A stretch of DNA of 64,000 bases from Pseudofrankia sp. DC12 (GTDB lineage Bacteria > Actinomycetota > Actinomycetes > Frankiales > Frankiaceae), in assembly GCF_000966285.1 (NCBI RefSeq), contig NZ_KQ031391.1:6572430-6636429 (forward strand), read 5' to 3'. Position 1 is the first letter of the stretch; each line of letters opens with the position of its first letter. The translations under genes and the position numbers were made by a program. Under the pieces are notes generated by a model, which searched no databases, was not told where the DNA came from, and worked only from the letters and a program-made list of their open reading frames with translations. This document shows, piece after piece, positions 1 to 64,000 of the stretch.

Positions 1-739
1 GGCCGGTGCGCGACCACGGGTCGGCCGGGTCCGGCCCCTCCATGACCTCGGCGACGGCCCGCGCCAGCGACAGGTCGCGGGCGAAGACGGTGACGCAGTC
101 CAGGCTGTAGCAGGCCGGCACGACCCCGGTCACCGGGACGAGGCCCTTCGTCGGCTTCACCCCGACGAGGCCGTTGAGCGCGGCCGGTACCCGGCCCGAG
201 CCGGCCGTGTCGGTACCGAGCGCCACGTCGACGATCCCGAGCGCCACGGCGACCGCGGACCCGGACGACGACCCGCCGGAGATCCGGGCCGGGTCCCAGG
301 CGTTGCGCACCGCCCCGTAGGGGGAGCGGGTGCCGACGAGGCCGGTGGCGAACTGGTCCAGGTTGGTCTTGCCGATCATGATGGCGCCGGCGGCCCGCAG
401 CCGGGCGACGGAGGTCGCGTCGGCGGCCGGCTCATAGGAGTAGGACGCGGCCGCCGCGGTCGTCGGCAGCCCGGCGACGTCGATGTTGTCCTTGACCGCC
501 ACCACGACCCCGGCGAGGGGCAGCGCCGGGTCGATACCCGCCGCCTCCGCGAGGACGTCGTCCCGGTCCCGCAGGCTGATCCACACCTCCGGCCGGTCGA
601 CCTTGGCGAGCCGCGCGAACGCCGCCTCGACCCGCTCCACCGGCTTCACGCCCGGCCCACCGACGCCCGGCCCGCCCGCGACCGGCCCAGCTGTCGACCC
701 GCTCACGGCGTCTCGGGTTCGCTCCGTCGCTTCACTCAT
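1..739 (-). CDS. atzF: Allophanate hydrolase, N-terminal amidase part (3' end outside window)
   Basis: Read on the minus strand from ATG at 739, the frame stays open to the window edge (at least 246 residues). It carries the amidase-signature core: a Lys in AVKDNID (about residue 63), the glycine/serine loop ISGGSSSGSAVAVALG (about 133-148) and the following GTDTAGSGRVPAALNG stretch with the acyl-enzyme Ser. DTAGSGRVPA followed by GLVGVKPTKG is typical of AtzF/Dur1-type allophanate hydrolases. These convert allophanate to CO2 and two ammonia. The gene lies 135 bp downstream of the biotin carboxylase gene and is the last visible gene of the operon. The C-terminal domain cannot be seen. A generic amidase is possible, but context strongly favours allophanate hydrolase. 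Confidence 0.88.
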   Translation of the reverse strand, partial: MSEATERTRDAVSGSTAGPVAGGPGVGGPGVKPVERVEAAFARLAKVDRPEVWISLRDRDDVLAEAAGIDPALPLAGVVVAVKDNIDVAGLPTTAAAASYSYEPAADATSVARLRAAGAIMIGKTNLDQFATGLVGTRSPYGAVRNAWDPARISGGSSSGSAVAVALGIVDVALGTDTAGSGRVPAALNGLVGVKPTKGLVPVTGVVPACYSLDCVTVFARDLSLARAVAEVMEGPDPADPWSRTG

Positions 740-874
740 CGCCCCCCCCGTTCGTCGCATCCGCGCCGAACGGGGACCCCTGCTCGTGGCCATCCTCGTC
801 CCTCGGACGTCCACTCCGCGAGCTCACTCCCGGGGTTCCTGGCCGATCGGCGGAGCCGACCGGGAAGGCCCGGC

Positions 875-3800
875 TCACGGGCGGACCGCCGCGAGGACCT
901 GGCCGGGGGCGACCTGCTCACCCGGGCGGACGTAGATCTCCAACAGCGTTCCGCCCACCGGCGCGGTCACCTTCGTCTCCATCTTCATCGCCTCCAGGGA
1001 CAGCACCGGCTCGTCGGCCGCGACGAGGGTGCCCGGCTCGGCGGCCAGCTGCCAGACGGTCGCCGTGAACGGCGCCGTGACCGCGACCACGCCCGCAGGC
1101 AGCTCGACGTCAGCACCGGCCGCGACCACAGGCTCGTCCCGCCGGTCGAACTCGCCGGCGGCCCGCCAGCGTTCCTTCTCCGCCTCGAACGCCGCCGCCT
1201 GGGTGGCGCGGAACGCGGCGATCGAGCCCGCGTTCGCGGCCAGGAACGCGTTGTACTCGGCGATGGAGAAGGTGCCGTCCTCGGTGTCGCACGCGCCCCG
1301 GCCCGCGTCGGTCTCGGCCCGTAGCTCCAGCAGCTCGTCCGCGCTCACCGGGTACCACTCGATCCGGTCGAAGAAGCGCAGCGCCCACGGGTGCTCGGCG
1401 AACATCCCGCGGCGGCGGAAACGGTTCCACACCTGCACGGTACGGCCGACGAACTGGTATCCGCCCGGTCCTTCCATCCCGTAGATGCACAGGTAGGCGC
1501 CGCCGATGCCGACCGAGTTCTCCGCCGTCCAGGTACGCGCCGGGTTGTACTTCGTCGTCACCAGCCGGTGGCGCGGATCCAGCGGGGTCGCGACCGGCGC
1601 GCCGAGGTATACATCGCCGAGGCCGAGCACCAGGTAGCGGGCGTCGAACACGGTCCGGTACACGTCGTCGACCGAGCCCAGCCCGTTGATCCGCCGGATG
1701 AACTCGATGTTCCACGGGCACCAGGGCGCGTCGGCGCGCACCCCCGCCATGTACCGCTCGATCGCGAGCCTGGTCGCCGGGTCGTCCCAGGACAGCGGCA
1801 GCCGGACCCGCCGGGACGGGACGACGAGCGCCTCGGTCGCCGGCACCTCGTCCTCCAGCTCGCGCAGCAGCGCGGTCAGGTCGCGGGCCCGCAGCACCGA
1901 CGCGTCGGTGTGGATCTGCAGCGACCGGATGCCGGGCGTGACGTCGACGATCCCGGCCGGCGCGTGTGCGGCCAGCGTCTCGCGCAGCGCGTGGACCCGC
2001 ATCCGCAGCCCGACGTCCAGCGTCATCGGGCCGTACTCGACGAGCACGTTGTCGTCGCCGTCGCGCCGGTAGGTCACGCTCGGCCTGGTGCCGGTGGCCT
2101 CGAGGCGGCCGAGCACGCCGTCGTCGCCGTCCCCGCCGTCGCTCGCGACCGTGAGCGACGCCCGCCGCTCGTCCAGCGCCGCGGCCGCGGTCTCCCGGAC
2201 GGCGACGAAGCGGACCGTGTCGCCGGGGCGCAGCTGGCCGAGCTTCCACAGCTCGCCGGACGCGACCACGGCGGGGCAGACGAAGCCACCCAGCGACGGC
2301 CCGTCCGGGCCGAGGATGATCGGCGTGTCGCCGGTGAAGTCGAGCGCGCCGACGGCGTACGCGGTGTCGTGGATGTTCGACGGGTGCAGGCCCGCCTCAC
2401 CGCCGTCGGCCCTCGCCCAGGCCGGTTTCGGGCCGATCAGCCGGATGCCGGTGCGGGCCGAGTTGTGGTGCACCTCGTAGTCGGTCGCGTAGAGGGCATC
2501 GATATCGGCCCGGGTGAAGAACTCCGGTGCCGCGTGCGGTCCCTCGGTGACGCCGATCTCCCAGCGTGAGGCCAGCGCCGGACGCCGGTCGGGCGGGGTC
2601 GGACCGGGGGTACCGGCCGGTTCGGCCGCACCGGGGCGCAGCACGTCGCCGGCGAGCAGCGCCCGCCCGGCGTGGCCGCCGAACCCGCCGAGGGTGAACG
2701 TGGAGGCGCTGCCCAGGTACTCGGGCACGTCGAGCCCGCCGTGCACGGCCAGATAGCCGCGCAGCCCGGGCCCGGTCGCCGCGCCGAGTACGAGCGTCCC
2801 GCCCGCCGGCACCGCGACCGGCTCCCACAGCGGCACGTCCATGCCTGTGCTCCCGGCGGCCGAGTGCGGGCCTGTGTCGCCGGTGGCCGAGTGCGGGCCT
2901 GTGTCGCCGGTGGCCGAGTGCGGGCCGATGAGGGTGAGTGGCACGGGCGCGCCTGTGACACACACCGTCGACGCGGTCGAGAACCGCAGGCGCAGCCCGC
3001 CGGCGGTGACCTCCAGCCCGGGTGCCCCGGGCGGGTTGCCGACGGCGAGGTTCGCCTCAGCGAACGACACCGGGTCGAACGGGCCGCTTGGCGGTACCCC
3101 GACGTGCCAGTAGCCGAGCCGGCCGGGCAGGTCCTGGACCGTGGTCAGCGGGCCGGTCGCGAGCACGTCGATCCGGGGAGCCGGGTCGGACAGCTCGGTC
3201 AGCGTCGTCGTCGCGTGCGTCGACGCGCGCAGCTCGGGGGAGTCGGTCAGCGCGCGCAGCAGGCCGAGGTTGGTGACGATGCCGTCAACCCCGCTGGCGT
3301 CCAGCGCCGCGCCGAGCAGGTCGAGCGCCGCGTCCCGGGTCGGCTGGACCGCGATCACCTTGGCGAGCAGCGGGTCGTAGAACGGGGAGACCTCCAGCCC
3401 CGTCTCGACGAAGCCGTCGACCCGGACCCCCGGGATCTCCGCGGCTTCCTGGCCGGGGAAGAAGGCTCGGGTGACCAGCCCGGCGGACGGCAGCGCGTCC
3501 TTCCCCGGGTCCTCGGCGTAGACGCGGGCCTCGACGGCGTGGCCGACCGGCGCCCAGGGCCGGGTGAACACCGTGTCGTCGACCCGCCCATCCCTGGCCA
3601 GGGTGAGCATCAGCTCGACGAGGTCTACGCCGAGGACCGCCTCGGTGACCGGGTGCTCGACCTGTAGGCGGGTGTTGACCTCCAGGAACGAGGCCTCCTC
3701 GCGCACCGGGTCGTAGACGAACTCGACGGTGCCCGCTCCGCGGTAGCCCACCGAGGCGAGCAGGTCGCGCGACGAGCGGTGCAGCAGCTCGCGGACGTGG

Positions 3801-4552
3801 CCGGGCAGCGCCGGCGCCGGCGCCTCCTCGATGACCTTCTGGTTGCGCCGCTGCAGCGAGCAGTCCCGGTCCGACAGCACCGCGACCCGGCCCGTGCCGT
3901 CGCCGAACACCTGGACCTCGACGTGACGAGCCGGGCGGACCAGCCGCTCCAGGAAAACCCCGGCCGAGCCGAAGTTCTGCGCCGCCAGCGCCTCGACGGC
4001 GGCGAACGCCTCCCGGACCTCGCCGACGGTGAAGCAGGCCCGCATGCCGATGCCACCCCCGCCGCCGGTGGCCTTCACCATCACCGGCAGCCCGGTCGTC
4101 TCGGCCGCGGCGACCGCCTCGGCGGCGCTGGCGAGCAGCTCAGTGCCGGCGAGCAGCGGGACCCCGGCGGCCTTCGCCAGCGCCTTCGCCGTGTGCTTCT
4201 CGCCGAACGCGACGATCTGGTCGGCGGTCGGCCCGGCGAACCGCAGCCCCGCCGCCTCGACGGCACGGGCGAACGCCGCGTTCTCCGAGAGGAAGCCGTA
4301 GCCAGGGTGGATGATCCTGGCGCCGTGGCGCAGCGCCGCGTCGAGGACGGCGTCGGCGCGCAGGTAGGACTCCCGGGCAGGCGCCGGGCCCAGCCGCACG
4401 GCGTGGTCGGCCTCGCGGACATGTGGCGCGGCCCGGTCGGCGTCCGAGAACACCGCCACCGTGCCCAGCCCCATCCGCCGCGCCGTCCGGATCACCCGCC
4501 GCGCGATCTCCCCCCGGTTCGCGACCAGGACGGTCGCCGGTTCCGCGCTCAC
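875..4552 (-). CDS. Biotin-dependent urea/guanidine carboxylase
   Basis: A 1225-residue multidomain biotin enzyme. The N-terminal biotin carboxylase domain (about 1-450) has VLVANRGEIARRV at the start, an ATP-grasp glycine-rich loop (KATGGGGGIGM) and the signature EVNTRLQVEHPVTE. The carboxyltransferase part follows (about 470-1010), made of KipA/AHS2- and KipI/AHS1-like halves, then a linker and a C-terminal biotinyl domain with the lysine in EAMKMETKV (about 1190). The start is GTG 4552, which overlaps the upstream stop (GTGA). Members carboxylate urea to allophanate or guanidine to carboxyguanidine with ATP and bicarbonate. The two DUF1989 genes directly upstream are the partners known from guanidine-degrading bacteria, so guanidine is the better guess. 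The sequence alone does not settle the substrate. A 27-bp in-frame repeat lies in the carboxyltransferase region. Confidence 0.9.
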   Translation of the reverse strand: MSAEPATVLVANRGEIARRVIRTARRMGLGTVAVFSDADRAAPHVREADHAVRLGPAPARESYLRADAVLDAALRHGARIIHPGYGFLSENAAFARAVEAAGLRFAGPTADQIVAFGEKHTAKALAKAAGVPLLAGTELLASAAEAVAAAETTGLPVMVKATGGGGGIGMRACFTVGEVREAFAAVEALAAQNFGSAGVFLERLVRPARHVEVQVFGDGTGRVAVLSDRDCSLQRRNQKVIEEAPAPALPGHVRELLHRSSRDLLASVGYRGAGTVEFVYDPVREEASFLEVNTRLQVEHPVTEAVLGVDLVELMLTLARDGRVDDTVFTRPWAPVGHAVEARVYAEDPGKDALPSAGLVTRAFFPGQEAAEIPGVRVDGFVETGLEVSPFYDPLLAKVIAVQPTRDAALDLLGAALDASGVDGIVTNLGLLRALTDSPELRASTHATTTLTELSDPAPRIDVLATGPLTTVQDLPGRLGYWHVGVPPSGPFDPVSFAEANLAVGNPPGAPGLEVTAGGLRLRFSTASTVCVTGAPVPLTLIGPHSATGDTGPHSATGDTGPHSAAGSTGMDVPLWEPVAVPAGGTLVLGAATGPGLRGYLAVHGGLDVPEYLGSASTFTLGGFGGHAGRALLAGDVLRPGAAEPAGTPGPTPPDRRPALASRWEIGVTEGPHAAPEFFTRADIDALYATDYEVHHNSARTGIRLIGPKPAWARADGGEAGLHPSNIHDTAYAVGALDFTGDTPIILGPDGPSLGGFVCPAVVASGELWKLGQLRPGDTVRFVAVRETAAAALDERRASLTVASDGGDGDDGVLGRLEATGTRPSVTYRRDGDDNVLVEYGPMTLDVGLRMRVHALRETLAAHAPAGIVDVTPGIRSLQIHTDASVLRARDLTALLRELEDEVPATEALVVPSRRVRLPLSWDDPATRLAIERYMAGVRADAPWCPWNIEFIRRINGLGSVDDVYRTVFDARYLVLGLGDVYLGAPVATPLDPRHRLVTTKYNPARTWTAENSVGIGGAYLCIYGMEGPGGYQFVGRTVQVWNRFRRRGMFAEHPWALRFFDRIEWYPVSADELLELRAETDAGRGACDTEDGTFSIAEYNAFLAANAGSIAAFRATQAAAFEAEKERWRAAGEFDRRDEPVVAAGADVELPAGVVAVTAPFTATVWQLAAEPGTLVAADEPVLSLEAMKMETKVTAPVGGTLLEIYVRPGEQVAPGQVLAAVRP
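2844..2924. repeat. 27-bp tandem repeat, three copies, inside the carboxylase gene
   Basis: Three head-to-tail 27-bp units (2844-2870, 2871-2897, 2898-2924). The second and third are identical; the first differs at a few bases. The length is a multiple of three, so each unit adds nine residues (GPHSATGDT type) and the reading frame is kept. The repeat falls in a probable surface loop of the carboxyltransferase region. Confidence 0.9.
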
Positions 4553-5319
4553 GCCGGCGCCACGACGATCATGCGCAGCGGGGTCGGGTTGAAGTCGTTG
4601 CACGGGTTGTTCATCTGCGGGCAGTTGGAGACCACGACCAGGACGTCCATCTCGGCGCGGAACGCGACGCGGCGGCCCGGCGCCGACAGGCCGTCGACGA
4701 TGCCGAGCGCCCCGTCCGCCTCGACGGGCACGTTCATGAACCAGTTCAGGTTGGAGACCAGGTCACGCACCCCGAGGCCGTGCCGGGACGCCTCGGCGAG
4801 GAAGTTCTCCCGGCAGCCATGGTGGAACATCACGTGATGGCCGTAGCGCAGCGTGTTCGACTCCTTGGAACACGCTCCGCCGATCGTGTCCTGCCGGTCG
4901 ATCTCGTTGGCGACGACGGTCGCCATCGGCCGGCCCTCGTTGCTGCGCAGCACGGTGCCGGTCCGGACGTAGGCGTTCTGCTGCCAGGCCAGGGTGTCCG
5001 GGACGCTGTAGCGCTCCTCGGGGCCGGCGGCGCTGTAGAGCAGGCAGTCGGCCGACTGGTTGCCGCCCACGTCGACGATCGTCAGCACCTGGCCGGTCCG
5101 CACGACGCCGGACCAGGGCGCGTTGGGCGCGACGCGCTCGTCGAGGACGACGGCGCCGGGCACGAGGCTCTCGGACCAGTCGAGGACCGACCCGGGCGCG
5201 TAGGCCGCGCCGACGGGGACGGTCGAGCCGACCGAGCCGCCGGCGACGGTCGGACAGGCCAGGACCTGGACCTGGGCCTGGACCTGGGCCTGGGCCTGGA
5301 CCTCCGAGCTCGGCATCAT
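4549..5319 (-). CDS. DUF1989 protein 2 (UAAP2; carboxyguanidine deiminase CgdB-type)
   Basis: A 256-residue DUF1989 protein. After a low-complexity start rich in Gln/Ala/Val alternation (about 5-17), the DUF1989 domain runs to the end. It has VDVGGNQSADCLLY, a GGACSKESNTLRYG motif with Cys, HHGCRENFL, and the closing NCPQMNNPCNDFNPTPLRM with two Cys typical of this family. Its start (ATG 5319) overlaps the stop of the upstream DUF1989 gene (TGATG), and its stop overlaps the carboxylase start. The pair therefore looks translationally coupled, which suits a heteromeric enzyme. In guanidine degraders the paired DUF1989 proteins deiminate carboxyguanidine to allophanate, releasing ammonia. The older name is urea amidolyase-associated protein 2. 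Family assignment is secure; the reaction is inferred from context. Confidence 0.87.
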   Translation of the reverse strand: MMPSSEVQAQAQVQAQVQVLACPTVAGGSVGSTVPVGAAYAPGSVLDWSESLVPGAVVLDERVAPNAPWSGVVRTGQVLTIVDVGGNQSADCLLYSAAGPEERYSVPDTLAWQQNAYVRTGTVLRSNEGRPMATVVANEIDRQDTIGGACSKESNTLRYGHHVMFHHGCRENFLAEASRHGLGVRDLVSNLNWFMNVPVEADGALGIVDGLSAPGRRVAFRAEMDVLVVVSNCPQMNNPCNDFNPTPLRMIVVAPA

Positions 5320-6191
5320 CACAGCCCTCGCGCTTCCCGGTAGTCGACGGTGTTCAGGTAGGCCCGGTTCAGCTCGGGCGTCGCGGCGAACCGCGGGTCG
5401 TCCGGGCCGGTCGGCGCGCCGCGCCAGGCGTGCACCCGCAGCGGGCCGACGACATAGTCGGCGCGCGGGTCCAGCGGGTGGGCGACGTTCGCGACGAGGA
5501 CCAGCAGCGGCAGCTCGGCGACCAGCTCGACGTGCGTCCCGGCGCCAGCCGGCCCCTGCCAGACCAGTGCGCCGTCGCCCTCGACCCGGACCCCCTGGAA
5601 GAACGACACGCTCGGCGGCAGGTCGCGGCGGGCCAGGCCGTGCTTCGCCGCCGCCTTCACCAGCAGTCCCCGGCCGGAGGGCGTGGGGCCCTCCGGCCGG
5701 GCGTCGCCGTACTTGTGCGTGTTGAAGGCGTCGGTGCTGGTGCCGCAGAACGCGTCGTGGCGCCCCGAGCTGTCGGCGACGATCGTGGCCAGCACCCGGC
5801 CGTCGCCGGACAGCAGCGGGTGGCCGGTCCCCAGGTAGGCCTGCCAGGGGATCTTCTGGGTGTCGGCGACGTTGAGCCGCTCGACCGGCTCGGCCGCGTT
5901 GTAGACGACCAGGTGGGCGCAGGCGTCTCCGGTCGGGTCGTCGAACCGCAGCCGGCAGCCGGCGGCGAGCACCTTGTGGGTGTAGCCGCCGGGCGCGACC
6001 GTCTCCGCCCAGACCAACGTGGCCGGATCGACTTCTGCTGGGCAGAACGGGCTGGTCGACGCCGGTAGGTACGGCATCCACGCGCTCGTCTGCCCGCCCT
6101 GCGCCCGGGCATCGGCCCGGGCGTTGCGGACGCTGTCGGTCAGGTGCTCGTCTCGCGGCGGCGCGCCGCGGGTCTCGCCGGCCATCGTCAT
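5319..6191 (-). CDS. DUF1989 protein 1 (UAAP1; carboxyguanidine deiminase CgdA-type)
   Basis: A 290-residue DUF1989 protein, longer than its downstream paralogue. An N-terminal extension of about 45 residues precedes the domain (ETVAPGGYTHKVLAAG onward). Visible family blocks are ADSSGRHDAFCGTSTDAFNTHKYGD (about 140-165, split here only by description), SFFQGVRVEGDG and the tail LVLVANVAHPLDP. It lacks the NPCNDFNPTP motif kept in the partner, consistent with two non-identical subunits. The start at ATG 6191 is preceded by an AGGAGG-type ribosome site. It lies 46 bp below the permease stop and overlaps the next gene by one base. The role is inferred to be half of the carboxyguanidine deiminase. 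Confidence 0.85.
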   Translation of the reverse strand: MTMAGETRGAPPRDEHLTDSVRNARADARAQGGQTSAWMPYLPASTSPFCPAEVDPATLVWAETVAPGGYTHKVLAAGCRLRFDDPTGDACAHLVVYNAAEPVERLNVADTQKIPWQAYLGTGHPLLSGDGRVLATIVADSSGRHDAFCGTSTDAFNTHKYGDARPEGPTPSGRGLLVKAAAKHGLARRDLPPSVSFFQGVRVEGDGALVWQGPAGAGTHVELVAELPLLVLVANVAHPLDPRADYVVGPLRVHAWRGAPTGPDDPRFAATPELNRAYLNTVDYREARGL

Positions 6192-6237
6192 GGGTGTTTC
6201 CTTCCTCCTCGCGTCCCCCGCGCGGTCAGGCGCTGGT

Positions 6238-7806
6238 TCAGGCGGCCTCTGGCAGGGCCTCGGGGGCGGCGGTGTGTGGCACGTGCGGAAGGTTGATCTT
6301 GGTGTGCAGGCGGCGGGCGGCGAAGTAGGCCGCGCCGATGGCCAGCACGATGCCGATGAACAGCAGCGCGCTCCAGCGCAGCCACCAGCCCTTGCCGCCG
6401 AGGTCGTAGATCTCCGCGCGCGGCCAGATCAGGTTGACCGCCATCCCGGCCTGGTAGAGCACCGCGATCGCGTTCAGCGGGATGCCCCAGCGGCCCATCG
6501 AGAACAGCGGCTTGCCGTCCTCGTCGACGCCACCAGGGAAGCCGTCCGTCTTGCGGTGCCTGATGCGCACGATCAGTAGCGGTAGGGTCACGCCCAGGTA
6601 GGCCAGGTAGAGCATGCCGATGCAGAGGCTGGACAGGGCCAGGAAGATGGCCGACTGGTTGATGTTGACCAGCAGCGCGGCGGCGGCGAGCACGCCGACG
6701 ACGATCGAGGTGATGATCGGCGTGCCGGTGCGGGGCGAGACCTTGCCGAGGTACTTGTGGAACGGCAGCGCGCCCTCCCTGGCCATGGAGTACATCATCC
6801 GGGCCCCGGAGGTCTGGCAGGCCAGCGTGCAGGCGAACACCGCCACGGCGATGAAGCACAGCAGCAGCCGGCCGAGCACACTGCCCAGCCGGTCGGTCAG
6901 CACGTACGCGAGGCCACCGGAGGCAAGCTTGCCGTCGTCGACGCTGGCCGCCGCCATCAGTGCGGAGATGATCAGCAGCGCCCCGCCGATGCCGGAGGTG
7001 GTCAGCGCCCGCAGGATCGTCTTCGGGGTGGTCTTGCGCGGGCTGAGGGTCTCCTCGGAGAGCTCGCCGGCCGAGTCGAAGCCGACCATGACGTACGCGG
7101 CCATCAGCGACGAGGCGAGGAACGCCGGCAGATAGTGCCCGCCGCCCGGCCAGCCGGTGTTGTGGATGACGATCTCCGGCCCGCGCTTGGGCAGGCAGAA
7201 CAGTGCGATGACGAGCACGGCGACGCCGATGATCTCGCAGATCACGCCGATGCTGGAGGCCCGTGCCGTCTCCCGGATGCCCAGGATGTTGACGACGGTG
7301 GTGATCACGAGCAGCAGGCAGCCGAGCAGGACGGCGTTCTGCGCGCCGGTCGTCGAGACCAGCGTCGGGTCGGCGTGCGAGCCGCCGACGATCTGGAAGC
7401 CGGACCAGATCTCCGGCAGCGCCGCCTGCAGGGCGATCGCCGCCGCGGCCACAGTCAGGACCTGGCCGATGATCATCGTCCAGCCGATGAACCAGCCGGC
7501 CGTCGTGCCGCCGAGGCGGCTCGACCACTGGAAGATGGCGCCCGAGATCGGCCAGCGGGCCGCGAGCTCGGAGAAGCACAGCGCGACGAGCAGCTGGCCG
7601 ACGAAGACCATCGGCCAGGTCCAGAAGAACGACGCCCCGCCGATGCCGAAGCCCAGCCCGAACAGCTGGACGACGGTGGTGAGGATCGAGACGAAGGAGA
7701 ACCCGGCGGCGAAGGACGCGAAGGTCCCGACGCCGCGGTGCAGCTCCTGCTTGTAGCCGAGCTGGCCGATGATGTCGCCCGGTGCGACGACCTCCGATGT
7801 GCTCAC
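6238..7806 (-). CDS. APC-superfamily permease of the guanidine/urea operon
   Basis: A 522-residue polytopic membrane protein with about twelve hydrophobic segments. The N-terminal stretch GTFASFAAGFSFVSILTTVVQ and the GGGAxFxWTWP-like block are typical of amino acid/polyamine/choline (APC) permeases of the choline/GABA type. The first in-frame ATG is at 7821. However, GGAGG at 7818-7814 sits seven bases before GTG 7806, so translation most likely starts there (MSTSEVVAPGD). It heads the operon with the two DUF1989 genes, carboxylase and allophanate hydrolase. It probably imports the operon's nitrogen substrate (guanidine, urea or a related cation). A 20-bp perfect palindrome lies 24 bp upstream of the start. 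Substrate is unproven. Confidence 0.85.
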   Translation of the reverse strand: MSTSEVVAPGDIIGQLGYKQELHRGVGTFASFAAGFSFVSILTTVVQLFGLGFGIGGASFFWTWPMVFVGQLLVALCFSELAARWPISGAIFQWSSRLGGTTAGWFIGWTMIIGQVLTVAAAAIALQAALPEIWSGFQIVGGSHADPTLVSTTGAQNAVLLGCLLLVITTVVNILGIRETARASSIGVICEIIGVAVLVIALFCLPKRGPEIVIHNTGWPGGGHYLPAFLASSLMAAYVMVGFDSAGELSEETLSPRKTTPKTILRALTTSGIGGALLIISALMAAASVDDGKLASGGLAYVLTDRLGSVLGRLLLCFIAVAVFACTLACQTSGARMMYSMAREGALPFHKYLGKVSPRTGTPIITSIVVGVLAAAALLVNINQSAIFLALSSLCIGMLYLAYLGVTLPLLIVRIRHRKTDGFPGGVDEDGKPLFSMGRWGIPLNAIAVLYQAGMAVNLIWPRAEIYDLGGKGWWLRWSALLFIGIVLAIGAAYFAARRLHTKINLPHVPHTAAPEALPEAA

Positions 7807-7830
7807 CACGTCACCTCCCATGATCGAGGA

Positions 7831-7850
7831 TACCTGTCGGTTGACAGGTA
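7831..7850. promoter_or_regulatory. Palindromic operator upstream of the nitrogen operon
   Basis: A perfect inverted repeat, TACCTGTC-GGTT-GACAGGTA (8-bp arms, 4-bp spacer). It lies between the permease ribosome site and the upstream intergenic region. Size and symmetry fit a GntR- or TetR-type dimer. No regulator gene for it is visible in the window, and no guanidine riboswitch core was recognised here. Confidence 0.7.
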
Positions 7851-8128
7851 TTGGAAGGATCATGGGGCGGATGTGTCGCATTCCCGGATCGCCGGCGTTA
7901 ATTTCCAGTCGCCAGACCTGCGCGCACGTAAATTCCCGGCGCATCGGCGGTGGTCGGCGCATCGGCGGTTCCCGGCCTCACAGCCGGTGACGCGCGAACG
8001 CCCGGGCCCGCCGGCCTGGCGGCGGCAGCCCGGGCGACGGCGCTGCCCGGCGGCTGGGGCGGGCCGCCGGGTGGATCGGGTGTGGTCACGCGGCGCGGCC
8101 GGGCACGACGGCCCGGCCGCGCGAGCCG

Positions 8129-8200
8129 TCAGCGGAAGACCCGCCGCAGCCAGGTCGCGATGCCCTCGACGATGAGCACGGTGACGAACACCATGATCAC
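8129..8200 (-). CDS. Possible 23-residue single-span membrane peptide
   Basis: GTG at 8200 opens a 23-codon frame encoding a hydrophobic stretch (VFVTVLIVEGIATWL) and a basic tail (RRVFR). Nearly every codon ends in G or C, as in real genes here. There is no clear ribosome site, and the same frame is open upstream, so it may instead be the last piece of a lost membrane gene. It is oriented like the permease operon, whose start is about 320 bp downstream. Confidence 0.25.
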   Translation of the reverse strand: MIMVFVTVLIVEGIATWLRRVFR

Positions 8201-8239
8201 AGGTGTCGGAAAGACCGAGGCCGGCGGTACCGGACCTCG

Positions 8240-8569
8240 ATGGTGCCGAACGTGGTCAGCCTGCCGATCGACGAGGCCCGCCGCAGGCTCGCGGAGGCCG
8301 GGTTCGTCGGCGTCGCGGTCGGCCTCGGCGACGGTCCCGGGGCGCCGCTGGTCGCGATCACGCCGGAGCCGGGCGCCGTCGTCTCCAGCCAGGCGCCCGA
8401 GGCCGGCGCCCGTGTCGACGCGGGGGCGACGGTGCGCCTGTGGGTCGTGCGCGGTGGCGGGTCCGCCGGCGTCCGCGAGCCCCGCCGACCGTTCCCGGCG
8501 GCCCCGCCGGCCCGCGAGCTGCGCCTCGATCCCGGCACCGGCGACGCCGTCGCCGCGGCGGCCGACTGA
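8240..8569 (+). CDS. Small PASTA-domain protein
   Basis: A 109-residue protein consisting mainly of one PASTA domain. VPNVVSLPIDEARRRLAEAGF (about 2-22) is the classic domain opening, and ITPEPGAVVSSQAPEAGARV plus a final beta strand (VRLWVV) complete it by about residue 72. The remaining tail is Pro/Arg rich. PASTA domains bind peptidoglycan-like or beta-lactam ligands in Ser/Thr kinases and PBPs; here the domain stands alone with no kinase, transmembrane segment or obvious signal peptide. The start ATG 8240 has only a weak ribosome site. Domain call is strong; function is open. Confidence 0.75.
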   Translation: MVPNVVSLPIDEARRRLAEAGFVGVAVGLGDGPGAPLVAITPEPGAVVSSQAPEAGARVDAGATVRLWVVRGGGSAGVREPRRPFPAAPPARELRLDPGTGDAVAAAAD

Positions 8570-8659
8570 CGGGCCCGGCCCCGTGCCCCCGGCCCGGGGG
8601 CCATGCCTGCCGAGCGGTCGGCCGGGCGCTTGCGGCGACCTGACGGTTACGGTGACCCC

Positions 8660-10357
8660 ATGGGCGGGCGGCGGACGACCGGGCAGGCGCTCGTCGACGG
8701 GCTGCTCGCCCACGGCGTCGACACGGTGTTCGGGCTGCCGGGGGTCCAGACCTACGCGCTGTTCGACGCGCTGGGCGAGCGGTCCGCCGAGATCACGCTG
8801 GTCGGGGCCCGCCACGAGCAGGCCTGCGCGTACATGGCCCTCGGCTACGCCCAGTCCAGCGGGCGGCCCGGGGTCTGTACGGTCGTGCCGGGCCCGGGCG
8901 TCCTGAACGCCGCCGCGGGCCTGCTGACCGCTGCCGGTACCGGGACCCCGGTCGTGTGCCTGACCTCGGACGTGCCGACCGCGTACGCAGGCAGGGGCAT
9001 GGGCCACCTGCACGAGATGCCCGACCAGCTGGCGACCCTGCGCTCGTTCGTGAAATGGGCCGAGACGATCCGCCACCCGGCCCAGGCTCCCGGCCTGCTC
9101 GCCGAGGCGTTCGCCCGGGCGGCCTCGGGGCGGCCCGGCCCGGTGGTGCTCGCGGCGCCGTGGGACGTCCTCGGCGCGGCCGCTGAGGTTCCCGCGCCGC
9201 GGGTCCAGCCGCCGGACCCGCCGCCGCCCGTCGACGAGGCGGCCGTGCGGGCCGCCGCGGACCTGCTGGCCGCGGCCCGCAACCCGATGATCATGATCGG
9301 AAGTGGGGCCCGGCACGCTGGCGCGGAGGTCCGCGCGCTCGCCGCGCTGCTGGGGGCTCCGGTGGTGGCGCAGCGCGGCGACCGCGGGGTGCTGCGCGAC
9401 GACGACCCGTACGCGTTCACCGGCGCCGCCGGGTTCGCCCACTGGGCTGGCACCGACGTCCTGCTGATGCTCGGCACCCGCGGCGAGCTGACCTGGTTCC
9501 GGTGGCCGGTGCGCAGCCCCGGCCCGCGGCTGGTGAGCATCGACATCGACCCGCGCCAGCACGTGTGGCGCGACCCGGCGGTGGCCGTCACCGCCGACGC
9601 CCGCGACGCCGCGGCCGCCCTCGTCGGGCTGCTGCGGGACCGGTCCTCGTCAGGCCGGGACGCGCGCGGCCGGCCCGTGGGGGATCGGGACGGCCCCGAG
9701 GCCACGATGGTCGAGCTGCGGCCCTCCCGCGCGGCCGAGTTCGCGGCGGTCAAGAGCCGGTTCCAGGCCGACGTGGCGAGCCGGCTGCGCCCGCACGCCG
9801 ACTACCTGGCGGCGATCCGGGCGGCGCTGCCCGAGGACGGCTACTTCGTCGAGGAGATCTCCCAGGTCGGCTTCGCGTCGCTGTTCGCGTTCCCGGTGTA
9901 CGCGCCGCGCCACTTCGTCACGGCCGGGCACCAGGGCACGCTCGGCTTCGGCTTCCCGACCGCGCTGGGGGTGAAGGCGGCGCACCGGGATCGGCCGGTG
10001 GTGTCGGTGACCGGTGACGGCGGCTTCCTGTTCGGCGCGGCGGAGCTCGCCACCGCCGTCCAGTACGGCCTGGGCGTCGTCACGGTCGTGTTCGACAACG
10101 GCGCCTACGGCAACGTGAAGGCCGACCAGGACCGGCTGTTCGGCCGGGAGGCCGGCTCTGTGCTGCGCAACCCGGACTTCGTCGCGCTGGCCCGGGCGTT
10201 CGGCGCCGACGGGGCCCGTGCCGAGAGCCCGGGCGACCTGGGCGCGGTCCTCGCCACGGCACTGTCCACCGGCCGCCCGACCGTCATCCACGTCCCGATG
10301 CCGCTGGACCCGGCGGTGACCCCGTGGACCTACCTCACTCCCGCCGTCGACCGGTGA
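8660..10357 (+). CDS. Thiamine-diphosphate enzyme, acetolactate-synthase large-subunit-like
   Basis: A 565-residue ThDP-dependent enzyme with the standard three domains. The N-terminal pyrimidine domain has the catalytic Glu region (GARHEQACAYMALGYA, about residues 53-68). The central domain begins near 200 (AARNPMIMIGSGAR). The C-terminal PP domain has the ThDP/Mg motif GDGGFLFGAAEL ending in FDNGAYGNVK (about 450-485). ATG 8660 was chosen because conserved sequence (TTGQALVDGLLAHGVDTVFG) begins immediately after it. Relatives include acetolactate synthase, benzoylformate decarboxylase and sulfopyruvate-type enzymes. No small regulatory subunit lies nearby, so a catabolic role is likelier than branched-chain synthesis. 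Exact substrate unknown. Confidence 0.85.
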   Translation: MGGRRTTGQALVDGLLAHGVDTVFGLPGVQTYALFDALGERSAEITLVGARHEQACAYMALGYAQSSGRPGVCTVVPGPGVLNAAAGLLTAAGTGTPVVCLTSDVPTAYAGRGMGHLHEMPDQLATLRSFVKWAETIRHPAQAPGLLAEAFARAASGRPGPVVLAAPWDVLGAAAEVPAPRVQPPDPPPPVDEAAVRAAADLLAAARNPMIMIGSGARHAGAEVRALAALLGAPVVAQRGDRGVLRDDDPYAFTGAAGFAHWAGTDVLLMLGTRGELTWFRWPVRSPGPRLVSIDIDPRQHVWRDPAVAVTADARDAAAALVGLLRDRSSSGRDARGRPVGDRDGPEATMVELRPSRAAEFAAVKSRFQADVASRLRPHADYLAAIRAALPEDGYFVEEISQVGFASLFAFPVYAPRHFVTAGHQGTLGFGFPTALGVKAAHRDRPVVSVTGDGGFLFGAAELATAVQYGLGVVTVVFDNGAYGNVKADQDRLFGREAGSVLRNPDFVALARAFGADGARAESPGDLGAVLATALSTGRPTVIHVPMPLDPAVTPWTYLTPAVDR

Positions 10358-10450
10358 GCGCCGTGTCCAGGCCGGAGACGGCGGGCTCGACGCACCGCGG
10401 GCGATCATGAGCCGGCCGCCGCCCCGCTGCCGGGGTCGTCCGAGTGTACG

Positions 10451-10485
10451 CCGGCCCCTGGCCGGCCGGGCCGGCCAGGGGCCGG
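10451..10485. terminator. Bidirectional hairpin between convergent genes
   Basis: A perfect 15-bp stem (10451-10465 with 10471-10485) and 5-base loop, extremely GC-rich and without a T-tract. It sits between the ThDP enzyme gene and the Rieske gene, which converge here. Confidence 0.7.
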
Positions 10486-10502
10486 GAGTGACAGCCGGGT
10501 GC

Positions 10503-11600
10503 TCAGCCGGCGGCGACGGGCGCGACGGCCTCATCCATGCAGGCGTGCCGGTGGTGCAGGCCCGGCTCGTTGCGGCCGAACGTGACGTTGGGCCGCACGC
10601 CGGACTCCATGTTGGCCTGGACCTTGGCGGCCAGGGGGTAGTCCTCGTCACGGACGCTCGAGTGCGCGTACTCGAAGATGTCGTCCGCGCCCTTGCGGCC
10701 GGCCTCGTCCGAGACGTCGAGCGTCGTCGCGTTCTGGTGGACGGTGATCGAGTGGCCGGCCTTCTCGCCCGGGTACACGCGGAAGATCTCACCGTTGATG
10801 AACGTCACCGACATCACGATGTTCGGGAAGATCGCGTAGATCACCACGAAGTTGTGCAGCGGCTCCCACTCGCTCTCCGGCTTGTCCGCGAGCTCGGTGA
10901 TGTTCTGCAGCGGGAAGATCAGCCGGTGGTGCGGGCCGTAGGTGTCAAACAGCGCGCAGTTGCTGCGGGCCAGCAGCGCGAACGTGTTCTGGTGTACCGA
11001 GGCGAAGTGGTAGTTCTCGCCGAACGTGTCGAGCGCGAGCTTCCAGTTGGCGGGCGCGTCGAGCACCTTCTCGCCGACCGAGTTCCAGTCGCCGATGCCC
11101 CAGGAGGCGAGCTCCGGGCCGAGGTCGCCAAGGTGGGACTCGATGTCCAACGGCCCGCCGTCCGGGTCGAGGCCGACCCAGAGGAAGCCGGCGTGCTCGG
11201 CGGCGGGCAGCTCGGTGAGCCCGGCGCCCTTCATGGCGGTCGGGAAGCCGTCGCGGCCCGGGGCGCTGACCAGCGCGCCCACCTTGTTGTAGCTCCAGGC
11301 GTGGTACGGGCAGGTGAACCGCTCGGCGACGCCACAGCCCTCGGCGACCTTGGCCTGCCGGTGCGCGCAGACGTTCTGGAAGGCGCGGACAGCGCCGTCG
11401 TCGTCGCGGGTCAGCAGCACCGCGACGTCCATCACCTGCTTGGTGGTGTAGCTGCCGGGCTCGGGCAGCTCGGAGCGGTAGCCGACAAGCTGAGGGGCAC
11501 GGCGGACGTACTCGCGCTCGCGCTCGAACAGATCCTGGCTGGTGTAGATGGTCGCCGGCACGATGCGCTCGCTGGGCATCATGTCGGTCGTCTTGTCCAT
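10503..11600 (-). CDS. Rieske-type aromatic-ring-hydroxylating oxygenase, alpha subunit
   Basis: From ATG 11600, 365 residues. The Rieske [2Fe-2S] site is C-x-H (CAHRQAKVAEGCG) and, 16 residues later, C-x2-H (CPYHAW), around 81-105. The mononuclear-iron site follows in the C-terminal SRPBCC-fold domain (ENYHFASVHQNTF, about 195-210, with a downstream Asp). Such oxygenases insert oxygen into aromatic or related substrates using a separate reductase, which is not encoded nearby. ATG 11600 is the first canonical start, but clearly coding-like sequence (IDRNELIDITRRALKIS) continues 17 codons upstream in frame. It is preceded by a good AGGGAGG ribosome site followed by an ATC codon. The true start is therefore uncertain. 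Confidence 0.85.
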   Translation of the reverse strand: MDKTTDMMPSERIVPATIYTSQDLFEREREYVRRAPQLVGYRSELPEPGSYTTKQVMDVAVLLTRDDDGAVRAFQNVCAHRQAKVAEGCGVAERFTCPYHAWSYNKVGALVSAPGRDGFPTAMKGAGLTELPAAEHAGFLWVGLDPDGGPLDIESHLGDLGPELASWGIGDWNSVGEKVLDAPANWKLALDTFGENYHFASVHQNTFALLARSNCALFDTYGPHHRLIFPLQNITELADKPESEWEPLHNFVVIYAIFPNIVMSVTFINGEIFRVYPGEKAGHSITVHQNATTLDVSDEAGRKGADDIFEYAHSSVRDEDYPLAAKVQANMESGVRPNVTFGRNEPGLHHRHACMDEAVAPVAAG

Positions 11601-11764
11601 CGAGATCTTGAGCGCTCGCCGCGTGATGTCGATGAGCTCGTTGCGGTCGATCGGAGGCCTCCCTGGCGCGGCGGTGCTGGCGTTCTGTCAGCAAGCGAGC
11701 GGACTCGGCCGCCGACGCCGTCGGCGTGCCTGACTGGGCGTCGACTGGCCTGTACCCGGTGTCA

Positions 11765-11859
11765 GTGCGCTTGTGCCCGTGGCGCGTTTGTCCTCTCGGC
11801 GCGCTGTGGCAGGGCGCAGGTGCGACAGGTCGCGCTTGTGGCATTGGCGCGCTTGTGAC
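11765..11859. repeat. Iterated GCGCTTGTG-type motif upstream of the Rieske gene
   Basis: Five related copies of a G(G/T)CGCGCTTGTGnC motif occur at about 11765, 11781, 11798, 11829 and 11846, mostly 16-17 bp apart (one interval is double). The spacing of about one and a half helical turns and the position in the 5' region of the minus-strand Rieske gene suggest a multi-site regulator-binding region. From here to 12157 I see no gene. Confidence 0.5.
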
Positions 11860-12157
11860 AGTGGCGTACGCGGCGGCCTCTTTGCCCCCCTACGCCTACC
11901 TTAACGTGCTGCCAGAAGCCCCTCTTGGCCCCATTGGGGTCTGCTCGCCGACACCTGTGGGCCTTGTCCGGCAGGTCCGATGGCCCCGGCGCCGGGAACC
12001 TTCAGCCCTTGCAGGCGAAGCGGCGTCGACGCCCGGGGGCGGGACCATCCCCGGGGAAAGCCCGGACACCGGCCGTGACGTGCGCCGCACTGTCATGGAC
12101 GCTCGGGACTCGGTGCGGCCGGCCGTGATCTGCTGACGGCCCGCGGGCAACGAAAAA

Positions 12158-12202
12158 CCGGCTGTCCGGCGCGGTACGGGGGGAGCCGCGCCGGACAGCC
12201 GG
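12158..12202 (-). terminator. Strong hairpin with U-tract on the minus strand
   Basis: A perfect 17-bp stem (12158-12174 with 12186-12202) and 11-base loop. On the minus strand it is followed by TTTTT, giving a textbook intrinsic terminator. No minus-strand gene lies upstream to need it, so it may stop antisense transcription from the FAD-enzyme region towards the Rieske promoter or end a small RNA. Confidence 0.6.
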
Positions 12203-12212
12203 CATTGCGTCC

Positions 12213-12266
12213 TATGATGGCCGATCCGACGCCAAAAGTCGATCGCTTCGGCGGTTTTTGTCGGCC
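12213..12266 (+). promoter_or_regulatory. Candidate promoter and structured leader of the FAD oxidase gene
   Basis: TATGAT at 12213-12218 resembles a -10 box. Immediately downstream, arms GGCCGA (12220-12225) and TCGGCC (12261-12266) enclose a second partly paired region with AAAA opposite TTTTT. This gives a compact stem-loop in the presumed leader about 145 bp before the chosen start codon. Confidence 0.3.
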
Positions 12267-12411
12267 TGCCCTACTGGCCGGTAGCACCCACGGGCCCTCG
12301 GTGCCCGTGGTGCCTCTCGCGGTGGCCTGCTGGTTCCGGGCCGCCGGTCCTTACGGACGGCCTACCGTGGTCGCCGGGCCGGATGCGGCGGGGCGTGCGG
12401 GTGGAGGGGGC

Positions 12412-13815
12412 GTGGACGAGGTGCTGGCGGAACTGGTCGAGGCGCTGCCGGCGGGGGTCGTCGTGACCGAGCCGGAGCTGCTGGAGAAGTACCGGCGCGA
12501 CCGGGCCACCGGCCCGAACGTCGGGACACCGGTCGCGGCGGTGCGGGCCGAGTCGGCCGAGCAGGTCCAGACCGCGGTCCGCTGGGCCGCGCGCCACCGG
12601 GTGCCCGTGGTTCCGCGCGGCGCCGGCACGGGCCTGTCCGGCGGGGCGACCGCCGTCGACGGCGGGATCGTGCTGTCCACCGAGCGGATGCGGGCCGTCG
12701 AGGTCGACCCGGTGACCAGGGTCGCGACCGCCCAGCCGGGGGCGCTGAACGCCGAGGTCAAGTCCGCGGCGGCGGCGCACGGGCTGTGGTACCCGCCGGA
12801 CCCGTCGTCCTTCGAGATCTGCTCGATCGGCGGCAACGTGGCGACGAACGCCGGCGGCCTGTGCTGCGTGAAGTACGGGGTGACCTCCGACTACGTCCTG
12901 GGCCTGGAGGTCGTCCTGGCCGACGGGACGGCGGTCCGGCTCGGTGGCGCCCGGCTGAAGGACGTCGCGGGCCTGTCGCTGACCAAGCTGTTCGTCGGCA
13001 GCGAGGGCACCCTCGGGATCGTCACCGAGGCGACCCTGCGGCTGCTTCCCGCGCAGCCCGCGACCTGCACCCTGGTCGCGACCTTCCCCACGATGGCCGC
13101 GGCGACGGCCGCGATCCTCGCGATCACCGCCCAGATGCGGCCCGCGATGCTGGAGCTGATGGACCGGACCTCGATCAACGCCGTCGAGGACATGTTCCGG
13201 ATGGGCCTGGACCGCACCGCCGCCGCGCTGATCGTCGCCCGTACGGACGCCCAGCACCAGTCGGGCGCCGACGAGCTGAGGATCATGGTCGAGGCCTGCG
13301 AGAAGGCCGGATCGACGGAGGTCCTCGCGACCGACGACCCGGACGAGGGCGAGGCGTTCGTCGTCGCCCGGCGCAGCGTGATCACGGCGCTGGAGCCGCT
13401 CGGCACCCTCCTGCTCGAGGATGTCGGTGTCGCGCTGCCCCGGCTCCCGGAGCTGGTCGCCGGCGTCGAGGCGATCGCGGCCGCCCACGACGTCACCATC
13501 GCCATCGTCGCGCACGCGGGCGACGGCAACACCCACCCGCTGATCGTCTTCGACCCGGCCGACGCGGAGCTGGCCCGGCGCGCCGACCTGGCGTTCGGCG
13601 AGGTCATGGCCCTCGCGATCAGCCTCGGCGGCACGATCACCGGCGAACACGGCGTCGGGCGCCTCAAGCTCCCCTGGCTCGCGGACCAGCTCGGCCCCGA
13701 CGTCCTGGACCTGAGCTGGCGCATCAAGAACGCCCTCGACCCCCTGCACATCCTCAACCCGGGCGCGGCCCTGCCGCGGGGCCGAGCAGAGCCAGCCCGA
13801 GGCGGCCTTGGCTGA
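12412..13815 (+). CDS. FAD-linked oxidase, glycolate oxidase GlcD / D-lactate dehydrogenase type
   Basis: 467 residues from GTG 12412, chosen because GGAGG lies four bases upstream; the open frame runs further back, but its residues look non-coding. The N-terminal PCMH FAD-binding domain shows PVVPRGAGTGLSGGA (about 64-78), PDPSSFEICSIGGNVATNAGG and LFVGSEGTLGIVTEATLRL. The C-terminal FAD-oxidase domain has HAGDGNTHPLI and the closing GTITGEHGVGRLK with its conserved Glu-His. The family oxidises 2-hydroxy acids (glycolate, D-lactate, D-2-hydroxyglutarate). No GlcE/GlcF partners are adjacent, so it probably acts as a single-subunit dehydrogenase. Confidence 0.88.
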   Translation: MDEVLAELVEALPAGVVVTEPELLEKYRRDRATGPNVGTPVAAVRAESAEQVQTAVRWAARHRVPVVPRGAGTGLSGGATAVDGGIVLSTERMRAVEVDPVTRVATAQPGALNAEVKSAAAAHGLWYPPDPSSFEICSIGGNVATNAGGLCCVKYGVTSDYVLGLEVVLADGTAVRLGGARLKDVAGLSLTKLFVGSEGTLGIVTEATLRLLPAQPATCTLVATFPTMAAATAAILAITAQMRPAMLELMDRTSINAVEDMFRMGLDRTAAALIVARTDAQHQSGADELRIMVEACEKAGSTEVLATDDPDEGEAFVVARRSVITALEPLGTLLLEDVGVALPRLPELVAGVEAIAAAHDVTIAIVAHAGDGNTHPLIVFDPADAELARRADLAFGEVMALAISLGGTITGEHGVGRLKLPWLADQLGPDVLDLSWRIKNALDPLHILNPGAALPRGRAEPARGGLG

Positions 13816-13848
13816 ACCAGGCCGGCCGGCCGGCCGCCCGCGGCCAGA

Positions 13849-14613
13849 TCAGGTGATGCGCAGGTCCTCGGTGCTGTGGAACCGACGGGTACCCCAGGCC
13901 ACCAGGAGCACGGCGAAGGCGCAGGTGACGACGATCCCGATCCAGGACCGGCCGTGGCCGAGCATCAGGGCCCGGACGGCGTCGGTCGTGTGGCGCAGCG
14001 GGTTGGCGTCGGCGGTGTCGTTCAGCCAGGCCGGGGCGAACGACAGCGGCAGGAAGATCCCGGACAGCAGCAGCAGCGGCAGCGAGAAGCCCTGGATCAC
14101 GGGAGCCAGCGCGTCCTCGCTGCGCAGCACCAGCGCGAGCCCGTAGCCCAGGCAGGACAGGCCGACGCCCAGCGCCATCAGCACCAGGGCGGCGACGACC
14201 AGGCCCGCGTGCAGGTGCAGACCGAGCGGGGCGGCGAGGCCGACGAGGATCGCGCCCTGGATGACCACCAGCGTCGCGTCCCGCAGTGCCCGGCCGAGCA
14301 GCAGCGCGAGCCGGCTGATCGGCGTCACCGACAGCCGTTCCAGCACGCCGGCCCGCATCTCGGACAGCAGCGCGAACCCGTTGAACGCGCAGTTGAACAG
14401 GACGAGCTGGACCAGCAGGCCCGGCACGAAAACGTCCCAGCTGCTGGTGCCCGCGGGCAGGCCGCGGGTGACGCCGCCGTTCTTCAGCAGCGGGCCGAAC
14501 AGGTAGAGGTAGAACAGCGGCTGCGCGAGCCCGATGATGATCCAGCTCGGCTCCCGCAGCACCGCGCGCACGGCGCGGGCGTAGGTGAGCCGGACGTCGG
14601 AGAAGAAGCGCAT
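13849..14613 (-). CDS. ABC-2 type drug exporter permease (DrrB-like)
   Basis: 254 residues with six predicted membrane segments and the ABC-2 permease pattern (SFLPLLLLSGIFLPLSFAPAWL, about 180-200, written here as a description of the block). ATG 14613 was chosen because conserved sequence (MRFFSDVRLTYARAVRAVL) starts there. It is encoded 227 bp downstream of its ATPase partner on the same strand. Families with this layout export hydrophobic drugs such as daunorubicin, but the cargo here cannot be named. Confidence 0.85.
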   Translation of the reverse strand: MRFFSDVRLTYARAVRAVLREPSWIIIGLAQPLFYLYLFGPLLKNGGVTRGLPAGTSSWDVFVPGLLVQLVLFNCAFNGFALLSEMRAGVLERLSVTPISRLALLLGRALRDATLVVIQGAILVGLAAPLGLHLHAGLVVAALVLMALGVGLSCLGYGLALVLRSEDALAPVIQGFSLPLLLLSGIFLPLSFAPAWLNDTADANPLRHTTDAVRALMLGHGRSWIGIVVTCAFAVLLVAWGTRRFHSTEDLRIT

Positions 14614-14840
14614 GGAGGCTCCCAGTCGAGGAGTCGAGCGAACGTGGGCAGATCGGGACGGCTGATCGGGCCGGGCAACGGCGCGCAGGCGGCCGCCTGG
14701 CGAGCCCGTCCGGCGCGGGACCAGCGCCGCGCGGACCGCAGGCCTCGGCTCGATGCCGGCACTCCGGCGGCCGCGGGCCCGGGTGGCACGGAGCCTGGGC
14801 GCCGTCGGGCGCGGGCCGGGCACGCGACGGACCGAGCGGG

Positions 14841-15797
14841 TCAGACGGCGGTGGCGAGCGGGTGGCCGGTGGCGGTGAGGAAGACGTCGTCGAGGCTCGG
14901 CCGGGTCAGCGTGAGCGTGAGCACCGGGGTCGACAGGCCGTCCAGCAGGCGCAGCAGGTCGGTGACGGCGCGGGAGCCGTCCTCGACGTACACCCGCATC
15001 GTCTTGTCGTCGACGACGTCGACGTCACGGCACCAGGGCTGCTCGCGGACGGTCGGGCCGACCGCCTCGGGGCCGCCGGTGGGCAGCGTCACGACGATGC
15101 CGTCCCCGGCGACCTGGCTCTTCAGGTCCTCCGGCGGCCCGGTCCGCGCGACCTTGCCCTTGTGGATGATCGCGACCCGGTCGCAGAGCTCGTCGGCCTC
15201 CTCCAGGTAGTGGGTCGTGAGCAGGATCGTGGTGCCGGCGTCGCGGACGGCGCGCAGCTCGGCCCACACCTCGGCCCGGCTCGCCGGGTCCAGACCGGTC
15301 GTCGGCTCGTCGAGCAGGAGCAGCTCGGGGGAGTTGACCAGGCCGACCGCGATGTCCAGGCGGCGGCGCATGCCCCCCGACCAGGTGCCCAGGCGCCGGT
15401 CGGCCGCGTCGGTGAGGCTGAACCGGGCGAGCAGGTCGTCGGCCCGGGTGAGCGCGTCCGTCTTGGACATGCCGAACACCCGGCCCTGCATGACCAGCTC
15501 CGCGCGGGCGGTCTCGGCCGAGTCGGTGCCGCCGCCCTGCGCGACGAAGCCGATCCGGCGGCGCACCGCCGCCCGCTCCTTCACCACGTCATGGCCGGCG
15601 ACGAGCGCCGTGCCCGCGGTGGGCGGGAGCAGGGTGGTCAGCATCCGCATCGTCGTCGACTTGCCGGCGCCGTTCGGGCCGAGCAGTCCGAAGACCTCGC
15701 CACGGTCGACGACCAGGTCGATGCCGTCGACGGCGACGACCGGGTCGGCGCGCCGGGACCGGCGGTATTCCCGGCGCAGCGCCTGGGTTGTGATCAT
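14841..15797 (-). CDS. ABC exporter ATP-binding protein (DrrA-like)
   Basis: 318 residues with all ATPase motifs: Walker [11 protein letters not shown] (about 42-51), Q-loop FVAQGGG, ABC signature WSGGMRRRLDIA (about 140), Walker B LLLLDEPTTGLD and the switch His in TTHYLEEADELCDR. The C-terminal DrrA-type extension ends in TRPSLDDVFL, typical of daunorubicin-resistance ATPases. The start is ATG 15797. It forms an exporter with the DrrB-like gene downstream. The divergent MarR-type regulator gene across a 367-bp intergenic region is the likely controller. Confidence 0.9.
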   Translation of the reverse strand: MITTQALRREYRRSRRADPVVAVDGIDLVVDRGEVFGLLGPNGAGKSTTMRMLTTLLPPTAGTALVAGHDVVKERAAVRRRIGFVAQGGGTDSAETARAELVMQGRVFGMSKTDALTRADDLLARFSLTDAADRRLGTWSGGMRRRLDIAVGLVNSPELLLLDEPTTGLDPASRAEVWAELRAVRDAGTTILLTTHYLEEADELCDRVAIIHKGKVARTGPPEDLKSQVAGDGIVVTLPTGGPEAVGPTVREQPWCRDVDVVDDKTMRVYVEDGSRAVTDLLRLLDGLSTPVLTLTLTRPSLDDVFLTATGHPLATAV

Positions 15798-16164
15798 GTG
15801 GCGTCCGTTTCGGATTCGGTGGGACAGCCGCGTCCCAGTCTCGGTGACATCGTGACGGCCAGCACCGACAGTTCTCCGAGGGCGACGACGGGCGCCGGGG
15901 GCCTGTGGTGGCTGACGGGCGAGGATGGCCGGCGCGGTGTGTGGTGGTGGTCGCGCCGAGGAGGTCCGGCGGTCGCTCCGCCGATTTCCTGCATGAAACT
16001 TGTCTGAGTGAGTAAGGCAATGCGATAGTGAGATACCGTTGGTCGCGGTGTCAAGGCCCGGTTTCGCCGGGCCCGCGCTGCCTGCCCGGACCGCCTCGGG
16101 ACACGGCGGTCCGACCGGCCCGGGACCGGACGGCGGCGGCACCCGGTCCGACAGGGAGGTGGCG
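15798..16164. promoter_or_regulatory. Divergent promoter region, ABC exporter / MarR regulator
   Basis: This intergenic stretch must contain both promoters. Its AT-richer core lies at about 15990-16050 and holds repeated GAGTGAG/TAGTGAG elements. These are plausible half-sites for the adjacent MarR protein, but no clean palindrome could be defined by eye. Confidence 0.4.
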
Positions 16165-17265
16165 GTGATGGAGCGCCAGTCGAGGGAGGCCGACATCGAC
16201 CTGGAGGCACTGCTGCAGGAGTTGGTGTCGGCCGCGCAGCTCTTCCAGTCCGCGGCCGGGCTGCGGGCGCGGCTCACGTCGACCGAGCTCGCGGTGCTGG
16301 CGATCGTGCGCTCCAACCCACGGGTCGCCGGGCAGCTCGCCCTGGCGACCCAGCTGACGACGGGCGCCATCACCCGGGTGCTGGACGGCCTGGAGCGGCG
16401 CGGCTACGTCACCCGGCTGCCCGACCCGGGCGACCGGCGCCGGGTCGTGGTTACGGCGGTCGCCGAGCGGCTCGCCGCGCTCGACGTCATGTTCGGGCCG
16501 ATGACCGAGGCCGCGTCCGCCATCCAGGCGAAGTTCAGCCCCGCCGAGCAGGCGACCATCGCCCGCTTCCTCGTCGCGACCACCGGGATGCTGCGCGACC
16601 AGACCGCCAGCCTGCGCGACGACCCCGCCGCCTCGGCCACGCCGGTGACGCTGGGAGCGCCACTGGGCTCGGCCACCCAGGCCCGGCTGCACCTCGCCGG
16701 CGGTCTCAAGCAGCTCCAGATCGTCTCCGGCGGCCCCGACTTCCCCGCCGACAGCCTCTACCAGGGCGACTTCGCCGGCGCGGCCCCGACCAGCGAGGTC
16801 ATCGTGCGCCCGGACGAGACCGAGGTGCGGGTCCAGTTCGGCCGCCGGAACAGGTCGCTGTGGCGGGCCGGCTCGGGAGCCTCGACGCTCACCCTCAGCC
16901 CGCTCGTCGCCTGGGCCATCGACGTCCGTGGCGGCGCGCAGCAGCTGGTCGTCGAGCTCCAGGGCGTGGCCCCCCGGTCGTTCTCGCTGACCGGGGGAGC
17001 GAACGACCTGCGGCTGCGCCTGGGCGCGCCCGGCCGCGGCGCCCGGATCTCGCTGACCGGCGGCGCCAAGGCGCTGCGCCTCGAACGGCCCGCCGATGTG
17101 CCCGTCAACCTGCGCATCCGGGGCGGCGCGAGCGACGTCGTCGTCGACGGCCAGCGCCAGGGCCCGTTCGGGAGCTGGACCTACACCATGGGCCAGGGCA
17201 CGACCGGCTATGAGCTCGCGATCACCGGCGGCGTGAGCCGCCTCGAGGTCGCCGCGCTGGCGTAG
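16165..17265 (+). CDS. MarR-family regulator with C-terminal beta-repeat domain
   Basis: 366 residues from GTG 16165 (ATG 16168 equally possible; GGGAGG lies just upstream). Residues 1-150 form a MarR winged helix: STELAVLAIVRSNP, LATQLTTGAITRVLDGLERRGYV and the wing LPDPGDRRRVVV. After a linker, residues about 165-366 are beta-rich. At least five repeats of the form hydrophobic-x-GGA-x2-L-x-L occur (LAGGLKQLQI, LTGGANDLRL, LTGGAKALRL, RGGASDVVV, ITGGVSRLEV), resembling the LiaF/DUF4097-type adhesin-like fold. Ordinary MarR proteins are about 150 residues. It faces the drug-type ABC exporter and probably controls it, perhaps with the repeat domain as sensor. Confidence 0.8.
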   Translation: MMERQSREADIDLEALLQELVSAAQLFQSAAGLRARLTSTELAVLAIVRSNPRVAGQLALATQLTTGAITRVLDGLERRGYVTRLPDPGDRRRVVVTAVAERLAALDVMFGPMTEAASAIQAKFSPAEQATIARFLVATTGMLRDQTASLRDDPAASATPVTLGAPLGSATQARLHLAGGLKQLQIVSGGPDFPADSLYQGDFAGAAPTSEVIVRPDETEVRVQFGRRNRSLWRAGSGASTLTLSPLVAWAIDVRGGAQQLVVELQGVAPRSFSLTGGANDLRLRLGAPGRGARISLTGGAKALRLERPADVPVNLRIRGGASDVVVDGQRQGPFGSWTYTMGQGTTGYELAITGGVSRLEVAALA

Positions 17266-17343
17266 CGACGCCCACGCCGGCGCCCGAGCTGGCCGCGCCC
17301 GGCGGACCGGCCGCACCGCCTGCGAAGGCCGCGAGGGCCCGCG

Positions 17344-18606
17344 TCAGCGGGCTCGGGCCGGTGACCCGGCGGTCACCAGCGCGTCGCCGCCAGGGCCGAC
17401 ACCGGTGACCGGGGCGTCCCAGTCGATGTGGTGGCGCATCGGCCAGGAGAACGACTCGGGGTTCATGAGCCGCATCGCGACCGGCATCATCAGGTCGCGC
17501 AGTACCCGGGCCACCGGCCCCGCCGCCTTGTCGCTGTTCGTGCGCTCACCCATCTTGATGATCTTCTCGACGCGGTCGCGCCGCAGGTTCTCGTAGCTGG
17601 CGAACGCCTCCTGGTACGGCAGGTCGCGCAGGCAGCGGGCCAGCTGGACGGCGCTCTCGAGGGCGAGCGACGCGCCCTGCCCGGAGCTGGGCGACGTGGC
17701 GTGGGCGGAGTCGCCGACGAGGACGACCCGGCCGCGGTGCCAGGTCGCCACCTTGGGCAGGTCCTCCATGCCACCGACGCAGATCAGGTCCGCCGGGTCG
17801 GTCCGGGCGATCAGGTCGTCCATCCGTAGCCGGTCACCGGCGAACGTCTCGCGCAGCAGCTCCAGCCAGGCGGCCGGCTCGGTGGCCCTGGCCTCGGCCG
17901 CCGCCAGGGACTGCGCCCGCGGCAGGTTGGCGAACCAGCCGCCCGAGCCGTCCGCGTCCAGCACGTAGCCGAAGAAGGCGCGCCGGCCGAAGACGAAGTG
18001 CATCTCGGACCCGGTCGGCCCGATCCGGCTGGCGTCGACCGGCCCGGGGCCGAGCCGTGCGCCGAAGCCGAGCAGGCCGACGTAGCGCGGCGCGGGCGCC
18101 GCCGGGTCGAGCAGGGCCCGGACCTGGGACCGGATTCCGTCCGCGCCGACGAGGACGTCGGCGGTGGCCGAGGTGCCGTCGGCGAACAGGGCCGTGACCC
18201 CGTCCGGGTGCTGATCGACGGCGACGAGGCGCTTGCCGTACTCGACGGTGACGCCCCGGCTGGCGGTGGCGTCGCGCAGCGCGCGGTAGAGGTCGGGACG
18301 CCACAGCAGCCGCTGCTCGGCGAGCCCAGCGGGCGCGCCGAGCGTGGCCAGCCGGCGGCCCGCGCCGTTGCGCATCACCATCGAGGTGATGGGGGTGCCG
18401 ATCGCCTCGACGATCCCGCCCAGGCCGACCGCGGCCAGGGCGTCGAGGCCGTTGGGCGCGATGCTCAGGGTGCCGCCGACACCGTCGGCGGTCGTGTCGT
18501 ACGCCTCGTAGACGGTGGCCGCGATGCCGGCCTGGCCGAGGGCGACCGCGGCCACCGGCCCGGCGATCCCGCCGCCGACGACGATGGCGCTCCTGATTGT
18601 GGACAT
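17344..18606 (-). CDS. FAD-dependent monooxygenase (aromatic hydroxylase type)
   Basis: 420 residues. The Rossmann FAD motif is AIVVGGGIAGPVAAVALGQAG (about 6-26, described as GxGxxG), followed by the DG motif LVGADGIRSQVR (about 155) and the GD motif VVLVGDSAHATSPSSGQGA (about 280-298). This triad defines group A flavoprotein monooxygenases such as salicylate hydroxylase and PHBH-like enzymes. ATG 18606 is preceded by an AAAGGCGG-type ribosome site. A PadR gene lies 290 bp upstream in the same direction and may regulate it. Substrate unknown. Confidence 0.87.
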   Translation of the reverse strand: MSTIRSAIVVGGGIAGPVAAVALGQAGIAATVYEAYDTTADGVGGTLSIAPNGLDALAAVGLGGIVEAIGTPITSMVMRNGAGRRLATLGAPAGLAEQRLLWRPDLYRALRDATASRGVTVEYGKRLVAVDQHPDGVTALFADGTSATADVLVGADGIRSQVRALLDPAAPAPRYVGLLGFGARLGPGPVDASRIGPTGSEMHFVFGRRAFFGYVLDADGSGGWFANLPRAQSLAAAEARATEPAAWLELLRETFAGDRLRMDDLIARTDPADLICVGGMEDLPKVATWHRGRVVLVGDSAHATSPSSGQGASLALESAVQLARCLRDLPYQEAFASYENLRRDRVEKIIKMGERTNSDKAAGPVARVLRDLMMPVAMRLMNPESFSWPMRHHIDWDAPVTGVGPGGDALVTAGSPARAR

Positions 18607-18898
18607 GGTGAATCCGCCTTTCACAGCAGGGGAGAGCACGCAGATTGGGCAGGCCGGCGGACCGCCTCGTGACGGTGGCGTCGTCGCCCGGGCCTCGGGC
18701 CGGGCAGGGCACGGCCAGGGGAGTCGCCGTGCCCGAAGGGGTTGATGGCGGTCGGCCGAGCGGGCCGGCCGGCGTCGACTACGCCGGGCCGGCGGCAGGC
18801 AAAGGCTGCCGCGCTCGGGTGGCCGTCAGGCGGAGCTGGGCGTCAGGCCCGCGCGGTCGCAAACGGCGCGGCGGAGCGGCCTCACGCCGGGGATGGTC

Positions 18899-19528
18899 TC
18901 AGGCGTTCGGCTGGGCCGGCGTCTCCGCCGCGAGGGCCGCATGGAACGCGGCCCAGGCCGGGCCCCAGCCGACGTCCGGGTCGGTGATCCGGGTGATCAG
19001 GCGCTCGACGAAGGCGGCCTCGGTGTCGAGCTGGGCGACCCGGAACTCCTCCTCGATCAGGAAGAGCTCGGGAACCCCTTCGGCGAGCGAGTCGTCGATC
19101 ATCTTCTGGACCTCGGCCCGCCCCGCGGCCAGGCCGGTCAGCCGCGCGCGCAGCTGCTCGACGACGTCGTCCGGGTGCAGCGCGCCGACCAGCGACAGCG
19201 CGGAGACGAAGCTCGGGTACTCGTGCTCCGGCCGGGCGACCAGCTCCCGCAGCCAGTCGTGCAGCTCGTCGCGACCGGCGGGCGTGATGGCGTAGACGGT
19301 CCGCTCCGGGCGCTGGCCCTCGCGCGTCGTCGCCAGCTCGGTGATGAAGCCGGCCTTGGCCAGCTGCTGGACGACCATGTACAGCGAGCCGTGGTTGAAC
19401 TTGATGCTGCGGTCGTCGCCGTGGTCGCGCAGGGTCCGGCTGAGCTCGTACGGGTGCATCGGGGCGCGGCTCAGGTAGGCCAGGACCGCCAGCCCCAGCA
19501 GGTTGCCGACCTTGCGCCGCGCGGCCAA
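18899..19528 (-). CDS. PadR-family transcriptional regulator
   Basis: 209 residues. The N-terminal PadR winged helix covers about 8-85 (LGLAVLAYLSRAPMHPYELSRTL, FNHGSLYMVVQQLAKAGFI, GQRPERTVYAITPAGRDEL). A C-terminal Vir_C2-like helical dimerisation region follows. The start is TTG 19528, set by GGAGGGAG six bases upstream; no ATG or GTG fits. PadR proteins usually repress detoxification or exporter genes and themselves. The flanking FAD monooxygenase gene is the obvious target, and a promoter with an internal palindrome lies upstream. Confidence 0.88.
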   Translation of the reverse strand: MAARRKVGNLLGLAVLAYLSRAPMHPYELSRTLRDHGDDRSIKFNHGSLYMVVQQLAKAGFITELATTREGQRPERTVYAITPAGRDELHDWLRELVARPEHEYPSFVSALSLVGALHPDDVVEQLRARLTGLAAGRAEVQKMIDDSLAEGVPELFLIEEEFRVAQLDTEAAFVERLITRITDPDVGWGPAWAAFHAALAAETPAQPNA

Positions 19529-19603
19529 CCGGTTCTCCCTCCGACACCCTTGTCACCTCCCATCCTGCCTTGTCGGCGACCGCGCCACGATCCGTCAGTA
19601 GCA

Positions 19604-19632
19604 ACTATCCAGGCCTGACTAATCGTTGTCAA
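19604..19632 (-). promoter_or_regulatory. Promoter of the PadR gene with palindrome in the spacer
   Basis: On the minus strand TTGACA (19632-19627) is followed after exactly 17 bases by GATAGT (19609-19604), a good housekeeping-type promoter. The spacer ends in the perfect palindrome CAGGCCTG (19610-19617) next to the -10 box, with outer CAAC/GTTG arms. This would suit autorepression. It lies about 75 bp upstream of the TTG start. Nothing further is recognised up to 19846. Confidence 0.55.
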
Positions 19633-19846
19633 CCATTTTGGGTCCCGGCGGAAGCGGGGGCCGCGGCCTGTGTCCCGTCTCGGCGCGCATGGTTACGTCA
19701 TGGCGACCTGGCTGACGGGTTGTCGCCAGCGAAGCTCGCAGACCAGATTCGGTGCGACTCCCCGACAGGACATTCCGCACGGCCAGTATTGATCTTGGGC
19801 TACGAGACGGAACAGCCGGGCCGGTGGAGGCCTTGGGCCGGGTCGG

Positions 19847-20860
19847 TCAGCGTACGTACCTGTCGAGGAAGGCGACGATGGCCGGGAATCGGCCACCCCG
19901 CGGGTAGCTCGCGCCGTGCCCAGCGCCCGGCACGACAGTCAGGTCGACCTGGCCGCCGGCGGCGCGCAGCCCGTTCGCGAGCTCCTCGGACTGCTGATAC
20001 GGGACCGTGCAGTCGGCCTGGCCGTGCTCGATGTCGAACGGCGGAGGCACCTGACCGGAACCGACATAGGTCAGCGGGTTGGCCAGCCACACGAGACCGG
20101 GAACGGTGGTGATCTGGTGGCCCAGCAGCCTCGACTCGTAGCCGCTCGGGCTGTCGTGGGTCAGGGCGCTGGCCGGGCATCCGTCCGCTCGCAGCTGACC
20201 ATCGATCGCCGTGAAGTCGACCGGGCCGAAAAGGTCGACGACGGCCCTGACCGTGCTCGGGACGTTGATGTTCCCCAATGCCGCGTCGTCGGGCGACGCC
20301 ACGTGGCCCCAGGTACCGACCATCTCGGCGAGGTAGGCGCCGGCGGACTCGCCGAGCGCGCCGAACCTGGCCGGGTCGAGGTCGTAGCCCGCAGCGTTGG
20401 CGCGCAGCCAGCGGATCGCCGCCTTGACGTCGACGACGGGCGCCGGGAAGACTCCCTCGGGCGCGAGTCGGTAGTTCACGTTGGCGACGGCATATCCGTG
20501 CGCGACGAGCGACGCCGCCGTGTCGTCGAGGTCCGACTTGTCGCCGCCGGTGAAGCCGCCGCCGTGGATGAGGACGACGACCGGCAGCTTGCCGTCCGGG
20601 TGTAGCGGCCGGTAGAGGTCCAGCCGCTGCGCGGGCGAAACCGACGCATACGCCACGTCCCGGTCCTCGTACAGCGCCACCCGTGAGCCGTTGAATCCGA
20701 CCAGCGTCGTGGGCTGGCAGCCAGCGACGGCGAGCGCGACGAGCGCCGCGATCAGCCCGACAGCCGCAGGTCGATGGCCGCGTCCGGGCGTCGCCCGCCC
20801 GAATCGTCGCGATGACTCACGCAGCTCCTGGCTCGTCCAGAATGTCACAGCGCGCATCAT
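19847..20860 (-). CDS. Secreted lipoprotein esterase (alpha/beta hydrolase, HSL/BD-FAE type)
   Basis: 337 residues. The N-terminus has a basic stretch with paired Arg (SSRRFGRA), a hydrophobic core and a lipobox (LAVAGC, about residue 48), so the mature protein is probably lipid-anchored outside the cell. The hydrolase domain shows the oxyanion motif LIHGGGFTGGDKS (about 95), the nucleophile elbow GALGESAGAYLAE (Ser near 170), an acid region EHGQADCTVP and the catalytic His in VPGAGHGASYP near the end. It resembles carboxylesterases acting on short acyl esters or feruloyl-type substrates. Two adjacent ATGs (20860, 20857) serve as start. It is separate from the sensor gene upstream. Confidence 0.85.
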   Translation of the reverse strand: MMRAVTFWTSQELRESSRRFGRATPGRGHRPAAVGLIAALVALAVAGCQPTTLVGFNGSRVALYEDRDVAYASVSPAQRLDLYRPLHPDGKLPVVVLIHGGGFTGGDKSDLDDTAASLVAHGYAVANVNYRLAPEGVFPAPVVDVKAAIRWLRANAAGYDLDPARFGALGESAGAYLAEMVGTWGHVASPDDAALGNINVPSTVRAVVDLFGPVDFTAIDGQLRADGCPASALTHDSPSGYESRLLGHQITTVPGLVWLANPLTYVGSGQVPPPFDIEHGQADCTVPYQQSEELANGLRAAGGQVDLTVVPGAGHGASYPRGGRFPAIVAFLDRYVR

Positions 20861-20979
20861 CCTCGTCCGGCCCCGCTGGCACCACAACGGACATCCGATG
20901 CTCGACCACCTGGTTCCGGGCGTCCGTTCGGCTCGGCTGACCGCCGTACGGCCCGGCTCGGGCCGGGCCACCCGGACGG

Positions 20980-23319
20980 CTACGCGTGCGGCGGGCGGAG
21001 GTCGAAGATGGTGCGGCGGACCTCGTCGATGGTCTGGTCGAGGTCGGAGATCGCGGTCGACATCCGGACCGCGCCCGGCTCGGGGACCTGGCGGACCAGC
21101 GACTGCAGCCGCAGGCCGACGGAGAACAGCCGTTGGATGACAAGGTCGTGCAGCTCGCACGCGATCCGGTCGCGGTCCTCGAAGACGGCGAGGCGGGCCC
21201 GGTCCTCCTGCATCTGGGCGAGCTCCACGGCAGCGGCGACGACATTGGCGACCGACTGGACGAAGTGCGCCTCGTCGCGGGTGAACCGGCGGTGGGTGTG
21301 GCTGTGCGCGGTCAGGACGCCGAAGGCCCGGCTGCCGACGCCGATCGGCGCGCCCACGGTCGCGACCGCCCCGTCGCCCTGCAGCCAGCCCTCCAGCTTG
21401 AGGTCCGAGCGGCCCGGCAGGTCGTCGATGACCAGCGGCTGGCAGGACGACAGCACCTGCCAGATGAAGGAGCCGGGCGCCGCCGAGACCGCGCCCGCGG
21501 CCCAGGCGCCGCCGTGGCGGCCGTAGCAGGTCCGCACGTGCGCGTACACGCCGCCGCTTCCCTTGCCCTCCTCGGCGTCGCCGCCGTCCGGGCCGGGGCG
21601 GGCGACCACCACGCCGCCCGCGGTGTCGGACGTCAGCCGGCGGGCCGGGCCGCGGGCCGACGCCATCTCGACGCACTCGATCAGGTCGCAGCGCTCGACC
21701 CCGAGAGTGGTGGCGACCAGCTCGACGGCCTCGCGCAGCAGCGCCGGCACGTCGAGGGTGGTCAGCGCCCGCTGGCCGAGGTAGGCGAGCGCCGCCTGCT
21801 GGCGCTCGGCGCGGCGCAGGTCGGTGACGTCGGAGAGCATGACGGCGACCTGGGTCTCGCCGTTCTCCTCGATCGGTATGACGGTGGCGCGCAGCGAGCG
21901 CCGCGGCCCGAGTGCGGCGCGTCCCTGGTCGGCCTCGAGGGCGGGGCCGTCCTCGGCGACGACGGCCGGGGCCGCGCCGGTCAGCACGTCGAAGTCGCCG
22001 ATCTGGGCCGTCTGGGTGCGCCGGGCGGTGGCGACCAGGCCCCACGGGCCGTCGAGCGCCGGGCCGTTCGGGACCGAGGGCCGGACGTGCCCCGTGAGCG
22101 TGTTCAGCGCGTCGCCGACCTGGGTGCGGGTGCCGGCGAGCCGGTCGACCACCCGGGAGGCGCGGCGCACCGTGTCGTCGGGGTCGTAGATGACGACCCC
22201 GGCCGGGAGGTCGTCGATCCTGCCGCCGGTCGGGATCAGCTCCAGCAGCGCGCCCTGCTCGGTGGCCATCTCGGCGCCGAACCGGGACTCGGTCACGTCG
22301 ATGATCGTGCCGATGTTGCCGACGACCTCGCCGGCGTCGTCGCGCAGCACCTTGGCCCGGATCTGGACCCGCCGGTAGCCGTCCGCGGTGCGGTAGCGGG
22401 TCTCGTGGTGGCAGTGGTCCGCGCCCCCGACGACAACCGCCATGAACAGGGCGATGGTGTGCTCGAGCTCCTCGGGGTGGACGTAGTCGATGAACCGGTT
22501 CCCGAGGCTGGTCTCGGTGTCGAACCCGGTCAACCGGGTCCAGGCCGGGTTCAGGTACGTCCAGCGGCCCTCGGCGTCGGTGCGGAAGACGACCTCGGCC
22601 AGGGTGTCGAGCAGGTCCAGCGCCGCGAGCCCGATGGACATCGGCTCCGCGGGGGCGGCCGGGCTGGCGGGCGCGTCCGCGCTGCTGGCCGGCGACCGCG
22701 AGGCGGGCGGCGCGAGCCGCACCGGGCTCAGGGACGCCGTCGCCAGCGAGGTCGATGCGGCGGGCGGCCCGGCCGTGGCCGGCGGCGCCGCCACCGGTGG
22801 CTGGTCCCACCGCGTGGCGTCGTCGTCCAGCGGGCTCAGAGCCGCCCCGGCGCCGGGGGGACTGATCCGGGCCGGCCCGGCGTCGTTCTGGCGCGGCCGC
22901 GGTGGCCGGGTGAGCTGGCCGCCGACGAGCTGGCCGGCCTGGGCGTTGCTCACGGCGCCGCGTGCAGGCGGGGCGTAGCCGGGCGGCGGGGTGGCTGCTG
23001 GGACGGCGGCCACGGGCGAACTGGCCGCGGGCGGGGTGTAGCCGAGCGGGGCCTGGCCGGGCGAGGCCAGCGCGGCCGGTTCGCCGCCCGACCCAGCCGG
23101 GCCGTCGGTGCGTTCGGCGAAGGCGGCGCGCCAGGCGCCGAACCCGTTGGTGGCGATGGGACCGGTGCCGTCCTGGTCGGGACCGGAGTTCGGCGGGTGG
23201 CCCGGCTCGGCGGCGTCGTGCGCGGGAGGGTGGCCGTCCGCGTCCGCCCCGCCGCCCCGGTGGGCGCCGACTCCGTCCGCTCCCGCGGAACCGGGTGGCA
23301 CCGCGTCCGTCATGCCCAC
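20980..23319 (-). CDS. PAS-GAF sensor protein with phosphoacceptor helix region but no ATPase domain
   Basis: 779 residues from GTG 23319 (GGGGAGG nine bases upstream; ATG 23313 is the alternative). The first 230 residues are Pro/Ala-rich and low complexity. A PAS/PAC domain follows (LLDTLAEVVFRTDAEGRWTYLNP, IIDVTES), a second diverged PAS-like region, then a GAF domain (about 540-720, GAPIGVGSRAFGVLTAHS). The end is a HisKA_3-type helix pair: DRDRIACELHDLVIQRLFSVGL, with the His of ELHD, then a second helix ending DLRPPHA and stop. NarL-type kinases normally continue into a HATPase_c domain, which is absent here. It may be a dimerising sensor or a truncated kinase. Confidence 0.8.
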   Translation of the reverse strand: MGMTDAVPPGSAGADGVGAHRGGGADADGHPPAHDAAEPGHPPNSGPDQDGTGPIATNGFGAWRAAFAERTDGPAGSGGEPAALASPGQAPLGYTPPAASSPVAAVPAATPPPGYAPPARGAVSNAQAGQLVGGQLTRPPRPRQNDAGPARISPPGAGAALSPLDDDATRWDQPPVAAPPATAGPPAASTSLATASLSPVRLAPPASRSPASSADAPASPAAPAEPMSIGLAALDLLDTLAEVVFRTDAEGRWTYLNPAWTRLTGFDTETSLGNRFIDYVHPEELEHTIALFMAVVVGGADHCHHETRYRTADGYRRVQIRAKVLRDDAGEVVGNIGTIIDVTESRFGAEMATEQGALLELIPTGGRIDDLPAGVVIYDPDDTVRRASRVVDRLAGTRTQVGDALNTLTGHVRPSVPNGPALDGPWGLVATARRTQTAQIGDFDVLTGAAPAVVAEDGPALEADQGRAALGPRRSLRATVIPIEENGETQVAVMLSDVTDLRRAERQQAALAYLGQRALTTLDVPALLREAVELVATTLGVERCDLIECVEMASARGPARRLTSDTAGGVVVARPGPDGGDAEEGKGSGGVYAHVRTCYGRHGGAWAAGAVSAAPGSFIWQVLSSCQPLVIDDLPGRSDLKLEGWLQGDGAVATVGAPIGVGSRAFGVLTAHSHTHRRFTRDEAHFVQSVANVVAAAVELAQMQEDRARLAVFEDRDRIACELHDLVIQRLFSVGLRLQSLVRQVPEPGAVRMSTAISDLDQTIDEVRRTIFDLRPPHA

Positions 23320-23854
23320 GCCGTCCCGCCTCCCCTGGCACCGACCGGCGCCGGCGAGGCCGCGCACGGGCCCGCCTGAAACGCCTGCGCAGAACGGTGC
23401 GCGGCTCGATACCGTTTCGCCACCGTACGCGCTTGCCGTGTGGGTCGTCACGACGCTGGACGGATCCGTGCCCGCGCATACCCGGTTCGCACCTTGGGGC
23501 CGCCTCTGGGAAGGCTTGTCCCGGGTGCCGCCAGGCTGGGCGCGCAGGTCACGCGATATGCCGCACCGAAAACCTGCCATCTGGTCATGGGTAACGCGGA
23601 CAATTCCGCGGCGGCGCCATTCTCGGTGTGCTGGTACGGGTGACGGGAAGCGTTCCCGGCACCGTCCAGGTTCGCCACGCGGATCCTCGGCCGTCACGCC
23701 GGCGGAACGGCCGAGGTATTTCGAGAGCCGGTCCGCGGGGAAGGGGAGGCGTCTCCCGATCGCGGAAAGCCGGCCGACCTGGGCGGACGTGGCCTCGCGT
23801 TGTCCTCCTCCGCGGCGGGCGTGAATCGGCCCGGTGGGGTCATAGGGTGGCGCA
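23320..23854. other. Intergenic region, 535 bp
   Basis: This separates the divergent sensor gene and the DUF5995 gene. It is somewhat less GC-rich than its surroundings, as expected for back-to-back promoters. No convincing gene, repeat or RNA was recognised. Confidence 0.5.
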
Positions 23855-24832
23855 ATGGGGGATTCGGTCAGGCAAATACGCGGCGTGGGCAGGCACCGGG
23901 CGCCGGCGCGACGGCCCGCCGCCACGTCGGTGGCCTTCGTTCTCGGCGTCACCGTGGCGGTGACGCTGACCGCCTCGCCGGCCCGCGCGGACGGCCCGGT
24001 GCCGCTCACCGGGCTGGCGGCCTACCAGCCGTCCCTGTCCCCGTGGTACACCCCCGAACAGGTAGACGAATGCCTCGCGGGCAGCTACGACTGCGTGCCG
24101 GTCACCATCGGCCGGATGAGCGCGATCCTCGACGCGCGGGCGGCGAGCTGCGACCACCTGGCGCCGTTCGCGCTCGCCTACCTGCGGACCACCCAGGAGT
24201 ACCAGACGGTGGCGGCGCAGCCGGGCTTCTTCCAGGACGCGCCTTTCGTCAACGTCGAGGACGCGTTCTTCGCCGCCTACTTCTTCGACGCGTACGACAA
24301 CTGGAATTCCGGCGCCACCACGGCCGTGCCGCGGGCCTGGCAGATCGCCTTCGGCGCGGCGCGGGACAGGACGATGTCGGGCCTCGGCGACATCCTGCTG
24401 GGGATGAACGCCCACATCAACCGGGACCTGCCCTACATCCTCGCGGGGCTTGGCCTCGTGGCCCCGGACGGCACCAGCCGGCATGCCGACCACGAGAAGG
24501 TCAACGTCTTTCTGAACATGATCGTCACGTCCCTGCTCGACGAGGAGGCGGCCCGGTTCGACCCGACGGTCAACGACCTGAAGAGCCCTTACGGCATCAC
24601 CTATGACGCCTTCATGGCCATCATCGTCGGCTGGCGGGAGAACGCCTGGCTCAACGCGCAGCGCCTCGTCGCCGCCCACACCCCGGCCGAGCGGTCCGGC
24701 GTCGAGGCGAGCATCGAGACCGAGTCGGTGGTCCTGGCCCGCGGCGTCCAGACGGCGTTCGGCTACCCGCCGCTGCTGAACACCGGGCTCGCCGCGTCCC
24801 GCGACCGCTACTGCGCCGCCCACCACGGCTGA
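23855..24832 (+). CDS. Secreted DUF5995 family protein
   Basis: 325 residues. An N-terminal basic segment and hydrophobic core ending in ASPARA (about residue 46) form a Sec-type signal peptide. The mature part matches DUF5995 as known from actinobacteria: SCDHLAPFALAYLRTTQEY, AYDNWNSG and LGDILLGMNAHINRDLPY (about 180-200) are its most recognisable blocks, and a pair of Cys (CLAGSYDC) could form a disulfide. No enzymatic role is established for the family. It stands alone between the sensor gene and a thioesterase gene, transcribed away from the sensor. Confidence 0.75.
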   Translation: MGDSVRQIRGVGRHRAPARRPAATSVAFVLGVTVAVTLTASPARADGPVPLTGLAAYQPSLSPWYTPEQVDECLAGSYDCVPVTIGRMSAILDARAASCDHLAPFALAYLRTTQEYQTVAAQPGFFQDAPFVNVEDAFFAAYFFDAYDNWNSGATTAVPRAWQIAFGAARDRTMSGLGDILLGMNAHINRDLPYILAGLGLVAPDGTSRHADHEKVNVFLNMIVTSLLDEEAARFDPTVNDLKSPYGITYDAFMAIIVGWRENAWLNAQRLVAAHTPAERSGVEASIETESVVLARGVQTAFGYPPLLNTGLAASRDRYCAAHHG

Positions 24833-24980
24833 GCCGTCCCGGCCGGGCGGGTCATGCCCGGCCGGCCGGCCCGGGCGAGCCACCGCGGTCACCCGTCGGC
24901 CCAGGCCAGCTGTGGGGAGGTCCGGGCTGGTCAGGTGAGTCGTTGGGCACAAGCCCGGCCGGTCGGCCGAAACTCGGGGC

Positions 24981-26024
24981 ATGATCGACCGGGAGTCCCG
25001 GGCGGTCGGCGCGGGCCGGGGTGGGCGTGGGAGGCACGGCGTGGCGCGCGCGGCGGCCAGGGAGTCCCCGGAGACCAGGATGCGGGTGGGCCCCACGATC
25101 CGGGGCGACGGCCTGCGGGTGTCGATGCTCGTCGGTCCCTGGATGAACGGGCTGGACGGCGTGCCGACCGCCGGGTCGCTCGGGGTGATCATCGACGACG
25201 CGGTCGGCGTCGAGGTGCACAACCACCGCCCGCCCGGCACCCACTCGGTCACCACCGAACTGGCGCTCGACATCGTCGTCCCGCCGCCGTGGTCCGGTCC
25301 TGAGCTGCTGGCCACCTCTCGGGTAGCCGGCGTCGGCCCCGCCGACGGGGTGTCCCGGGCCGAGATCCGCGCCGGCGACGGGCAGCTGGTGGCCATCGGC
25401 ACCGGGCGCAGCCGGTTTGTCCCGGCCGAGGGCATGCACGCCGCCGCCGCCGCCCTCGAGCAGGACCCGCCGCCCCGGGTGATGCCCGCCGACCACCGCG
25501 ACCTGCTGGAGGTCCTCGGTGTCGCCGACCTGGCGGGGTCGCTGAGCTTCGACCCGGACCTGACGGCCGACGCCGAGATCGCTCGCCAGCACGCGGTCTT
25601 CCCGATCCCGACGCCCCGGCCGAGCGCCGGGGCCCCGCCGCTCCCCGCCCGGCCCAACGGCCCGGCGGGGGCCGCCGTCGCCGTGCTCCATGCGTCGGTG
25701 GCCAGGCTGGTGGTGCCGCCGGTCGAGGCCTTCGGCAACGGGAGCGGCACGATGCACGGTGGGCTGCTGCTGGCCTGCTCGGATCTCGCCGCGGCTGGGC
25801 TCGCCGGTGCGCTGACGCCGGCGCCGGCGCCGGACTACGCGACGTCGGTGCGGATGAACCTGCTGCGCCCGGCGGTGCTGACCGCCCCGGTGATCTTCAC
25901 GGCGACCGTGGTCCACCGCGGCCGCGCCCTGTCCGTCTACCGGGTCACGTCCCACGGGCCCGCCGGCAAGCCGTACACGGTGGCGACGATCACCCGCGCG
26001 GCCCGGCCGGACCAGGGACGCTGA
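24981..26024 (+). CDS. PaaI-type thioesterase with two hotdog-like halves
   Basis: 347 residues. Two segments resemble hotdog-fold thioesterase repeats. One covers about 35-160 (GPWMNGLDGVPTAGSLGVIIDDAVG, TTELALDIVVP). The second covers about 215-345 and carries the PaaI-type motif GSGTMHGGLLLACSDLAA and the strand pattern VRMNLLRPAVLTAPVIFTATVVHRGR. The family hydrolyses acyl-CoA thioesters, often aromatic. The first half lacks an obvious HGG motif and may be structural. ATG 24981 is the furthest upstream start; the region before residue 30 looks poorly conserved, so translation could begin slightly later. Confidence 0.75.
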   Translation: MIDRESRAVGAGRGGRGRHGVARAAARESPETRMRVGPTIRGDGLRVSMLVGPWMNGLDGVPTAGSLGVIIDDAVGVEVHNHRPPGTHSVTTELALDIVVPPPWSGPELLATSRVAGVGPADGVSRAEIRAGDGQLVAIGTGRSRFVPAEGMHAAAAALEQDPPPRVMPADHRDLLEVLGVADLAGSLSFDPDLTADAEIARQHAVFPIPTPRPSAGAPPLPARPNGPAGAAVAVLHASVARLVVPPVEAFGNGSGTMHGGLLLACSDLAAAGLAGALTPAPAPDYATSVRMNLLRPAVLTAPVIFTATVVHRGRALSVYRVTSHGPAGKPYTVATITRAARPDQGR

Positions 26025-26604
26025 GCCCCCGCCTGCCGCGCGACCCGGTCGGCCCCGCCGACGGGTATCCGGCCAGCTGACGAGACCGGCGAGCGTCCGG
26101 TCCGGGGAGCCCGGCCCGCCGCCACGGTGGGGGAGTCGCGGCAGCGGGCCGGGGATCTTTCTCCGGGAGGGAGGCCCCGGGACCGGCCCGGGACAGGGGG
26201 CCGGGCAGCTCGCACTTCGCCCAACGGCCGGCCGGCCGGCCGTGTTCCGGGCCCGCGCGGTCGTCTGTGCGACATCCGGCCGAGCCCGGGGCAGGGCTGG
26301 GACCAGCCATCGGGCCCGGCCGGCGGCCAGGAGCGCGCCGCGCCGTCGGCCGTTTCCCCGGCGGAAGGTGCGGCCCGGCCCGCGGGCTGAATGAGCGGAG
26401 TTGTGCGCCAGTCCCTTTGTTCACTGATTGACTGGACAAGGCTGGCTCCGCAGAGTCGGTGACATGCGGTCGTACTCGTGGCTGACGCGTCGGCGTTCCC
26501 TCGACTTCGGGCACCTGGCGGCCAGCCGCTGTCGGTGAGCATCGGCCTGGTTCGCCGGCGCCCCACCGGCCGCTGCCCGTGACACCGTGAAAGGTGGCGC
26601 CATC
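26025..26604. other. Intergenic region, 580 bp, with AT-richer promoter-like patch
   Basis: No gene is recognised. At 26413-26440 a less GC-rich patch contains an imperfect inverted repeat (CCTTTGT ... ACAAGG) that could be a regulator site. It lies about 165 bp upstream of the acetyltransferase start. Confidence 0.4.
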
Positions 26605-27099
26605 GTGCCCACTCCCGACGCCCCTGTCCCGCTCTCCGTCCTCGACCTGGTTCCGCTGGTCTCCGGCTCGACTCCGGCCGAGGCCCTGCGCAACTGTCTG
26701 GATCTGGCCCGCGAGCGGCTGCGGCTGCGTGAGTCCGGCGGCAGGATCTACGACCTCGACGTCGTCGGGCGCCCGGACACGTTCCCTGGGGCCGGCGGCG
26801 CGGTGCGGGCCTTCGTCGTGCTGGTCCCGGGCGACGGCGAGCTGCTGCTGGAGAACATCGCCGTCGACCCGGCCGAGCAGGGCCGCGGCCTCGGCCGGCT
26901 GCTGCTGGACCTGGCCGAACGGCGAGCCGTGGCCCTCGGCGCCACGTCGGTCTGCCTGTTCACCCACGTCTCGATGACCGAGAACCAGCGGATCTACACC
27001 GCGCGCGGCTACGTCGAGACCGGGCGTCGCGGCGAAGACGGTCTCAAGCGGGTTTTCTACCGCAAACGATTGCTGCCAGGCGACATCGCCCCGCACTAG
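26605..27099 (+). CDS. GNAT acetyltransferase with an N-terminus resembling a luciferase-like monooxygenase
   Basis: 164 residues from GTG 26605, chosen because AAAGGTGG lies seven bases upstream. Residues about 60-164 are a GNAT domain: LLLENIAVDPAEQGRGLGRLLL carries the acetyl-CoA loop Q-x-x-G-x-G/A, and FTHVSMTENQRIYTARGYVETGR is the usual helix-strand end. Residues about 7-36 (PLSVLDLVPLVSGSTPAEAL then RNCLDLAR) instead match the conserved start of LLM-class flavin monooxygenases, including the PLSVLDL and S-x-AEALRN elements. The usual GNAT first helix is missing. This looks like a deletion fusion of two genes. Activity is uncertain. Confidence 0.75.
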   Translation: MPTPDAPVPLSVLDLVPLVSGSTPAEALRNCLDLARERLRLRESGGRIYDLDVVGRPDTFPGAGGAVRAFVVLVPGDGELLLENIAVDPAEQGRGLGRLLLDLAERRAVALGATSVCLFTHVSMTENQRIYTARGYVETGRRGEDGLKRVFYRKRLLPGDIAPH

Positions 27100-27277
27100 G
27101 ATGACCGTGACAGGCGCGGCAACCGGGCGGCGGGGCCCCTGACCGGCTTCGGCTGGCGGCGGGCACCTGCCAGTAACGATCTGACCGGTGGGAATAACGC
27201 CCGCGTCTGGCCGAGAGGACACGGCCCACCCCGCGGCCCCCGGGCCGCGGCCGGCCACAGCTGGCACAGGAGGCGCG

Positions 27278-27424
27278 ATGAAGACGACCCTCGACTGCCC
27301 GTGCGGGACCCGAGTCGTCGGCAAGGACGAGGACGAGCTCGTCGAGAAGACGCAGGCGCACCTGCGCGAGAAGCACCCCGACCTCGACTACGGCCGCGAC
27401 GAGATCCTCTTCATCGCGTTCTAG
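27278..27424 (+). CDS. DUF1059 small protein
   Basis: 48 residues with the DUF1059 pattern: TLDCPCGTRVVGKDEDELVE, then a helix with QAHLREKHPDL, and a short tail. The C-x-C and H-x4-H-like residues suggest metal binding, but no function is established. ATG 27278 has a strong ACAGGAGG ribosome site. It ends four bases before the hydrolase gene, so the two are probably co-transcribed. Confidence 0.8.
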   Translation: MKTTLDCPCGTRVVGKDEDELVEKTQAHLREKHPDLDYGRDEILFIAF

Positions 27425-27428
27425 GCCA

Positions 27429-28355
27429 ATGCCGAGCCTGCGGGCGAGGATGCTAGACACGGTCGCCCTCCCGGTGCTGCGGGGCCGGTCCTGGACGGCG
27501 CGAGACGTCCGGGCCCGGGTGGCGGCGCAGGCGGCGAGCCCGGCGGTGGTCCGGGCGCCGCGGTGGCTGGGCCGGTTCGCTCGGCACACCGTCACGGCTC
27601 ACGCCGGCTGGCCGGTCCACCAGCTGACCCCACCTGCCGGGCCGAGCGTCGGCCCGGCGGGACCGGGCTCGGTCACCGTGCTGTACCTGCACGGCGGCGG
27701 TTACATCGCCGAGCCGGTGCTGTGGCACTGGCTGCTGGTGGCGCGGCTGGCCCGGGACGTCCCGGCGCGGGTGGTCCTGCCGCTGTACCCGCTGGCGGGG
27801 CACAGCAGCGCCGCGGACGTCGTCCCGAGCACGGCAGATCTTCTCGACGAGCTGCTGGGCGAGACACGGGCGGCGGGCGGCCGGCTGGTCGTGATGGGCG
27901 ACTCGGCCGGCGGCGGGCTGGCGCTCGCGTCCGCGCAGGTGGCCCGCGAGCGCGGCCACCGCCAGCCGGACCGGCTGGTGCTGGTCTCCCCGTGGCTTGA
28001 CGTGACGATGACCCACCCGGACCAGCCGGTGATCGCCCGGCGGGACCACATGCTGCGACTGGACGGCCTCGCCGAGGCGGGCCGCCACTACGCCGGGGCG
28101 CTTGACGTGGCCGACCCGCTCGTCAGCCCGCTGAACGGCTCGCTCGCCGGTCTGGCCCCGCTGACCGTGCTGTGCGGCACCCACGACGTCCTGCTGACCG
28201 ACAGCCGGCGCCTCGCCGCCGGCGCCGCCGAGGCTGGCGTGGCGGTCGACTACCACGAGGCGCCCGGCCTCCCGCACTGCTACCCGCTGGCGCCCATCCC
28301 CGAGGCCGCCGCCGCGCGCACGGCCCTCGTCGCTGCCTGCCGCGCCGACCGCTGA
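27429..28355 (+). CDS. Alpha/beta hydrolase, hormone-sensitive-lipase family
   Basis: 308 residues. Family IV esterase hallmarks are present: the oxyanion motif YLHGGGYI (about 84), the nucleophile elbow VMGDSAGGGLALA (Ser near 158), an acid residue in CGTHDVLLTDS (about 255) and the catalytic His in APGLPHCYPL (about 280). It starts five bases after the DUF1059 stop, at an ATG without a strong ribosome site of its own, consistent with coupling. Probable role: cytoplasmic ester hydrolysis of small acyl substrates. Confidence 0.87.
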   Translation: MPSLRARMLDTVALPVLRGRSWTARDVRARVAAQAASPAVVRAPRWLGRFARHTVTAHAGWPVHQLTPPAGPSVGPAGPGSVTVLYLHGGGYIAEPVLWHWLLVARLARDVPARVVLPLYPLAGHSSAADVVPSTADLLDELLGETRAAGGRLVVMGDSAGGGLALASAQVARERGHRQPDRLVLVSPWLDVTMTHPDQPVIARRDHMLRLDGLAEAGRHYAGALDVADPLVSPLNGSLAGLAPLTVLCGTHDVLLTDSRRLAAGAAEAGVAVDYHEAPGLPHCYPLAPIPEAAAARTALVAACRADR

Positions 28356-28631
28356 GCCGCCACGGCGGCGGACCTCCCAGGTGGGCCGCTTGTATCGCCA
28401 CCTGGGTTCGAGATATGAACTTATAGGTGATGATCGGGTGCGGTGCTCGAACGGTTGCCTTCAGGCCGGGCGGGGTGACACGCCGGGTTTAGAACCAGGT
28501 TTCCCTGCCAAGGCCCGGTTGGGCCGACCGCCGGGTGGCTTTCGGCGAGGCCATCTTCGTCGGGCCGGCCTCCACCCGTCCCGCTGACCGTGCCGAGCTC
28601 CCCGGGTCCGCGCTCGTCCAGAGCCCGGAGC

Positions 28632-28983
28632 CGGATCTCCGAGAAGAACCACACGCACTCGACGCTGAACCCGCTGGCGTCCTACCAGAAGCGGTTCACT
28701 CTCGACCAGATCATGAACGATGTCATGATCGCCTACCCGAACACCCGGCCGATGTGCTCGGCGAACTGCGATGGCAGGGCGCCCGTCAACGTCTCCGGCC
28801 GCCTGGAGTCGAAGGGCCACCCGATCGCGGCCACCGGGATCGCCAACGTCTGGGAGATCGCGACCCATCTGCGCGGCGAGGCCGGCGGCCCGCCAGCTGC
28901 CGAACGCCAAGATGGGCCTAGCCCACGTGATCGGCCTCGGGAACGCCTGCGGCGTCCACATCCTCGAGCGCGCCGCCGCCTGA
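28632..28983 (+). pseudogene. Remnant of a thiolase (acetyl-CoA acetyltransferase / SCPx type)
   Basis: Only the C-terminal half is left. SEKNHTHSTLNPLASYQK and MCSANCDG belong to the middle of the protein and are joined by an internal deletion to VNVSGRLESKGHPIAATGIA, the motif with the conserved His. Near 28888 the frame shifts and the end (LPNAKMGLAHVIGLGNACG, with the catalytic Cys region, then HILE) is read in another frame. The 5' part and promoter are gone. The last 66 bp overlap the antisense 3' end of the transporter gene. Confidence 0.85.
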
Positions 28984-29877
28984 CCTGGGCTCCTGCCGCC
29001 CGGGCCGGCGCTCCAGGAGTGCCGGCCCGGGCCCGGCGGCGCGGGCCGGGGAGGTGACCGCGAGCCAGGTGCCGACGGCCATGAAGACGCCGGCCAGGAC
29101 CAGCCCGACGGCGCGGGGGCCGGTGGCGGCGAGGTGCTCGTGGAAGACCATGACCCCCAGTGCCAGGCCGACGACCGGCTCGGTGAGCGTCATCGCGATC
29201 AGCGGTGCGGTCAGCGTGTCCTGGAACGACGCCTGGCTCAGGACGAACCCGGCCGCGCCGAGCAGGGCCAGCGCGTAGAGCGGCCAGCTGGACAGCAGCC
29301 GCCACGGGTCGCTCGCCAGCAGGTCCGTACAGGCCTTGAGCAGCCCGGCCGTCATCCCGAAGATCAGGCCGTTGGCCAGGCCCAGGCAGGTCGCCCGCCG
29401 CGTCGGGGACGCCCCGCGGGCCGCCGCCAGCGCCGCGGCGGCGAGCACGCCGACGATCAGGGCCGGCGGCAGCCACGTCCGCGCGGACGGCGTGAACGCT
29501 CCGCCGCGCGGGTTCGCCGCCAGCAGGAACCCGACGAGCCCGACGGTCGCGAACGCCGCCGCCGCGAGGTCGCGTGGATGGGGGCGGTGCCGGTCCAGCG
29601 CCGCCTCGAACGGGACTGCCAGGAACAGCCCGCCTGTCAGCAGCGGCTCGACCAGCGACAGCGGGCCGAGCGCGAGCGCGGCCGTCTGGGCCGCTACGGC
29701 ACCGCCGTCGCAGATCACGCCGGCCAGCCAGAGCGGCCGACGGGCCAGCCGGATCACCAGCCGTGGGTCCAGCGCGCCGTACCGCGCCTCCTGGCTGGCG
29801 GCGTGGTGCTGCAGCGCCGAGGTGGCGCCGAAGGTGGCCGCCGCCAGCAGTGCCAGCGCGATCGCCGGCCAGCTCAC
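28918..29877 (-). CDS. DMT/EamA-family membrane transporter
   Basis: 319 residues with about nine to ten hydrophobic segments and two EamA-like halves (SWPAIALALLAAATFGATSA; TLTEPVVGLALGVMVFHE near 255). Start GTG 29877 overlaps the stop of the deacetylase gene (GTGA), so translation is coupled. The last 25 or so residues (from about ERRPGRQ) are hydrophilic and are encoded opposite the end of the thiolase remnant, so the original stop was probably lost. It is the last gene of an operon with a glycosyltransferase and a deacetylase. It could flip or export their lipid-linked product, but this is inference. Confidence 0.8.
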   Translation of the reverse strand: MSWPAIALALLAAATFGATSALQHHAASQEARYGALDPRLVIRLARRPLWLAGVICDGGAVAAQTAALALGPLSLVEPLLTGGLFLAVPFEAALDRHRPHPRDLAAAAFATVGLVGFLLAANPRGGAFTPSARTWLPPALIVGVLAAAALAAARGASPTRRATCLGLANGLIFGMTAGLLKACTDLLASDPWRLLSSWPLYALALLGAAGFVLSQASFQDTLTAPLIAMTLTEPVVGLALGVMVFHEHLAATGPRAVGLVLAGVFMAVGTWLAVTSPARAAGPGPALLERRPGRQEPRSGGGALEDVDAAGVPEADHVG

Positions 29878-30671
29878 CCGCGGCCCGTGACAGCGCCCGG
29901 CAGCGCGAAGTGCTCGGCGAGCGGCCCGACCCGCAGCCCCTGATCCGCGCACTGCGCGAGCAGCATCGGCACGGCTCCCAGCGCCGCGTGCCACGACAGC
30001 GGCGCCGACGTGCAGTCGGAGTCGTGCAGCAGCACCGTGCCGCCGCCGGCCAGGTCCTTGCGGATCGTCGCCAGCACCGACTCCGGCGTCGCGCGCGCCT
30101 CCCAGTCCCGGCCCCAGGCCGTCCACAGCACGGGCCGAAGCCCGAGGCGCCGCGCGGCCGCCAGAGAGCCGGCGCTCAGCACGCCGTACGGCGGGCGGAA
30201 GAACACCGGCTGCCGCCCGGTCACGTCGCCGATCAGGTCGCGGGCGCGGGCGATGTCGTCGTAGAGCGCGGCCGGGGTCCGGAACGTCGTGTACCGGTGC
30301 TCCCAGCCGTGCACCGCGACCTCATGGCCGGCGTCGACCAGCTCGCGGCCGGCCTCGGGGGCGTGCATGAGCATCGAACCGAGCAGGAAGAACGTCGCCT
30401 TCGTCCCCGTCGCCGCGAGCGCCGCGATGAAGGCCGGGGTCGACGCCAGGTCCGGCCCGTCGTCGAACGTCAGCGCCACGTGGTCGGCCTTGCCGATGCC
30501 GGCGAGCCCAGGCAGCAGCCGGGCCCGCAGCAGCGGCCAGGACGTCACCGCCGGGCCCGCGTAGCCGGCCGCGACCGCGGCCGCCGCGGCGGCGGCGATC
30601 CCGCCGGCCGCCGCCCGGCGGCCCCTGGCCCGGGTGGCGATCACCGCGGCGGAGCCGGGCTGGCGGCTCAC
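29874..30671 (-). CDS. Polysaccharide deacetylase (NodB domain), probably membrane-anchored
   Basis: 265 residues. An N-terminal Ala-rich hydrophobic segment (about 20-38) is a probable membrane anchor. The NodB domain starts with the metal-binding motif VALTFDDGPD (about 65, Asp-Asp), followed by VHGWEHRYTTF (His-x3-His), FFRPPYGVLS and VLLHDSD, so the catalytic set is complete. It removes N-acetyl or O-acetyl groups from extracytoplasmic sugars. Start GTG 30671 overlaps the glycosyltransferase stop and its own stop overlaps the transporter start, giving a tight three-gene unit. Confidence 0.87.
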   Translation of the reverse strand: MSRQPGSAAVIATRARGRRAAAGGIAAAAAAAVAAGYAGPAVTSWPLLRARLLPGLAGIGKADHVALTFDDGPDLASTPAFIAALAATGTKATFFLLGSMLMHAPEAGRELVDAGHEVAVHGWEHRYTTFRTPAALYDDIARARDLIGDVTGRQPVFFRPPYGVLSAGSLAAARRLGLRPVLWTAWGRDWEARATPESVLATIRKDLAGGGTVLLHDSDCTSAPLSWHAALGAVPMLLAQCADQGLRVGPLAEHFALPGAVTGRG

Positions 30672-32650
30672 GTGTGCCTGGCCAGGGTCGCGGCGCGCAG
30701 CTTCTGGCCGACGATCAGACCGTCGCGCTGGGCCAGCGTGACCGGCAGGCCGCAGTCCGGCGTGGCGGCGCATTCGACGAGCACGACTCCTCCTCGGCCC
30801 AGCGGCGGTATCGGCGCCCCGCCCTGGACGCGCGCGTTGGGCACGACGATTGTCTCGTCCAGGTACGACACGGTCGCCAGGTCGACGGCGTCCAGGTCGC
30901 CGCCGCTCAGGAAGGAGACCGGCCGGGCCCCGCCGAGCCGGTGGATCGCGAACGCGGTGTGCCCGATGGCCGCGCGGCCGTCGACGAGCCCGGTCCGGTA
31001 CGGCCGGCCGCCGCCGGCGTTCACCACCTGCAGCCCGGACGTCGCGACCACCCGGGCGAGGCCCGGGTCGCGGCGGACGAGCCCGGCGTCGATCGCGACG
31101 GCGGCGTGCGCCTCGCGCAGCAGTGCCAGTGTCGCCGGGGTGAGGTCGGTGTGCTCGTCGGGGTGCACGACGATGTAGATCGCCTCCTGGCGGGCCGGGC
31201 GGGCCGAGTCCAGGCCGTGCGCCACCGCGATCGACGTGCCGAAGGTGGCGTTCCAGCCGAGGAAACCTGCCGTCGCGGCGGCGAACGCCGCTCGCCGTGG
31301 CCACCGGCGCCGCGCCTGGGCCCGCGCCGCCCTGGCCCGGGCGAGTGAGGCCGGCCGCTGTGCGGCGTCGTCGTCGATCGCGCGCTCGAGCACGTCGGAC
31401 GGGTCGTCCTGGAACAGCGCGAGCCCCGCGGCCCGCTGCCGGCGTCCTCGCGGCCCGTCGACGAGCCCGGCGAGCGCGGGGCCCAGCTCGGCCGGCCGGC
31501 GGATCCAGGTCGAGACGCCGGCGGCGTGCAGGGCGGCCGCGTTCGCCCTGCCGTGGCCCGGGATCGGCCGGTAGCTGGCGACCGGCAGGCCGCTCGCCAT
31601 CGCCTCCAGCGAGGTCAGCCCGCCGGCGTTCTCGACCAGCACGTCGACGGCGCGCATCAGCCCCGGCATGTCGGACACCCACCCGAGGGGGTGGCCGAGC
31701 CCCGACGCGGCCAGCCGGGCACGCAGCGCCTCGTTCCGGCCGCAGACGATCACCGGGACGGCGGCGCCGGTCGCGACGATCTCCGCCGCCGTGCGTTCCA
31801 CGTCGCCGACACCCCAGGACCCGGCCACCAGCAGCGCGAGCCGGCCGCCCGCGGGCAGCCCGAAGGCCGCCCTGGCCTCGGCCCGGCCGGCCGCCGTGGC
31901 CGGCCCGAACCGCGGGCCGACGACCGGGCCGGTCACCACGACCCCGGCGGCGCCGAGCCCGTGGGCCTGGTCGGCGCTGACCTCGTGCAGCACGTAGTGC
32001 CCGTCGATGCCGGGCGCGACCAGCAGCCGGTGCACCGAGAAGTCGGTCAGGAAGGTGAACGCCGGCACGGGCAGCAGGCGCTTGCGGCGCAGCCTGCCGA
32101 CGAGCTGCCCAGCCAGCGGGTAGGTCGCCAGAACCGCCACGGTGTCGGCCGGCAGCAGGGCCAGCAGCCGGGGACGGAACGGCGCGAGCACCGTCCGGCT
32201 CAGCAGCGAGACCCCGCGGGGCACCGCCGCGACCCAGAAGATCGCGCTGTACACCCAGGGCGCGCGGAACAGCATCGTCTCGTACGCGGTGCGCATCCCG
32301 CTGCCGAGCAGGTGGCCGAGGATGTCCAGGAAGTCGTGGACCTCGACCTCGTAGCCGCGGGCGCGCAGCAGCCGGGCCCATTCCCGGGCGGCGCCGTCGT
32401 GGCCGGCGCCGACGCTGCCGGTGATGACCACGACCCGCCCGCCGGGCGCGATCCCGTCGGCCTTGGGCGAGGCCTGCGCCCGGCTGTCGCCGCCGGGCCG
32501 ACCGAGGCTGGTCGCCGGGCCGGGCGGGCGGTCTCGTCGGGTGCCGGCCGCCGTGGCGAGCCGGGGCGGCGGCGGCTCGGGCGCCCGGCGCCGCGCCGAG
32601 CGCCGGAAATACCTGTTCTTCACGGCTTGGCCGCTCGTGGCGCGACCCAT
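30668..32650 (-). CDS. MGDG-synthase-like glycosyltransferase fused to a degenerate NodB-like domain
   Basis: 660 residues. After a basic tail of about 65 residues, a GT28/MGDG-synthase fold covers about 70-430. VVVITGSVGAGHDGAAREWA is the family's N-terminal nucleotide loop, and VENAGGLTSLEAMASGLPV is the sugar-nucleotide-binding helix. A single hydrophobic segment near 455-475 leads to a C-terminal domain (about 480-660). It has NodB-like order (LTPATLALLREAHAAVAIDA, then VVLVECAA), but the catalytic DD and HxxxH residues are missing. ATG 32650 follows GGAGG by 11 bases. It probably glycosylates a lipid at the membrane. The active deacetylase and a DMT transporter follow with overlapping starts. 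Confidence 0.8.
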   Translation of the reverse strand: MGRATSGQAVKNRYFRRSARRRAPEPPPPRLATAAGTRRDRPPGPATSLGRPGGDSRAQASPKADGIAPGGRVVVITGSVGAGHDGAAREWARLLRARGYEVEVHDFLDILGHLLGSGMRTAYETMLFRAPWVYSAIFWVAAVPRGVSLLSRTVLAPFRPRLLALLPADTVAVLATYPLAGQLVGRLRRKRLLPVPAFTFLTDFSVHRLLVAPGIDGHYVLHEVSADQAHGLGAAGVVVTGPVVGPRFGPATAAGRAEARAAFGLPAGGRLALLVAGSWGVGDVERTAAEIVATGAAVPVIVCGRNEALRARLAASGLGHPLGWVSDMPGLMRAVDVLVENAGGLTSLEAMASGLPVASYRPIPGHGRANAAALHAAGVSTWIRRPAELGPALAGLVDGPRGRRQRAAGLALFQDDPSDVLERAIDDDAAQRPASLARARAARAQARRRWPRRAAFAAATAGFLGWNATFGTSIAVAHGLDSARPARQEAIYIVVHPDEHTDLTPATLALLREAHAAVAIDAGLVRRDPGLARVVATSGLQVVNAGGGRPYRTGLVDGRAAIGHTAFAIHRLGGARPVSFLSGGDLDAVDLATVSYLDETIVVPNARVQGGAPIPPLGRGGVVLVECAATPDCGLPVTLAQRDGLIVGQKLRAATLARHT

Positions 32651-33196
32651 CTCACAGCGAACCTCCACGGAGCTGGCCAATGCGCAATGAGCTGATGTCG
32701 CACTTTAAGCGTGGAAGCGGCGCCGTGGCGACCGGAAGTAGGGCTGAATGTCAAACAGGCGACAAAGCCGGGCTGACGGATCGGCTTGTGGTCATTCGGT
32801 CACCGGGCCCGGCCTGCGTACCAGCCGGTACGTCCCGTGCCTGCGGGTACGGAAGGCTGACGTCGCGGGAGCTTGGCCATCCAGTCCCGGCGGCCCGGCG
32901 ATACCGGCCGTTGTTTCCACCGGTGTGTAGCAGTGGATTCCACTACCGTGTCGAAGAAAGGACATTGTCGCGCCGGTCGGCGACGGCCGGTCTACCGGCG
33001 AGTGGCGAACGGGTGGCGGCCTGGCCACCACGTCGTTTCCCGCGCGGCGCGCGAGCGGCCCGCCTTCGCAGACCTCGCCGGACGTCGGCGCCCGCCAGCC
33101 GCCGCCCGGCGAGACCGAGGCGGACGGCGGGCCACGAGCCGGCGAACACCCCGCCCCGGCCGGGCCGCGGGTCGTGGCGTGGCGCACACTGCCGCC
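32651..33196. other. Intergenic region, 546 bp
   Basis: Divergent promoters for the glycosyltransferase operon and the PHP hydrolase gene must lie here. The part nearest 32690-32960 is less GC-rich. No further gene or clear site was recognised. Confidence 0.45.
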
Positions 33197-35059
33197 ATGT
33201 GCGGGCATCACGGCAACGGCGAACCCTGCCGAGACCTCCGACCGGACGCGGGCCAGAGCGTGGACCACCGGTACCTCGCCGACCGCTACCCCGACGCGCC
33301 GTCCCCCGACGCGGCCGTCCCCGCCGCGGTGCCGGGCACTGTGGCGCCTACCGCCAGCCCGGCCACCAGCACGGCGCCGCCCGAGCCCGCCGGCGCACCC
33401 AGCCGGCGGCGGGTCCTCACCCTCGCCGGGCTCGGCGGCGGGGTGCTGCTCGCGGGCGGCGCGGCGGCGCTGGCGGCCTGCTCGGACGGCGCCAGCGCCG
33501 GGGGCCCCGGGGCGCCCCGCGCCACCGTCACCAGCTTCCCGCCGTCGCGGACGCTCCAGCTCAAGCGCACGATCACCCAGGCGGGCGACTACGTCTACCT
33601 GCCCTTCGACGTCGGCCCCGGCGTCAACCGGGTCGAGGTGTCACTGGCGAAGGCCGACCCGTCCGCCAAGCTCGGTGTCGGGCTGTTCGACCACCGCGGC
33701 CCGGCGTACGGCTCGCCCGGCTTCCGCGGCATCTACGGCGAGGAGCGCTCCGCGTTCTACGTCGCCGCGGACAGCGCCTCGCAGAGCTTCCTGCCGGGGC
33801 CGGTCGAACCGGGCCGCTGGACGGTCATCGTGCCCGTCTTCGGCCTGACCGCCCCGAGCCAGATCACCGTGACGGTCACCCTGTCCGGCGGCCCGGCACC
33901 GGCGCGGGCGTTCACCCCCGGCGCGACGGTCGGCACGGTGCTCGACCGGCCCGGCTGGTACCGCGGTGACCTGCACTGCCACACCCCGGAGTCCTCCGAC
34001 GCCTGGCATCAGCGCACGGCGCTGACCCCGGCGGCCTGGGCCAGGACCTGCCGGCAGCTCGGCCTCGACTTCGCGGCGATGACCGACCACAACGTTGTCT
34101 CGCAGAACCTCTTCCTCGCCCGCGACGCCGGCTCCGACATGCTGCTGATACCGGGGGAGGAGATGACGAACTGGTTCTTCGGCCACGCCACCGTGTCCGG
34201 CATCGACGTCGGCTCCTGGCTGGACTTCCGGCAGAGCCCCGACGGCCAGGCGCTGCCCGAGAACGGCGCCCGCATCGACCGGTTCATCGCCGCCGCGCAC
34301 GAGATGGGCGCCTACGTCGCCGCCGCCCACCCGTCGTTCCCGGGCCTGAAATGGCAGTTCGGCGCCGAGATGGGCCGCCAGTCCGGCCGCACGGCCGGGT
34401 ACGAGCTGTGGACCGGCTCGTACGGCCCCGACGACGAGCAGTCCGTCCAGGCCTGGGACGCCATGCTGCGCAAGGGCTGGCGGGTGTGGGCCAACGGCGG
34501 CAGCGACCTGCACGGCGTCGTCAGCGGTGCCACGCTCGGCTTCCGGGCCGGCACCCCGACCACCGTCGTCTACGCCGAGGCGCTGTCGACCAGGGCGGTG
34601 ATCGGCGCGCTGCGCGCCGGGCGGGCGTTCGTCACCCGCCGGCCGGACGGCGCCGAGTGCTACCTGACGGCGACCCGGCCCGGCCAGGCCGCGGTCGTCG
34701 GCGGCGACGTCTACGGCGCGGCCGGGGACCCGGTCGGCGTCAAGGTCCGGATCCGCCGCGGCGGCGGGATGCGGGCGATCATCCTGACCCAGGCCGGGAC
34801 GCTCTCGACGACCCAGCTGACCGCCGACGACCAGACCCTCGAGGCGACGGTCCCCATTCCGCCGTCCGGCGGCTTCGTGCGCGTCGAGGTCCGCGGCAAC
34901 GGCCACACCTACGCCGACCGCCCCCTGGCCGCCGAGGGCGACATGGAAGCCCTCACCAACCCGATCTTCCTCACCGTCGGCAACCCCCCGACCGGCTACC
35001 GACCGATGACGGCCCCACCGTCCTCCCGGCCCGGCCCCCGCCGAGTGGCCGCTGCCTGA
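33197..35059 (+). CDS. Tat-exported CehA/McbA-family PHP metallohydrolase
   Basis: 620 residues. A twin-arginine signal (SRRRVLTLAGLGGG) is followed by a hydrophobic core and a lipobox-like LAACS (about residue 95), so it is exported folded and probably lipidated. The PHP domain has YRGDLHCHTPESSDA (about 255, metal-binding HCH), MTDHNVVS (about 295), GEEMTNWFFGHATVSG, AAHPSFPG and NGGSDLHG, the usual set of metal ligands. CehA/McbA members hydrolyse phosphoester- or carbamate-type substrates outside the cell. The N-terminal 70 residues before the Tat motif are Pro-rich, so a later start is possible. Confidence 0.85.
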   Translation: MCGHHGNGEPCRDLRPDAGQSVDHRYLADRYPDAPSPDAAVPAAVPGTVAPTASPATSTAPPEPAGAPSRRRVLTLAGLGGGVLLAGGAAALAACSDGASAGGPGAPRATVTSFPPSRTLQLKRTITQAGDYVYLPFDVGPGVNRVEVSLAKADPSAKLGVGLFDHRGPAYGSPGFRGIYGEERSAFYVAADSASQSFLPGPVEPGRWTVIVPVFGLTAPSQITVTVTLSGGPAPARAFTPGATVGTVLDRPGWYRGDLHCHTPESSDAWHQRTALTPAAWARTCRQLGLDFAAMTDHNVVSQNLFLARDAGSDMLLIPGEEMTNWFFGHATVSGIDVGSWLDFRQSPDGQALPENGARIDRFIAAAHEMGAYVAAAHPSFPGLKWQFGAEMGRQSGRTAGYELWTGSYGPDDEQSVQAWDAMLRKGWRVWANGGSDLHGVVSGATLGFRAGTPTTVVYAEALSTRAVIGALRAGRAFVTRRPDGAECYLTATRPGQAAVVGGDVYGAAGDPVGVKVRIRRGGGMRAIILTQAGTLSTTQLTADDQTLEATVPIPPSGGFVRVEVRGNGHTYADRPLAAEGDMEALTNPIFLTVGNPPTGYRPMTAPPSSRPGPRRVAAA

Positions 35060-35091
35060 CCCTCGACGAGCATCGACGAGGTGTTGGAAGG

Positions 35092-35895
35092 CTAAGGCGG
35101 GCCCGAACCGGTCGGCGACGCGTTGTCGCCCGGTGTCTCGTGGACCAGGCGCTCGGGAATCTGGTCCGCCGGCTGTCGCGCCGAGGGGACCGGGCCGTTG
35201 GTGTAGAGGCGGGTGATGACGTCCTCGATGGCGGGCTCGCGGATCGAGAGGTCGACGACCGGGTAGCGGGCGGCGAGCTCGGCGATGAGCGGGGCGGCGC
35301 TCGCGGTGGCCGGGAACGACAGCCACTGGCGGGGGCCGTCAACGCGGACCACCCGGGCGCCCGGCGTGGTGACGGAGACCGGGGGCACGGGGCCGGGGAG
35401 GTCGACGATCAGGGTGCGGTCGCCGCCGAGGCGGTCGCGCAGGGCCGCGAGGTCGCCGTCGAAGCCGAGCCGGCCGTGGTCGATCACGAGCACCCTCCGG
35501 CACAGTTGTTCGATGTCGGCGGTGTCGTGCGTCGTGAGCATGACGGTCGTCCCGTGCTCGAGGTTCGTCTCGGTGAGGAAGGAACGCACGGCCGCCTTCG
35601 AGGCGACGTCGAGCCCGATCGTCGGCTCGTCGAGGTAGACGATGGCGGGATCGTGCAGGAACGCCGCCGTCAGGTCGCCGCGCATCCGCTGCCCGAGCGA
35701 GAGCTGCCGCACCGGCGTGCCCAGGAACGGGCCGAGGTCCAGCAGGTCGACGAACCGGTCGAGGTTGGCGCGGTACCGGTCGGCCGGGACCCGGTAGAGG
35801 TGGCGGACCAGCTCGAAGCTGTCCCGCAGCGGCAGGTCCCACCACAGCGTGGACCGCTGGCCGAACACCACCCCCAGACGCTGTGCCAGTCGCAT
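35092..35895 (-). pseudogene. ABC exporter ATPase, 3' half of an interrupted gene
   Basis: From ATG 35895 the frame encodes LAQRLGVVFGQRSTLWWDLP, the ABC signature LSLGQRMRGDLTAA, Walker B IVYLDEPTIGLD and the switch His TTHDTADIEQL, but no Walker A. The missing 5' half lies beyond the IS element at 37685-37927, and the two join in frame as DPSRQ-R-MRLAQ. The first six or seven codons have lower GC at third positions; from GVVFGQ onward codon use is typical of the host. This composition switch marks a recombination point. It cannot hydrolyse ATP as it stands. Confidence 0.85.
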
Positions 35896-35991
35896 CCTGT
35901 AACGAAAATGGACGTAACGGTGGGCGCGCCAAAGTGACCGCGGCGGCTCTTGGCCGCTGGGTCGTGCGTGGTGGTCAGTGAGCGTGACGGG

Positions 35992-37385
35992 TCAGGCGGT
36001 GGCTGCCGGCTGGGTGAGGGTGACCTCGAAGCCGAGGCGTTCCAGGCGGCGCTGGGCGGTGGCGGCCTGCTTCGCGGTGTCCTGGCGGTTCGCGTGGTAG
36101 TCGGCGCCGAGTTCGTTGTAGCGGGCGTCGGGGTCGTTCAGGAGGTGCCAGATCGTGGTCGTGAGCGAGCGGGAGACCGCGACGATCGCCTTCTGGGGGC
36201 CGCGGTTCGCGCGGATCCGCCGGTAGCGGTCGCCGTGGAACGTCCGGGTCCTCGACAGCGCGAACACGGCCTGCCCCAGGACCCGGCCACGTAGCGGTTG
36301 CCCTTCGCGGTATGGGCTGGTCCGGACCGGCCCGCGGACTGGTTGGCCTTCGGGACCAGCCCGGCCCAGGACGCGAGGTGGCCCGGGGTCGGGAACGCCT
36401 CGACGTTCGTCCCGATCTCGGCGATGAGCGTGTGCGCGGTCTCCAGGCTGATCCCGGGGATCTCAGCGAGCCGTTCCGCAGCGCTGAGCCGCGCCCCGCC
36501 GCCGTCCGGCGGCGGGGCGTCCGCGTCCGGGAGTGCCCCGCCGCCGGTGGGGCCCGGGCTGTCCGGGGCTGGCGGGCTGTCCGGGGCTGGCGGGCTGTCC
36601 GCCAGGGCCGCGACGGCCTCGGCGATGGAGGCGTCGAGGGCGGCGATGTCGGCGTCGAGCCGCTCGACCCGGTCGATGATCATCCCCAGGACCAGGGCGT
36701 GGGCGTCCTGGAAACTGCCCTGGAACGCCCGGACCAGGTCGGCCCTCCTGTTCCGCAGCGTGCCGCGGGCCAGGTCCGCGAGTACCGCGGGTTCCCGTTC
36801 CCCCACGACGAGCGCCCGTAGCATCGCCCGGCCCGACACCCCGAACAGCTCACTGACCACGGCCGACACCTTGATCCCGGCGTCCTCGAGCAGCTTCTCC
36901 GCCCGCTGCATCTCCCGGGACCGTTCCCGCACCGCCGCGATCCGGTAACGGGAGATCAGCCGCAGCTGCCGCTGCTCCCTGCCGGGCACGAAGCTCGGCT
37001 GGCACATCCCCTTCTCGGCGACCTTGCACAGCCACACCGAGTCGATCTTATCGGTCTTGGGCCGCCCCGGGAGGTGCTTGACCTGGCGGGCGTTGACCAG
37101 CCAGCAGCGCAGCCCCGCGGCCTCCAGCACGTAGTACGGCGAGCGCCAGTAATCCCCGGTGGCCTCCATCACGACCAGCTCAATGCCCTGGCAGACCAGA
37201 TGATCGGCGAGGTTGACCAGGTCGGCGGTCATCGTGGACCAGTCGGTCACCTCCTGGCGCCGCCGGCGACCCCCGCCGTCGGCCGGCACCCGCAGGCACG
37301 CGACCAGCCCCTTCTTGCCGATATCCAACGCGGCGACCCGCTCCACGAACGGACCCGCCTCCTCCGTCACCTCGGTGGCCACAAC
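35992..37385 (-). pseudogene. IS110 transposase, frameshifted near the C-terminus
   Basis: The start is GTG 37385 or 37382. The N-terminal RuvC-like DEDD domain shows AALDIGKKG (Asp), VVMEATGDYW (Glu) and KTDKIDSVW (two Asp). The Tnp2 domain follows with LAEIPGISLETAHTLIAEIG and FPTPGHLASWAGL. A Pro/Ala/Gly-rich insertion with a repeated DSPPAP motif sits between them. At GNRYVAG (about 36290) the frame breaks. The expected continuation RVLGQAVFALSRTRTFHGDRYR runs on in another frame to the stop at 35992. One missing base, probably in a C-run, explains it. As drawn the transposase is inactive unless this is a sequencing error. Confidence 0.8.
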
Positions 37386-37684
37386 GGACCGACCGCCTCT
37401 CCCCACACGTCGGGACACGGCAAGCCACCCGGGGAGCCAGGGCAGAAAACTCAATCTGTAACGCGCGCTCGCAGCGCAGTGCACAGCCCGACAGGCAGGC
37501 TCCCAGCGCCAGACTCTGACACGCCCTCACAAGGCGGCAAGGAGGCATCGGCGTCGACGGACAGCTCAAACAGCATCATCCCGGACCATGCCCGCCACAC
37601 CACGCCAGGTCCCAGCCAGCCACCCAGACGGGCCAGCCACACATTTTCGCGCTTGCGCGGCCGCCCCGAAGGGCCCGGGAGACT
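37386..37684 (-). ncRNA. Candidate bridge RNA of the IS110 element
   Basis: This is the non-coding leader between the element end and the transposase start, where IS110 elements encode their bridge RNA. In RNA sense it contains GTCAGAGTCT at 37520-37511, identical to the left junction (target GTCAG, core AG, element TCT). Further 3' it has CGTTACAG at 37463-37456, identical to the other element end plus core (35904-35897). Target-type guide first and donor-type guide second is the order known for bridge RNAs. A CCCGGG near 37430 could be the right donor guide. The right target guide was not found. Exact RNA ends are unknown. Confidence 0.6.
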
Positions 37685-37927
37685 CTGACGTGAGGGATCA
37701 AGATCGAGTACACGGATGTGCCCCGCCGTGGGAACCAGGATCCCCACCAGCATCTTGATCGTTGTGGACTTCCCCGCCCCGTTGGGGCCGAGGTAGCCGA
37801 CGATCTCGCCGGGTGCGATCTTAAACGAGAGATCGCGAACGGCCTGCATGTCGACACGCTCCCGCCGGAGCCTGCCCGTCCGTTTGCGGAGGACGAAGGA
37901 CTTTGTAACCCCCTCAACCTCAATCAT
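37685..37927 (-). pseudogene. ABC exporter ATPase, 5' half of an interrupted gene (foreign composition)
   Basis: ATG 37927 opens [15 protein letters not shown], then Walker [16 protein letters not shown] and ends at DLDPSRQ, where the IS110 element begins. Together with 35895-35092 it would give a complete ATPase. About a quarter of its codons end in A or T, unlike the host 3' half. It is closely similar in protein sequence to the stranded fragment at 41075-41392, so two alleles of one family are represented. Confidence 0.83.
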
Positions 37928-38046
37928 GGCCACATGCTCCCAGGTGGCCTCTGCACAGTTGGTATGCGGCTGTAGTCGCGTGATTACGTGGCCATCTGGT
38001 AGCGCGCGCCGGCCGTAGCCCTGTTCACCCGAAGCGGCGGCAGGCC

Positions 38047-38637
38047 TCAGGTCACGGTGATTGGATGCGTCTGCCAGGGACGGACGAGGTTTCCGGCCGG
38101 GCAGGACCACCAAGGCGCCGCCTCGTGCACCGTCGGGACCATGGGATGCGGATGCCCCGGGCATGGCGGGGACGGCTCCGAGACACCGCTGTCGGCGAGC
38201 GCATCCTGCAGCCAGCTGGCGAGACCGACGGCAATCTCGGCTGGGTCCATCGCCGGGTACGCCAAGGTGGTCGTGTCACCGTTCCGCCCGCGTGCCGAGA
38301 CCAACCAGCCGCTGACCCAGCCCGGGAGATCCTGTTCCTCTATCCGGGGTCCCAGCCGCCGACCCGCCTCCGCCGCGGTGAGCCTGCCCTCCGCCAGCCA
38401 CACCCGCACCCGGTCCAGCTCGGCACTGTCCGCACCGTCGACCGTGACCGTGATCCACCGGGAGACGGGACCCAGCTCGGCAAGTGTCGCCGCCACCAGG
38501 CTCTCGATGCGGCGCCGGGCGGGATGCCCGACCATGGCGGATGCCGTCGGACCAGCATGCGCCAGCGGGCTCCCCGCAGGAAGGTCTACCCAGGAAGCCC
38601 GTGCCACGGAGGGAGCGCCATACTGATCGTCTGCCAT
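38047..38637 (-). CDS. Hypothetical protein
   Basis: 196 residues, not recognised. It is a soluble, acidic to neutral protein with a predicted mixed alpha/beta centre ([40 protein letters not shown]) and a Pro/His/Cys-containing end ([19 protein letters not shown]). No signal peptide or membrane segment is seen. ATG 38637 is the most plausible start. Third-position GC is lower than in the flanking host genes, like the rest of the island. Confidence 0.6.
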
Positions 38638-38784
38638 TATCGACTCTGGTCTCCATCGGTCGTCAGGCGGCTCGGGCACGTCGTTGGGTCCCCCTCCTGG
38701 CTGGCCACCGGCTGATCCTCGCGGGCTCGGGTGAACTATCGAGGACCAACCAGCGGCCATGTCCCAGACTAGGCCTGGCCGGGT

Positions 38785-40035
38785 CTAGAGAATGTAGTCC
38801 CCGTAGACCTGTACTTGGCGGATGGTGCGTGGTCCGATCTGGAACTGGACGATCACTACCAGGTCCAGCGGCATACCGATGCCGCCGCGTAGGTAGTGCG
38901 TCGTGGGAAAGACCTTGTCGTCCGCATAGGTGTACTTGGACATATGCGAATGAAAAGTATAGTCGCAGCTTTGGTTCGGATGGCTGTCCAGGTAGCGGGT
39001 CAACCGGTTGAAGACTGCCGCATGGGCAACCTCGGATGCCTTGTGGTAACTGCACACATTACGCTGGCTGTAGGAGAGCTGAAATCCCCACTGGAAGACG
39101 AGCCGGGACATGTTCCGGTAGTCGACCTGTGAGGTGAACCGTCCAATGGAGCTGGTCAAGCTCCCGCCCTCCGCATAAGGGCTGGCCGGCGAGAAGTAAT
39201 GGTAGAAGAACATCTCCGGGTCGGCGACCACAGGATATGCTGCGCCGGCATGTGTCACGTGCAGCACGACGGTGTGACCATTCACGGTGTACCAGGCCGG
39301 CATTGCGTGCTGCTGCGAGTCATAGGCCCATGGCGCGGCGATGCGCGCGATGGGCGATCGGGTCCCGTCACTGGCGGGCGGGGCGAGTACCACCAGGCTG
39401 CCGTCATCCTTCGGGTCGATGATGGACCCGCTGTCAAGAGCCAGTTCGTACGGAAATTCGGTTGGGGCGTTCGGGCCGTCGAGGACGCTGAGGAACCGGA
39501 CCGCGCCGTCTGCGGCGGTCTGTACCGCCTGCGTGGTCGAGTCATCCGTTGACGGATACACGGTCAGCCCCGGCTCCGCCACGATCCCATTGCTAGCGTT
39601 CGCGCTGTTCGGGATGGTGACACCGATCGTGCGGCTCGCGACCGAGGGCCGCGAGGGGTTGAGTTCCGCCGCGGTCGGCGGATCCGGGGGAATCGCTGGG
39701 TATTCGGTCATGGGTTCATCCACGGTGGGCACCGCAAGGACCGCTGCCGGGTCATCGACCTCGATGTCCCTCGCCGTGGCGTGGAACGGCGAGGTGGTGG
39801 CATCGCTAGGGGACAGGACCACCATCTGGTCCGGGTCCAGTGGTGCCTGAACGTGTGCGCCCAGAATATTCGAGGTCATCAGCGATACGGTGGGCACAAC
39901 GATCGGAGGAATCACGATCGGAGGAATCACGATGGGTGGAACCGTGATGGAAGGGGTCCCGGTCTCGGGAAGGTTGATGTTTGGGAATTCAGGGCCGGCG
40001 GGCGGCGCGGGCGGTGTGACGTTGACGGAACCCAC
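38785..40035 (-). CDS. Probable secreted protein with Pro/Ile repeats; signal peptide out of frame
   Basis: From GTG 40035, 416 residues, not recognised. An early low-complexity region repeats IPPIV/VPPIV three times (15-bp DNA repeats around 39900-39945). The C-terminal 150 residues are rich in Tyr, His and aromatic residues with two Cys (NVCSYHK, NQSCDYTFHSHMSKYTYADD) and look like a compact extracellular domain. Upstream of the GTG the same frame encodes a clear signal peptide (ALGLTALILAAAGLTPTAAQA) but has no start codon before a TAG. The likely ATG (40204, MRCRERSRR) is in another frame. One base may be missing near 40170-40190. Low GC suggests transfer. Confidence 0.6.
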   Translation of the reverse strand: MGSVNVTPPAPPAGPEFPNINLPETGTPSITVPPIVIPPIVIPPIVVPTVSLMTSNILGAHVQAPLDPDQMVVLSPSDATTSPFHATARDIEVDDPAAVLAVPTVDEPMTEYPAIPPDPPTAAELNPSRPSVASRTIGVTIPNSANASNGIVAEPGLTVYPSTDDSTTQAVQTAADGAVRFLSVLDGPNAPTEFPYELALDSGSIIDPKDDGSLVVLAPPASDGTRSPIARIAAPWAYDSQQHAMPAWYTVNGHTVVLHVTHAGAAYPVVADPEMFFYHYFSPASPYAEGGSLTSSIGRFTSQVDYRNMSRLVFQWGFQLSYSQRNVCSYHKASEVAHAAVFNRLTRYLDSHPNQSCDYTFHSHMSKYTYADDKVFPTTHYLRGGIGMPLDLVVIVQFQIGPRTIRQVQVYGDYIL

Positions 40036-40204
40036 ATGGGAGATCTGCGGGACCGCCGCATCGATGGCGGACAGTACCTCTGCGGGGGTCGGGCCGAGTG
40101 TATCGCTGGGGTTCGCCTGCGCCGCTGTCGGCGTCAGACCCGCGGCCGCCAGAATAAGTGCGGTCAGGCCCAGGGCTGCGGCGAGATCGCTCTCGGCAGC
40201 GCAT

Positions 40205-40781
40205 GACTACTCAAGGTAGTCGGATTCGGCCGGCACGGATAGACCGGCAGCGACGTGAACCGCCTGTGGTTGCTGGGTTTCCTGATCAACTCTAAGCACT
40301 TCTCCAGGCCCGACCAGACTGGAAGTGTAGTTTGATCAATCCGGACTGTTATCTTGCCGCGGCCCTGGGTCAGGCCCGCCGCGCCGGCTGCGCGCGAAAG
40401 ACGTCTACCAGATAGCTGCATTATGTCTCCGTGTCATACGACGGCCGCGCTTCCCTGAGATTGGGGAACGCGCGGCCTTGGGCAGGGTAAACACAGGTCC
40501 GAGACAGCGGGATGCCAGCGCCAGAAGCGCTGTGGATATGAGCTTGGCGTCCACTCCGACCAGCGCCCGACGTTAGCAACAGGTCACACCAGGTGCGACA
40601 GGTTTGTAAAAATTCGTCCGTGGGAGCCGTACACTGAGTGACAACGTGGAGGCCTCCAGGCGGGCCGTCAATCCGCGGACAAGTGAAACGCGGTCCAGAA
40701 GGCCCAGGTAGCCGGGCTGGCGTACGACTCCCTAGCTAGACGCCCCGATCGTAACGCGCAGCAACATCTGTGATTTAGGTC
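40205..40781. other. Non-coding island segment with a strong hairpin
   Basis: About 580 bp with lower GC than the host genome. It contains a stem-loop at 40443-40477 (13 paired bases with one bulge, GGCCGCGC-TTCCC against GGGAA-C-GCGCGGCC) and an ACTAC-TCAAG-GTAGT repeat at about 40207-40221 next to the secreted protein's likely start. A TACACT box near 40630 could be a plus-strand promoter. No gene was recognised. Confidence 0.45.
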
Positions 40782-41228
40782 ATGGCTTCCGGCGCGAGGG
40801 TGTTGGCGCACGGCCGTTGGGTTGATCGTAGCTGTTTCGGGTTGCTCGCCGCCGCCGCGAGGCTGGGCGTTATGCCGTACTCATACGTCCTCCCGGCCCA
40901 GCTCCGAGCCTTGGACGCCGCTACCGTCTACCCGGCGCGCTTCCAGGTTGCTGGCTGTGCACCCCTGGTGTTCGCCGACGACTTCGAGGCGATGGAGGAC
41001 GATCCGCGAGCCTGCACCTGGCGCGACGACCGCCGCCAGCTCACCGATGAACTCGCGGAGTGGCGCGGGGTGGTCTGCCCGAACACGACGCCGATCCGCC
41101 GGGCCAGCGCGAGCCGCTGCCGAGCGGGGTCGAGCCCCGCGACCCGTAACCGTCCCGCCGTGGGCGTCAGGATCCCGATCAACATCTTGATCGTGGTGCT
41201 CTTCCCGGCGCCGTTCGGCCCGAGGTAG
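40782..41228 (+). CDS. Possible truncated island gene
   Basis: The frame looks coding up to about 41074 (intermediate third-position GC like its island neighbours; GVMPYSYVLPAQLRALDA, VFADDFEAMEDDPRACTW). It then runs into sequence antisense to the host ABC ATPase fragment, where it cannot be native. If real, it is a gene of the island cut at the right junction. The product is not recognised. Confidence 0.3.
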   Translation: MASGARVLAHGRWVDRSCFGLLAAAARLGVMPYSYVLPAQLRALDAATVYPARFQVAGCAPLVFADDFEAMEDDPRACTWRDDRRQLTDELAEWRGVVCPNTTPIRRASASRCRAGSSPATRNRPAVGVRIPINILIVVLFPAPFGPR

Positions 41229-41392
41229 CCGACCATCTCCCCGGCCTGGACGGTGAACGACACGTCGTGGACCGCGTGGAGGTCGAGCCGCTCGCGCCGC
41301 AGCCGCCGCCGCGCCGCCCGCCGTCGCTGGACGAAGGTCTTCGTCGCGCCCTCGACCTCGATGACGACCGGTCGGTTCCCATCAGGCGTCAT
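41075..41392 (-). pseudogene. ABC exporter ATPase, stranded host 5' fragment
   Basis: ATG 41392 opens MTPDGNRPVVIEVEGATKTF, has Walker [16 protein letters not shown] and ends abruptly at RRIGVVFGQ, after which the sequence is unrelated. Third positions are nearly all G/C, as in the host. The break is at the same six codons (GVVFGQ) at which the 35-kb ATPase half switches from foreign to host composition. The two host halves therefore once formed one gene. Eight bases upstream ends a permease remnant. Confidence 0.83.
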
Positions 41393-41400
41393 GCGGCGGC

Positions 41401-41740
41401 TCAGCTCCCCGTGCTCCTGTAACGGCGGGCCCCAGCCCGCCAGGCGAGCGCCGCCAGGGCGGTCGTCGCCACGGCCTACCGCCGGGGAGGCGAAGCGCAG
41501 TGCGGTGGGCAGGCCGAGTGGGTCGGGGCGGCCGAACACGTGCAGCGCCGGCAGCCAGCTGACGAAACCGATCGGCAGCACGACCGTGAGCAGCAGTGCC
41601 AGGTGGTGGCCGTAGATCGTCAGCGGGTAGCGGGCCGCCAGCGCCGAGCCCTGCGTGCTGGCCGACACGGCGACGGTCGCGTCCGGCGCGACGAAGAGCA
41701 CCGCGGCCGTGGCGGTGCCGGAGTGGGCGGGTCCGCCGCG
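41401..41740 (-). pseudogene. ABC-2 permease remnant
   Basis: The C-terminal part of a permease is readable: RYPLTIYGHHLALLLTVVLP, FVSWLPALHVFGRPDPLGLP, and after a frameshift near 41478 the usual end AWRAGARRYRSTGS and stop at 41401. The N-terminal two thirds are missing. It preceded the ATPase fragment with an 8-bp gap, so the ancestral exporter operon was permease then ATPase. Confidence 0.75.
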
Positions 41741-41758
41741 ACGGCGCAGGATGTCTGC

Positions 41759-42547
41759 ATGACGGTCGAGAGCGTGCCACCGGGGGCCGGCCCTGGCGAG
41801 TGCCCGTTCACGGTCGAGCGGCCTGTGATGCGCCAGCGCTGGGAGCGGCTGACGTTCCTGCACTGGGCCTACGAGCCGGACGCCGTCCAGGCACTGCTGC
41901 CGGCGGGCCTCGCGGCCGAGGCCCACGCCGGGGCGGCGTGGGTGAGCCTGGTGCCGTTCTTCATGCGGGTGACCACCGGGCGGGCCGGCGTCGGCGTGCC
42001 GTGGGCGTCGTACTTCCCCGAGACCAACGTCCGGACCTACGTGCGCGACGAGCAGGGCCGGCCGGGGATCTGGTTCTTCTCGCTGGACGCGGCCCGGCTC
42101 AGCGCGGTCGTCACGGCCAGGACGACCTACCGGCTGCCGTACTTCTGGTCCGCGATGCGCCTCGACGAGGGCCGCACCGACGAGGACGCGGCGGCGGGCA
42201 CGACGACGTACACCTGCCGCCGTCGCTGGCCCGGCCCGGGTGGGGCGGCCAGCCGCGCGGGCGCGACGAGCCGGGTGACGGTCCGGCCGGGGGAGCGAAT
42301 CGCCCCGGGCGCGCTGGACGCCCGCGACCATTTCCTCACCGCGCGGTTCCGGCTGTTCAGCCCGGTCCGCTCGGGTGCCCCGCGGACGGCTCGGGCCTGG
42401 CACCCCCCGTGGCCGCTGCGCCGCGCCGAGCTGCTCGACCTCGACGACACCCTGCTGACCGCCGCCGGCCTGCCGGCACCGGTGGGTGACCCGCTGGTCC
42501 ATTGCTCGCCGGGCGTCGACGTCCGCATCGGCCGGCCCGAAAGCTGA
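41759..42547 (+). CDS. DUF2071 family protein
   Basis: 262 residues with DUF2071 (YqjF-like) features throughout: QRWERLTFLHWAYEPDAVQALLP near the start, then WVSLVPFFMRVT, FPETNVRTYVRDEQGRPGIWFFSLDA and the C-terminal HFLTARFRLFSP. The family has an acetoacetate-decarboxylase-like fold, but its reaction is unknown. ATG 41759 has no strong ribosome site. It is intact although it sits between two decayed loci. Confidence 0.8.
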   Translation: MTVESVPPGAGPGECPFTVERPVMRQRWERLTFLHWAYEPDAVQALLPAGLAAEAHAGAAWVSLVPFFMRVTTGRAGVGVPWASYFPETNVRTYVRDEQGRPGIWFFSLDAARLSAVVTARTTYRLPYFWSAMRLDEGRTDEDAAAGTTTYTCRRRWPGPGGAASRAGATSRVTVRPGERIAPGALDARDHFLTARFRLFSPVRSGAPRTARAWHPPWPLRRAELLDLDDTLLTAAGLPAPVGDPLVHCSPGVDVRIGRPES

Positions 42548-42930
42548 GCGTCAGGTCAGGGAGCTCGGGTCCGGACCTGGCGCCGTCGACGCCGACCGGA
42601 ACGTCGCCGGTGACGGTGATGCGGTGCATCACCCGGTCGAGGCCGGCCTTCCCGTGGTCGGTGGGCACCAGGTGGGCGGTCGCCCGGTTGTCCCAGAAGG
42701 CGACGCTCCCGGGCTGCCAGCGGAACCGGCAGGTGTGCTCCAGGCTGGTCATGTGCTGGTAGAGCAGGCCGAGGACCTCGGCGCTCTCGGTGTGGTCAGC
42801 TCGACGATCCGGGTCGTGAAGGTGGGGCTCACGAACACTGCGTGTTCCCCCGGGCCGAGCGGCTCGGCCAGGTCGACCCCGAAGATCTCGGCCCCCATGT
42901 GCCCGGACATCGGGCGGATGTCGATCGTCC
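42548..42930 (-). pseudogene. TauD/TfdA dioxygenase remnant
   Basis: Reading the minus strand in changing frames gives TIDIRPMSGHMGAEIFGVDL (N-terminal TauD block). A large deletion follows, then VFVSPTFTTRIVEL, a one-base shift, and SAEVLGLLYQHM ... RFRWQPGSVAFWDNRATAHL with the C-terminal iron/2-oxoglutarate His-Arg region. Internal deletion and at least one frameshift make it non-functional. Confidence 0.8.
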
Positions 42931-43091
42931 TGCTCGGCGTAGAGCCGTTCCGCGGTCAGCAGCAGCCGCTCGCGCGCCTCCCGCGACCGCTGCCCGGCCG
43001 CCGTCGCGTCGTCCGGGGCCGCGGCGGTGGGCGGGCGGCCGGCGCGCGGGCGGCCCTCGGAGCGAGGCGTCGCGCTCGACGTGTCGGTCAC
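42931..43091 (-). pseudogene. TetR-family regulator remnant (N-terminus only)
   Basis: ATG 43091 opens an Ala/Pro-rich tail followed by QRSREARERLLLTAERLYAEQ, the first helix of a TetR DNA-binding domain. It then breaks directly into the TauD remnant. The recognition helix and ligand domain are gone. Confidence 0.65.
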
Positions 43092-43294
43092 GGTCCGCTC
43101 CGGGTCGCCGGCGGGCGCGCCTGCCGCTCCTCCTCGGCAAGCCTAGGCGTTCCCGATCTCGCCGACGGTGCCGGGTGCGCGACCCGAGTTCGCGCGGCAT
43201 GACACGTGGACGTTGCTTCACCGTGGCGAGCACGTGACGATGACCAAGGACCGGGTGAGCGCCATCACCGGCCCAGGCGAGCGGAGGTCCAGCG

Positions 43295-44380
43295 GTGAGC
43301 CGTCAGGTCAAGGGCGTCGTGTCGATGCGGAAGGGCGCGCCGGTCGAGCTGCGCACGGTCGTCGTGCCGGATCCCGGCCCGGGCGAGGTGACCGTCGACG
43401 TCAGGGCCTGCGGGGTCTGCCACACCGACTTCCACTACCGCGAGGGCGGGATCTCCGAGGACTACCCGTTCCTGCTCGGCCACGAGGCCGCCGGCGTCGT
43501 CAGCGCGGTCGGCCCTGGCGTCACGAACGTCGGGCCCGGTGACTACGTGGTGCTGAACTGGCGCGCCGTGTGCGGCCAGTGCCGCGCCTGCCGGCGGGGC
43601 CGGCCCTGGTACTGCTTCGACACCGCGAACGCCACCCAGAAGATGACCCTCGAGGACGGCACCGCGCTGTCGCCGGCGCTCGGGATCGGCGCGTTCCTGG
43701 AGACGACCCTCGTCGCCGCCGGCCAGTGCACCAAGGTCGACCCAGCCGCGCCGCCGGAGGTCGCCGGCCTGCTCGGCTGCGGGGTGATGGCCGGCCTCGG
43801 CGCGGCGATGAACACCGGTGAGGTCGGGCGGGGCGACAGCGTGGCGGTGATCGGCTGCGGCGGCGTCGGCGGCGCGGCGATCGCCGGCGCGCGGCTCGCC
43901 GGCGCCGCGAAGATCATCGCGGTGGACGTCGACGACCGGAAGCTGGCGCTCGCGTCGACCCTGGGCGCGACCCACACGGTCAACTCGCGCAGCGCCGATC
44001 CGGTGGCCGCCATCCAGGAGCTGACCGGCGGTTTCGGCGCCGACGTCGTCATCGACGCGGTCGGCCGGCCGGAGACCTGGAAGCAGGCCTTCTACGGCCG
44101 CGACCTCGCCGGCACGGTCGTCCTCGTGGGGGTCCCGACGCCGGACATGAAGCTGGAGCTCCCGCTGCTCGACGTGTTCGGCCGCGGCGGCCGGCTGAAG
44201 TCCTCCTGGTACGGAGACTGCCTGCCCGGCCGCGACTTCCCGATGCTCATCGACCTCTACCTGCAGGGCCGGCTGCCCCTGGACAGGTTCGTCTCCGAGA
44301 AGATCGCCCTCACCGACGTCGAGGCAGCCTTCGACGCGATGAAGCGAGGCGACGTCCTGCGTTCGGTCGTGATGCTCTGA
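43295..44380 (+). CDS. mscR: S-(hydroxymethyl)mycothiol dehydrogenase (zinc alcohol dehydrogenase)
   Basis: 361 residues of the class III, zinc-dependent medium-chain alcohol dehydrogenase type. Catalytic zinc ligands are in [10 protein letters not shown] and GHEAAGVV. The structural zinc Cys cluster is [15 protein letters not shown] (about 88-102). The NAD Rossmann motif is [12 protein letters not shown] (about 183-194). The overall pattern ([42 protein letters not shown]) matches mycothiol-dependent formaldehyde dehydrogenase. It oxidises the formaldehyde-mycothiol adduct to S-formylmycothiol. Start GTG 43295 is preceded by GGAGG. It overlaps the next gene by one base (TGATG), a metallo-hydrolase commonly paired with mscR. 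Confidence 0.88.
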
Positions 44381-45189
44381 TGTGCGCCACCGGAGCGAAC
44401 GGAGCCGACGGGTCCGCCGCCGTCTCGGCCGGCGGGAGCCATGATGCCGATCGTCCCGCGGCCGGCGCGGACCAGGCCACGCCCGGCGCGGGGGACTCCG
44501 CGCGCACCGTCGCCTGGGCGCTCGGCTCGGACGGGACGCGGCAGGGCGGCCGGGTCCGGATCGACCACCTGATCACCTCAGGGGTGTTCTCCCTCGACGG
44601 CGGCCGGTGGAACGTGGACAACAACGTCTACCTGATCGGTGACGACGAGGAGTGCGTCGTCCTCGACGCCCCGCACGACGCGAAGGCGATCGTCGCCGCG
44701 GTCGGTGACCGCCACCTCGCGGCGATCCTGTGCACCCACGCCCACGACGACCACGTCGACGCCGCCCTCGCGCTCGCCGCCGCGACGGGCGCGAGGATCT
44801 GGCTGCACCCCGCCGACCGCGAGCTGTGGGACCGCACCCACCCGGGGCGTGCCCCCGACCTGGACATCGCGGCCGGCCAGGAGTTCACCGTCGGCACCGG
44901 CCCCGACGCGGTCACCTTGACCACCCTGCACACACCCGGGCACACCTGGGGAAGCGTGTCCTTCTACGCGCCGGGCCTGAACACGGTGTTCACCGGCGAC
45001 ACCCTGTTCCAGGGCGGGCCCGGCGCGACCGGCCGGTCGTTCTCCGACTTCCCGACCATCATCGACTCGATCACCAGCCAGCTGCTGTGCCTGCCCGCCA
45101 GCACGACCGTCCGCACGGGCCACGGCCGCGCGACGACCATCGCCGCCGAGGCTCCGGCCCGCCAGAGCTGGCTCGACCGCGGCCACTGA
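44380..45189 (+). CDS. MBL-fold metallo-hydrolase, mycothiol-linked formaldehyde detoxification
   Basis: 269 residues from ATG 44380; the first 45 are low complexity, so a later start is possible. The metallo-beta-lactamase zinc motif is CTHAHDDHVDA (about 120), with later ligands in TPGHTWGS (about 190), FTGDTLF and TGHGRATT. It resembles glyoxalase II-type thioester hydrolases. The one-base overlap with mscR suggests that it hydrolyses S-formylmycothiol or a related thiol conjugate to complete formaldehyde oxidation to formate. That step is inferred from context. Confidence 0.83.
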   Translation: MCATGANGADGSAAVSAGGSHDADRPAAGADQATPGAGDSARTVAWALGSDGTRQGGRVRIDHLITSGVFSLDGGRWNVDNNVYLIGDDEECVVLDAPHDAKAIVAAVGDRHLAAILCTHAHDDHVDAALALAAATGARIWLHPADRELWDRTHPGRAPDLDIAAGQEFTVGTGPDAVTLTTLHTPGHTWGSVSFYAPGLNTVFTGDTLFQGGPGATGRSFSDFPTIIDSITSQLLCLPASTTVRTGHGRATTIAAEAPARQSWLDRGH

Positions 45190-45303
45190 CGGCGGTGCGA
45201 GCGCCCGCCCCGGGATGCCCGCCGGCCGAGGCCGCCCCCGCCGCCCCGGCCATGGGGACACCGCAGTCCCTCGGTGCATGGCCGGGGCCGGGGGCAGGCC
45301 CGC

Positions 45304-47337
45304 TCAGTCGCTGACGAGCATCTCGCCGGACTGCTGCTGCCAGAGACGGTGGTAGTCGCCCCTGGCATCGAGCAGCTGCTGATGGCTGCCCTGCTCGACG
45401 ATGCGGCCGTTGTCGACGACGACGATGCGGTCCATCCGCAGCAGCGTCGACAGGCGGTGCGCGACGGCGATGACGGTCCGGTCCGCCCACAGGCCTTCCA
45501 GGGCGTGCTGGACGAGCCCTTCGCTCTCGCTGTCCAGGGCGCTGGTCGCCTCGTCCAGCACCAGCAGCGGCTTCTGGTCGAGCAGCGCGCGGGCGATCGC
45601 GATCCGCTGGCGCTGGCCGGTCGACAGCTTGATCCCCCGCTCGCCGACCAGCGTGTCGTAGCCCTCTGCCGCGCGGACGATGAACTCGTGCGCGTGCGCC
45701 CGGCGGGCCGCCTCGTGCACGTCGGCATCCTGGAGCTCCCCGGGCGCACCGTAGGTGATGTTGTCCCGGATCGACCGGTGGAACAGCGAGATGTCCTGCG
45801 GCACGTAGGAGATCGCCGCGGCCAGCCGCCGGTTCGGAATCGTCCGGCCGTCCAGCGCGACCATGCCGAGCGGCAGCCGGTAGTAGCCGAGCAGCAGCTT
45901 GAGCAGCGTCGTCTTGCCGCAGCCCGACCGCCCGACGATGCCGACCTTCTCGCGTGGCTCGATCGTCAGCGTCACCCCGTCCAGCACCCGGATGGCGGGG
46001 TTGTCCGGGTAGGCGAACGTGACGTCCCGCAGCTCCAGCCGGCCCAGCGGGCGCGCGCCGTTCCCGTCGCCCGCGCCGGTAGCGACCGGTGGGCGGGGGA
46101 CGTCCGCGGTGGCCTGGGCGGGAATCTCGTCCGGGCCCGGAGCGTCCGGGTTGGGGAACGCGTCGTCGTCGAGGACGTCGCGAGGCCCGAACAGGTAGGT
46201 GTAGGCCTCCTCCACCCGGGCCAGCCGCAGGTTGAGCTGGGAGGTCTCCCAGATCGCGCCCCAGATGAAGTCAGAGAAGATGAGCAGTGCCGACAGAAAA
46301 GTGGTCAGCTGGCCGATCGTCAGCTCGTGGTGCAGGTAGAGGTAGAGGTTCAGCAGGAGCGCGCCCGGCCAGACCAGGTAACGCACCACGAGGCTCATCG
46401 AGCCCCAGAACATGATGGCCCAGAACATCGACCGGTTCGACGCGCGGACCACGTCCTGGCGGCGTTCGACGACCAGCCCGTGCTCGGCGTTCTCCCGCCG
46501 GAACGACTTCACGCTGACGAAGTTCGCGACGACGTCGATGATGTAGCTTTCCATCTCCGCGTTGACGTCGGTCGAGCGCTTCTCCTCGCGAGCCGAACGG
46601 GCCGCGGTCCGGCGCCCGGCCACCAGCATGACCACGATCGCGGCGCTGAACAGCAGACCGGTCGGCAGGTTCACCGTGAACATGATCAGCACGATGGACG
46701 GCAGCTTGACGGCCAGTTCCACGTAGTTGAAGCACACGTTGTCCAGGAAGTCCCGGAACTCCTGGCCGAGCGTGCGCGCGTAGCCGCTCACCTTGCCGGT
46801 GGCCCGGCCGGCGAAGTACGGGTACTCCTGGTCGATCACCCGGCGGAACAGCAGGTTCTGGTAGTCGTAGCCGCGCGGGTTGAGCCACTTCATGTACATC
46901 AGCTCGGCGGTCCGCCAGAACAGGTCGTGGCAGACGCTGCAGGCGATCAGCGCGACGGTGTAGGCGAGCACGTGGCCGTGCGGGGTGCTCGCGAGCGCCG
47001 CGACGAAACGGCCGATGAAAAGGGGAATGACCGCGAGCGCGATGTCCGCGACGACGAAGACGGTGACGACGGCCAGCACCGACCGGCGGAAGGTCCACAT
47101 GAAACGCAGATAGGAACGAAGGCCCGCGTGCCCGCCGGGCTGCGCGGGCTTCCCGTCCCCGGCCGTCTGGTCGGGTGGGCGGACATTCTCGGCTGACCGC
47201 GGACCGGACGTGGACGCGAGAGCGCCGGCAAGGCCGTCCGCCGTTACCGGGCGCCGTGCGCGCGCCTGGCGGCCGCGGGCCCTGGCTCGTTTTCGCCAGG
47301 GCCCGCGCGACCCAGCTCTTTCGGTCTCGGTGTGCAT
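45304..47337 (-). CDS. ABC exporter, fused membrane and ATPase domains
   Basis: 677 residues. An N-terminal hydrophilic tail of about 75 residues is rich in Arg/Ala. A type IV (former type I) exporter membrane domain of six helices follows (about 80-370), then a nucleotide-binding domain: Walker A GIVGRSGCGKTTLL (about 465), Q-loop YVPQDISLF, signature KLSTGQRQRIAIARAL, Walker B LLVLDEATSALD and H-loop AVAHRLSTL. It should work as a homodimer or with another half-transporter. ATG 47337 is chosen; the AT-rich patch just upstream (about 47380-47400) may hold the promoter. Substrate unknown (drug, lipid or peptide). Confidence 0.87.
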   Translation of the reverse strand: MHTETERAGSRGPWRKRARARGRQARARRPVTADGLAGALASTSGPRSAENVRPPDQTAGDGKPAQPGGHAGLRSYLRFMWTFRRSVLAVVTVFVVADIALAVIPLFIGRFVAALASTPHGHVLAYTVALIACSVCHDLFWRTAELMYMKWLNPRGYDYQNLLFRRVIDQEYPYFAGRATGKVSGYARTLGQEFRDFLDNVCFNYVELAVKLPSIVLIMFTVNLPTGLLFSAAIVVMLVAGRRTAARSAREEKRSTDVNAEMESYIIDVVANFVSVKSFRRENAEHGLVVERRQDVVRASNRSMFWAIMFWGSMSLVVRYLVWPGALLLNLYLYLHHELTIGQLTTFLSALLIFSDFIWGAIWETSQLNLRLARVEEAYTYLFGPRDVLDDDAFPNPDAPGPDEIPAQATADVPRPPVATGAGDGNGARPLGRLELRDVTFAYPDNPAIRVLDGVTLTIEPREKVGIVGRSGCGKTTLLKLLLGYYRLPLGMVALDGRTIPNRRLAAAISYVPQDISLFHRSIRDNITYGAPGELQDADVHEAARRAHAHEFIVRAAEGYDTLVGERGIKLSTGQRQRIAIARALLDQKPLLVLDEATSALDSESEGLVQHALEGLWADRTVIAVAHRLSTLLRMDRIVVVDNGRIVEQGSHQQLLDARGDYHRLWQQQSGEMLVSD

Positions 47338-47452
47338 GAGAACAAGGATCGCCCGGCCCCGGCGTCCGTCGCACCTCATTTTTGCGTTCTAACGCTGTTG
47401 TCCACGCTGTTGACGGGCCGCGACGCGCCGCCTCATGATCTTGCCGGGACGG

Positions 47453-48925
47453 TCAGACCAGGTCAGGTACCCGGTCGAACCAGGGCCGGGCGGTCTCCAG
47501 CTGAGCGGCGACACGCAGCAGGGTTCCCTCACCGCCGAGGGGGGCGACGAACTGGACGCCGAGGGGCAGGCCGTTTGTGGTCCAGTACAGCGGGACGCTC
47601 ATCGCGGGCCGCCCGGTCAGGTTCGCCAGCTGGGTGAACGGCACCCAGCTCAGGTTCGCGAGCACCGCCTTCTCGATCACCCCGAGCCGGCGCAGCAGCT
47701 TGCCGGCCCGCAGCCGGACCAGCGTCATGCCGGCGGCCGTCTCCAGCGCCGACGTCGTGACCTCGGCGACCTTCAGCGGCTCGCGGGCGAGCGTCGGGGT
47801 GAGCAGCAGGTCGTAGCGGCGGTGGAAGTCCACCAGGGCCCGGGTGTAGCCGTGCCAGCGGGACCGGGCCAGCTCCAGGGCCAGGGCATCGGTGGTCCGG
47901 CCGAGCTCCGCGATGATCAGTGTGTCGGTCTCGAAGCCGTCTCCGCCGTCGGCGCGCGCCTGGGCGACCAGCTGCGCGGTCTTCACGTACCAGGCGGTCA
48001 GGAAGTCCGTCGCCAGGGCCTTCTCGTCGACGACCTGCTCGACGGGCTCGACGTCGTGGCCAAGCTCGCGCAGCAGCGCGGCCGCGTCGTCGAGCGCGGC
48101 GGCGGCCTCGGGGGACGGTGCCGGGTTGAGCGCGGACGTCGCGCGCACCCCGATCCGCAGCCGGCCCGGCTCCCGGCCCACCTCGGCGAGGTAGCCGCCG
48201 GGCGGCAGGGTGGCCGGAAGATACGGGGCGTACGGGTCGGCGCCGGCCAGCACGTCGAGCATCGCGGCCGTGTCGCGGACCGAGCGGGAGACGACGCCGT
48301 GCGTCGACATCCCGTTGCCGTCACCCTCGGCGGGGCCGTGCGGCACCACGCCACGGCCGGCTTTCAGGCCGAACAGGCCACAGCACGCGGCCGGGATGCG
48401 GATCGACCCGCCGCCGTCGTTCGCGCCCGCTACCGGCACGATCCCCGCGGCGACCGCGGCCGCGGACCCGCCGGATGACCCGCCGGGCGTGTGCGCCAGG
48501 TTCCACGGGTTGCGGGCCGGTCCCCACAGCTCGGGCTCGGTGATGCCCTTGGAGCCGAACTCGGGGGTGTTGGTCTTGCCGAAGATGACCAGTCCGGCGT
48601 CGAGCCAGCGTTCGACGACCGTCTCGTGCTCGGTCGGGATGTGGTCCTTCAGGGCCCGGCAGCCGGCGGAGGTCGGCACGCCGGCGTAGTCCTGGCCGAG
48701 GTCCTTGAGCAGGAAGGGCACGCCGGCGAACGGGCCGGTCAGCTCGTCGTCGAGGCGCGCGTCGGCGAGATCGTCCATCGGTCGGATGATCGCGTTGAGC
48801 TTCGGGTTGACGGCGGCGGCGCGGTCGCGGGCCGCCGCGAGCAGCTCGGCCGGCTTCACCTCGCCGCCGGCCACCAGCTCGGCCATCGCCGTCGCGTCCA
48901 GCGACCGGTACCGCGCGAACTCCAT
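47453..48925 (-). CDS. Amidase (amidase signature family)
   Basis: 490 residues with a complete Ser-cisSer-Lys triad: Lys in PFLLKDLG (about 78), the cis-Ser in [17 protein letters not shown] (about 150-160) and the nucleophile in [20 protein letters not shown] (about 175). It resembles 6-aminohexanoate-cyclic-dimer hydrolase-type and AmiD amidases. Conserved sequence begins at the first codons ([14 protein letters not shown]), supporting ATG 48925. It stands alone, so its amide substrate cannot be inferred. Confidence 0.87.
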
Positions 48926-49078
48926 CGCCCCTCCACCCTGAGAACCGTGCGTGCCACCGAGCGGCCCGGACCGGCGCCGGCCGGTCGGCCGCGGCCGGCC
49001 CGCCCCGCCGTACGGGCTGGCGCGCCGGACGCCGTGATCGTGCCACCCGCGCGACGCGGGCGCGCGCCGGCCCGCGGT

Positions 49079-50083
49079 CTATTCCGCCAGAGTGCCGGTG
49101 AGCATGGGCGCGGCGGCCGGGTTCGCCGGGCCGACCGGAGCGCCGGTGACCGCGCGGGGCGCACCGGTCTGGGTGCGGAACTCGACGGTGCAGGTGAACG
49201 ACCGGGAGCCCGCGCGCCAGCTGGCCGTCGAGATCCGGTCCCAGCCGGTCTGCGCCGTCGGCGAGTCGTGGAAGTCCTGTCCGAGGTAGCCCTTGGCGAT
49301 GGCCATGCAGCGCGGTTCGGCGAGCTGCTCGAACTGGCCGTCGTCGGGGGCCACCTCGCCGGGCTTCGCGGGCAGCGTGATCGCGCCGACGGCGATGGCC
49401 TCGTGCGGGGCGTCGCAGGGCACCGTGCCGCGCACCCGCGTGCCGGTCTCGGCCAGGCAGGAGCCGGCCGGGTAGACCAGCGACTGGTCCGCGCCCTCGA
49501 CCATCCCGGTGAAGGCCGGCAGCTCGCCCGCCGGTGGGTCGGCGACCAGCGGGCGCTCGCGCAGCCCGCAGACCAGGGTGCGGTCACCCTCGTCCCAGCG
49601 GTTCGTCGACGGCCGGACCGCGCCGGTCGCGAAGAGCCCGTCCGGGTCCAGCGGGTAGCCCAGGAACGCCGCCGCCGCTGGCCCGCAGACCCCGGCGGTG
49701 ATCGCCGCCCAGCCGGTCTCCGTCGGGTAGGCGCCGCCCGCTGGGTACAGCCCGGGGTCGAGCGTGGCAGCCGACACCGCCTCGAACAGGTGCGGCTCGG
49801 CGCACGGCACGTCCAGGGCCGTGGTGTCGAGGACGGCACTCTGGGCCCAGCGGTAGCAGTGGCCGCGTTGGTAGTCCAGGTGGCCCAGGGAGACGTTGCC
49901 GGCTGCGGGCGGGTCGGGCGCCGCCGCGGTGGCCGCGCCGTCGGCGGCGGGCGCGCCGTGCCGCCCGGTCAGGCCGAACGCCAGGCAGCCCACCGTGATC
50001 GTGGCCAGTACGAGCACAACATCCAGGCCGACCGCGTCCCGCCCCCGCCAGAACGACCGTCGCCAGGGCTTCCAGTCCGTCAA
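49079..50083 (-). CDS. Septum-formation family protein, paralogue 1
   Basis: 334 residues. A short cytoplasmic start and one membrane segment (about 18-38, VVLVLATITVGCLAFGL) precede two copies of the septum-formation domain pattern. The first is GHCYRWAQSAVLDTTALDVPC then AEPHLFEAV (Cys-Cys-Pro-His, about 75-105). The second is PAGSCLAETGTRVRGTVPC then DAPHEAIAV (about 205-230). A C-terminal Cys pair also resembles the paralogue. Members are extracytoplasmic, disulfide-stabilised proteins of actinobacteria linked to cell division. It is encoded 78 bp downstream of a clear paralogue, so the two probably act together. Confidence 0.8.
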   Translation of the reverse strand: MTDWKPWRRSFWRGRDAVGLDVVLVLATITVGCLAFGLTGRHGAPAADGAATAAAPDPPAAGNVSLGHLDYQRGHCYRWAQSAVLDTTALDVPCAEPHLFEAVSAATLDPGLYPAGGAYPTETGWAAITAGVCGPAAAAFLGYPLDPDGLFATGAVRPSTNRWDEGDRTLVCGLRERPLVADPPAGELPAFTGMVEGADQSLVYPAGSCLAETGTRVRGTVPCDAPHEAIAVGAITLPAKPGEVAPDDGQFEQLAEPRCMAIAKGYLGQDFHDSPTAQTGWDRISTASWRAGSRSFTCTVEFRTQTGAPRAVTGAPVGPANPAAAPMLTGTLAE

Positions 50084-50161
50084 CTGCTCCTCAACCTCTG
50101 CTCGGCGGTGAACGGGGGAGCGGCCACGGCGCGGCCGCCGGTCCCAGTCTCGTCAGATTGG

Positions 50162-51424
50162 TCAGGCGAGGACGTCCTGTGCGGGGTGAAGTTGGTCGCC
50201 TGTCACGTTCCGTAGCTTATCGGACCCGTCTGTGTAGCGGACGGTGCAGGTGAAACCGCGGGTTCCCGCCCGCCAGCTCTCCGGGGCGATGGTGTACCAG
50301 CCGAGCCGCACGGTCGGCGTCTCGCGGAACGACCCTCCGAGCGCGCCGCGCGCGACAGCCGCGCACCGCTGCTCGGCCTGGCGGGTGAAGGAGGCGTCGG
50401 CCGGCGGCGCCGCGCCCGGGGGGTCGGACAGGTGCACGTTCCCGATCGCGACGTACTGGTGCGGCGCGGCGCAGGAGACCGCCTCGGTGTCCTGGCCGGT
50501 GCCGTCAGCGGAGGACAGGCAGGTGCCGGCCGGGTAGACCCAGGACTGGTCGGCGCCCTCGGCCTTCCCGGAGAACAGGTCCAGCTGGCCTGCCGGCGCC
50601 GGGACGCCGGGCGAGTAGCCGTTGAGACCGCAGACCAGTTTCCGGTCTCCGGTCTGCCAGCCCTCGTCGGTGGGGCGGATCGATCCCAGGTAGAACCGGC
50701 CGTGCGGGTCCAGCGGGTAGCCGAGGAACTGTTCGACGGTCTGTCGACAGCGCCGCGTCACGATGTCCGTCCACTGGTCCTCGGCCGGGTACCCGGCGCC
50801 GAGAGGGAGCTCGGCGGCGAGGCTGACGGTGTCATCGGCCGCCGACTCGAACAGGTGCGCGCTGTCGCAGGTGACCTCGTCGACCTCGGTGTAGGTGGCC
50901 GCGTCGTCCCAGCGGTAGCAGTGCCCGCGCCGGTAGTCGCGAGCGGCCAGGCCGGGCGAGCCGCCTGGGTCCGAGGTCGGACTGGCGGCCAGCGCCGTCG
51001 CGGCCGCTGCCGTCGGTTCGGGCTTCCTGGTCGCGGGGTGGCGAAGAACGCCGCCGAAGACGAGGTAGGCCGTGCCGAGGGCGAGGACCAGGACGGTGCC
51101 GACACCGACCAGGAGCCGGCCGCGCCGTCTGGCGGGTGGCTCCTCGGCCGGGCTCCAGTCGCGGGGAGACGAGGCGGGCGCCGTGGCAGTCGCCCGCCGG
51201 GCTCGCCGGCGGGTGCGGGGTGAGGCGGGCGCCGCGGACGGGTAGCGCCGGACGGCCGCCCGAGTGCGGGCCGGCGCCTCGTACACGGACGCGCCCTTGA
51301 CGAACGACTCGTCCAGCACGAGGTCCGCGAACGGGTCGTCGTCATGGCCCTTCCTGGCGCGCCGGCCGCCGCGCGGTCCCGGTTCGCCTGCGGCGTCGGG
51401 GTCCTCGGCCACGTCGCCTGTCAC
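50162..51424 (-). CDS. Septum-formation family protein, paralogue 2
   Basis: 420 residues from GTG 51424. A long charged and basic cytoplasmic region (about 1-105, with RKGHDDDPFADLVLDESF) precedes one membrane segment (about 110-130). The same two-repeat external part as in the downstream paralogue follows: GHCYRWDDAATYTEVDEVTC with SAHLFES, and PAGTCLSSADG with CAAPHQYVAIG. The GTG overlaps the stop of a 25-codon reading frame just upstream (GTGA), so translation may be coupled. The basic cytoplasmic tail absent from the partner suggests interaction with the division or DNA-associated machinery; this is inference. Confidence 0.8.
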   Translation of the reverse strand: MTGDVAEDPDAAGEPGPRGGRRARKGHDDDPFADLVLDESFVKGASVYEAPARTRAAVRRYPSAAPASPRTRRRARRATATAPASSPRDWSPAEEPPARRRGRLLVGVGTVLVLALGTAYLVFGGVLRHPATRKPEPTAAAATALAASPTSDPGGSPGLAARDYRRGHCYRWDDAATYTEVDEVTCDSAHLFESAADDTVSLAAELPLGAGYPAEDQWTDIVTRRCRQTVEQFLGYPLDPHGRFYLGSIRPTDEGWQTGDRKLVCGLNGYSPGVPAPAGQLDLFSGKAEGADQSWVYPAGTCLSSADGTGQDTEAVSCAAPHQYVAIGNVHLSDPPGAAPPADASFTRQAEQRCAAVARGALGGSFRETPTVRLGWYTIAPESWRAGTRGFTCTVRYTDGSDKLRNVTGDQLHPAQDVLA

Positions 51425-51498
51425 GGGCGCCCCAGATTCGTCGCTGCCGACAGCCGCGCCGCGGCACGCCTGAGCTCGCGGTAAACCTCGTCCGCCAT
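51421..51498 (-). CDS. Small coupled ORF upstream of the septum-formation gene
   Basis: ATG 51498 opens 25 codons (MADEVYRELRRAAARLSAAT plus NLGRP) whose TGA overlaps the GTG of the septum-formation gene. The peptide is a likely amphipathic helix. It could be a leader that couples or tunes translation, or a tiny protein. No strong ribosome site is seen. Confidence 0.4.
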   Translation of the reverse strand: MADEVYRELRRAAARLSAATNLGRP

Positions 51499-51701
51499 GT
51501 GTTTCTCGGTCCACCTGTCTGTCGCGACGGCAGCGCCGCGCTTTGTCCCGGCGGGGCCGCGGCCGCGCGTCAGCGCGCGACCACCCGGCCCGCCGGACGT
51601 CGCGGCGCTCAGGAATTGTGGCGTGCATATTACTGCCTTATGTCGCGGAAGGGCTGTATGCCTGCTTCCTGGCCGGCCGCCGCGGGGCCGCCGCCGGCGC
51701 G

Positions 51702-52082
51702 CTACGAGGCGGCCCCCGGGGCCGCCCGCCGGCTCGCCTTCTTCTTCGCCGTGCCGCCGGGCGGGAGGCTGCCGGCGAACCGGACGCCCTGGTCGAGCCA
51801 GTCGATCAGCGCGTCGGTGTCCCCGACCGCCGCCGGGTCGACGAGCACCCAGCCGGTCATCGTCCGGCCTCGCATCTCGAACGGGCCGACACCATCCTGG
51901 ATGATCGCGGTTGGGTAGGCGTCCGGGCCGACGCGCAGCATCAGGCCTCTGGACATCACGGCGCAGACGATGTTCCCGTCCAGCAGGAACGCCAGCCCGC
52001 TGAACATGCGCTTCTCGGTCAGCCCGGCCCGCGGCCCCAGCACGTCCCGGACCCGCTCCGCCAGCTCCGCGTCGAACGCCAT
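51702..52082 (-). CDS. TfoX/Sxy N-terminal-domain protein
   Basis: 126 residues. The TfoX_N domain fills about 1-105: LAERVRDVLGPRAGLTEKRMFSGLAFLLDGNIVCAV is its recognisable start, followed by MLRVGPDAYPTAI and the strand MTGWVLVDP. The end is a basic AKKKASRRAA tail. In gammaproteobacteria full-length TfoX regulates competence, but actinobacterial single-domain members have no known role. It is transcribed divergently from the quinone oxidoreductase gene. Confidence 0.82.
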   Translation of the reverse strand: MAFDAELAERVRDVLGPRAGLTEKRMFSGLAFLLDGNIVCAVMSRGLMLRVGPDAYPTAIIQDGVGPFEMRGRTMTGWVLVDPAAVGDTDALIDWLDQGVRFAGSLPPGGTAKKKASRRAAPGAAS

Positions 52083-52195
52083 CGCCAGACCTCCCTCGCC
52101 GCGAGCCGTCGCCGGGCCGGCACCGCCAGGCCGTCAGGACCCCGCCGCCGACATTGTCGCCGCGGCCACCGACAACTTTCCGGCCCGGCCGGTTG

Positions 52196-52215
52196 ACCTC
52201 ATCCGAGCTTGAGGT
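52196..52215. promoter_or_regulatory. Inverted repeat upstream of the quinone oxidoreductase gene
   Basis: ACCTCA (52196-52201) and TGAGGT (52210-52215) form a perfect 6-bp inverted repeat with 8-bp spacer, overlapping a TTGACC that could act as a -35 box. It lies 45 bp before the start codon and is a candidate MerR/TetR-type operator. Confidence 0.35.
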
Positions 52216-52259
52216 TGTCGACTGGAACCGGTGTGAGTACCCGGACGTGGAGGAGACGC

Positions 52260-53219
52260 ATGCGCGCGGTGTGGCTGAGGGAGTTCGGCGGCCCTGAGGT
52301 GCTCGTCGCCGGGACAGCGCCAGACCCGGTGGCCGGGCCTGGCCAGGTCGTCGTCGACGTGGCGGTGGCGAACGTGACCTTCCTCGACACGCTGATCCGC
52401 TCGGGTGCCCCCGGCCCGTTCCAGGTCGCTGTGCCGCTTGTCCCGGGCAACGGGGTCGGCGGAGTCGTGGCCGAGGCAGGCACGGGCGTGGACCGGCGGC
52501 TGCTGGGCCGTCCGGTCGTCGCCAGCCTCGGCGGCTCCGGCGGCTACGCCGAGCGGGTGGCGGTCGACGTCGACAGCCTCGCCGAGGTGCCCGACGGCCT
52601 CGGCGTGGACGCGGCGACCGCGGTGCTCGCCGACGGCCGCACCGCCACCTGGCTGCTGGCGGCGACGAAGGTGGCGCCAGGCGAGCGGGTGCTGGTCGAC
52701 GGCGCGGCGGGGGGTGTCGGCTCGATGCTGGTCCAGCTCGCCCGGGCGGCCGGCGCGACGGTCGTCGCCGCTGCCGGCGGTGCCGCGAAGACCGCGCTGG
52801 CCGCGGACCTCGGTTCCCAGGTCGCCGTCGACTACCTGCGCGACGACTGGCCTGACCAGGTGCGCGACGCCATGGGCGCCGTCGATGTCGCCCTCGACGG
52901 CGTCGGCGGGACGATCGGGCGGGCCGCCTTCGGCCTGCTCGCCCCCGGCGGCCGGCTGCTGTCCTACGGGCTGACCAGCGGCAGCTGGGCGGCGGTGACC
53001 GACGAGGAGGCGGCCACGCGCGGTGTCACCGTCGTCCGGCAGCGACCGAGCCTGGCCGACAACCGCCGATACCTGCGGGCCGCCCTGGCGGCGGCCGCCG
53101 CGGGTAGCCTGCGTCCCCTGATCGGGCAGCGGTTCGGGCTCGACGAGGCGGCCGCGGCCCACGCGGCGATAGCCGCCCGCGCCACGGTCGGCAAGACCCT
53201 GCTCGTCGTCCGGCGCTGA
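52260..53219 (+). CDS. NADPH:quinone oxidoreductase-like zinc-independent alcohol dehydrogenase
   Basis: 319 residues, medium-chain dehydrogenase fold without the zinc-binding Cys/His set. It begins MRAVWLREFGGPEVLVAG, typical of quinone oxidoreductases. The NADP Rossmann loop is LVDGAAGGVGSMLVQLARAAG (about 155-175, described as AxxGVG), and it ends with the helix-strand HAAIAARATVGKTLLVV. ATG 52260 has GGAGGAG seven bases upstream. It probably reduces quinones or enones, or takes part in detoxification. An inverted repeat lies just upstream. Confidence 0.87.
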   Translation: MRAVWLREFGGPEVLVAGTAPDPVAGPGQVVVDVAVANVTFLDTLIRSGAPGPFQVAVPLVPGNGVGGVVAEAGTGVDRRLLGRPVVASLGGSGGYAERVAVDVDSLAEVPDGLGVDAATAVLADGRTATWLLAATKVAPGERVLVDGAAGGVGSMLVQLARAAGATVVAAAGGAAKTALAADLGSQVAVDYLRDDWPDQVRDAMGAVDVALDGVGGTIGRAAFGLLAPGGRLLSYGLTSGSWAAVTDEEAATRGVTVVRQRPSLADNRRYLRAALAAAAAGSLRPLIGQRFGLDEAAAAHAAIAARATVGKTLLVVRR

Positions 53220-53253
53220 CCGCCACAGAGAGCACCGGGCCGGGGCTGGAGCG

Positions 53254-53865
53254 CTAGTCCCAGTGCTCGGCCAGCGCGCCGCCGGACGTCGGGCGAAAGA
53301 CCGGGATGCGCCCGAGGGCGGTGACCAGCGCCGCGTCGTCGCCGAGGGCCGGGCCCCAGCCGGACCCCTCGACGAGCAGGGCGCCGATCGTGACGACGTC
53401 GGCGCCGACGGCGCGCAACAGGCGCAGCGACGCCGCGATCGAGCCGCCCGTCGCGATGACGTCGTCGACCAGCGCGACCCGCCGCCCGGCGACGGCCGGC
53501 ACCCGGGCCCGGTCCAGCAGCAGCCGCTGTGGCACCCCGGTCGTGATCGACTGGAGCGGTTCGGTGAGGGCGTCGGCGAGGTGCGCCTTCGGGGTCTTCT
53601 GCAGGATCACGTAGTCGTCCAAGCCGAGGGCCCGGCTGACCTCGATCGCGACCGGGATGCCCAGCGTGGCAGCGGAGACGACGACCTCGGGCCGGCTCGG
53701 TGCCAGCAGCGCCGCGAGGTCGGCGCCCGCCTGGCGGATGAACGTGAGGCCGACGTCGATCGTCATCAGCAGCGCGACCGTCAGGTCGTCGGAGATCGGG
53801 GTGAGCGGCAGGTCGATCTCCTGTGAGCCGACTGTCGCCCGGTAGGTGGCCCGCTCGTCCGCCAT
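53254..53865 (-). CDS. Phosphoribosyltransferase (adenine PRTase type)
   Basis: 203 residues from ATG 53865, with GAGGGAG eight bases upstream. The PRPP-binding motif is RVALVDDVIATGGSIAASLR (about 125-144, two Asp then TGG). Upstream it has VVVSAATLGIPVAIEVSRALGLDDYVI, the hood/flexible-loop region of apt-like enzymes, and YVILQKTPKAHL. It transfers ribose-5-phosphate to a purine base or may be a PurR-type ligand-sensing domain. The open frame continues in phase into a broken amidohydrolase start upstream (53866-54204). A fusion protein from ATG 54204 is therefore possible, but the internal start is better placed. Confidence 0.78.
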   Translation of the reverse strand: MADERATYRATVGSQEIDLPLTPISDDLTVALLMTIDVGLTFIRQAGADLAALLAPSRPEVVVSAATLGIPVAIEVSRALGLDDYVILQKTPKAHLADALTEPLQSITTGVPQRLLLDRARVPAVAGRRVALVDDVIATGGSIAASLRLLRAVGADVVTIGALLVEGSGWGPALGDDAALVTALGRIPVFRPTSGGALAEHWD

Positions 53866-54204
53866 CTCGGCTGCTCCCTCGCCACTATCGTCGGTTCCCC
53901 CCAGCCGGGGTTGCCCGGGCGCGGCCAGCCAGCCGGGGAAGTCGGCCGGCTGGGTCGTGCAGGCGCGCAAGAGGTAGTCCATCGAGTGCTGGTGCGCGCT
54001 GACCAGTCCCGGCAGCACGACGTGCCCGGTGAGGTCGACGGCCTCGTCCGCGTCGGGCCGCGGGTCGCCCGGTCCGCCGACGGCCGCGATCCGCCCGTCG
54101 CGCACGGCGACCCAGCCGCCGGCGATCGGCCCCTGGCCGGTCGCGGCGGGGTCGTCGTCCATGGTCACGACGGCGGCGGCGGAGTGCAGCAGGAGATCGG
54201 CCAT
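53866..54204 (-). pseudogene. Amidohydrolase (purine/s-triazine deaminase type) N-terminal remnant
   Basis: ATG 54204 opens MADLLLHSAAAVVTMDDDP and continues with GGWVAVRDGRIAAVGG and HVVLPGLVSAHQHSMDYLLR, including the metal HxH. This is the beta-sandwich and first barrel strand of guanine deaminase/TrzN-like amidohydrolases. After LAAPGQPRLGG it runs without a stop into the phosphoribosyltransferase gene. About three quarters of the enzyme are missing. Confidence 0.75.
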
Positions 54205-54420
54205 GACGGCCCGGACCCTACCTCGCCGAGATTTCGCCGCGGTGGCCCCGGACAGCGCCTCCCACGCCCCCACAATGCCGTCGGCGTGCCCGGACGGCCG
54301 CCGGTCCCGTCCCCGGCCGGCGCCGTCCGGGCACGCCCACGGACCGGGCCGGGCATTCGCGGGGATCGCGAGGGTCGCCCGGGGAACGGGCGGCCCTCGC
54401 GTCGAGCCCCGCCGCGTCGG

Positions 54421-54861
54421 TCAGGGGGTGTGGTCGGCGGGGCCGGACTTGACGGCCTCGACGAGCTGGCCGAGCTGCGACTCGGACAGCTGGCCGCAGG
54501 AGGCGAGGTCGGCCTCACTGATCATGCCGACGAGTCGGTGGTTCTCGATCACTGGCACCCTCTTGACCCGCTTCTCGCTCATGCGCGTCAGGACCTGGTC
54601 GAGGTTCGCGTCGGCATCGACGTAGAACGGGGTGCCCTGGGCGAGGGCGCTCGCCGGCGTCGTCGCCGGGTCGCCCCCGGTGGCCAGGCAGCGGATGACG
54701 ATGTCGCGGTCGGTGATGATGCCCTGCAGCCGGTCGTCCTCGCCGCAGATCGGCAGCGCGCCGACGCCGAGCTCCCGCATCTTGCGGGCGGCGTCGAGCA
54801 GCGTCTGCGTGGATCCGATGCAGGTGGCGTCCCGGTGCATGATGTCGCGTGCGGTGGTCAT
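54421..54861 (-). CDS. CBS-domain pair protein (hypoxic response protein 1-like)
   Basis: 146 residues made of two CBS domains (about 5-62 and 70-128): TARDIMHRDATCIGSTQTLLD, then GALPICGEDDRLQGIITDRDIVIR, followed by KRVPVIENHRLVGMISEADLA. Mycobacterial HRP1 has the same size and layout and is induced by low oxygen. Such proteins usually bind adenosine nucleotides. ATG 54861 follows GAGGAG by four bases. No DosR-type site was identified. Confidence 0.87.
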   Translation of the reverse strand: MTTARDIMHRDATCIGSTQTLLDAARKMRELGVGALPICGEDDRLQGIITDRDIVIRCLATGGDPATTPASALAQGTPFYVDADANLDQVLTRMSEKRVKRVPVIENHRLVGMISEADLASCGQLSESQLGQLVEAVKSGPADHTP

Positions 54862-55154
54862 GGCGCTCCTCGAATCGGCGGTCCAGCCGCTCGCTGACAG
54901 CCGGGGGCACGGGCAGTGACTGGCGGCGGCCGGAGCGGTGTTCGTTGGCGGGCGGTGACGGATGCGGGCGGGCCGCGATCTGCGCGCCACCGCCGGGTGC
55001 CGGCAGGCCGCTGTGGGACGTACCCGTCTGCCGGCCTACAAGCCGCGCGCGGTTCAGGCCGGCCCTGGTTGCCTGCTCCAGGACGCGTCGTCGACCTCAT
55101 GCAACAGGCGTGTCAACGGGACCGTCGCGCGATGCGGGATAACTATCACAGTAC

Positions 55155-55160
55155 TAAGAT
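55155..55160 (+). promoter_or_regulatory. -10 box for a leaderless transcript of the XRE gene
   Basis: TAAGAT fits the actinobacterial TAnnnT -10 consensus and ends seven bases before ATG 55168. The local sequence (about 55138-55160) is strikingly AT-rich. Transcription would start at the A of the start codon. Confidence 0.5.
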
Positions 55161-55167
55161 GTGCAGC

Positions 55168-55461
55168 ATGGTGCGGACACCGCTGACCAGCCACGAACGA
55201 GCGCGTGGGGAGCGGCTCGGGGCTCTGCTGCGGGCCGCGAGAGGCGAGCGCAGCATGGTGCGCGTCGCCGAGCTCGCTGGCGTGTCGGCCGAGACGATTC
55301 GCAAGATCGAGTCGGGTCGGATCCCGACGCCGGCGTTCTTCACGGTCGCCGCCCTCGGCGCCGTCCTCGGCATCTCCCTGGACGACATCGCCGCGGCCTG
55401 CGGCCATGCCGGCGATGTGGCCGACGCCCTGGACTACGTGGCGACGCGCATCTCGGCCTGA
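55168..55461 (+). CDS. XRE-family helix-turn-helix regulator
   Basis: 97 residues. The HTH_3 domain covers about 14-75: GERLGALLRAARGERSMVRV, AELAGVSAETIRKIESGRIP (recognition helix) and FFTVAALGAVLGISLDDIAAAC. The remainder is a short helix. There is no ribosome site before ATG 55168, and a -10 box ends seven bases upstream, so the message is probably leaderless. An in-frame ATG at 55159 overlaps the -10 box and is unlikely. Target unknown. Confidence 0.83.
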   Translation: MVRTPLTSHERARGERLGALLRAARGERSMVRVAELAGVSAETIRKIESGRIPTPAFFTVAALGAVLGISLDDIAAACGHAGDVADALDYVATRISA

Positions 55462-55545
55462 CCGCGCCCGCGAGCCTGCCGGCCGCGGGGCAGTCAGCCA
55501 GCCGGGGCCGGCGGCTCGCCGCCCGCGGGCGCCAGGCTGGTGACG

Positions 55546-55740
55546 CTAGGTCGGCAGGTAGCCGGGCAGGCTGCCCGGGCGCCGGCGGCGGCGCAGGACG
55601 ACCCGCCGGGAGCCGTCGGGGAACAGGCGCAGCCACTCCAGCTCCCAGTCGCCGAACTCGGCGTGCATGGCCAGGACCTGCTGCGCGGTCCGGCGGTCCG
55701 TGCCCGCCGGCAGGTACAGCCGCTGGTACTCCAGATCCAT
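55546..55740 (-). CDS. DUF5703 small protein
   Basis: 64 residues. It matches DUF5703 from actinobacteria: LEYQRLYLPAGTDRRTAQQV, LAMHAEFGDWELEWLRLFPDG, then a basic RRVVLRRRRRP strand. ATG 55740 is favoured over 55746 because GGAGG lies six bases upstream of it. Function is unknown. The 315 bp between this gene's start and the end of the next glycosyltransferase gene (55741-56055) contain nothing recognised. Confidence 0.78.
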   Translation of the reverse strand: MDLEYQRLYLPAGTDRRTAQQVLAMHAEFGDWELEWLRLFPDGSRRVVLRRRRRPGSLPGYLPT

Positions 55741-56055
55741 CCGCATCCTCCGTGGAGAAAGGACGCCTCCAGGCGAGGCCGCGTCCTTGCCGGCCACCCA
55801 CCGGGCCGCGGGGCCGCGGGGCCTGAAAACCGACCGGCGGGGTAGCCGGTGTCGACACGGTAACGGCCAGGTAGCCCACCGGGATGCGTTTCGGGTGCAC
55901 TTGACGGTCCGGTGACGCGTCCCACGGCGCGGTGTCGGTCCAGCCTGGCGGCCCGGTCACGGCCTGTCGCACCGCGAGCCGCGCCCGGCGCCGGCCGCGC
56001 CGCGACGACGCCGCGCGGGCCCCGGGCCGGCGCGCCCGGCCGGCCTACTCGCTCG

Positions 56056-57306
56056 TTACGGGACGTACGACAGCGTGAAGGCGAGGGTCGCGTAGACGGT
56101 CATCGTCGCGGTCGACGCGGTCAGGACGAGCGGCCAGACGGTCCGCTGGCCGGTGACGAGAGCCGCGACGAACAGGAACGGGAACGCGCCGAGCAGGTAA
56201 CGCTCGGTGGAGTCCAGGTTCGAGCCGGTCAGCACGGTCAGCAGGATCAGCCCGCACCACGCCGTGTAGCTGGCCGGCAGCCGCCGGGCCATCACCACCA
56301 GGCCGGCGATCGCCAGCAGCAGCCACGGCACGTGCAGGGACGTGCCGACGTTGCCGTGCAGCGCGCCGGTGGCAGCGTGCCAGACGACGGACACCGGGTT
56401 GCCGGTCGCGCCGTGGCGGGCCGCGTCGCGTTGCATGGTCAGCGGTGCGAGCCCGTCATGGTAGGTGGCGGCCGACCAGGCCAGGTAGATCCCCGCGCCG
56501 GCCGCGGGGGCGACGACGGCGGCCAGCCGGGCGAGCCAGCCGCGCGGCCCGGTTCCACGGGCGCCGCGCGCGGCCTCGATCGCCATCGGCGCCACCAGCA
56601 GCAGGCCGAGCGGCCGGCACAGACCGCTCAGCAGGCCGGCGACGGCGGCGAGCCCGAACCGCCCGCTACGGGCGGCGAGGAAGGCCCCGACGGAGAGCGT
56701 CAGCGCGAGCGCCTCGGCGTAGCCCATCACGAGGACGAACGCGGGCGGCGCCAGCGCGGACAGCCAGATCACCCGGCGGACCGCCGCGTCGTCGAAGCCC
56801 TCCTGGCCGGCGAGGCGCGCGAGCAGCACGGTGAACACGAATGCCAGCGCGTTCACCAGCAGCAGCAGGAGCACGCCCTGGTGTCCCACGATGGCCCCCA
56901 GCGCCCGCACGACCATGGGCAGCAGGGGGAAGAACCGGCGGCTCTCCTCACCTGCGCCGCCGTAGCCGTGGGTCGCGATCTCCTGGTACCAGCCGGCGTC
57001 CCAGCCGAGCAGGCCGGTGTGCTTGAGCACGCCGTGGTTGTCGGCGACCGAGCCGACCAGGAAGTGCACCAGCCCGAGCGCGGCGGCGACGACGATCCGC
57101 CCGCCGACCCACGCCGCGGCCGCTTCCCGCAGGTACCAGCGGGCCGCGAACCCACCGTCCGGCCCGGGACCGCTCAGGTCCTGGCGCCGCAGCCCGCCAG
57201 CGCCGTCCGGCGGGCCGTCCGGCGCGCCGACCGCGGTGTCGGTGTCGTCGACGGCTCGGCGGGCCGCCCGGTGTGCCCCCGGCTGCCCCGTCCGCAGCTG
57301 CGGCAT
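56056..57306 (-). CDS. PIG-V-like mannosyltransferase (GT-C membrane protein)
   Basis: 416 residues with about nine hydrophobic segments after a Pro/Gly-rich cytoplasmic start. The first extracytoplasmic loop has LLGWDAGWYQEIATHGYG (about 82-100), the WD-x-GWY-x2-IA motif of PIG-V/GPI mannosyltransferase 2-like proteins with the probable catalytic Asp. A later block is SGLCRPLGLLLVAPMAIEA. Such enzymes use polyprenyl-phosphate sugars to modify lipids or proteins outside the membrane. ATG 57306 overlaps the stop of the upstream GT39-type gene (TAATG), so the two are coupled. Confidence 0.8.
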   Translation of the reverse strand: MPQLRTGQPGAHRAARRAVDDTDTAVGAPDGPPDGAGGLRRQDLSGPGPDGGFAARWYLREAAAAWVGGRIVVAAALGLVHFLVGSVADNHGVLKHTGLLGWDAGWYQEIATHGYGGAGEESRRFFPLLPMVVRALGAIVGHQGVLLLLLVNALAFVFTVLLARLAGQEGFDDAAVRRVIWLSALAPPAFVLVMGYAEALALTLSVGAFLAARSGRFGLAAVAGLLSGLCRPLGLLLVAPMAIEAARGARGTGPRGWLARLAAVVAPAAGAGIYLAWSAATYHDGLAPLTMQRDAARHGATGNPVSVVWHAATGALHGNVGTSLHVPWLLLAIAGLVVMARRLPASYTAWCGLILLTVLTGSNLDSTERYLLGAFPFLFVAALVTGQRTVWPLVLTASTATMTVYATLAFTLSYVP

Positions 57307-59129
57307 TACGGCTGGTACCGCACGAGCTGGTAGTTCTCGTAGACCTTCGCCGGCTCGCCCTGCTCCATCTCCAGGTTCGCCTTCGGCCGCAGGCTGCGCA
57401 GCTCCTCCTGGATGCTCAGGCACAGCGTCTCGTACGTCCGGTAGCTGCCCGAGTCGGCCAGGAAGATCTGGTGGTTCGGGCCCGCCTCGGCGACGGCCCG
57501 CTTCGCGAGGGCGATGGGGTCGGCGGCCTTGTTGCGCTGCGCGTAGTCGACCCAGTTGACCCGGTCCGGCGGTGCCCATGTCGGGATCAGGTGGGCCTTC
57601 AGCCCGGCCGGGATGGTGCGGGCCAGGCCTGGGCCGAGCTGGTCGGGGCAGACGAGCAGCACGTCGCCCGGCCTGGCGTCGAGCCGCAGGTGTGCCGCGG
57701 CCTCGCTCGCCTGGGTGCGTTGCATCCTGACGTCGCTGAAGCCGCCGAGGACGCCGGCCAGCGCGCAGATCACCACGGTGACCCGGAAGAACCGCTCGCT
57801 GCGCACGACCGTCGCGCCCAGGCCGATCACCAGCAGGAACGGGACGAACGCCGTCGCGGTGTACCGGTCGGCCCAGGCGTTGCCGACGACCTGCCCAGCG
57901 GTGACGGCGACGAACAGGGTGCCCGTCGAGAGGAAGAACAGTGTCCGGGCCGGCTCGGAGCCCTTCAGGTCGAACAGCACGAACCGCCCGCCGAGCCCGC
58001 GCCCCGCGATGCCGAGCGCCACCAGGCAGGTGACGAACAGCAGCAGGATCCGCCCGACCGTCGACGGGCCGCCGGCCCACTGCCCGTAGGCGTGCGAGAT
58101 CGCCGCGTAGCTCGCGGGCTCGCCCCACGGGGTGCCGGTGTGCTTCGACTGGAAGCGGAACTCCCCGAGCCACGGCGAGAAGACGATCGCGCCGCCGACG
58201 ATGCCGGCGAGCGCGGTGAACGCGCCACGGCGGCCGCCGGCCGGGAACCGCGGCCGGCGGCCGGCGGCGGCGTCGCGGGCGGCGCCGGCGAGCGCCGAGT
58301 GCCGCGCGGCGCGGGCCCCCGCGTCGGGCGGGCCGACGGCGACGAGGAGGTTCGGGTCGGTGGGCAGCCCGGTGAGCTCCAGCGCGTCGGCGACGGCGTC
58401 CGCGGTCGCCTCGTCGACGCCCGGCCCGCCCGCGGCGGCGCGCGCCGCGTTGGCCCGGTCGGCGCGGAACAGGAACGGCGGGCGCCACCACAGCAGGACC
58501 AGCCAGCCGCCGACCGTGAGCAGCAGGTACAGGCACCAGTAGTGGGTCAGCGCCAGGCCGCCGGCGCACAGGGAGACGTACACGGCGGAGAGCACCGACG
58601 GCCTGCGCAGCGCCCGCTCGACGGCCAGGCCGCCCAGCGTGGTCAGCAGCACGATCAGGCTGTACATCCGGGTCTCGGTCGCGAACCGCAGCGCGAACGG
58701 CGAGGTGATGTACAGCACGACCGAGACCTGCGCCGCCCTGGTCCCGACGAGGCGGCGGCCGAGCAGGTAGAGCGGCCCGGCGGCGGCCAGGTTGAACAGC
58801 GCGGACAGCGTCCGCACCGCCACGTTGCCGGTGCCGAACGCGCCGACCCAGAAATGCAGGAACAGGTAGTAGAGCGGCGGGGAGCCGTCCTCGCGCAGGC
58901 CGGTGAACATCGTCGGCCCGTGGCCGGTCAGCGGCAGCTTCGCGATCGCGACGCTCTGCGCCTCGTCGAGCCACAGGTCCTGGCCGGCGGAGAACCGCAC
59001 GAGCACGGCGGCGGCCAGGATGACGAGCATCACGGCCTGGAAGATCCGGTCCGCCCGGGTGGGGCGCCTGTCCGGCGTGTCGACCGGCTCGGGGATGCGC
59101 TCCGCCGGCCGGACCGCGACGTCCGTCAC
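57306..59129 (-). CDS. GT39/ArnT-like polytopic glycosyltransferase
   Basis: 607 residues from GTG 59129. The first loop contains LWLDEAQSVAIAKLP (about 52-66; the acidic DE pair is typical of GT-C catalytic loops) and EDGSPPLYYLFLHFW. About ten hydrophobic segments follow, with an extra Ala/Gly-rich loop near 225-300. The C-terminal soluble part (about 485-607) has DVLLVCPDQLGPGLARTIPAG and is shared with the gene at 61608-63551, so the two are paralogues. It transfers a sugar from a polyprenyl-phosphate donor to an extracytoplasmic acceptor. The 600 bp upstream (59130-59729) hold the divergent promoters, with no gene seen. Confidence 0.82.
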   Translation of the reverse strand: MTDVAVRPAERIPEPVDTPDRRPTRADRIFQAVMLVILAAAVLVRFSAGQDLWLDEAQSVAIAKLPLTGHGPTMFTGLREDGSPPLYYLFLHFWVGAFGTGNVAVRTLSALFNLAAAGPLYLLGRRLVGTRAAQVSVVLYITSPFALRFATETRMYSLIVLLTTLGGLAVERALRRPSVLSAVYVSLCAGGLALTHYWCLYLLLTVGGWLVLLWWRPPFLFRADRANAARAAAGGPGVDEATADAVADALELTGLPTDPNLLVAVGPPDAGARAARHSALAGAARDAAAGRRPRFPAGGRRGAFTALAGIVGGAIVFSPWLGEFRFQSKHTGTPWGEPASYAAISHAYGQWAGGPSTVGRILLLFVTCLVALGIAGRGLGGRFVLFDLKGSEPARTLFFLSTGTLFVAVTAGQVVGNAWADRYTATAFVPFLLVIGLGATVVRSERFFRVTVVICALAGVLGGFSDVRMQRTQASEAAAHLRLDARPGDVLLVCPDQLGPGLARTIPAGLKAHLIPTWAPPDRVNWVDYAQRNKAADPIALAKRAVAEAGPNHQIFLADSGSYRTYETLCLSIQEELRSLRPKANLEMEQGEPAKVYENYQLVRYQP

Positions 59130-59729
59130 GGTCTGTCCTCTCCGTCCCTGTCCGTCGGGGGCGTGCGCCACCCGACGCTCCTGCTCGCCGCCACCGGCCG
59201 TGGCCGCCGCGGCGATGCTTGCCGCGGCCACCTCCGGCGGCCGCCCGGCGGCACCGGAGTGCTCGATCCCACCGTTGGCGCGGGTGGCGCCGGTACTGCC
59301 GGCCGCACCACCGGCCTGGCCGGCGGTCCGGGTGCCGCTGGTGGCGTCACCCGTCGGGCCGCGCCGCTGGTCCTGCCGAGTCACTGGTCCCGCCAGTTCG
59401 CTGGTGCCGACGGCGTCCCACAGCGGCCCGCGTCCCCCCGAAGCGCCGCCACGTCCTACGCCGTCGGTTCCGAGGGCAGGGCGCGTTGGCGCGACCGGTC
59501 GAAGGCCGGTGTGCGCGCCCAGTCTCGCATGCGTCGCCAACCCGACACGGCCGGCCCCTGCCTCGCCGGGCCGGCGCGCAGCCCTTCCGTACCAGTCGTG
59601 ATCGGCCCGTAGCGTCAGGTGGGTCCGTCGACGCCACGGGCGGCAGCCAGACCGGGGGCCGGATGCGGCGGCGGTGTGGCGGGACGCCCGGTCGCGGCCG
59701 GTTCCGCCCGGGTCTGGCATGGTGCCGTC

Positions 59730-61349
59730 ATGGCCACTCCTGTCCCCGATGCGCGCGTCGTCACCCTCGGTGCGGCCGCCATCCTCGGGGCCGATCCGGC
59801 CGTGCCAGGGGCGCGACTGGCGACGGAGCCGGGGACGCTGGCGGCGCAGCCGGCCGCGGCCGCGGCGGCGCCACCGGCCGCGGAGCCGTCCGGGACGGTG
59901 GCCGCGCGGGTCGCCGGGCTGCTGGCCGGCTGGTCCGCGCTGTCGGTCGGGATCGCGGCGAAGGACGGCCGGTACGGCGGCTACGCGATGGCCGCGGTTC
60001 TCGCCGGCTGGGCCCTCGTCGCGGTCACCGTGGCGATGCTCGCCGGCAACGGCTCGGCGGCGAGCTTTCTCGGCCGGCCGGTGCGGCTGGCCGCCCGGCG
60101 CATCGGCCGCCCGACACGATGGCTGTCGTGGCGGGTCACCTGGGTCGCGCTGGCCCTGCTGATCGGCCTCGGCCCGCCGCTGCGCCATCCGCACTACTAC
60201 GGCTCGGGCGCCTTCGTCGGCGTCGCCAAGTGGCTGCAGATCACGGCCGGCCTGCTCGCGGCCGCCGGGGTGCTCGCGGCGCTGGCCGGCCCCAGCCGCC
60301 CGGCCAGCCGGGCGGCGGCGTGCGTGTCGGCGGCGCTGCGCGGCCGACGGGCATTCCTCGCCGTGCTGCTGCTGGCGACCGGCGCCGGGGTCGCGACGGT
60401 GCTCGCCGCTCCCGACCCACAGATCGACGTCTTCCACCTGCTGCAGGAGTCCTCCGCCGGCCTCGGCGACGGCGTGAACATGTACCACCAGGTGTGGGCC
60501 ACCGGCCGGCCCGGTGACCTGCACGGCGGGCTGACCGACGTCTACCCGTACCTCCCGGCCACCTCGATCCTCCTGGCGCCGTTCCGGCTGCTGTTCGGTG
60601 ACGTCCGCTACGGCCTGCTGGCGGCGCTGGTCGTCGCCGTCTGCGCGGTCCGGGCGCTCGCGCCCCGAGCCGCGGCGGCGCCCTGGATGCCGGTGTTGCC
60701 GCTGCTCGTGCTGGTCTTCCCGTCGTACTGCTACGCGCTGGAGCAGTCGTGGACGGAGCCGCTGCTGGTCGGCTGCCTCGCGGTGATGGTGTGGGCGGCC
60801 TGCGCCGGCCGGGGAGCCGTCCCTGTCGTCGCGTTCGCGGTCGCGCTGGCGACCAAGCAGCACGTCGCCCTGCTCGTCCCGGTGGCCGCGGCGTGGCCGG
60901 CGTTCGGGCCACGTCGGGCGGCCGCCGCCTGTGCCCTGGGCGGCGCGATCGTCGCGCCGTGGGTGCTCGACGACCCACGCGCGTTCTTCCACGACGCCGT
61001 CCGCGCGAACCTCGACTACCCGGTGCTCGACCACTCGCTGTCGGTGCCGGGCTGGGCCGCCCACTTCGGCGTCCACGTCGGCTTCGGGGTGACCGCCGTG
61101 GCCCTCGCGGCCGCCTATCTGCTGGCCTGGCGGGCCCGCGGCGACGCCACCGGCTTCGCGGCCGGCGGCGCGCTGGTGCTGCTGACGATGGTCGAGCTGA
61201 ACAAGCAGTCGTTCTTCAACCACTACACGCTGCCGATGGCCCTGCTCGTCCTCGCCGTCGCGACGACGCTGCGCCCGGCGCCCGACCCGGCCGCGATCCC
61301 CAGCCCACTCCCGCACCAGGCCACGGGCGACCCGGCAACCACGGCGTAG
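59730..61349 (+). CDS. GT87/DUF2029-like polytopic glycosyltransferase
   Basis: 539 residues with about twelve hydrophobic segments. The first large loop has APDPQIDVFHLLQESSAGLGDGVNMY (about 228-253; Asp-rich, as at GT-C active sites), then GGLTDVYPYLPATSILLAPF. Later blocks are YALEQSWTEPLLVG and LATKQHVALLVP. Relatives are alpha-mannosyl- or arabinosyl-type transferases of actinobacterial cell-envelope glycans. ATG 59730 is chosen; the first 60 residues are Ala-rich and may be cytoplasmic. It converges with the next glycosyltransferase gene at a hairpin terminator. Confidence 0.78.
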   Translation: MATPVPDARVVTLGAAAILGADPAVPGARLATEPGTLAAQPAAAAAAPPAAEPSGTVAARVAGLLAGWSALSVGIAAKDGRYGGYAMAAVLAGWALVAVTVAMLAGNGSAASFLGRPVRLAARRIGRPTRWLSWRVTWVALALLIGLGPPLRHPHYYGSGAFVGVAKWLQITAGLLAAAGVLAALAGPSRPASRAAACVSAALRGRRAFLAVLLLATGAGVATVLAAPDPQIDVFHLLQESSAGLGDGVNMYHQVWATGRPGDLHGGLTDVYPYLPATSILLAPFRLLFGDVRYGLLAALVVAVCAVRALAPRAAAAPWMPVLPLLVLVFPSYCYALEQSWTEPLLVGCLAVMVWAACAGRGAVPVVAFAVALATKQHVALLVPVAAAWPAFGPRRAAAACALGGAIVAPWVLDDPRAFFHDAVRANLDYPVLDHSLSVPGWAAHFGVHVGFGVTAVALAAAYLLAWRARGDATGFAAGGALVLLTMVELNKQSFFNHYTLPMALLVLAVATTLRPAPDPAAIPSPLPHQATGDPATTA

Positions 61350-61533
61350 GCGCAGCCCCCGCAGCGCGGGAGCCGCTCACTCGTACATCATGGTGGCGGT
61401 CACGGCGCACTTGGTGACCACCACGGCTGCCCGGGTGCCTGCCGATCTGGGTGCGGTGGGTGGTGGCCAGAGGTCCTGACGCTGGATGGGTGTTGCCTCG
61501 TAGGTCGCCATCGCCCCAGATCCAGGTTGGTGA

Positions 61534-61600
61534 GGGCGCTCAGCGCCCGAACCGGCTGGTTGGCCCGCGGGCGCTCAGCGCCCGTTCGGGCCAACCAGCC
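61534..61600. terminator. Nested hairpin terminator between convergent glycosyltransferase genes
   Basis: Two identical 15-bp palindromes GGGCGC-TCA-GCGCCC occur at 61534-61548 and 61569-61583. The second forms the loop of a larger perfect 14-bp stem (GGCTGGTTGGCCCG 61554-61567 with CGGGCCAACCAGCC 61587-61600). It ends eight bases before the stop of the minus-strand gene and serves both directions. Confidence 0.75.
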
Positions 61601-61607
61601 CTCGGGG

Positions 61608-63551
61608 TCAACGCAGGGTGGAGAAGCGTTCCAGGCCGGCGCCCTCGAAGAGGGGCAGCTTGCTCACCACGGGGCTGCCGTCGCGGACGACGCCGAGCTG
61701 CTCGGAGATCAGGCTGCAGGACTGCTCCAGGAACCGGTAGCCGTCGGCCTTCACCAGGAAGATCGCGTGGTCGGGGCCGGCGACGGTGTTCATCTGGCGG
61801 GCGAAGTCGGCGCCGTTGGCGCGCTGCATCCGGGCGGCGTAGTCGACCCAGTCGACCAGCGCCGGGCCGGTCGAGTCGGCGTAGGAGTACTCCCGCAGGT
61901 CGTCCTCGCCGAGCCGGTTCAGCGCCCGGTAGACGGCCGGCCCGAGCTGGTCCGGGCAGAACGCGACGACGTCACCCGGCCGGGCCTGGGCGGCGATCGC
62001 CGCGGCGATCTCGCCGGCCTGCGTCCGCTCCACCCGGGACAGCTGGAACCCGCCGATCAGCCCCGACAGCGACGCCACGACCAGCACCCCGCTGCGCCAG
62101 CGCCGCGACGTCAGCAACGACAGGCCGAGCGCGGCCAGCATCAGGCAGGCCGGCAGTGAGATGCCGGTGTAGCGCTCGGTGTAGGCGCTGCCGCCGAACA
62201 TGTTCACGAACCAGGCCAGCGTCAGCGGCACCAGCCAGACGGCCGCGAGGTAACGGCCCGGCATCCGCCCGGAGATCTTGACCGCCAGCTCCCGGCCGTT
62301 GGGCCGCGCGGTCAGGCCCAGCAGCGCCCCGCCGAGCAGGATCAGCCCGAGCAGCGCCCCCGTCGACTGCGGCCCGGCCCAGTCGAACACCGTGTCCAGC
62401 AGCACCTGGGCCTGCACCCGCGGCGCCCACGGGGTGCCGGTGTGCAGCATCTGGAACAGGAACGACGGCATCCACGGCGCGAACAGCACCGCGGAGGCGG
62501 CCATCGCGGCGAACGCCCGCAGCGTCGGGCGCCGGTAGACCGCGCGGCGCCTCGACTGCAGCAGCAGGAACGCGGCGACGGTGAAGACCAGCAGGAACGT
62601 CCAGTAGTGGGTGTAGACGAGCGCCGTGGTCGCCAGCGCCACCAGGGCGAGCCGGCGCACGGACGACTGCTCCAGCGCCCGCACCACCGCCAGCCCGAAC
62701 GCCAGCGCCAGCAGCACGACCATCGAGTACATCCGGGTCTCGCTGCCGTACCGGATCGCGTACGGGGAGCTGGCGAACAGCAGCAGCGTGGCCCGGGCGA
62801 CCCGCCGCGGCGTCCCGGCGTCGCCGTTGCCGTGCGCGGTCGCCAGCGCGCCCGCGCGCACGCCCGCCGCCCAGGCGAGCGGCAGCGTCGCCAGCGACAG
62901 CACCCCGGACAGCGCCCGCACCGCGACGTCGCCGTCACCGAAGATCTTGATCCAGACGTGCAGCAGCAGGTAATACAGCGGTGGTGACCCGTCGTGGCGC
63001 AACGCGGCGAGCAGGCCGCCGACGGGCCGCCGGGCGATCTCGACGGTCAGCGCCTCGTCGAGCCACAGGTGGCTCGGGGTCGCGAACCGCAGCACCCCGC
63101 CCACGACGACCACGGCGGCGACGAGCACGACCGGCGCGCGCCGCCAGGCCCGCGCGGCCAGCGGGCTGGCCGCGGCCCGCCGGACGAGCCGCTCCACCGG
63201 CGTCAGCGCGCGGGGGACCGCCGGCGGCCACCTGCGGCCGCCGTGAGCGGCCGCGCGTCCGGGCCCAGTCGCGTCACCCGTCTCGTGGTCCAGATCCCCG
63301 GTGGCCGGCCGGGCGGCGGCCGGGCCGGCGGTGGCTGGGCCGGCCCCCAGCGGCTCGAGGCGGGCGAGGCCGCCGGTGTCGAGGCCGCCGGGCGTCGTCG
63401 CGACCGGCGCCGGCGCGGTGGCCGGGTCCGGGTCGACGGGGGCCGCCTGGCGGGGCACGGTGGCCGTCGCCGCGCGCTTCGCGTCCGGGTCGGCGGCCGG
63501 CTCGTCACCCGACGGGAACAGGGCCGGGGTGGTGGAAGGGTCGATGGTCAC
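61608..63551 (-). CDS. GT39/ArnT-like polytopic glycosyltransferase, paralogue
   Basis: 647 residues from GTG 63551. A long Pro/Ala/Thr-rich cytoplasmic region (about 1-125) precedes ten or so membrane segments. The first loop has LWLDEALTVEIARRPVGG and HDGSPPLYYLLLHVW (about 160-200), followed by SETRMYSMVVLLALAFGLAV. The C-terminal soluble domain has DVVAFCPDQLGPAVYRALNR and AIFLVKADGYRFLEQSC, clearly paralogous to the gene at 57306-59129. It is probably a polyprenyl-phosphate-dependent sugar transferase of the cell envelope. Confidence 0.82.
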   Translation of the reverse strand: MTIDPSTTPALFPSGDEPAADPDAKRAATATVPRQAAPVDPDPATAPAPVATTPGGLDTGGLARLEPLGAGPATAGPAAARPATGDLDHETGDATGPGRAAAHGGRRWPPAVPRALTPVERLVRRAAASPLAARAWRRAPVVLVAAVVVVGGVLRFATPSHLWLDEALTVEIARRPVGGLLAALRHDGSPPLYYLLLHVWIKIFGDGDVAVRALSGVLSLATLPLAWAAGVRAGALATAHGNGDAGTPRRVARATLLLFASSPYAIRYGSETRMYSMVVLLALAFGLAVVRALEQSSVRRLALVALATTALVYTHYWTFLLVFTVAAFLLLQSRRRAVYRRPTLRAFAAMAASAVLFAPWMPSFLFQMLHTGTPWAPRVQAQVLLDTVFDWAGPQSTGALLGLILLGGALLGLTARPNGRELAVKISGRMPGRYLAAVWLVPLTLAWFVNMFGGSAYTERYTGISLPACLMLAALGLSLLTSRRWRSGVLVVASLSGLIGGFQLSRVERTQAGEIAAAIAAQARPGDVVAFCPDQLGPAVYRALNRLGEDDLREYSYADSTGPALVDWVDYAARMQRANGADFARQMNTVAGPDHAIFLVKADGYRFLEQSCSLISEQLGVVRDGSPVVSKLPLFEGAGLERFSTLR

Positions 63552-63643
63552 CCCAGGCACGCTACCCAGGCCGCGCCGGCCCCAGCGTTCCCGCCATCCC
63601 TGCCCGCGTCCGGTTGGCCGGGACGCGGCCTCCGCGTCGCCGC

Positions 63644-64000
63644 TCACCCGACGGGCTCGGTCTCGCGCCGGGCGGCCGGCGGCGCGTCCAGCTCGTCGTC
63701 GACGTCGTCGGGCTCGCCGAGCTCGGCGCCGGCCAGCAGGGGCGCGAGCAACGTCACCCGCCGGCGGCCCCCGGCGGAGCGCACCGCCTGGCGCAGCGCG
63801 GGGCCGTTCACGCACACGACCGAAAGGTGGCCGCGGGCGCGGGTGATCGCGGTGTAGACCAGCGGCCGGTTGAGCATCCGGCCGGCCTCCGGTGGGAAAA
63901 CGGCGATGACCGCCGGCCACTCGCTGCCCTGCGCCCGGTGCACCGTGACGGCCCAGCCGTGGCGCAGGTCCCCGAGCGCGGTCACCGGCACCTCCAGCGT
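63644..64000 (-). CDS. RecD-type ATP-dependent helicase, C-terminal part (5' end outside window)
   Basis: The frame is open to the window edge on the minus strand. It contains HGWAVTVHRAQGSEWPAVIAV (superfamily 1 helicase motif V, UvrD_C_2 type) and LVYTAITRARGHLSVVCV (motif VI), the end of RecD/RecD2-like helicases. An acidic tail (GEPDDVDDELDAPP) ends the protein. Only about 118 residues are visible, so choosing between RecD2 and an AAA-helicase relative is not possible. Confidence 0.85.
   Translation of the reverse strand, partial: TLEVPVTALGDLRHGWAVTVHRAQGSEWPAVIAVFPPEAGRMLNRPLVYTAITRARGHLSVVCVNGPALRQAVRSAGGRRRVTLLAPLLAGAELGEPDDVDDELDAPPAARRETEPVG

What the first reader, a model, noticed from the sequence alone, without database searches (positions are those of the whole stretch)
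37386..37684. IS110 leader encodes a candidate bridge RNA with guides matching both junctions
Seen: the element's leader contains AGACTCTGAC (37511-37520), identical to the right junction at 37680-37689, and CTGTAACG (37456-37463), identical to the left junction at 35897-35904. Each match spans the CT/AG core. Established: IS110 bridge RNAs lie upstream of the recombinase and carry a target loop then a donor loop, with guides identical to target-plus-core and donor-plus-core. Order and content here fit that model. Inference: a new bridge RNA with a readable target (GTCAG-AG-GATG) inside an ABC ATPase gene. The right target guide was not found.
Basis: partly seen in the sequence, partly recalled or inferred. 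Interest (0 to 1): 0.85.

Follow-up and report, generated by a model that had tools for sequence, protein, structure and literature searches.

The report
Bridge RNA with reversed target guides
A jumping DNA element in an actinobacterium carries an RNA guide that matches both its own end and the gene it landed in, as in known programmable IS110 elements, but in its branch of the family one pair of guides lies in the opposite order to the best-studied example.

Summary
The IS110 element (35899-37684, minus strand, 1786 bp) interrupts an ABC ATPase gene in frame at CAG|AG|GATG. A covariance model built from 38 other elements, without this one and its nearest relatives, finds the leader (94.5 bits, E 1e-15; only hit in the window). 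Over up to 62 leaders, guides match their own left target and right end better than swapped ones (0/2000 permutations, both tests). This reverses IS621 and ISEc21 and is the order published for IS1111 elements. (2) The two bases after the target-guide core copy the element's first two bases (39/40, 34/40; hold-out 16/17, 16/17). (3) The ends carry covarying inverted repeats (40/51 elements). So: an IS110-position bridge RNA with IS1111-like features, a new variant of a known kind. The window copy's transposase is frameshifted, so this copy is probably not autonomous; its right-guide pairing alone is not significant. No right donor guide was found.

The parts
35899..37684 (-). IS110-family element, 1786 bp counting one AG core
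   Evidence: empty-site comparison with ABC ATPase genes of the same genus; joined flanks in frame
36138..37484 (-). transposase ORF carrying the DEDD domain and most of Transposase_20; its last ~45 residues are out of frame
   Evidence: Pfam PF01548 and PF02371; NCBIfam NF033542 'IS110 family RNA-guided transposase' 199.9 bits; frames compared
35992..36267 (-). C-terminal transposase piece in another frame
   Evidence: matches L003 at 68% in the same frame as L003's main part; the two pieces share one frame in 59 of the 74 loci where both were found, not in the window and 14 others
37422..37568 (-). bridge RNA region found by covariance model R1
   Evidence: 94.5 bits, E 9.8e-16 (rough), only hit in the window; model built without this element
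37540..37547 (-). right target guide (TGCCTCCT), pairs 7 of 8 with AG-GATGCG, mismatch at RT+3
   Evidence: position defined by family covariation; the pairing of this one copy is not significant alone
37522..37539 (-). small hairpin hp1 between right and left target guides
   Evidence: pairs with compensatory changes in A2 (not among the pairs RNAalifold drew on A3); located
37514..37520 (-). left target guide GTCAG-AG, identical to left target plus core; the following TCT equals the element's first bases
37498..37504 (-). helix a, 5' strand (GGGAGCC)
   Evidence: covarying long-range helix
37465..37477 (-). small hairpin hp2 directly 5' of the left donor guide
   Evidence: pairs with compensatory changes
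37456..37463 (-). left donor guide CGTTAC-AG, identical to the element's right end plus core
37432..37438 (-). helix a, 3' strand (GGCTCCC)
37683..37684 (-). core AG at left-end junction; left target CGTCAG at 37685-37690
35897..35898 (-). core AG at right-end junction; right target GATGCG at 35891-35896
37642..37649 (-). subterminal inverted repeat, left copy (CGAAAATG)
35903..35910 (-). subterminal inverted repeat, right copy (CATTTTCG in element sense)

Best explanation
The leader is the gene of a bridge RNA. [quoted passage not shown] The left donor guide pairs with the element's right end in the circular intermediate. Recombination at the AG core inserts the circle. In this actinobacterial clade the target loop is turned round: right guide on the 5' strand, hairpin, left guide on the 3' strand. 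Two further bases after the left target guide can pair with the incoming element end after exchange. Shown by sequence: boundaries, guide identity, covariation, order. Inferred: transcription, binding, pairing in the complex, circular intermediate, and the role of the two extra bases.
For: Covariance model from 38 other elements finds the leader. Own guide versus own DNA: donor guide to right end with a run of 7 or more in 33/52, swapped pairs 3.4%; target guide to left end 33/62, swapped 0.8%; each 0/2000 permutations. Hold-out: left end found 17/20 (run of 5 or more), right end 15/20 (run of 6 or more), no swapped control there. Right target guide at the fixed place: mean run 4.27 against 2.74 swapped, n 37, 0/5000, while three other offset windows are null; hold-out n 15, 5/5000. 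Helix a/a': own sum above all of 2000 permutations; hold-out z 5.7, 0/2000. The same genome holds a second element (L076) and a truncated remnant (L154) with the same RNA and other guides.
Against: The leader alone folds no better than shuffles (z -0.67). No Rfam match near a family cut-off in 35700-38000. No right donor guide was found by covariation in four segments (z -2.3 to 0.8). This copy's right target guide has one mismatch, and its 7/8 pairing is also reached with 8 of 52 other right targets. Right-guide pairing is loose: 25/37 reach 6 of 8, against 32% of swapped pairs, and the Lysinibacillus (L048) and Chloroflexota (L135) members do not fit it. Junctions were located by guide match, so identity next to the core is partly by construction; swapped controls and the post-core bases address this. 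Some rows in the training counts are copies of one element at different sites (for example L004/L036/L057, L011/L012, L074/L077).
Confidence: 0.93

Rival explanations
1. Bridge RNA with the canonical IS621 order: the right target guide lies 3' of the left target guide and the upstream signal is an artefact of alignment or shared ancestry.
For: A weak signal exists 3' of the left guide (anchored run z 2.1, 25/1000). IS621 and ISEc21 have that order. In the column scan the upstream diagonal (z 3.0 to 3.9) is not stronger than some scattered single columns (up to 3.8).
Against: The 5' site gives z 9.0, 0/5000 and z 3.9, 5/5000 in hold-out elements, directly 5' of hp1. Pairing of 8/8 (G-U allowed) in L017, L072, L077, L132 and L148, and the related elements L138/L139 pair with different right targets.
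Confidence: 0.05
2. Chance matches in a GC-rich leader, or an internal duplication of the element's ends with no guide function.
For: Single matches of 8-10 nt are short; the leader is not unusually stable.
Against: 0/1000 shuffles reach both matches. Guides differ between elements and follow their own targets (41 distinct target guides and 26 distinct donor guides).
Confidence: 0.01
3. A genuine bridge RNA but a dead fossil copy: the match records past insertion only.
For: Transposase frameshift near the C-terminus, where 59 of 74 loci keep one frame; only one copy of this element in the genome.
Against: The RNA keeps helix a and both left guides; a transposase from elsewhere could act in trans, and an assembly error or a programmed shift is not excluded. 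Compatible with the main explanation rather than opposed to it.
Confidence: 0.6

Closest known systems
IS621 bridge RNA (IS110 group; PMC11208160 and PMC11208158, passages seen)
   Same: RNA in the left end upstream of the recombinase; target loop before donor loop; left guides equal left target/left donor plus a 2-nt core; an A-N4-G-N motif precedes the left guides at about the published spacing (read by eye); recombinase homologous (profile hit 8wt6, E 1.7e-20)
   Different: core AG not CT; right target guide 5' rather than 3' of the left guide; donor part enclosed by a long-range helix a/a'; inverted repeats of 5-11 bp at the ends; the extra handshake-like bases lie after the left target guide
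ISEc21 seekRNA (IS110 type; PMC11187229, section 12 read)
   Same: upstream non-coding region, guides for both strands
   Different: published order is bottom-strand match first, then top-strand match; here reversed
IS1111-group seekRNAs ISEc11, ISPa11, ISKpn4 (PMC11187229, section 9 read; passages)
   Same: top-strand match 5' of bottom-strand match; subterminal inverted repeats
   Different: RNA generally lies downstream of the transposase there; their repeats, usually 11-13 bp, sit 7 bp and 3 bp from the ends, here 33-42 and 2-5 nt from the core
ISAar29 (one of six elements whose predicted guides are drawn in PMC11208160 Extended Data Fig. 10; legend only seen)
   Same: by its name perhaps an Arthrobacter element and possibly in this clade (my inference; not tested)
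   Different: unknown: the figure is not held, so its guide order could not be compared

Membership tests
IS110-family element | DEDD RuvC-like plus Transposase_20 recombinase | tested here: met
   (ORF frameshifted near its C-terminus)
IS110-family element | insertion at a short core without a longer target duplication | tested here: met
IS110-group bridge RNA | non-coding RNA region in the left end upstream of the recombinase | tested here: met
IS110-group bridge RNA | left target guide and left donor guide include the core and covary with target and right end | tested here: met
   hold-out
IS110-group bridge RNA | right target guide 3' of left target guide (IS621, ISEc21) | tested here: not met
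   guide found 5' of it
IS110-group bridge RNA | right donor guide pairing with the left end | tested here: inconclusive
   no covariation in four leader segments
IS110-group bridge RNA | two stem-loops with guide-bearing internal loops | tested here: inconclusive
   target loop closed by a short stem with weak swapped-pair support (z 1.6 and 2.3) but compensatory pairs in A3; donor part enclosed by helix a/a'
IS110-group bridge RNA | RNA is expressed and binds the recombinase | not testable with these tools
   needs RNA sequencing and binding assay
IS1111-group element | non-coding guide RNA downstream of the transposase | tested here: not met
   RNA model hit lies upstream
IS1111-group element | top-strand guide 5' of bottom-strand guide | tested here: met
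   published order
IS1111-group element | subterminal inverted repeats, usually 11-13 bp, 7 and 3 bp from the ends | tested here: not met
   covarying repeats exist (8 bp here; z 8.1 over 51 elements, 40 of them at the common place) but are mostly shorter and lie 33-42 and 2-5 nt from the core

The most novel reading that the evidence does not exclude
A large actinobacterial clade of IS110 elements carries bridge RNAs whose target loop is circularly permuted relative to IS621: the stem that encloses the loop there is the apical hairpin here. With upstream RNA, IS1111 guide order and covarying subterminal repeats, it is an intermediate architecture between the IS110 and IS1111 groups. It also uses a second handshake, two bases after the left target guide that pair with the incoming element end.
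Probability: 0.5. Interest if true: 0.65.

Novelty: new variant of a known kind. Interest (0 to 1): 0.5.

Why it matters
Bridge RNAs are used for programmable DNA insertion. A clade in which the right target guide sits on the other side of the loop gives different design rules, and its mix of IS110 and IS1111 features bears on how the RNA came to lie at opposite ends of the element in the two groups. The rules are readable from sequence, so they can be tested directly.

Tried and rejected
Right target guide 3' of the left one: weak only (z 2.1). Right donor guide: two candidates of 7/8 pairing in the window (GGGAGCCT and GGGTGGCT) were noted by eye, but none of four leader segments covaries with left ends across the family, so none is claimed. 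Handshake bases after the right target guide as in IS621: looked at by eye in a few elements, no consistent match with the left donor. Rfam, phmmer of the single protein against the PDB (one unrelated hit at E 0.033) and viral contigs (two stretches, no transposase relative: none) gave nothing useful. The five multi-copy left ends in G003 share C(T/C)CTG|AG, but searches for the inner part of that element in G003 found nothing convincing, so its guide could not be read. Alignment A2 missed helix a because of gaps; direct helix search and A3 recovered it. Literature: by title and start of abstract, the searches listed no paper on a permuted target loop or on this clade; the lists were cut (25 of 202 and 15 of 62), and the library holds no bioRxiv preprints, no figures and only open-licence papers.

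Full report
What is there. Everything below is in the sense of the transposase, the minus strand. The element runs from 37684 down to 35899 (1786 bp with one AG core). Its left flank ends ...CACGTCAG, its first bases are AG-TCTCCC, its last bases CGTTAC-AG, and the right flank starts GATGCG. Of nine ABC ATPase loci compared, L090-L094 align across the site without the insert, L095-L097 are more distant and align with gaps, and L098 does not reach the junction; the joined flanks read on in frame. The transposase has both IS110 domains and NCBIfam names it an IS110 family RNA-guided transposase. Its C-terminal piece lies in another frame. Of 92 loci looked at, both pieces were found in 74; they share one frame in 59, and not in the window and 14 others. 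The copy is therefore probably not autonomous.

The observation. The 10-nt and 8-nt matches are real; 3 and 19 of 1000 dinucleotide shuffles reach them singly, none both.

Relatives. A scan of species genomes gave 68 loci encoding relatives, and searches in the genus and among relatives gave more. Sixty-two leaders (the window's included) had enough upstream sequence after three near-duplicates were removed; some copies of one element at different sites remain among them (L004/L036/L057, L011/L012, L074/L077). A common pattern appears: a motif like TTGGTGCC-tGAGCCCG before the target guide, and TTGTTGCC-tGAGCACG before the donor guide. Some leaders align poorly (for example L018, L020, L031, L053, L061, L066, L068); they were kept in the counts. 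There, the donor guide taken from the alignment column matches the element's own downstream end with an uninterrupted run of 7 or more, core included, in 33 of 52 (swapped pairs 84 of 2472), and the target guide matches its own upstream junction in 33 of 62 (swapped 30 of 3702). In neither test did any of 2000 permutations reach the observed sum.

Model test. A covariance model from 38 elements, without the window element, L079 or L003/L080, finds the window leader at 37568-37422 with 94.5 bits, L079 with 68.7 and the cut L080 with 54.7, and nothing else up to E 1 in 113,708 bases. In the whole genome it finds three places: the window, the other IS110 element (79.4 bits; it is one of the 38 in the model) and a remnant at 2,621,978 (59.6 bits) that keeps the leader and a short transposase start. 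Read by eye, all three carry different guides.

Right target guide. Column-wise covariation of right targets with the leader gave an antiparallel run upstream of the left target guide (RT+4, +3, +2 with leader positions 123, 124, 125; z 3.0 to 3.9), though scattered single columns reached up to 3.8. A segment test (36 elements) was clearer: core plus right target paired with the 5' segment far better than chance (z 4.3, 0/1000), with the 3' segment weakly (z 2.1, 25/1000) and with the segments after the donor guide not. Located per element, the best site mostly lies directly 5' of the first hairpin, 13-17 nt before the 8 nt that precede the left guide core. With that position fixed, 37 elements give a mean run of 4.27 against 2.74 for swapped pairs (z 9.0, 0/5000), and three other offset windows give nothing. 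The offsets were chosen, so I tested new elements: 22 plasmid loci were fetched of 44 records with a match at E 1e-40, two were dropped (L144 unalignable, L150 a duplicate), and 15 of the remaining 20 had a right end by nearly the same rule (wider search windows). The right guide held (z 3.9, 5/5000; total pairs z 3.4, 1/5000), with 8 of 8 in L132 and L148. Several hold-out elements are related to one another. Three of the five misses (L134, L138, L139) have a donor guide whose core differs from the DNA; with the end taken from its TTTTCGGGTCAG context, two of these three pair 7 of 8 and one 5 of 8. In the right-target tests four elements with doubtful right ends had been set aside (L008, L018, L026, L055); one search also left out L012 and L077.

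For the window, the guide at this place is TGCCTCCT, pairing 7 of 8 with AGGATGCG. On its own this is weak: 8 of 52 other right targets reach 7 as well. The claim rests on the family.

Order. In IS621 the left target guide (nt 50-58) precedes the right one (77-80), and conserved A and G lie 7 and 2 nt before each left guide (PMC11208158, passages). Here a similar A-N4-G-N spacing precedes both left guides (read by eye), but the right target guide comes first. Siddiquee et al. report top-strand match before bottom-strand match for IS1111 elements and the reverse for ISEc21 (PMC11187229, sections 9 and 12). So this clade has the RNA where IS110 elements have it and the guide order of IS1111 elements. 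By topology this is a circular permutation of the target loop; that step is inference.

Other features. A helix joins +10 to +12 after the target core with +14 to +22 after the donor core in 47 of 51 elements, with many compensatory changes (hold-out z 5.7; RNAalifold on A3). The stem closing the target loop has compensatory pairs in A3 but only weak swapped-pair support (z 1.6 and 2.3). The two bases after the target-guide core equal the element's first two bases in 39/40 and 34/40 and in 16/17 and 16/17 hold-out elements; these bases were not used to find the junctions. I read this as a bottom-strand counterpart of the published handshake guides. Elements also carry a covarying inverted repeat: in 40 of 51 it is 5-11 bp long and lies 2-5 nt inside the right-end core and, where the left end was found, 33-42 nt inside the left one; the other 11 show no clear repeat there (z 8.1, 0/2000).

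Limits. No right donor guide, no proof of transcription, no recombinase tree with named IS1111 and IS110 members, and no access to figures. The two non-actinobacterial members for which a right end was found (L048, L135) do not fit the right-guide rule.

Noticed in passing
L154 (own genome, about 2,621,978-2,622,139): A third bridge-RNA-like leader in the same genome with only a short transposase match behind it (37 residues aligned): a remnant with its own guide.
   Followed up: partly
L102 (G005) and L084 (own genome): Short remnants with the element's left end; L102 keeps both ends over about 160 bp without a transposase match.
   Followed up: partly
L010, L015 versus L022, L027: The Streptomyces elements L010 and L015 have a left flank (TTTACGCGTCAG) like the right end of the L022/L027 type, and AGTC behind their right ends as those do: they appear to have inserted into the right junction of another IS110 element.
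   Followed up: no
L134, L138, L139: The donor guide carries CG where the DNA core is AG, while the rest matches: a core mismatch built into the guide.
   Followed up: partly
window 36138-36267: Frameshift in the transposase near its C-terminus; real decay, an assembly error or a programmed shift. Fourteen other loci also have the two pieces in different frames.
   Followed up: partly
L106, L107 (G012, G022): The same right end (GCGCGCCCACAGTTACGTTCGTTTTCGTTTCAG) and right flank in two genomes of another genus, without a transposase relative in the fetched 3 kb.
   Followed up: no
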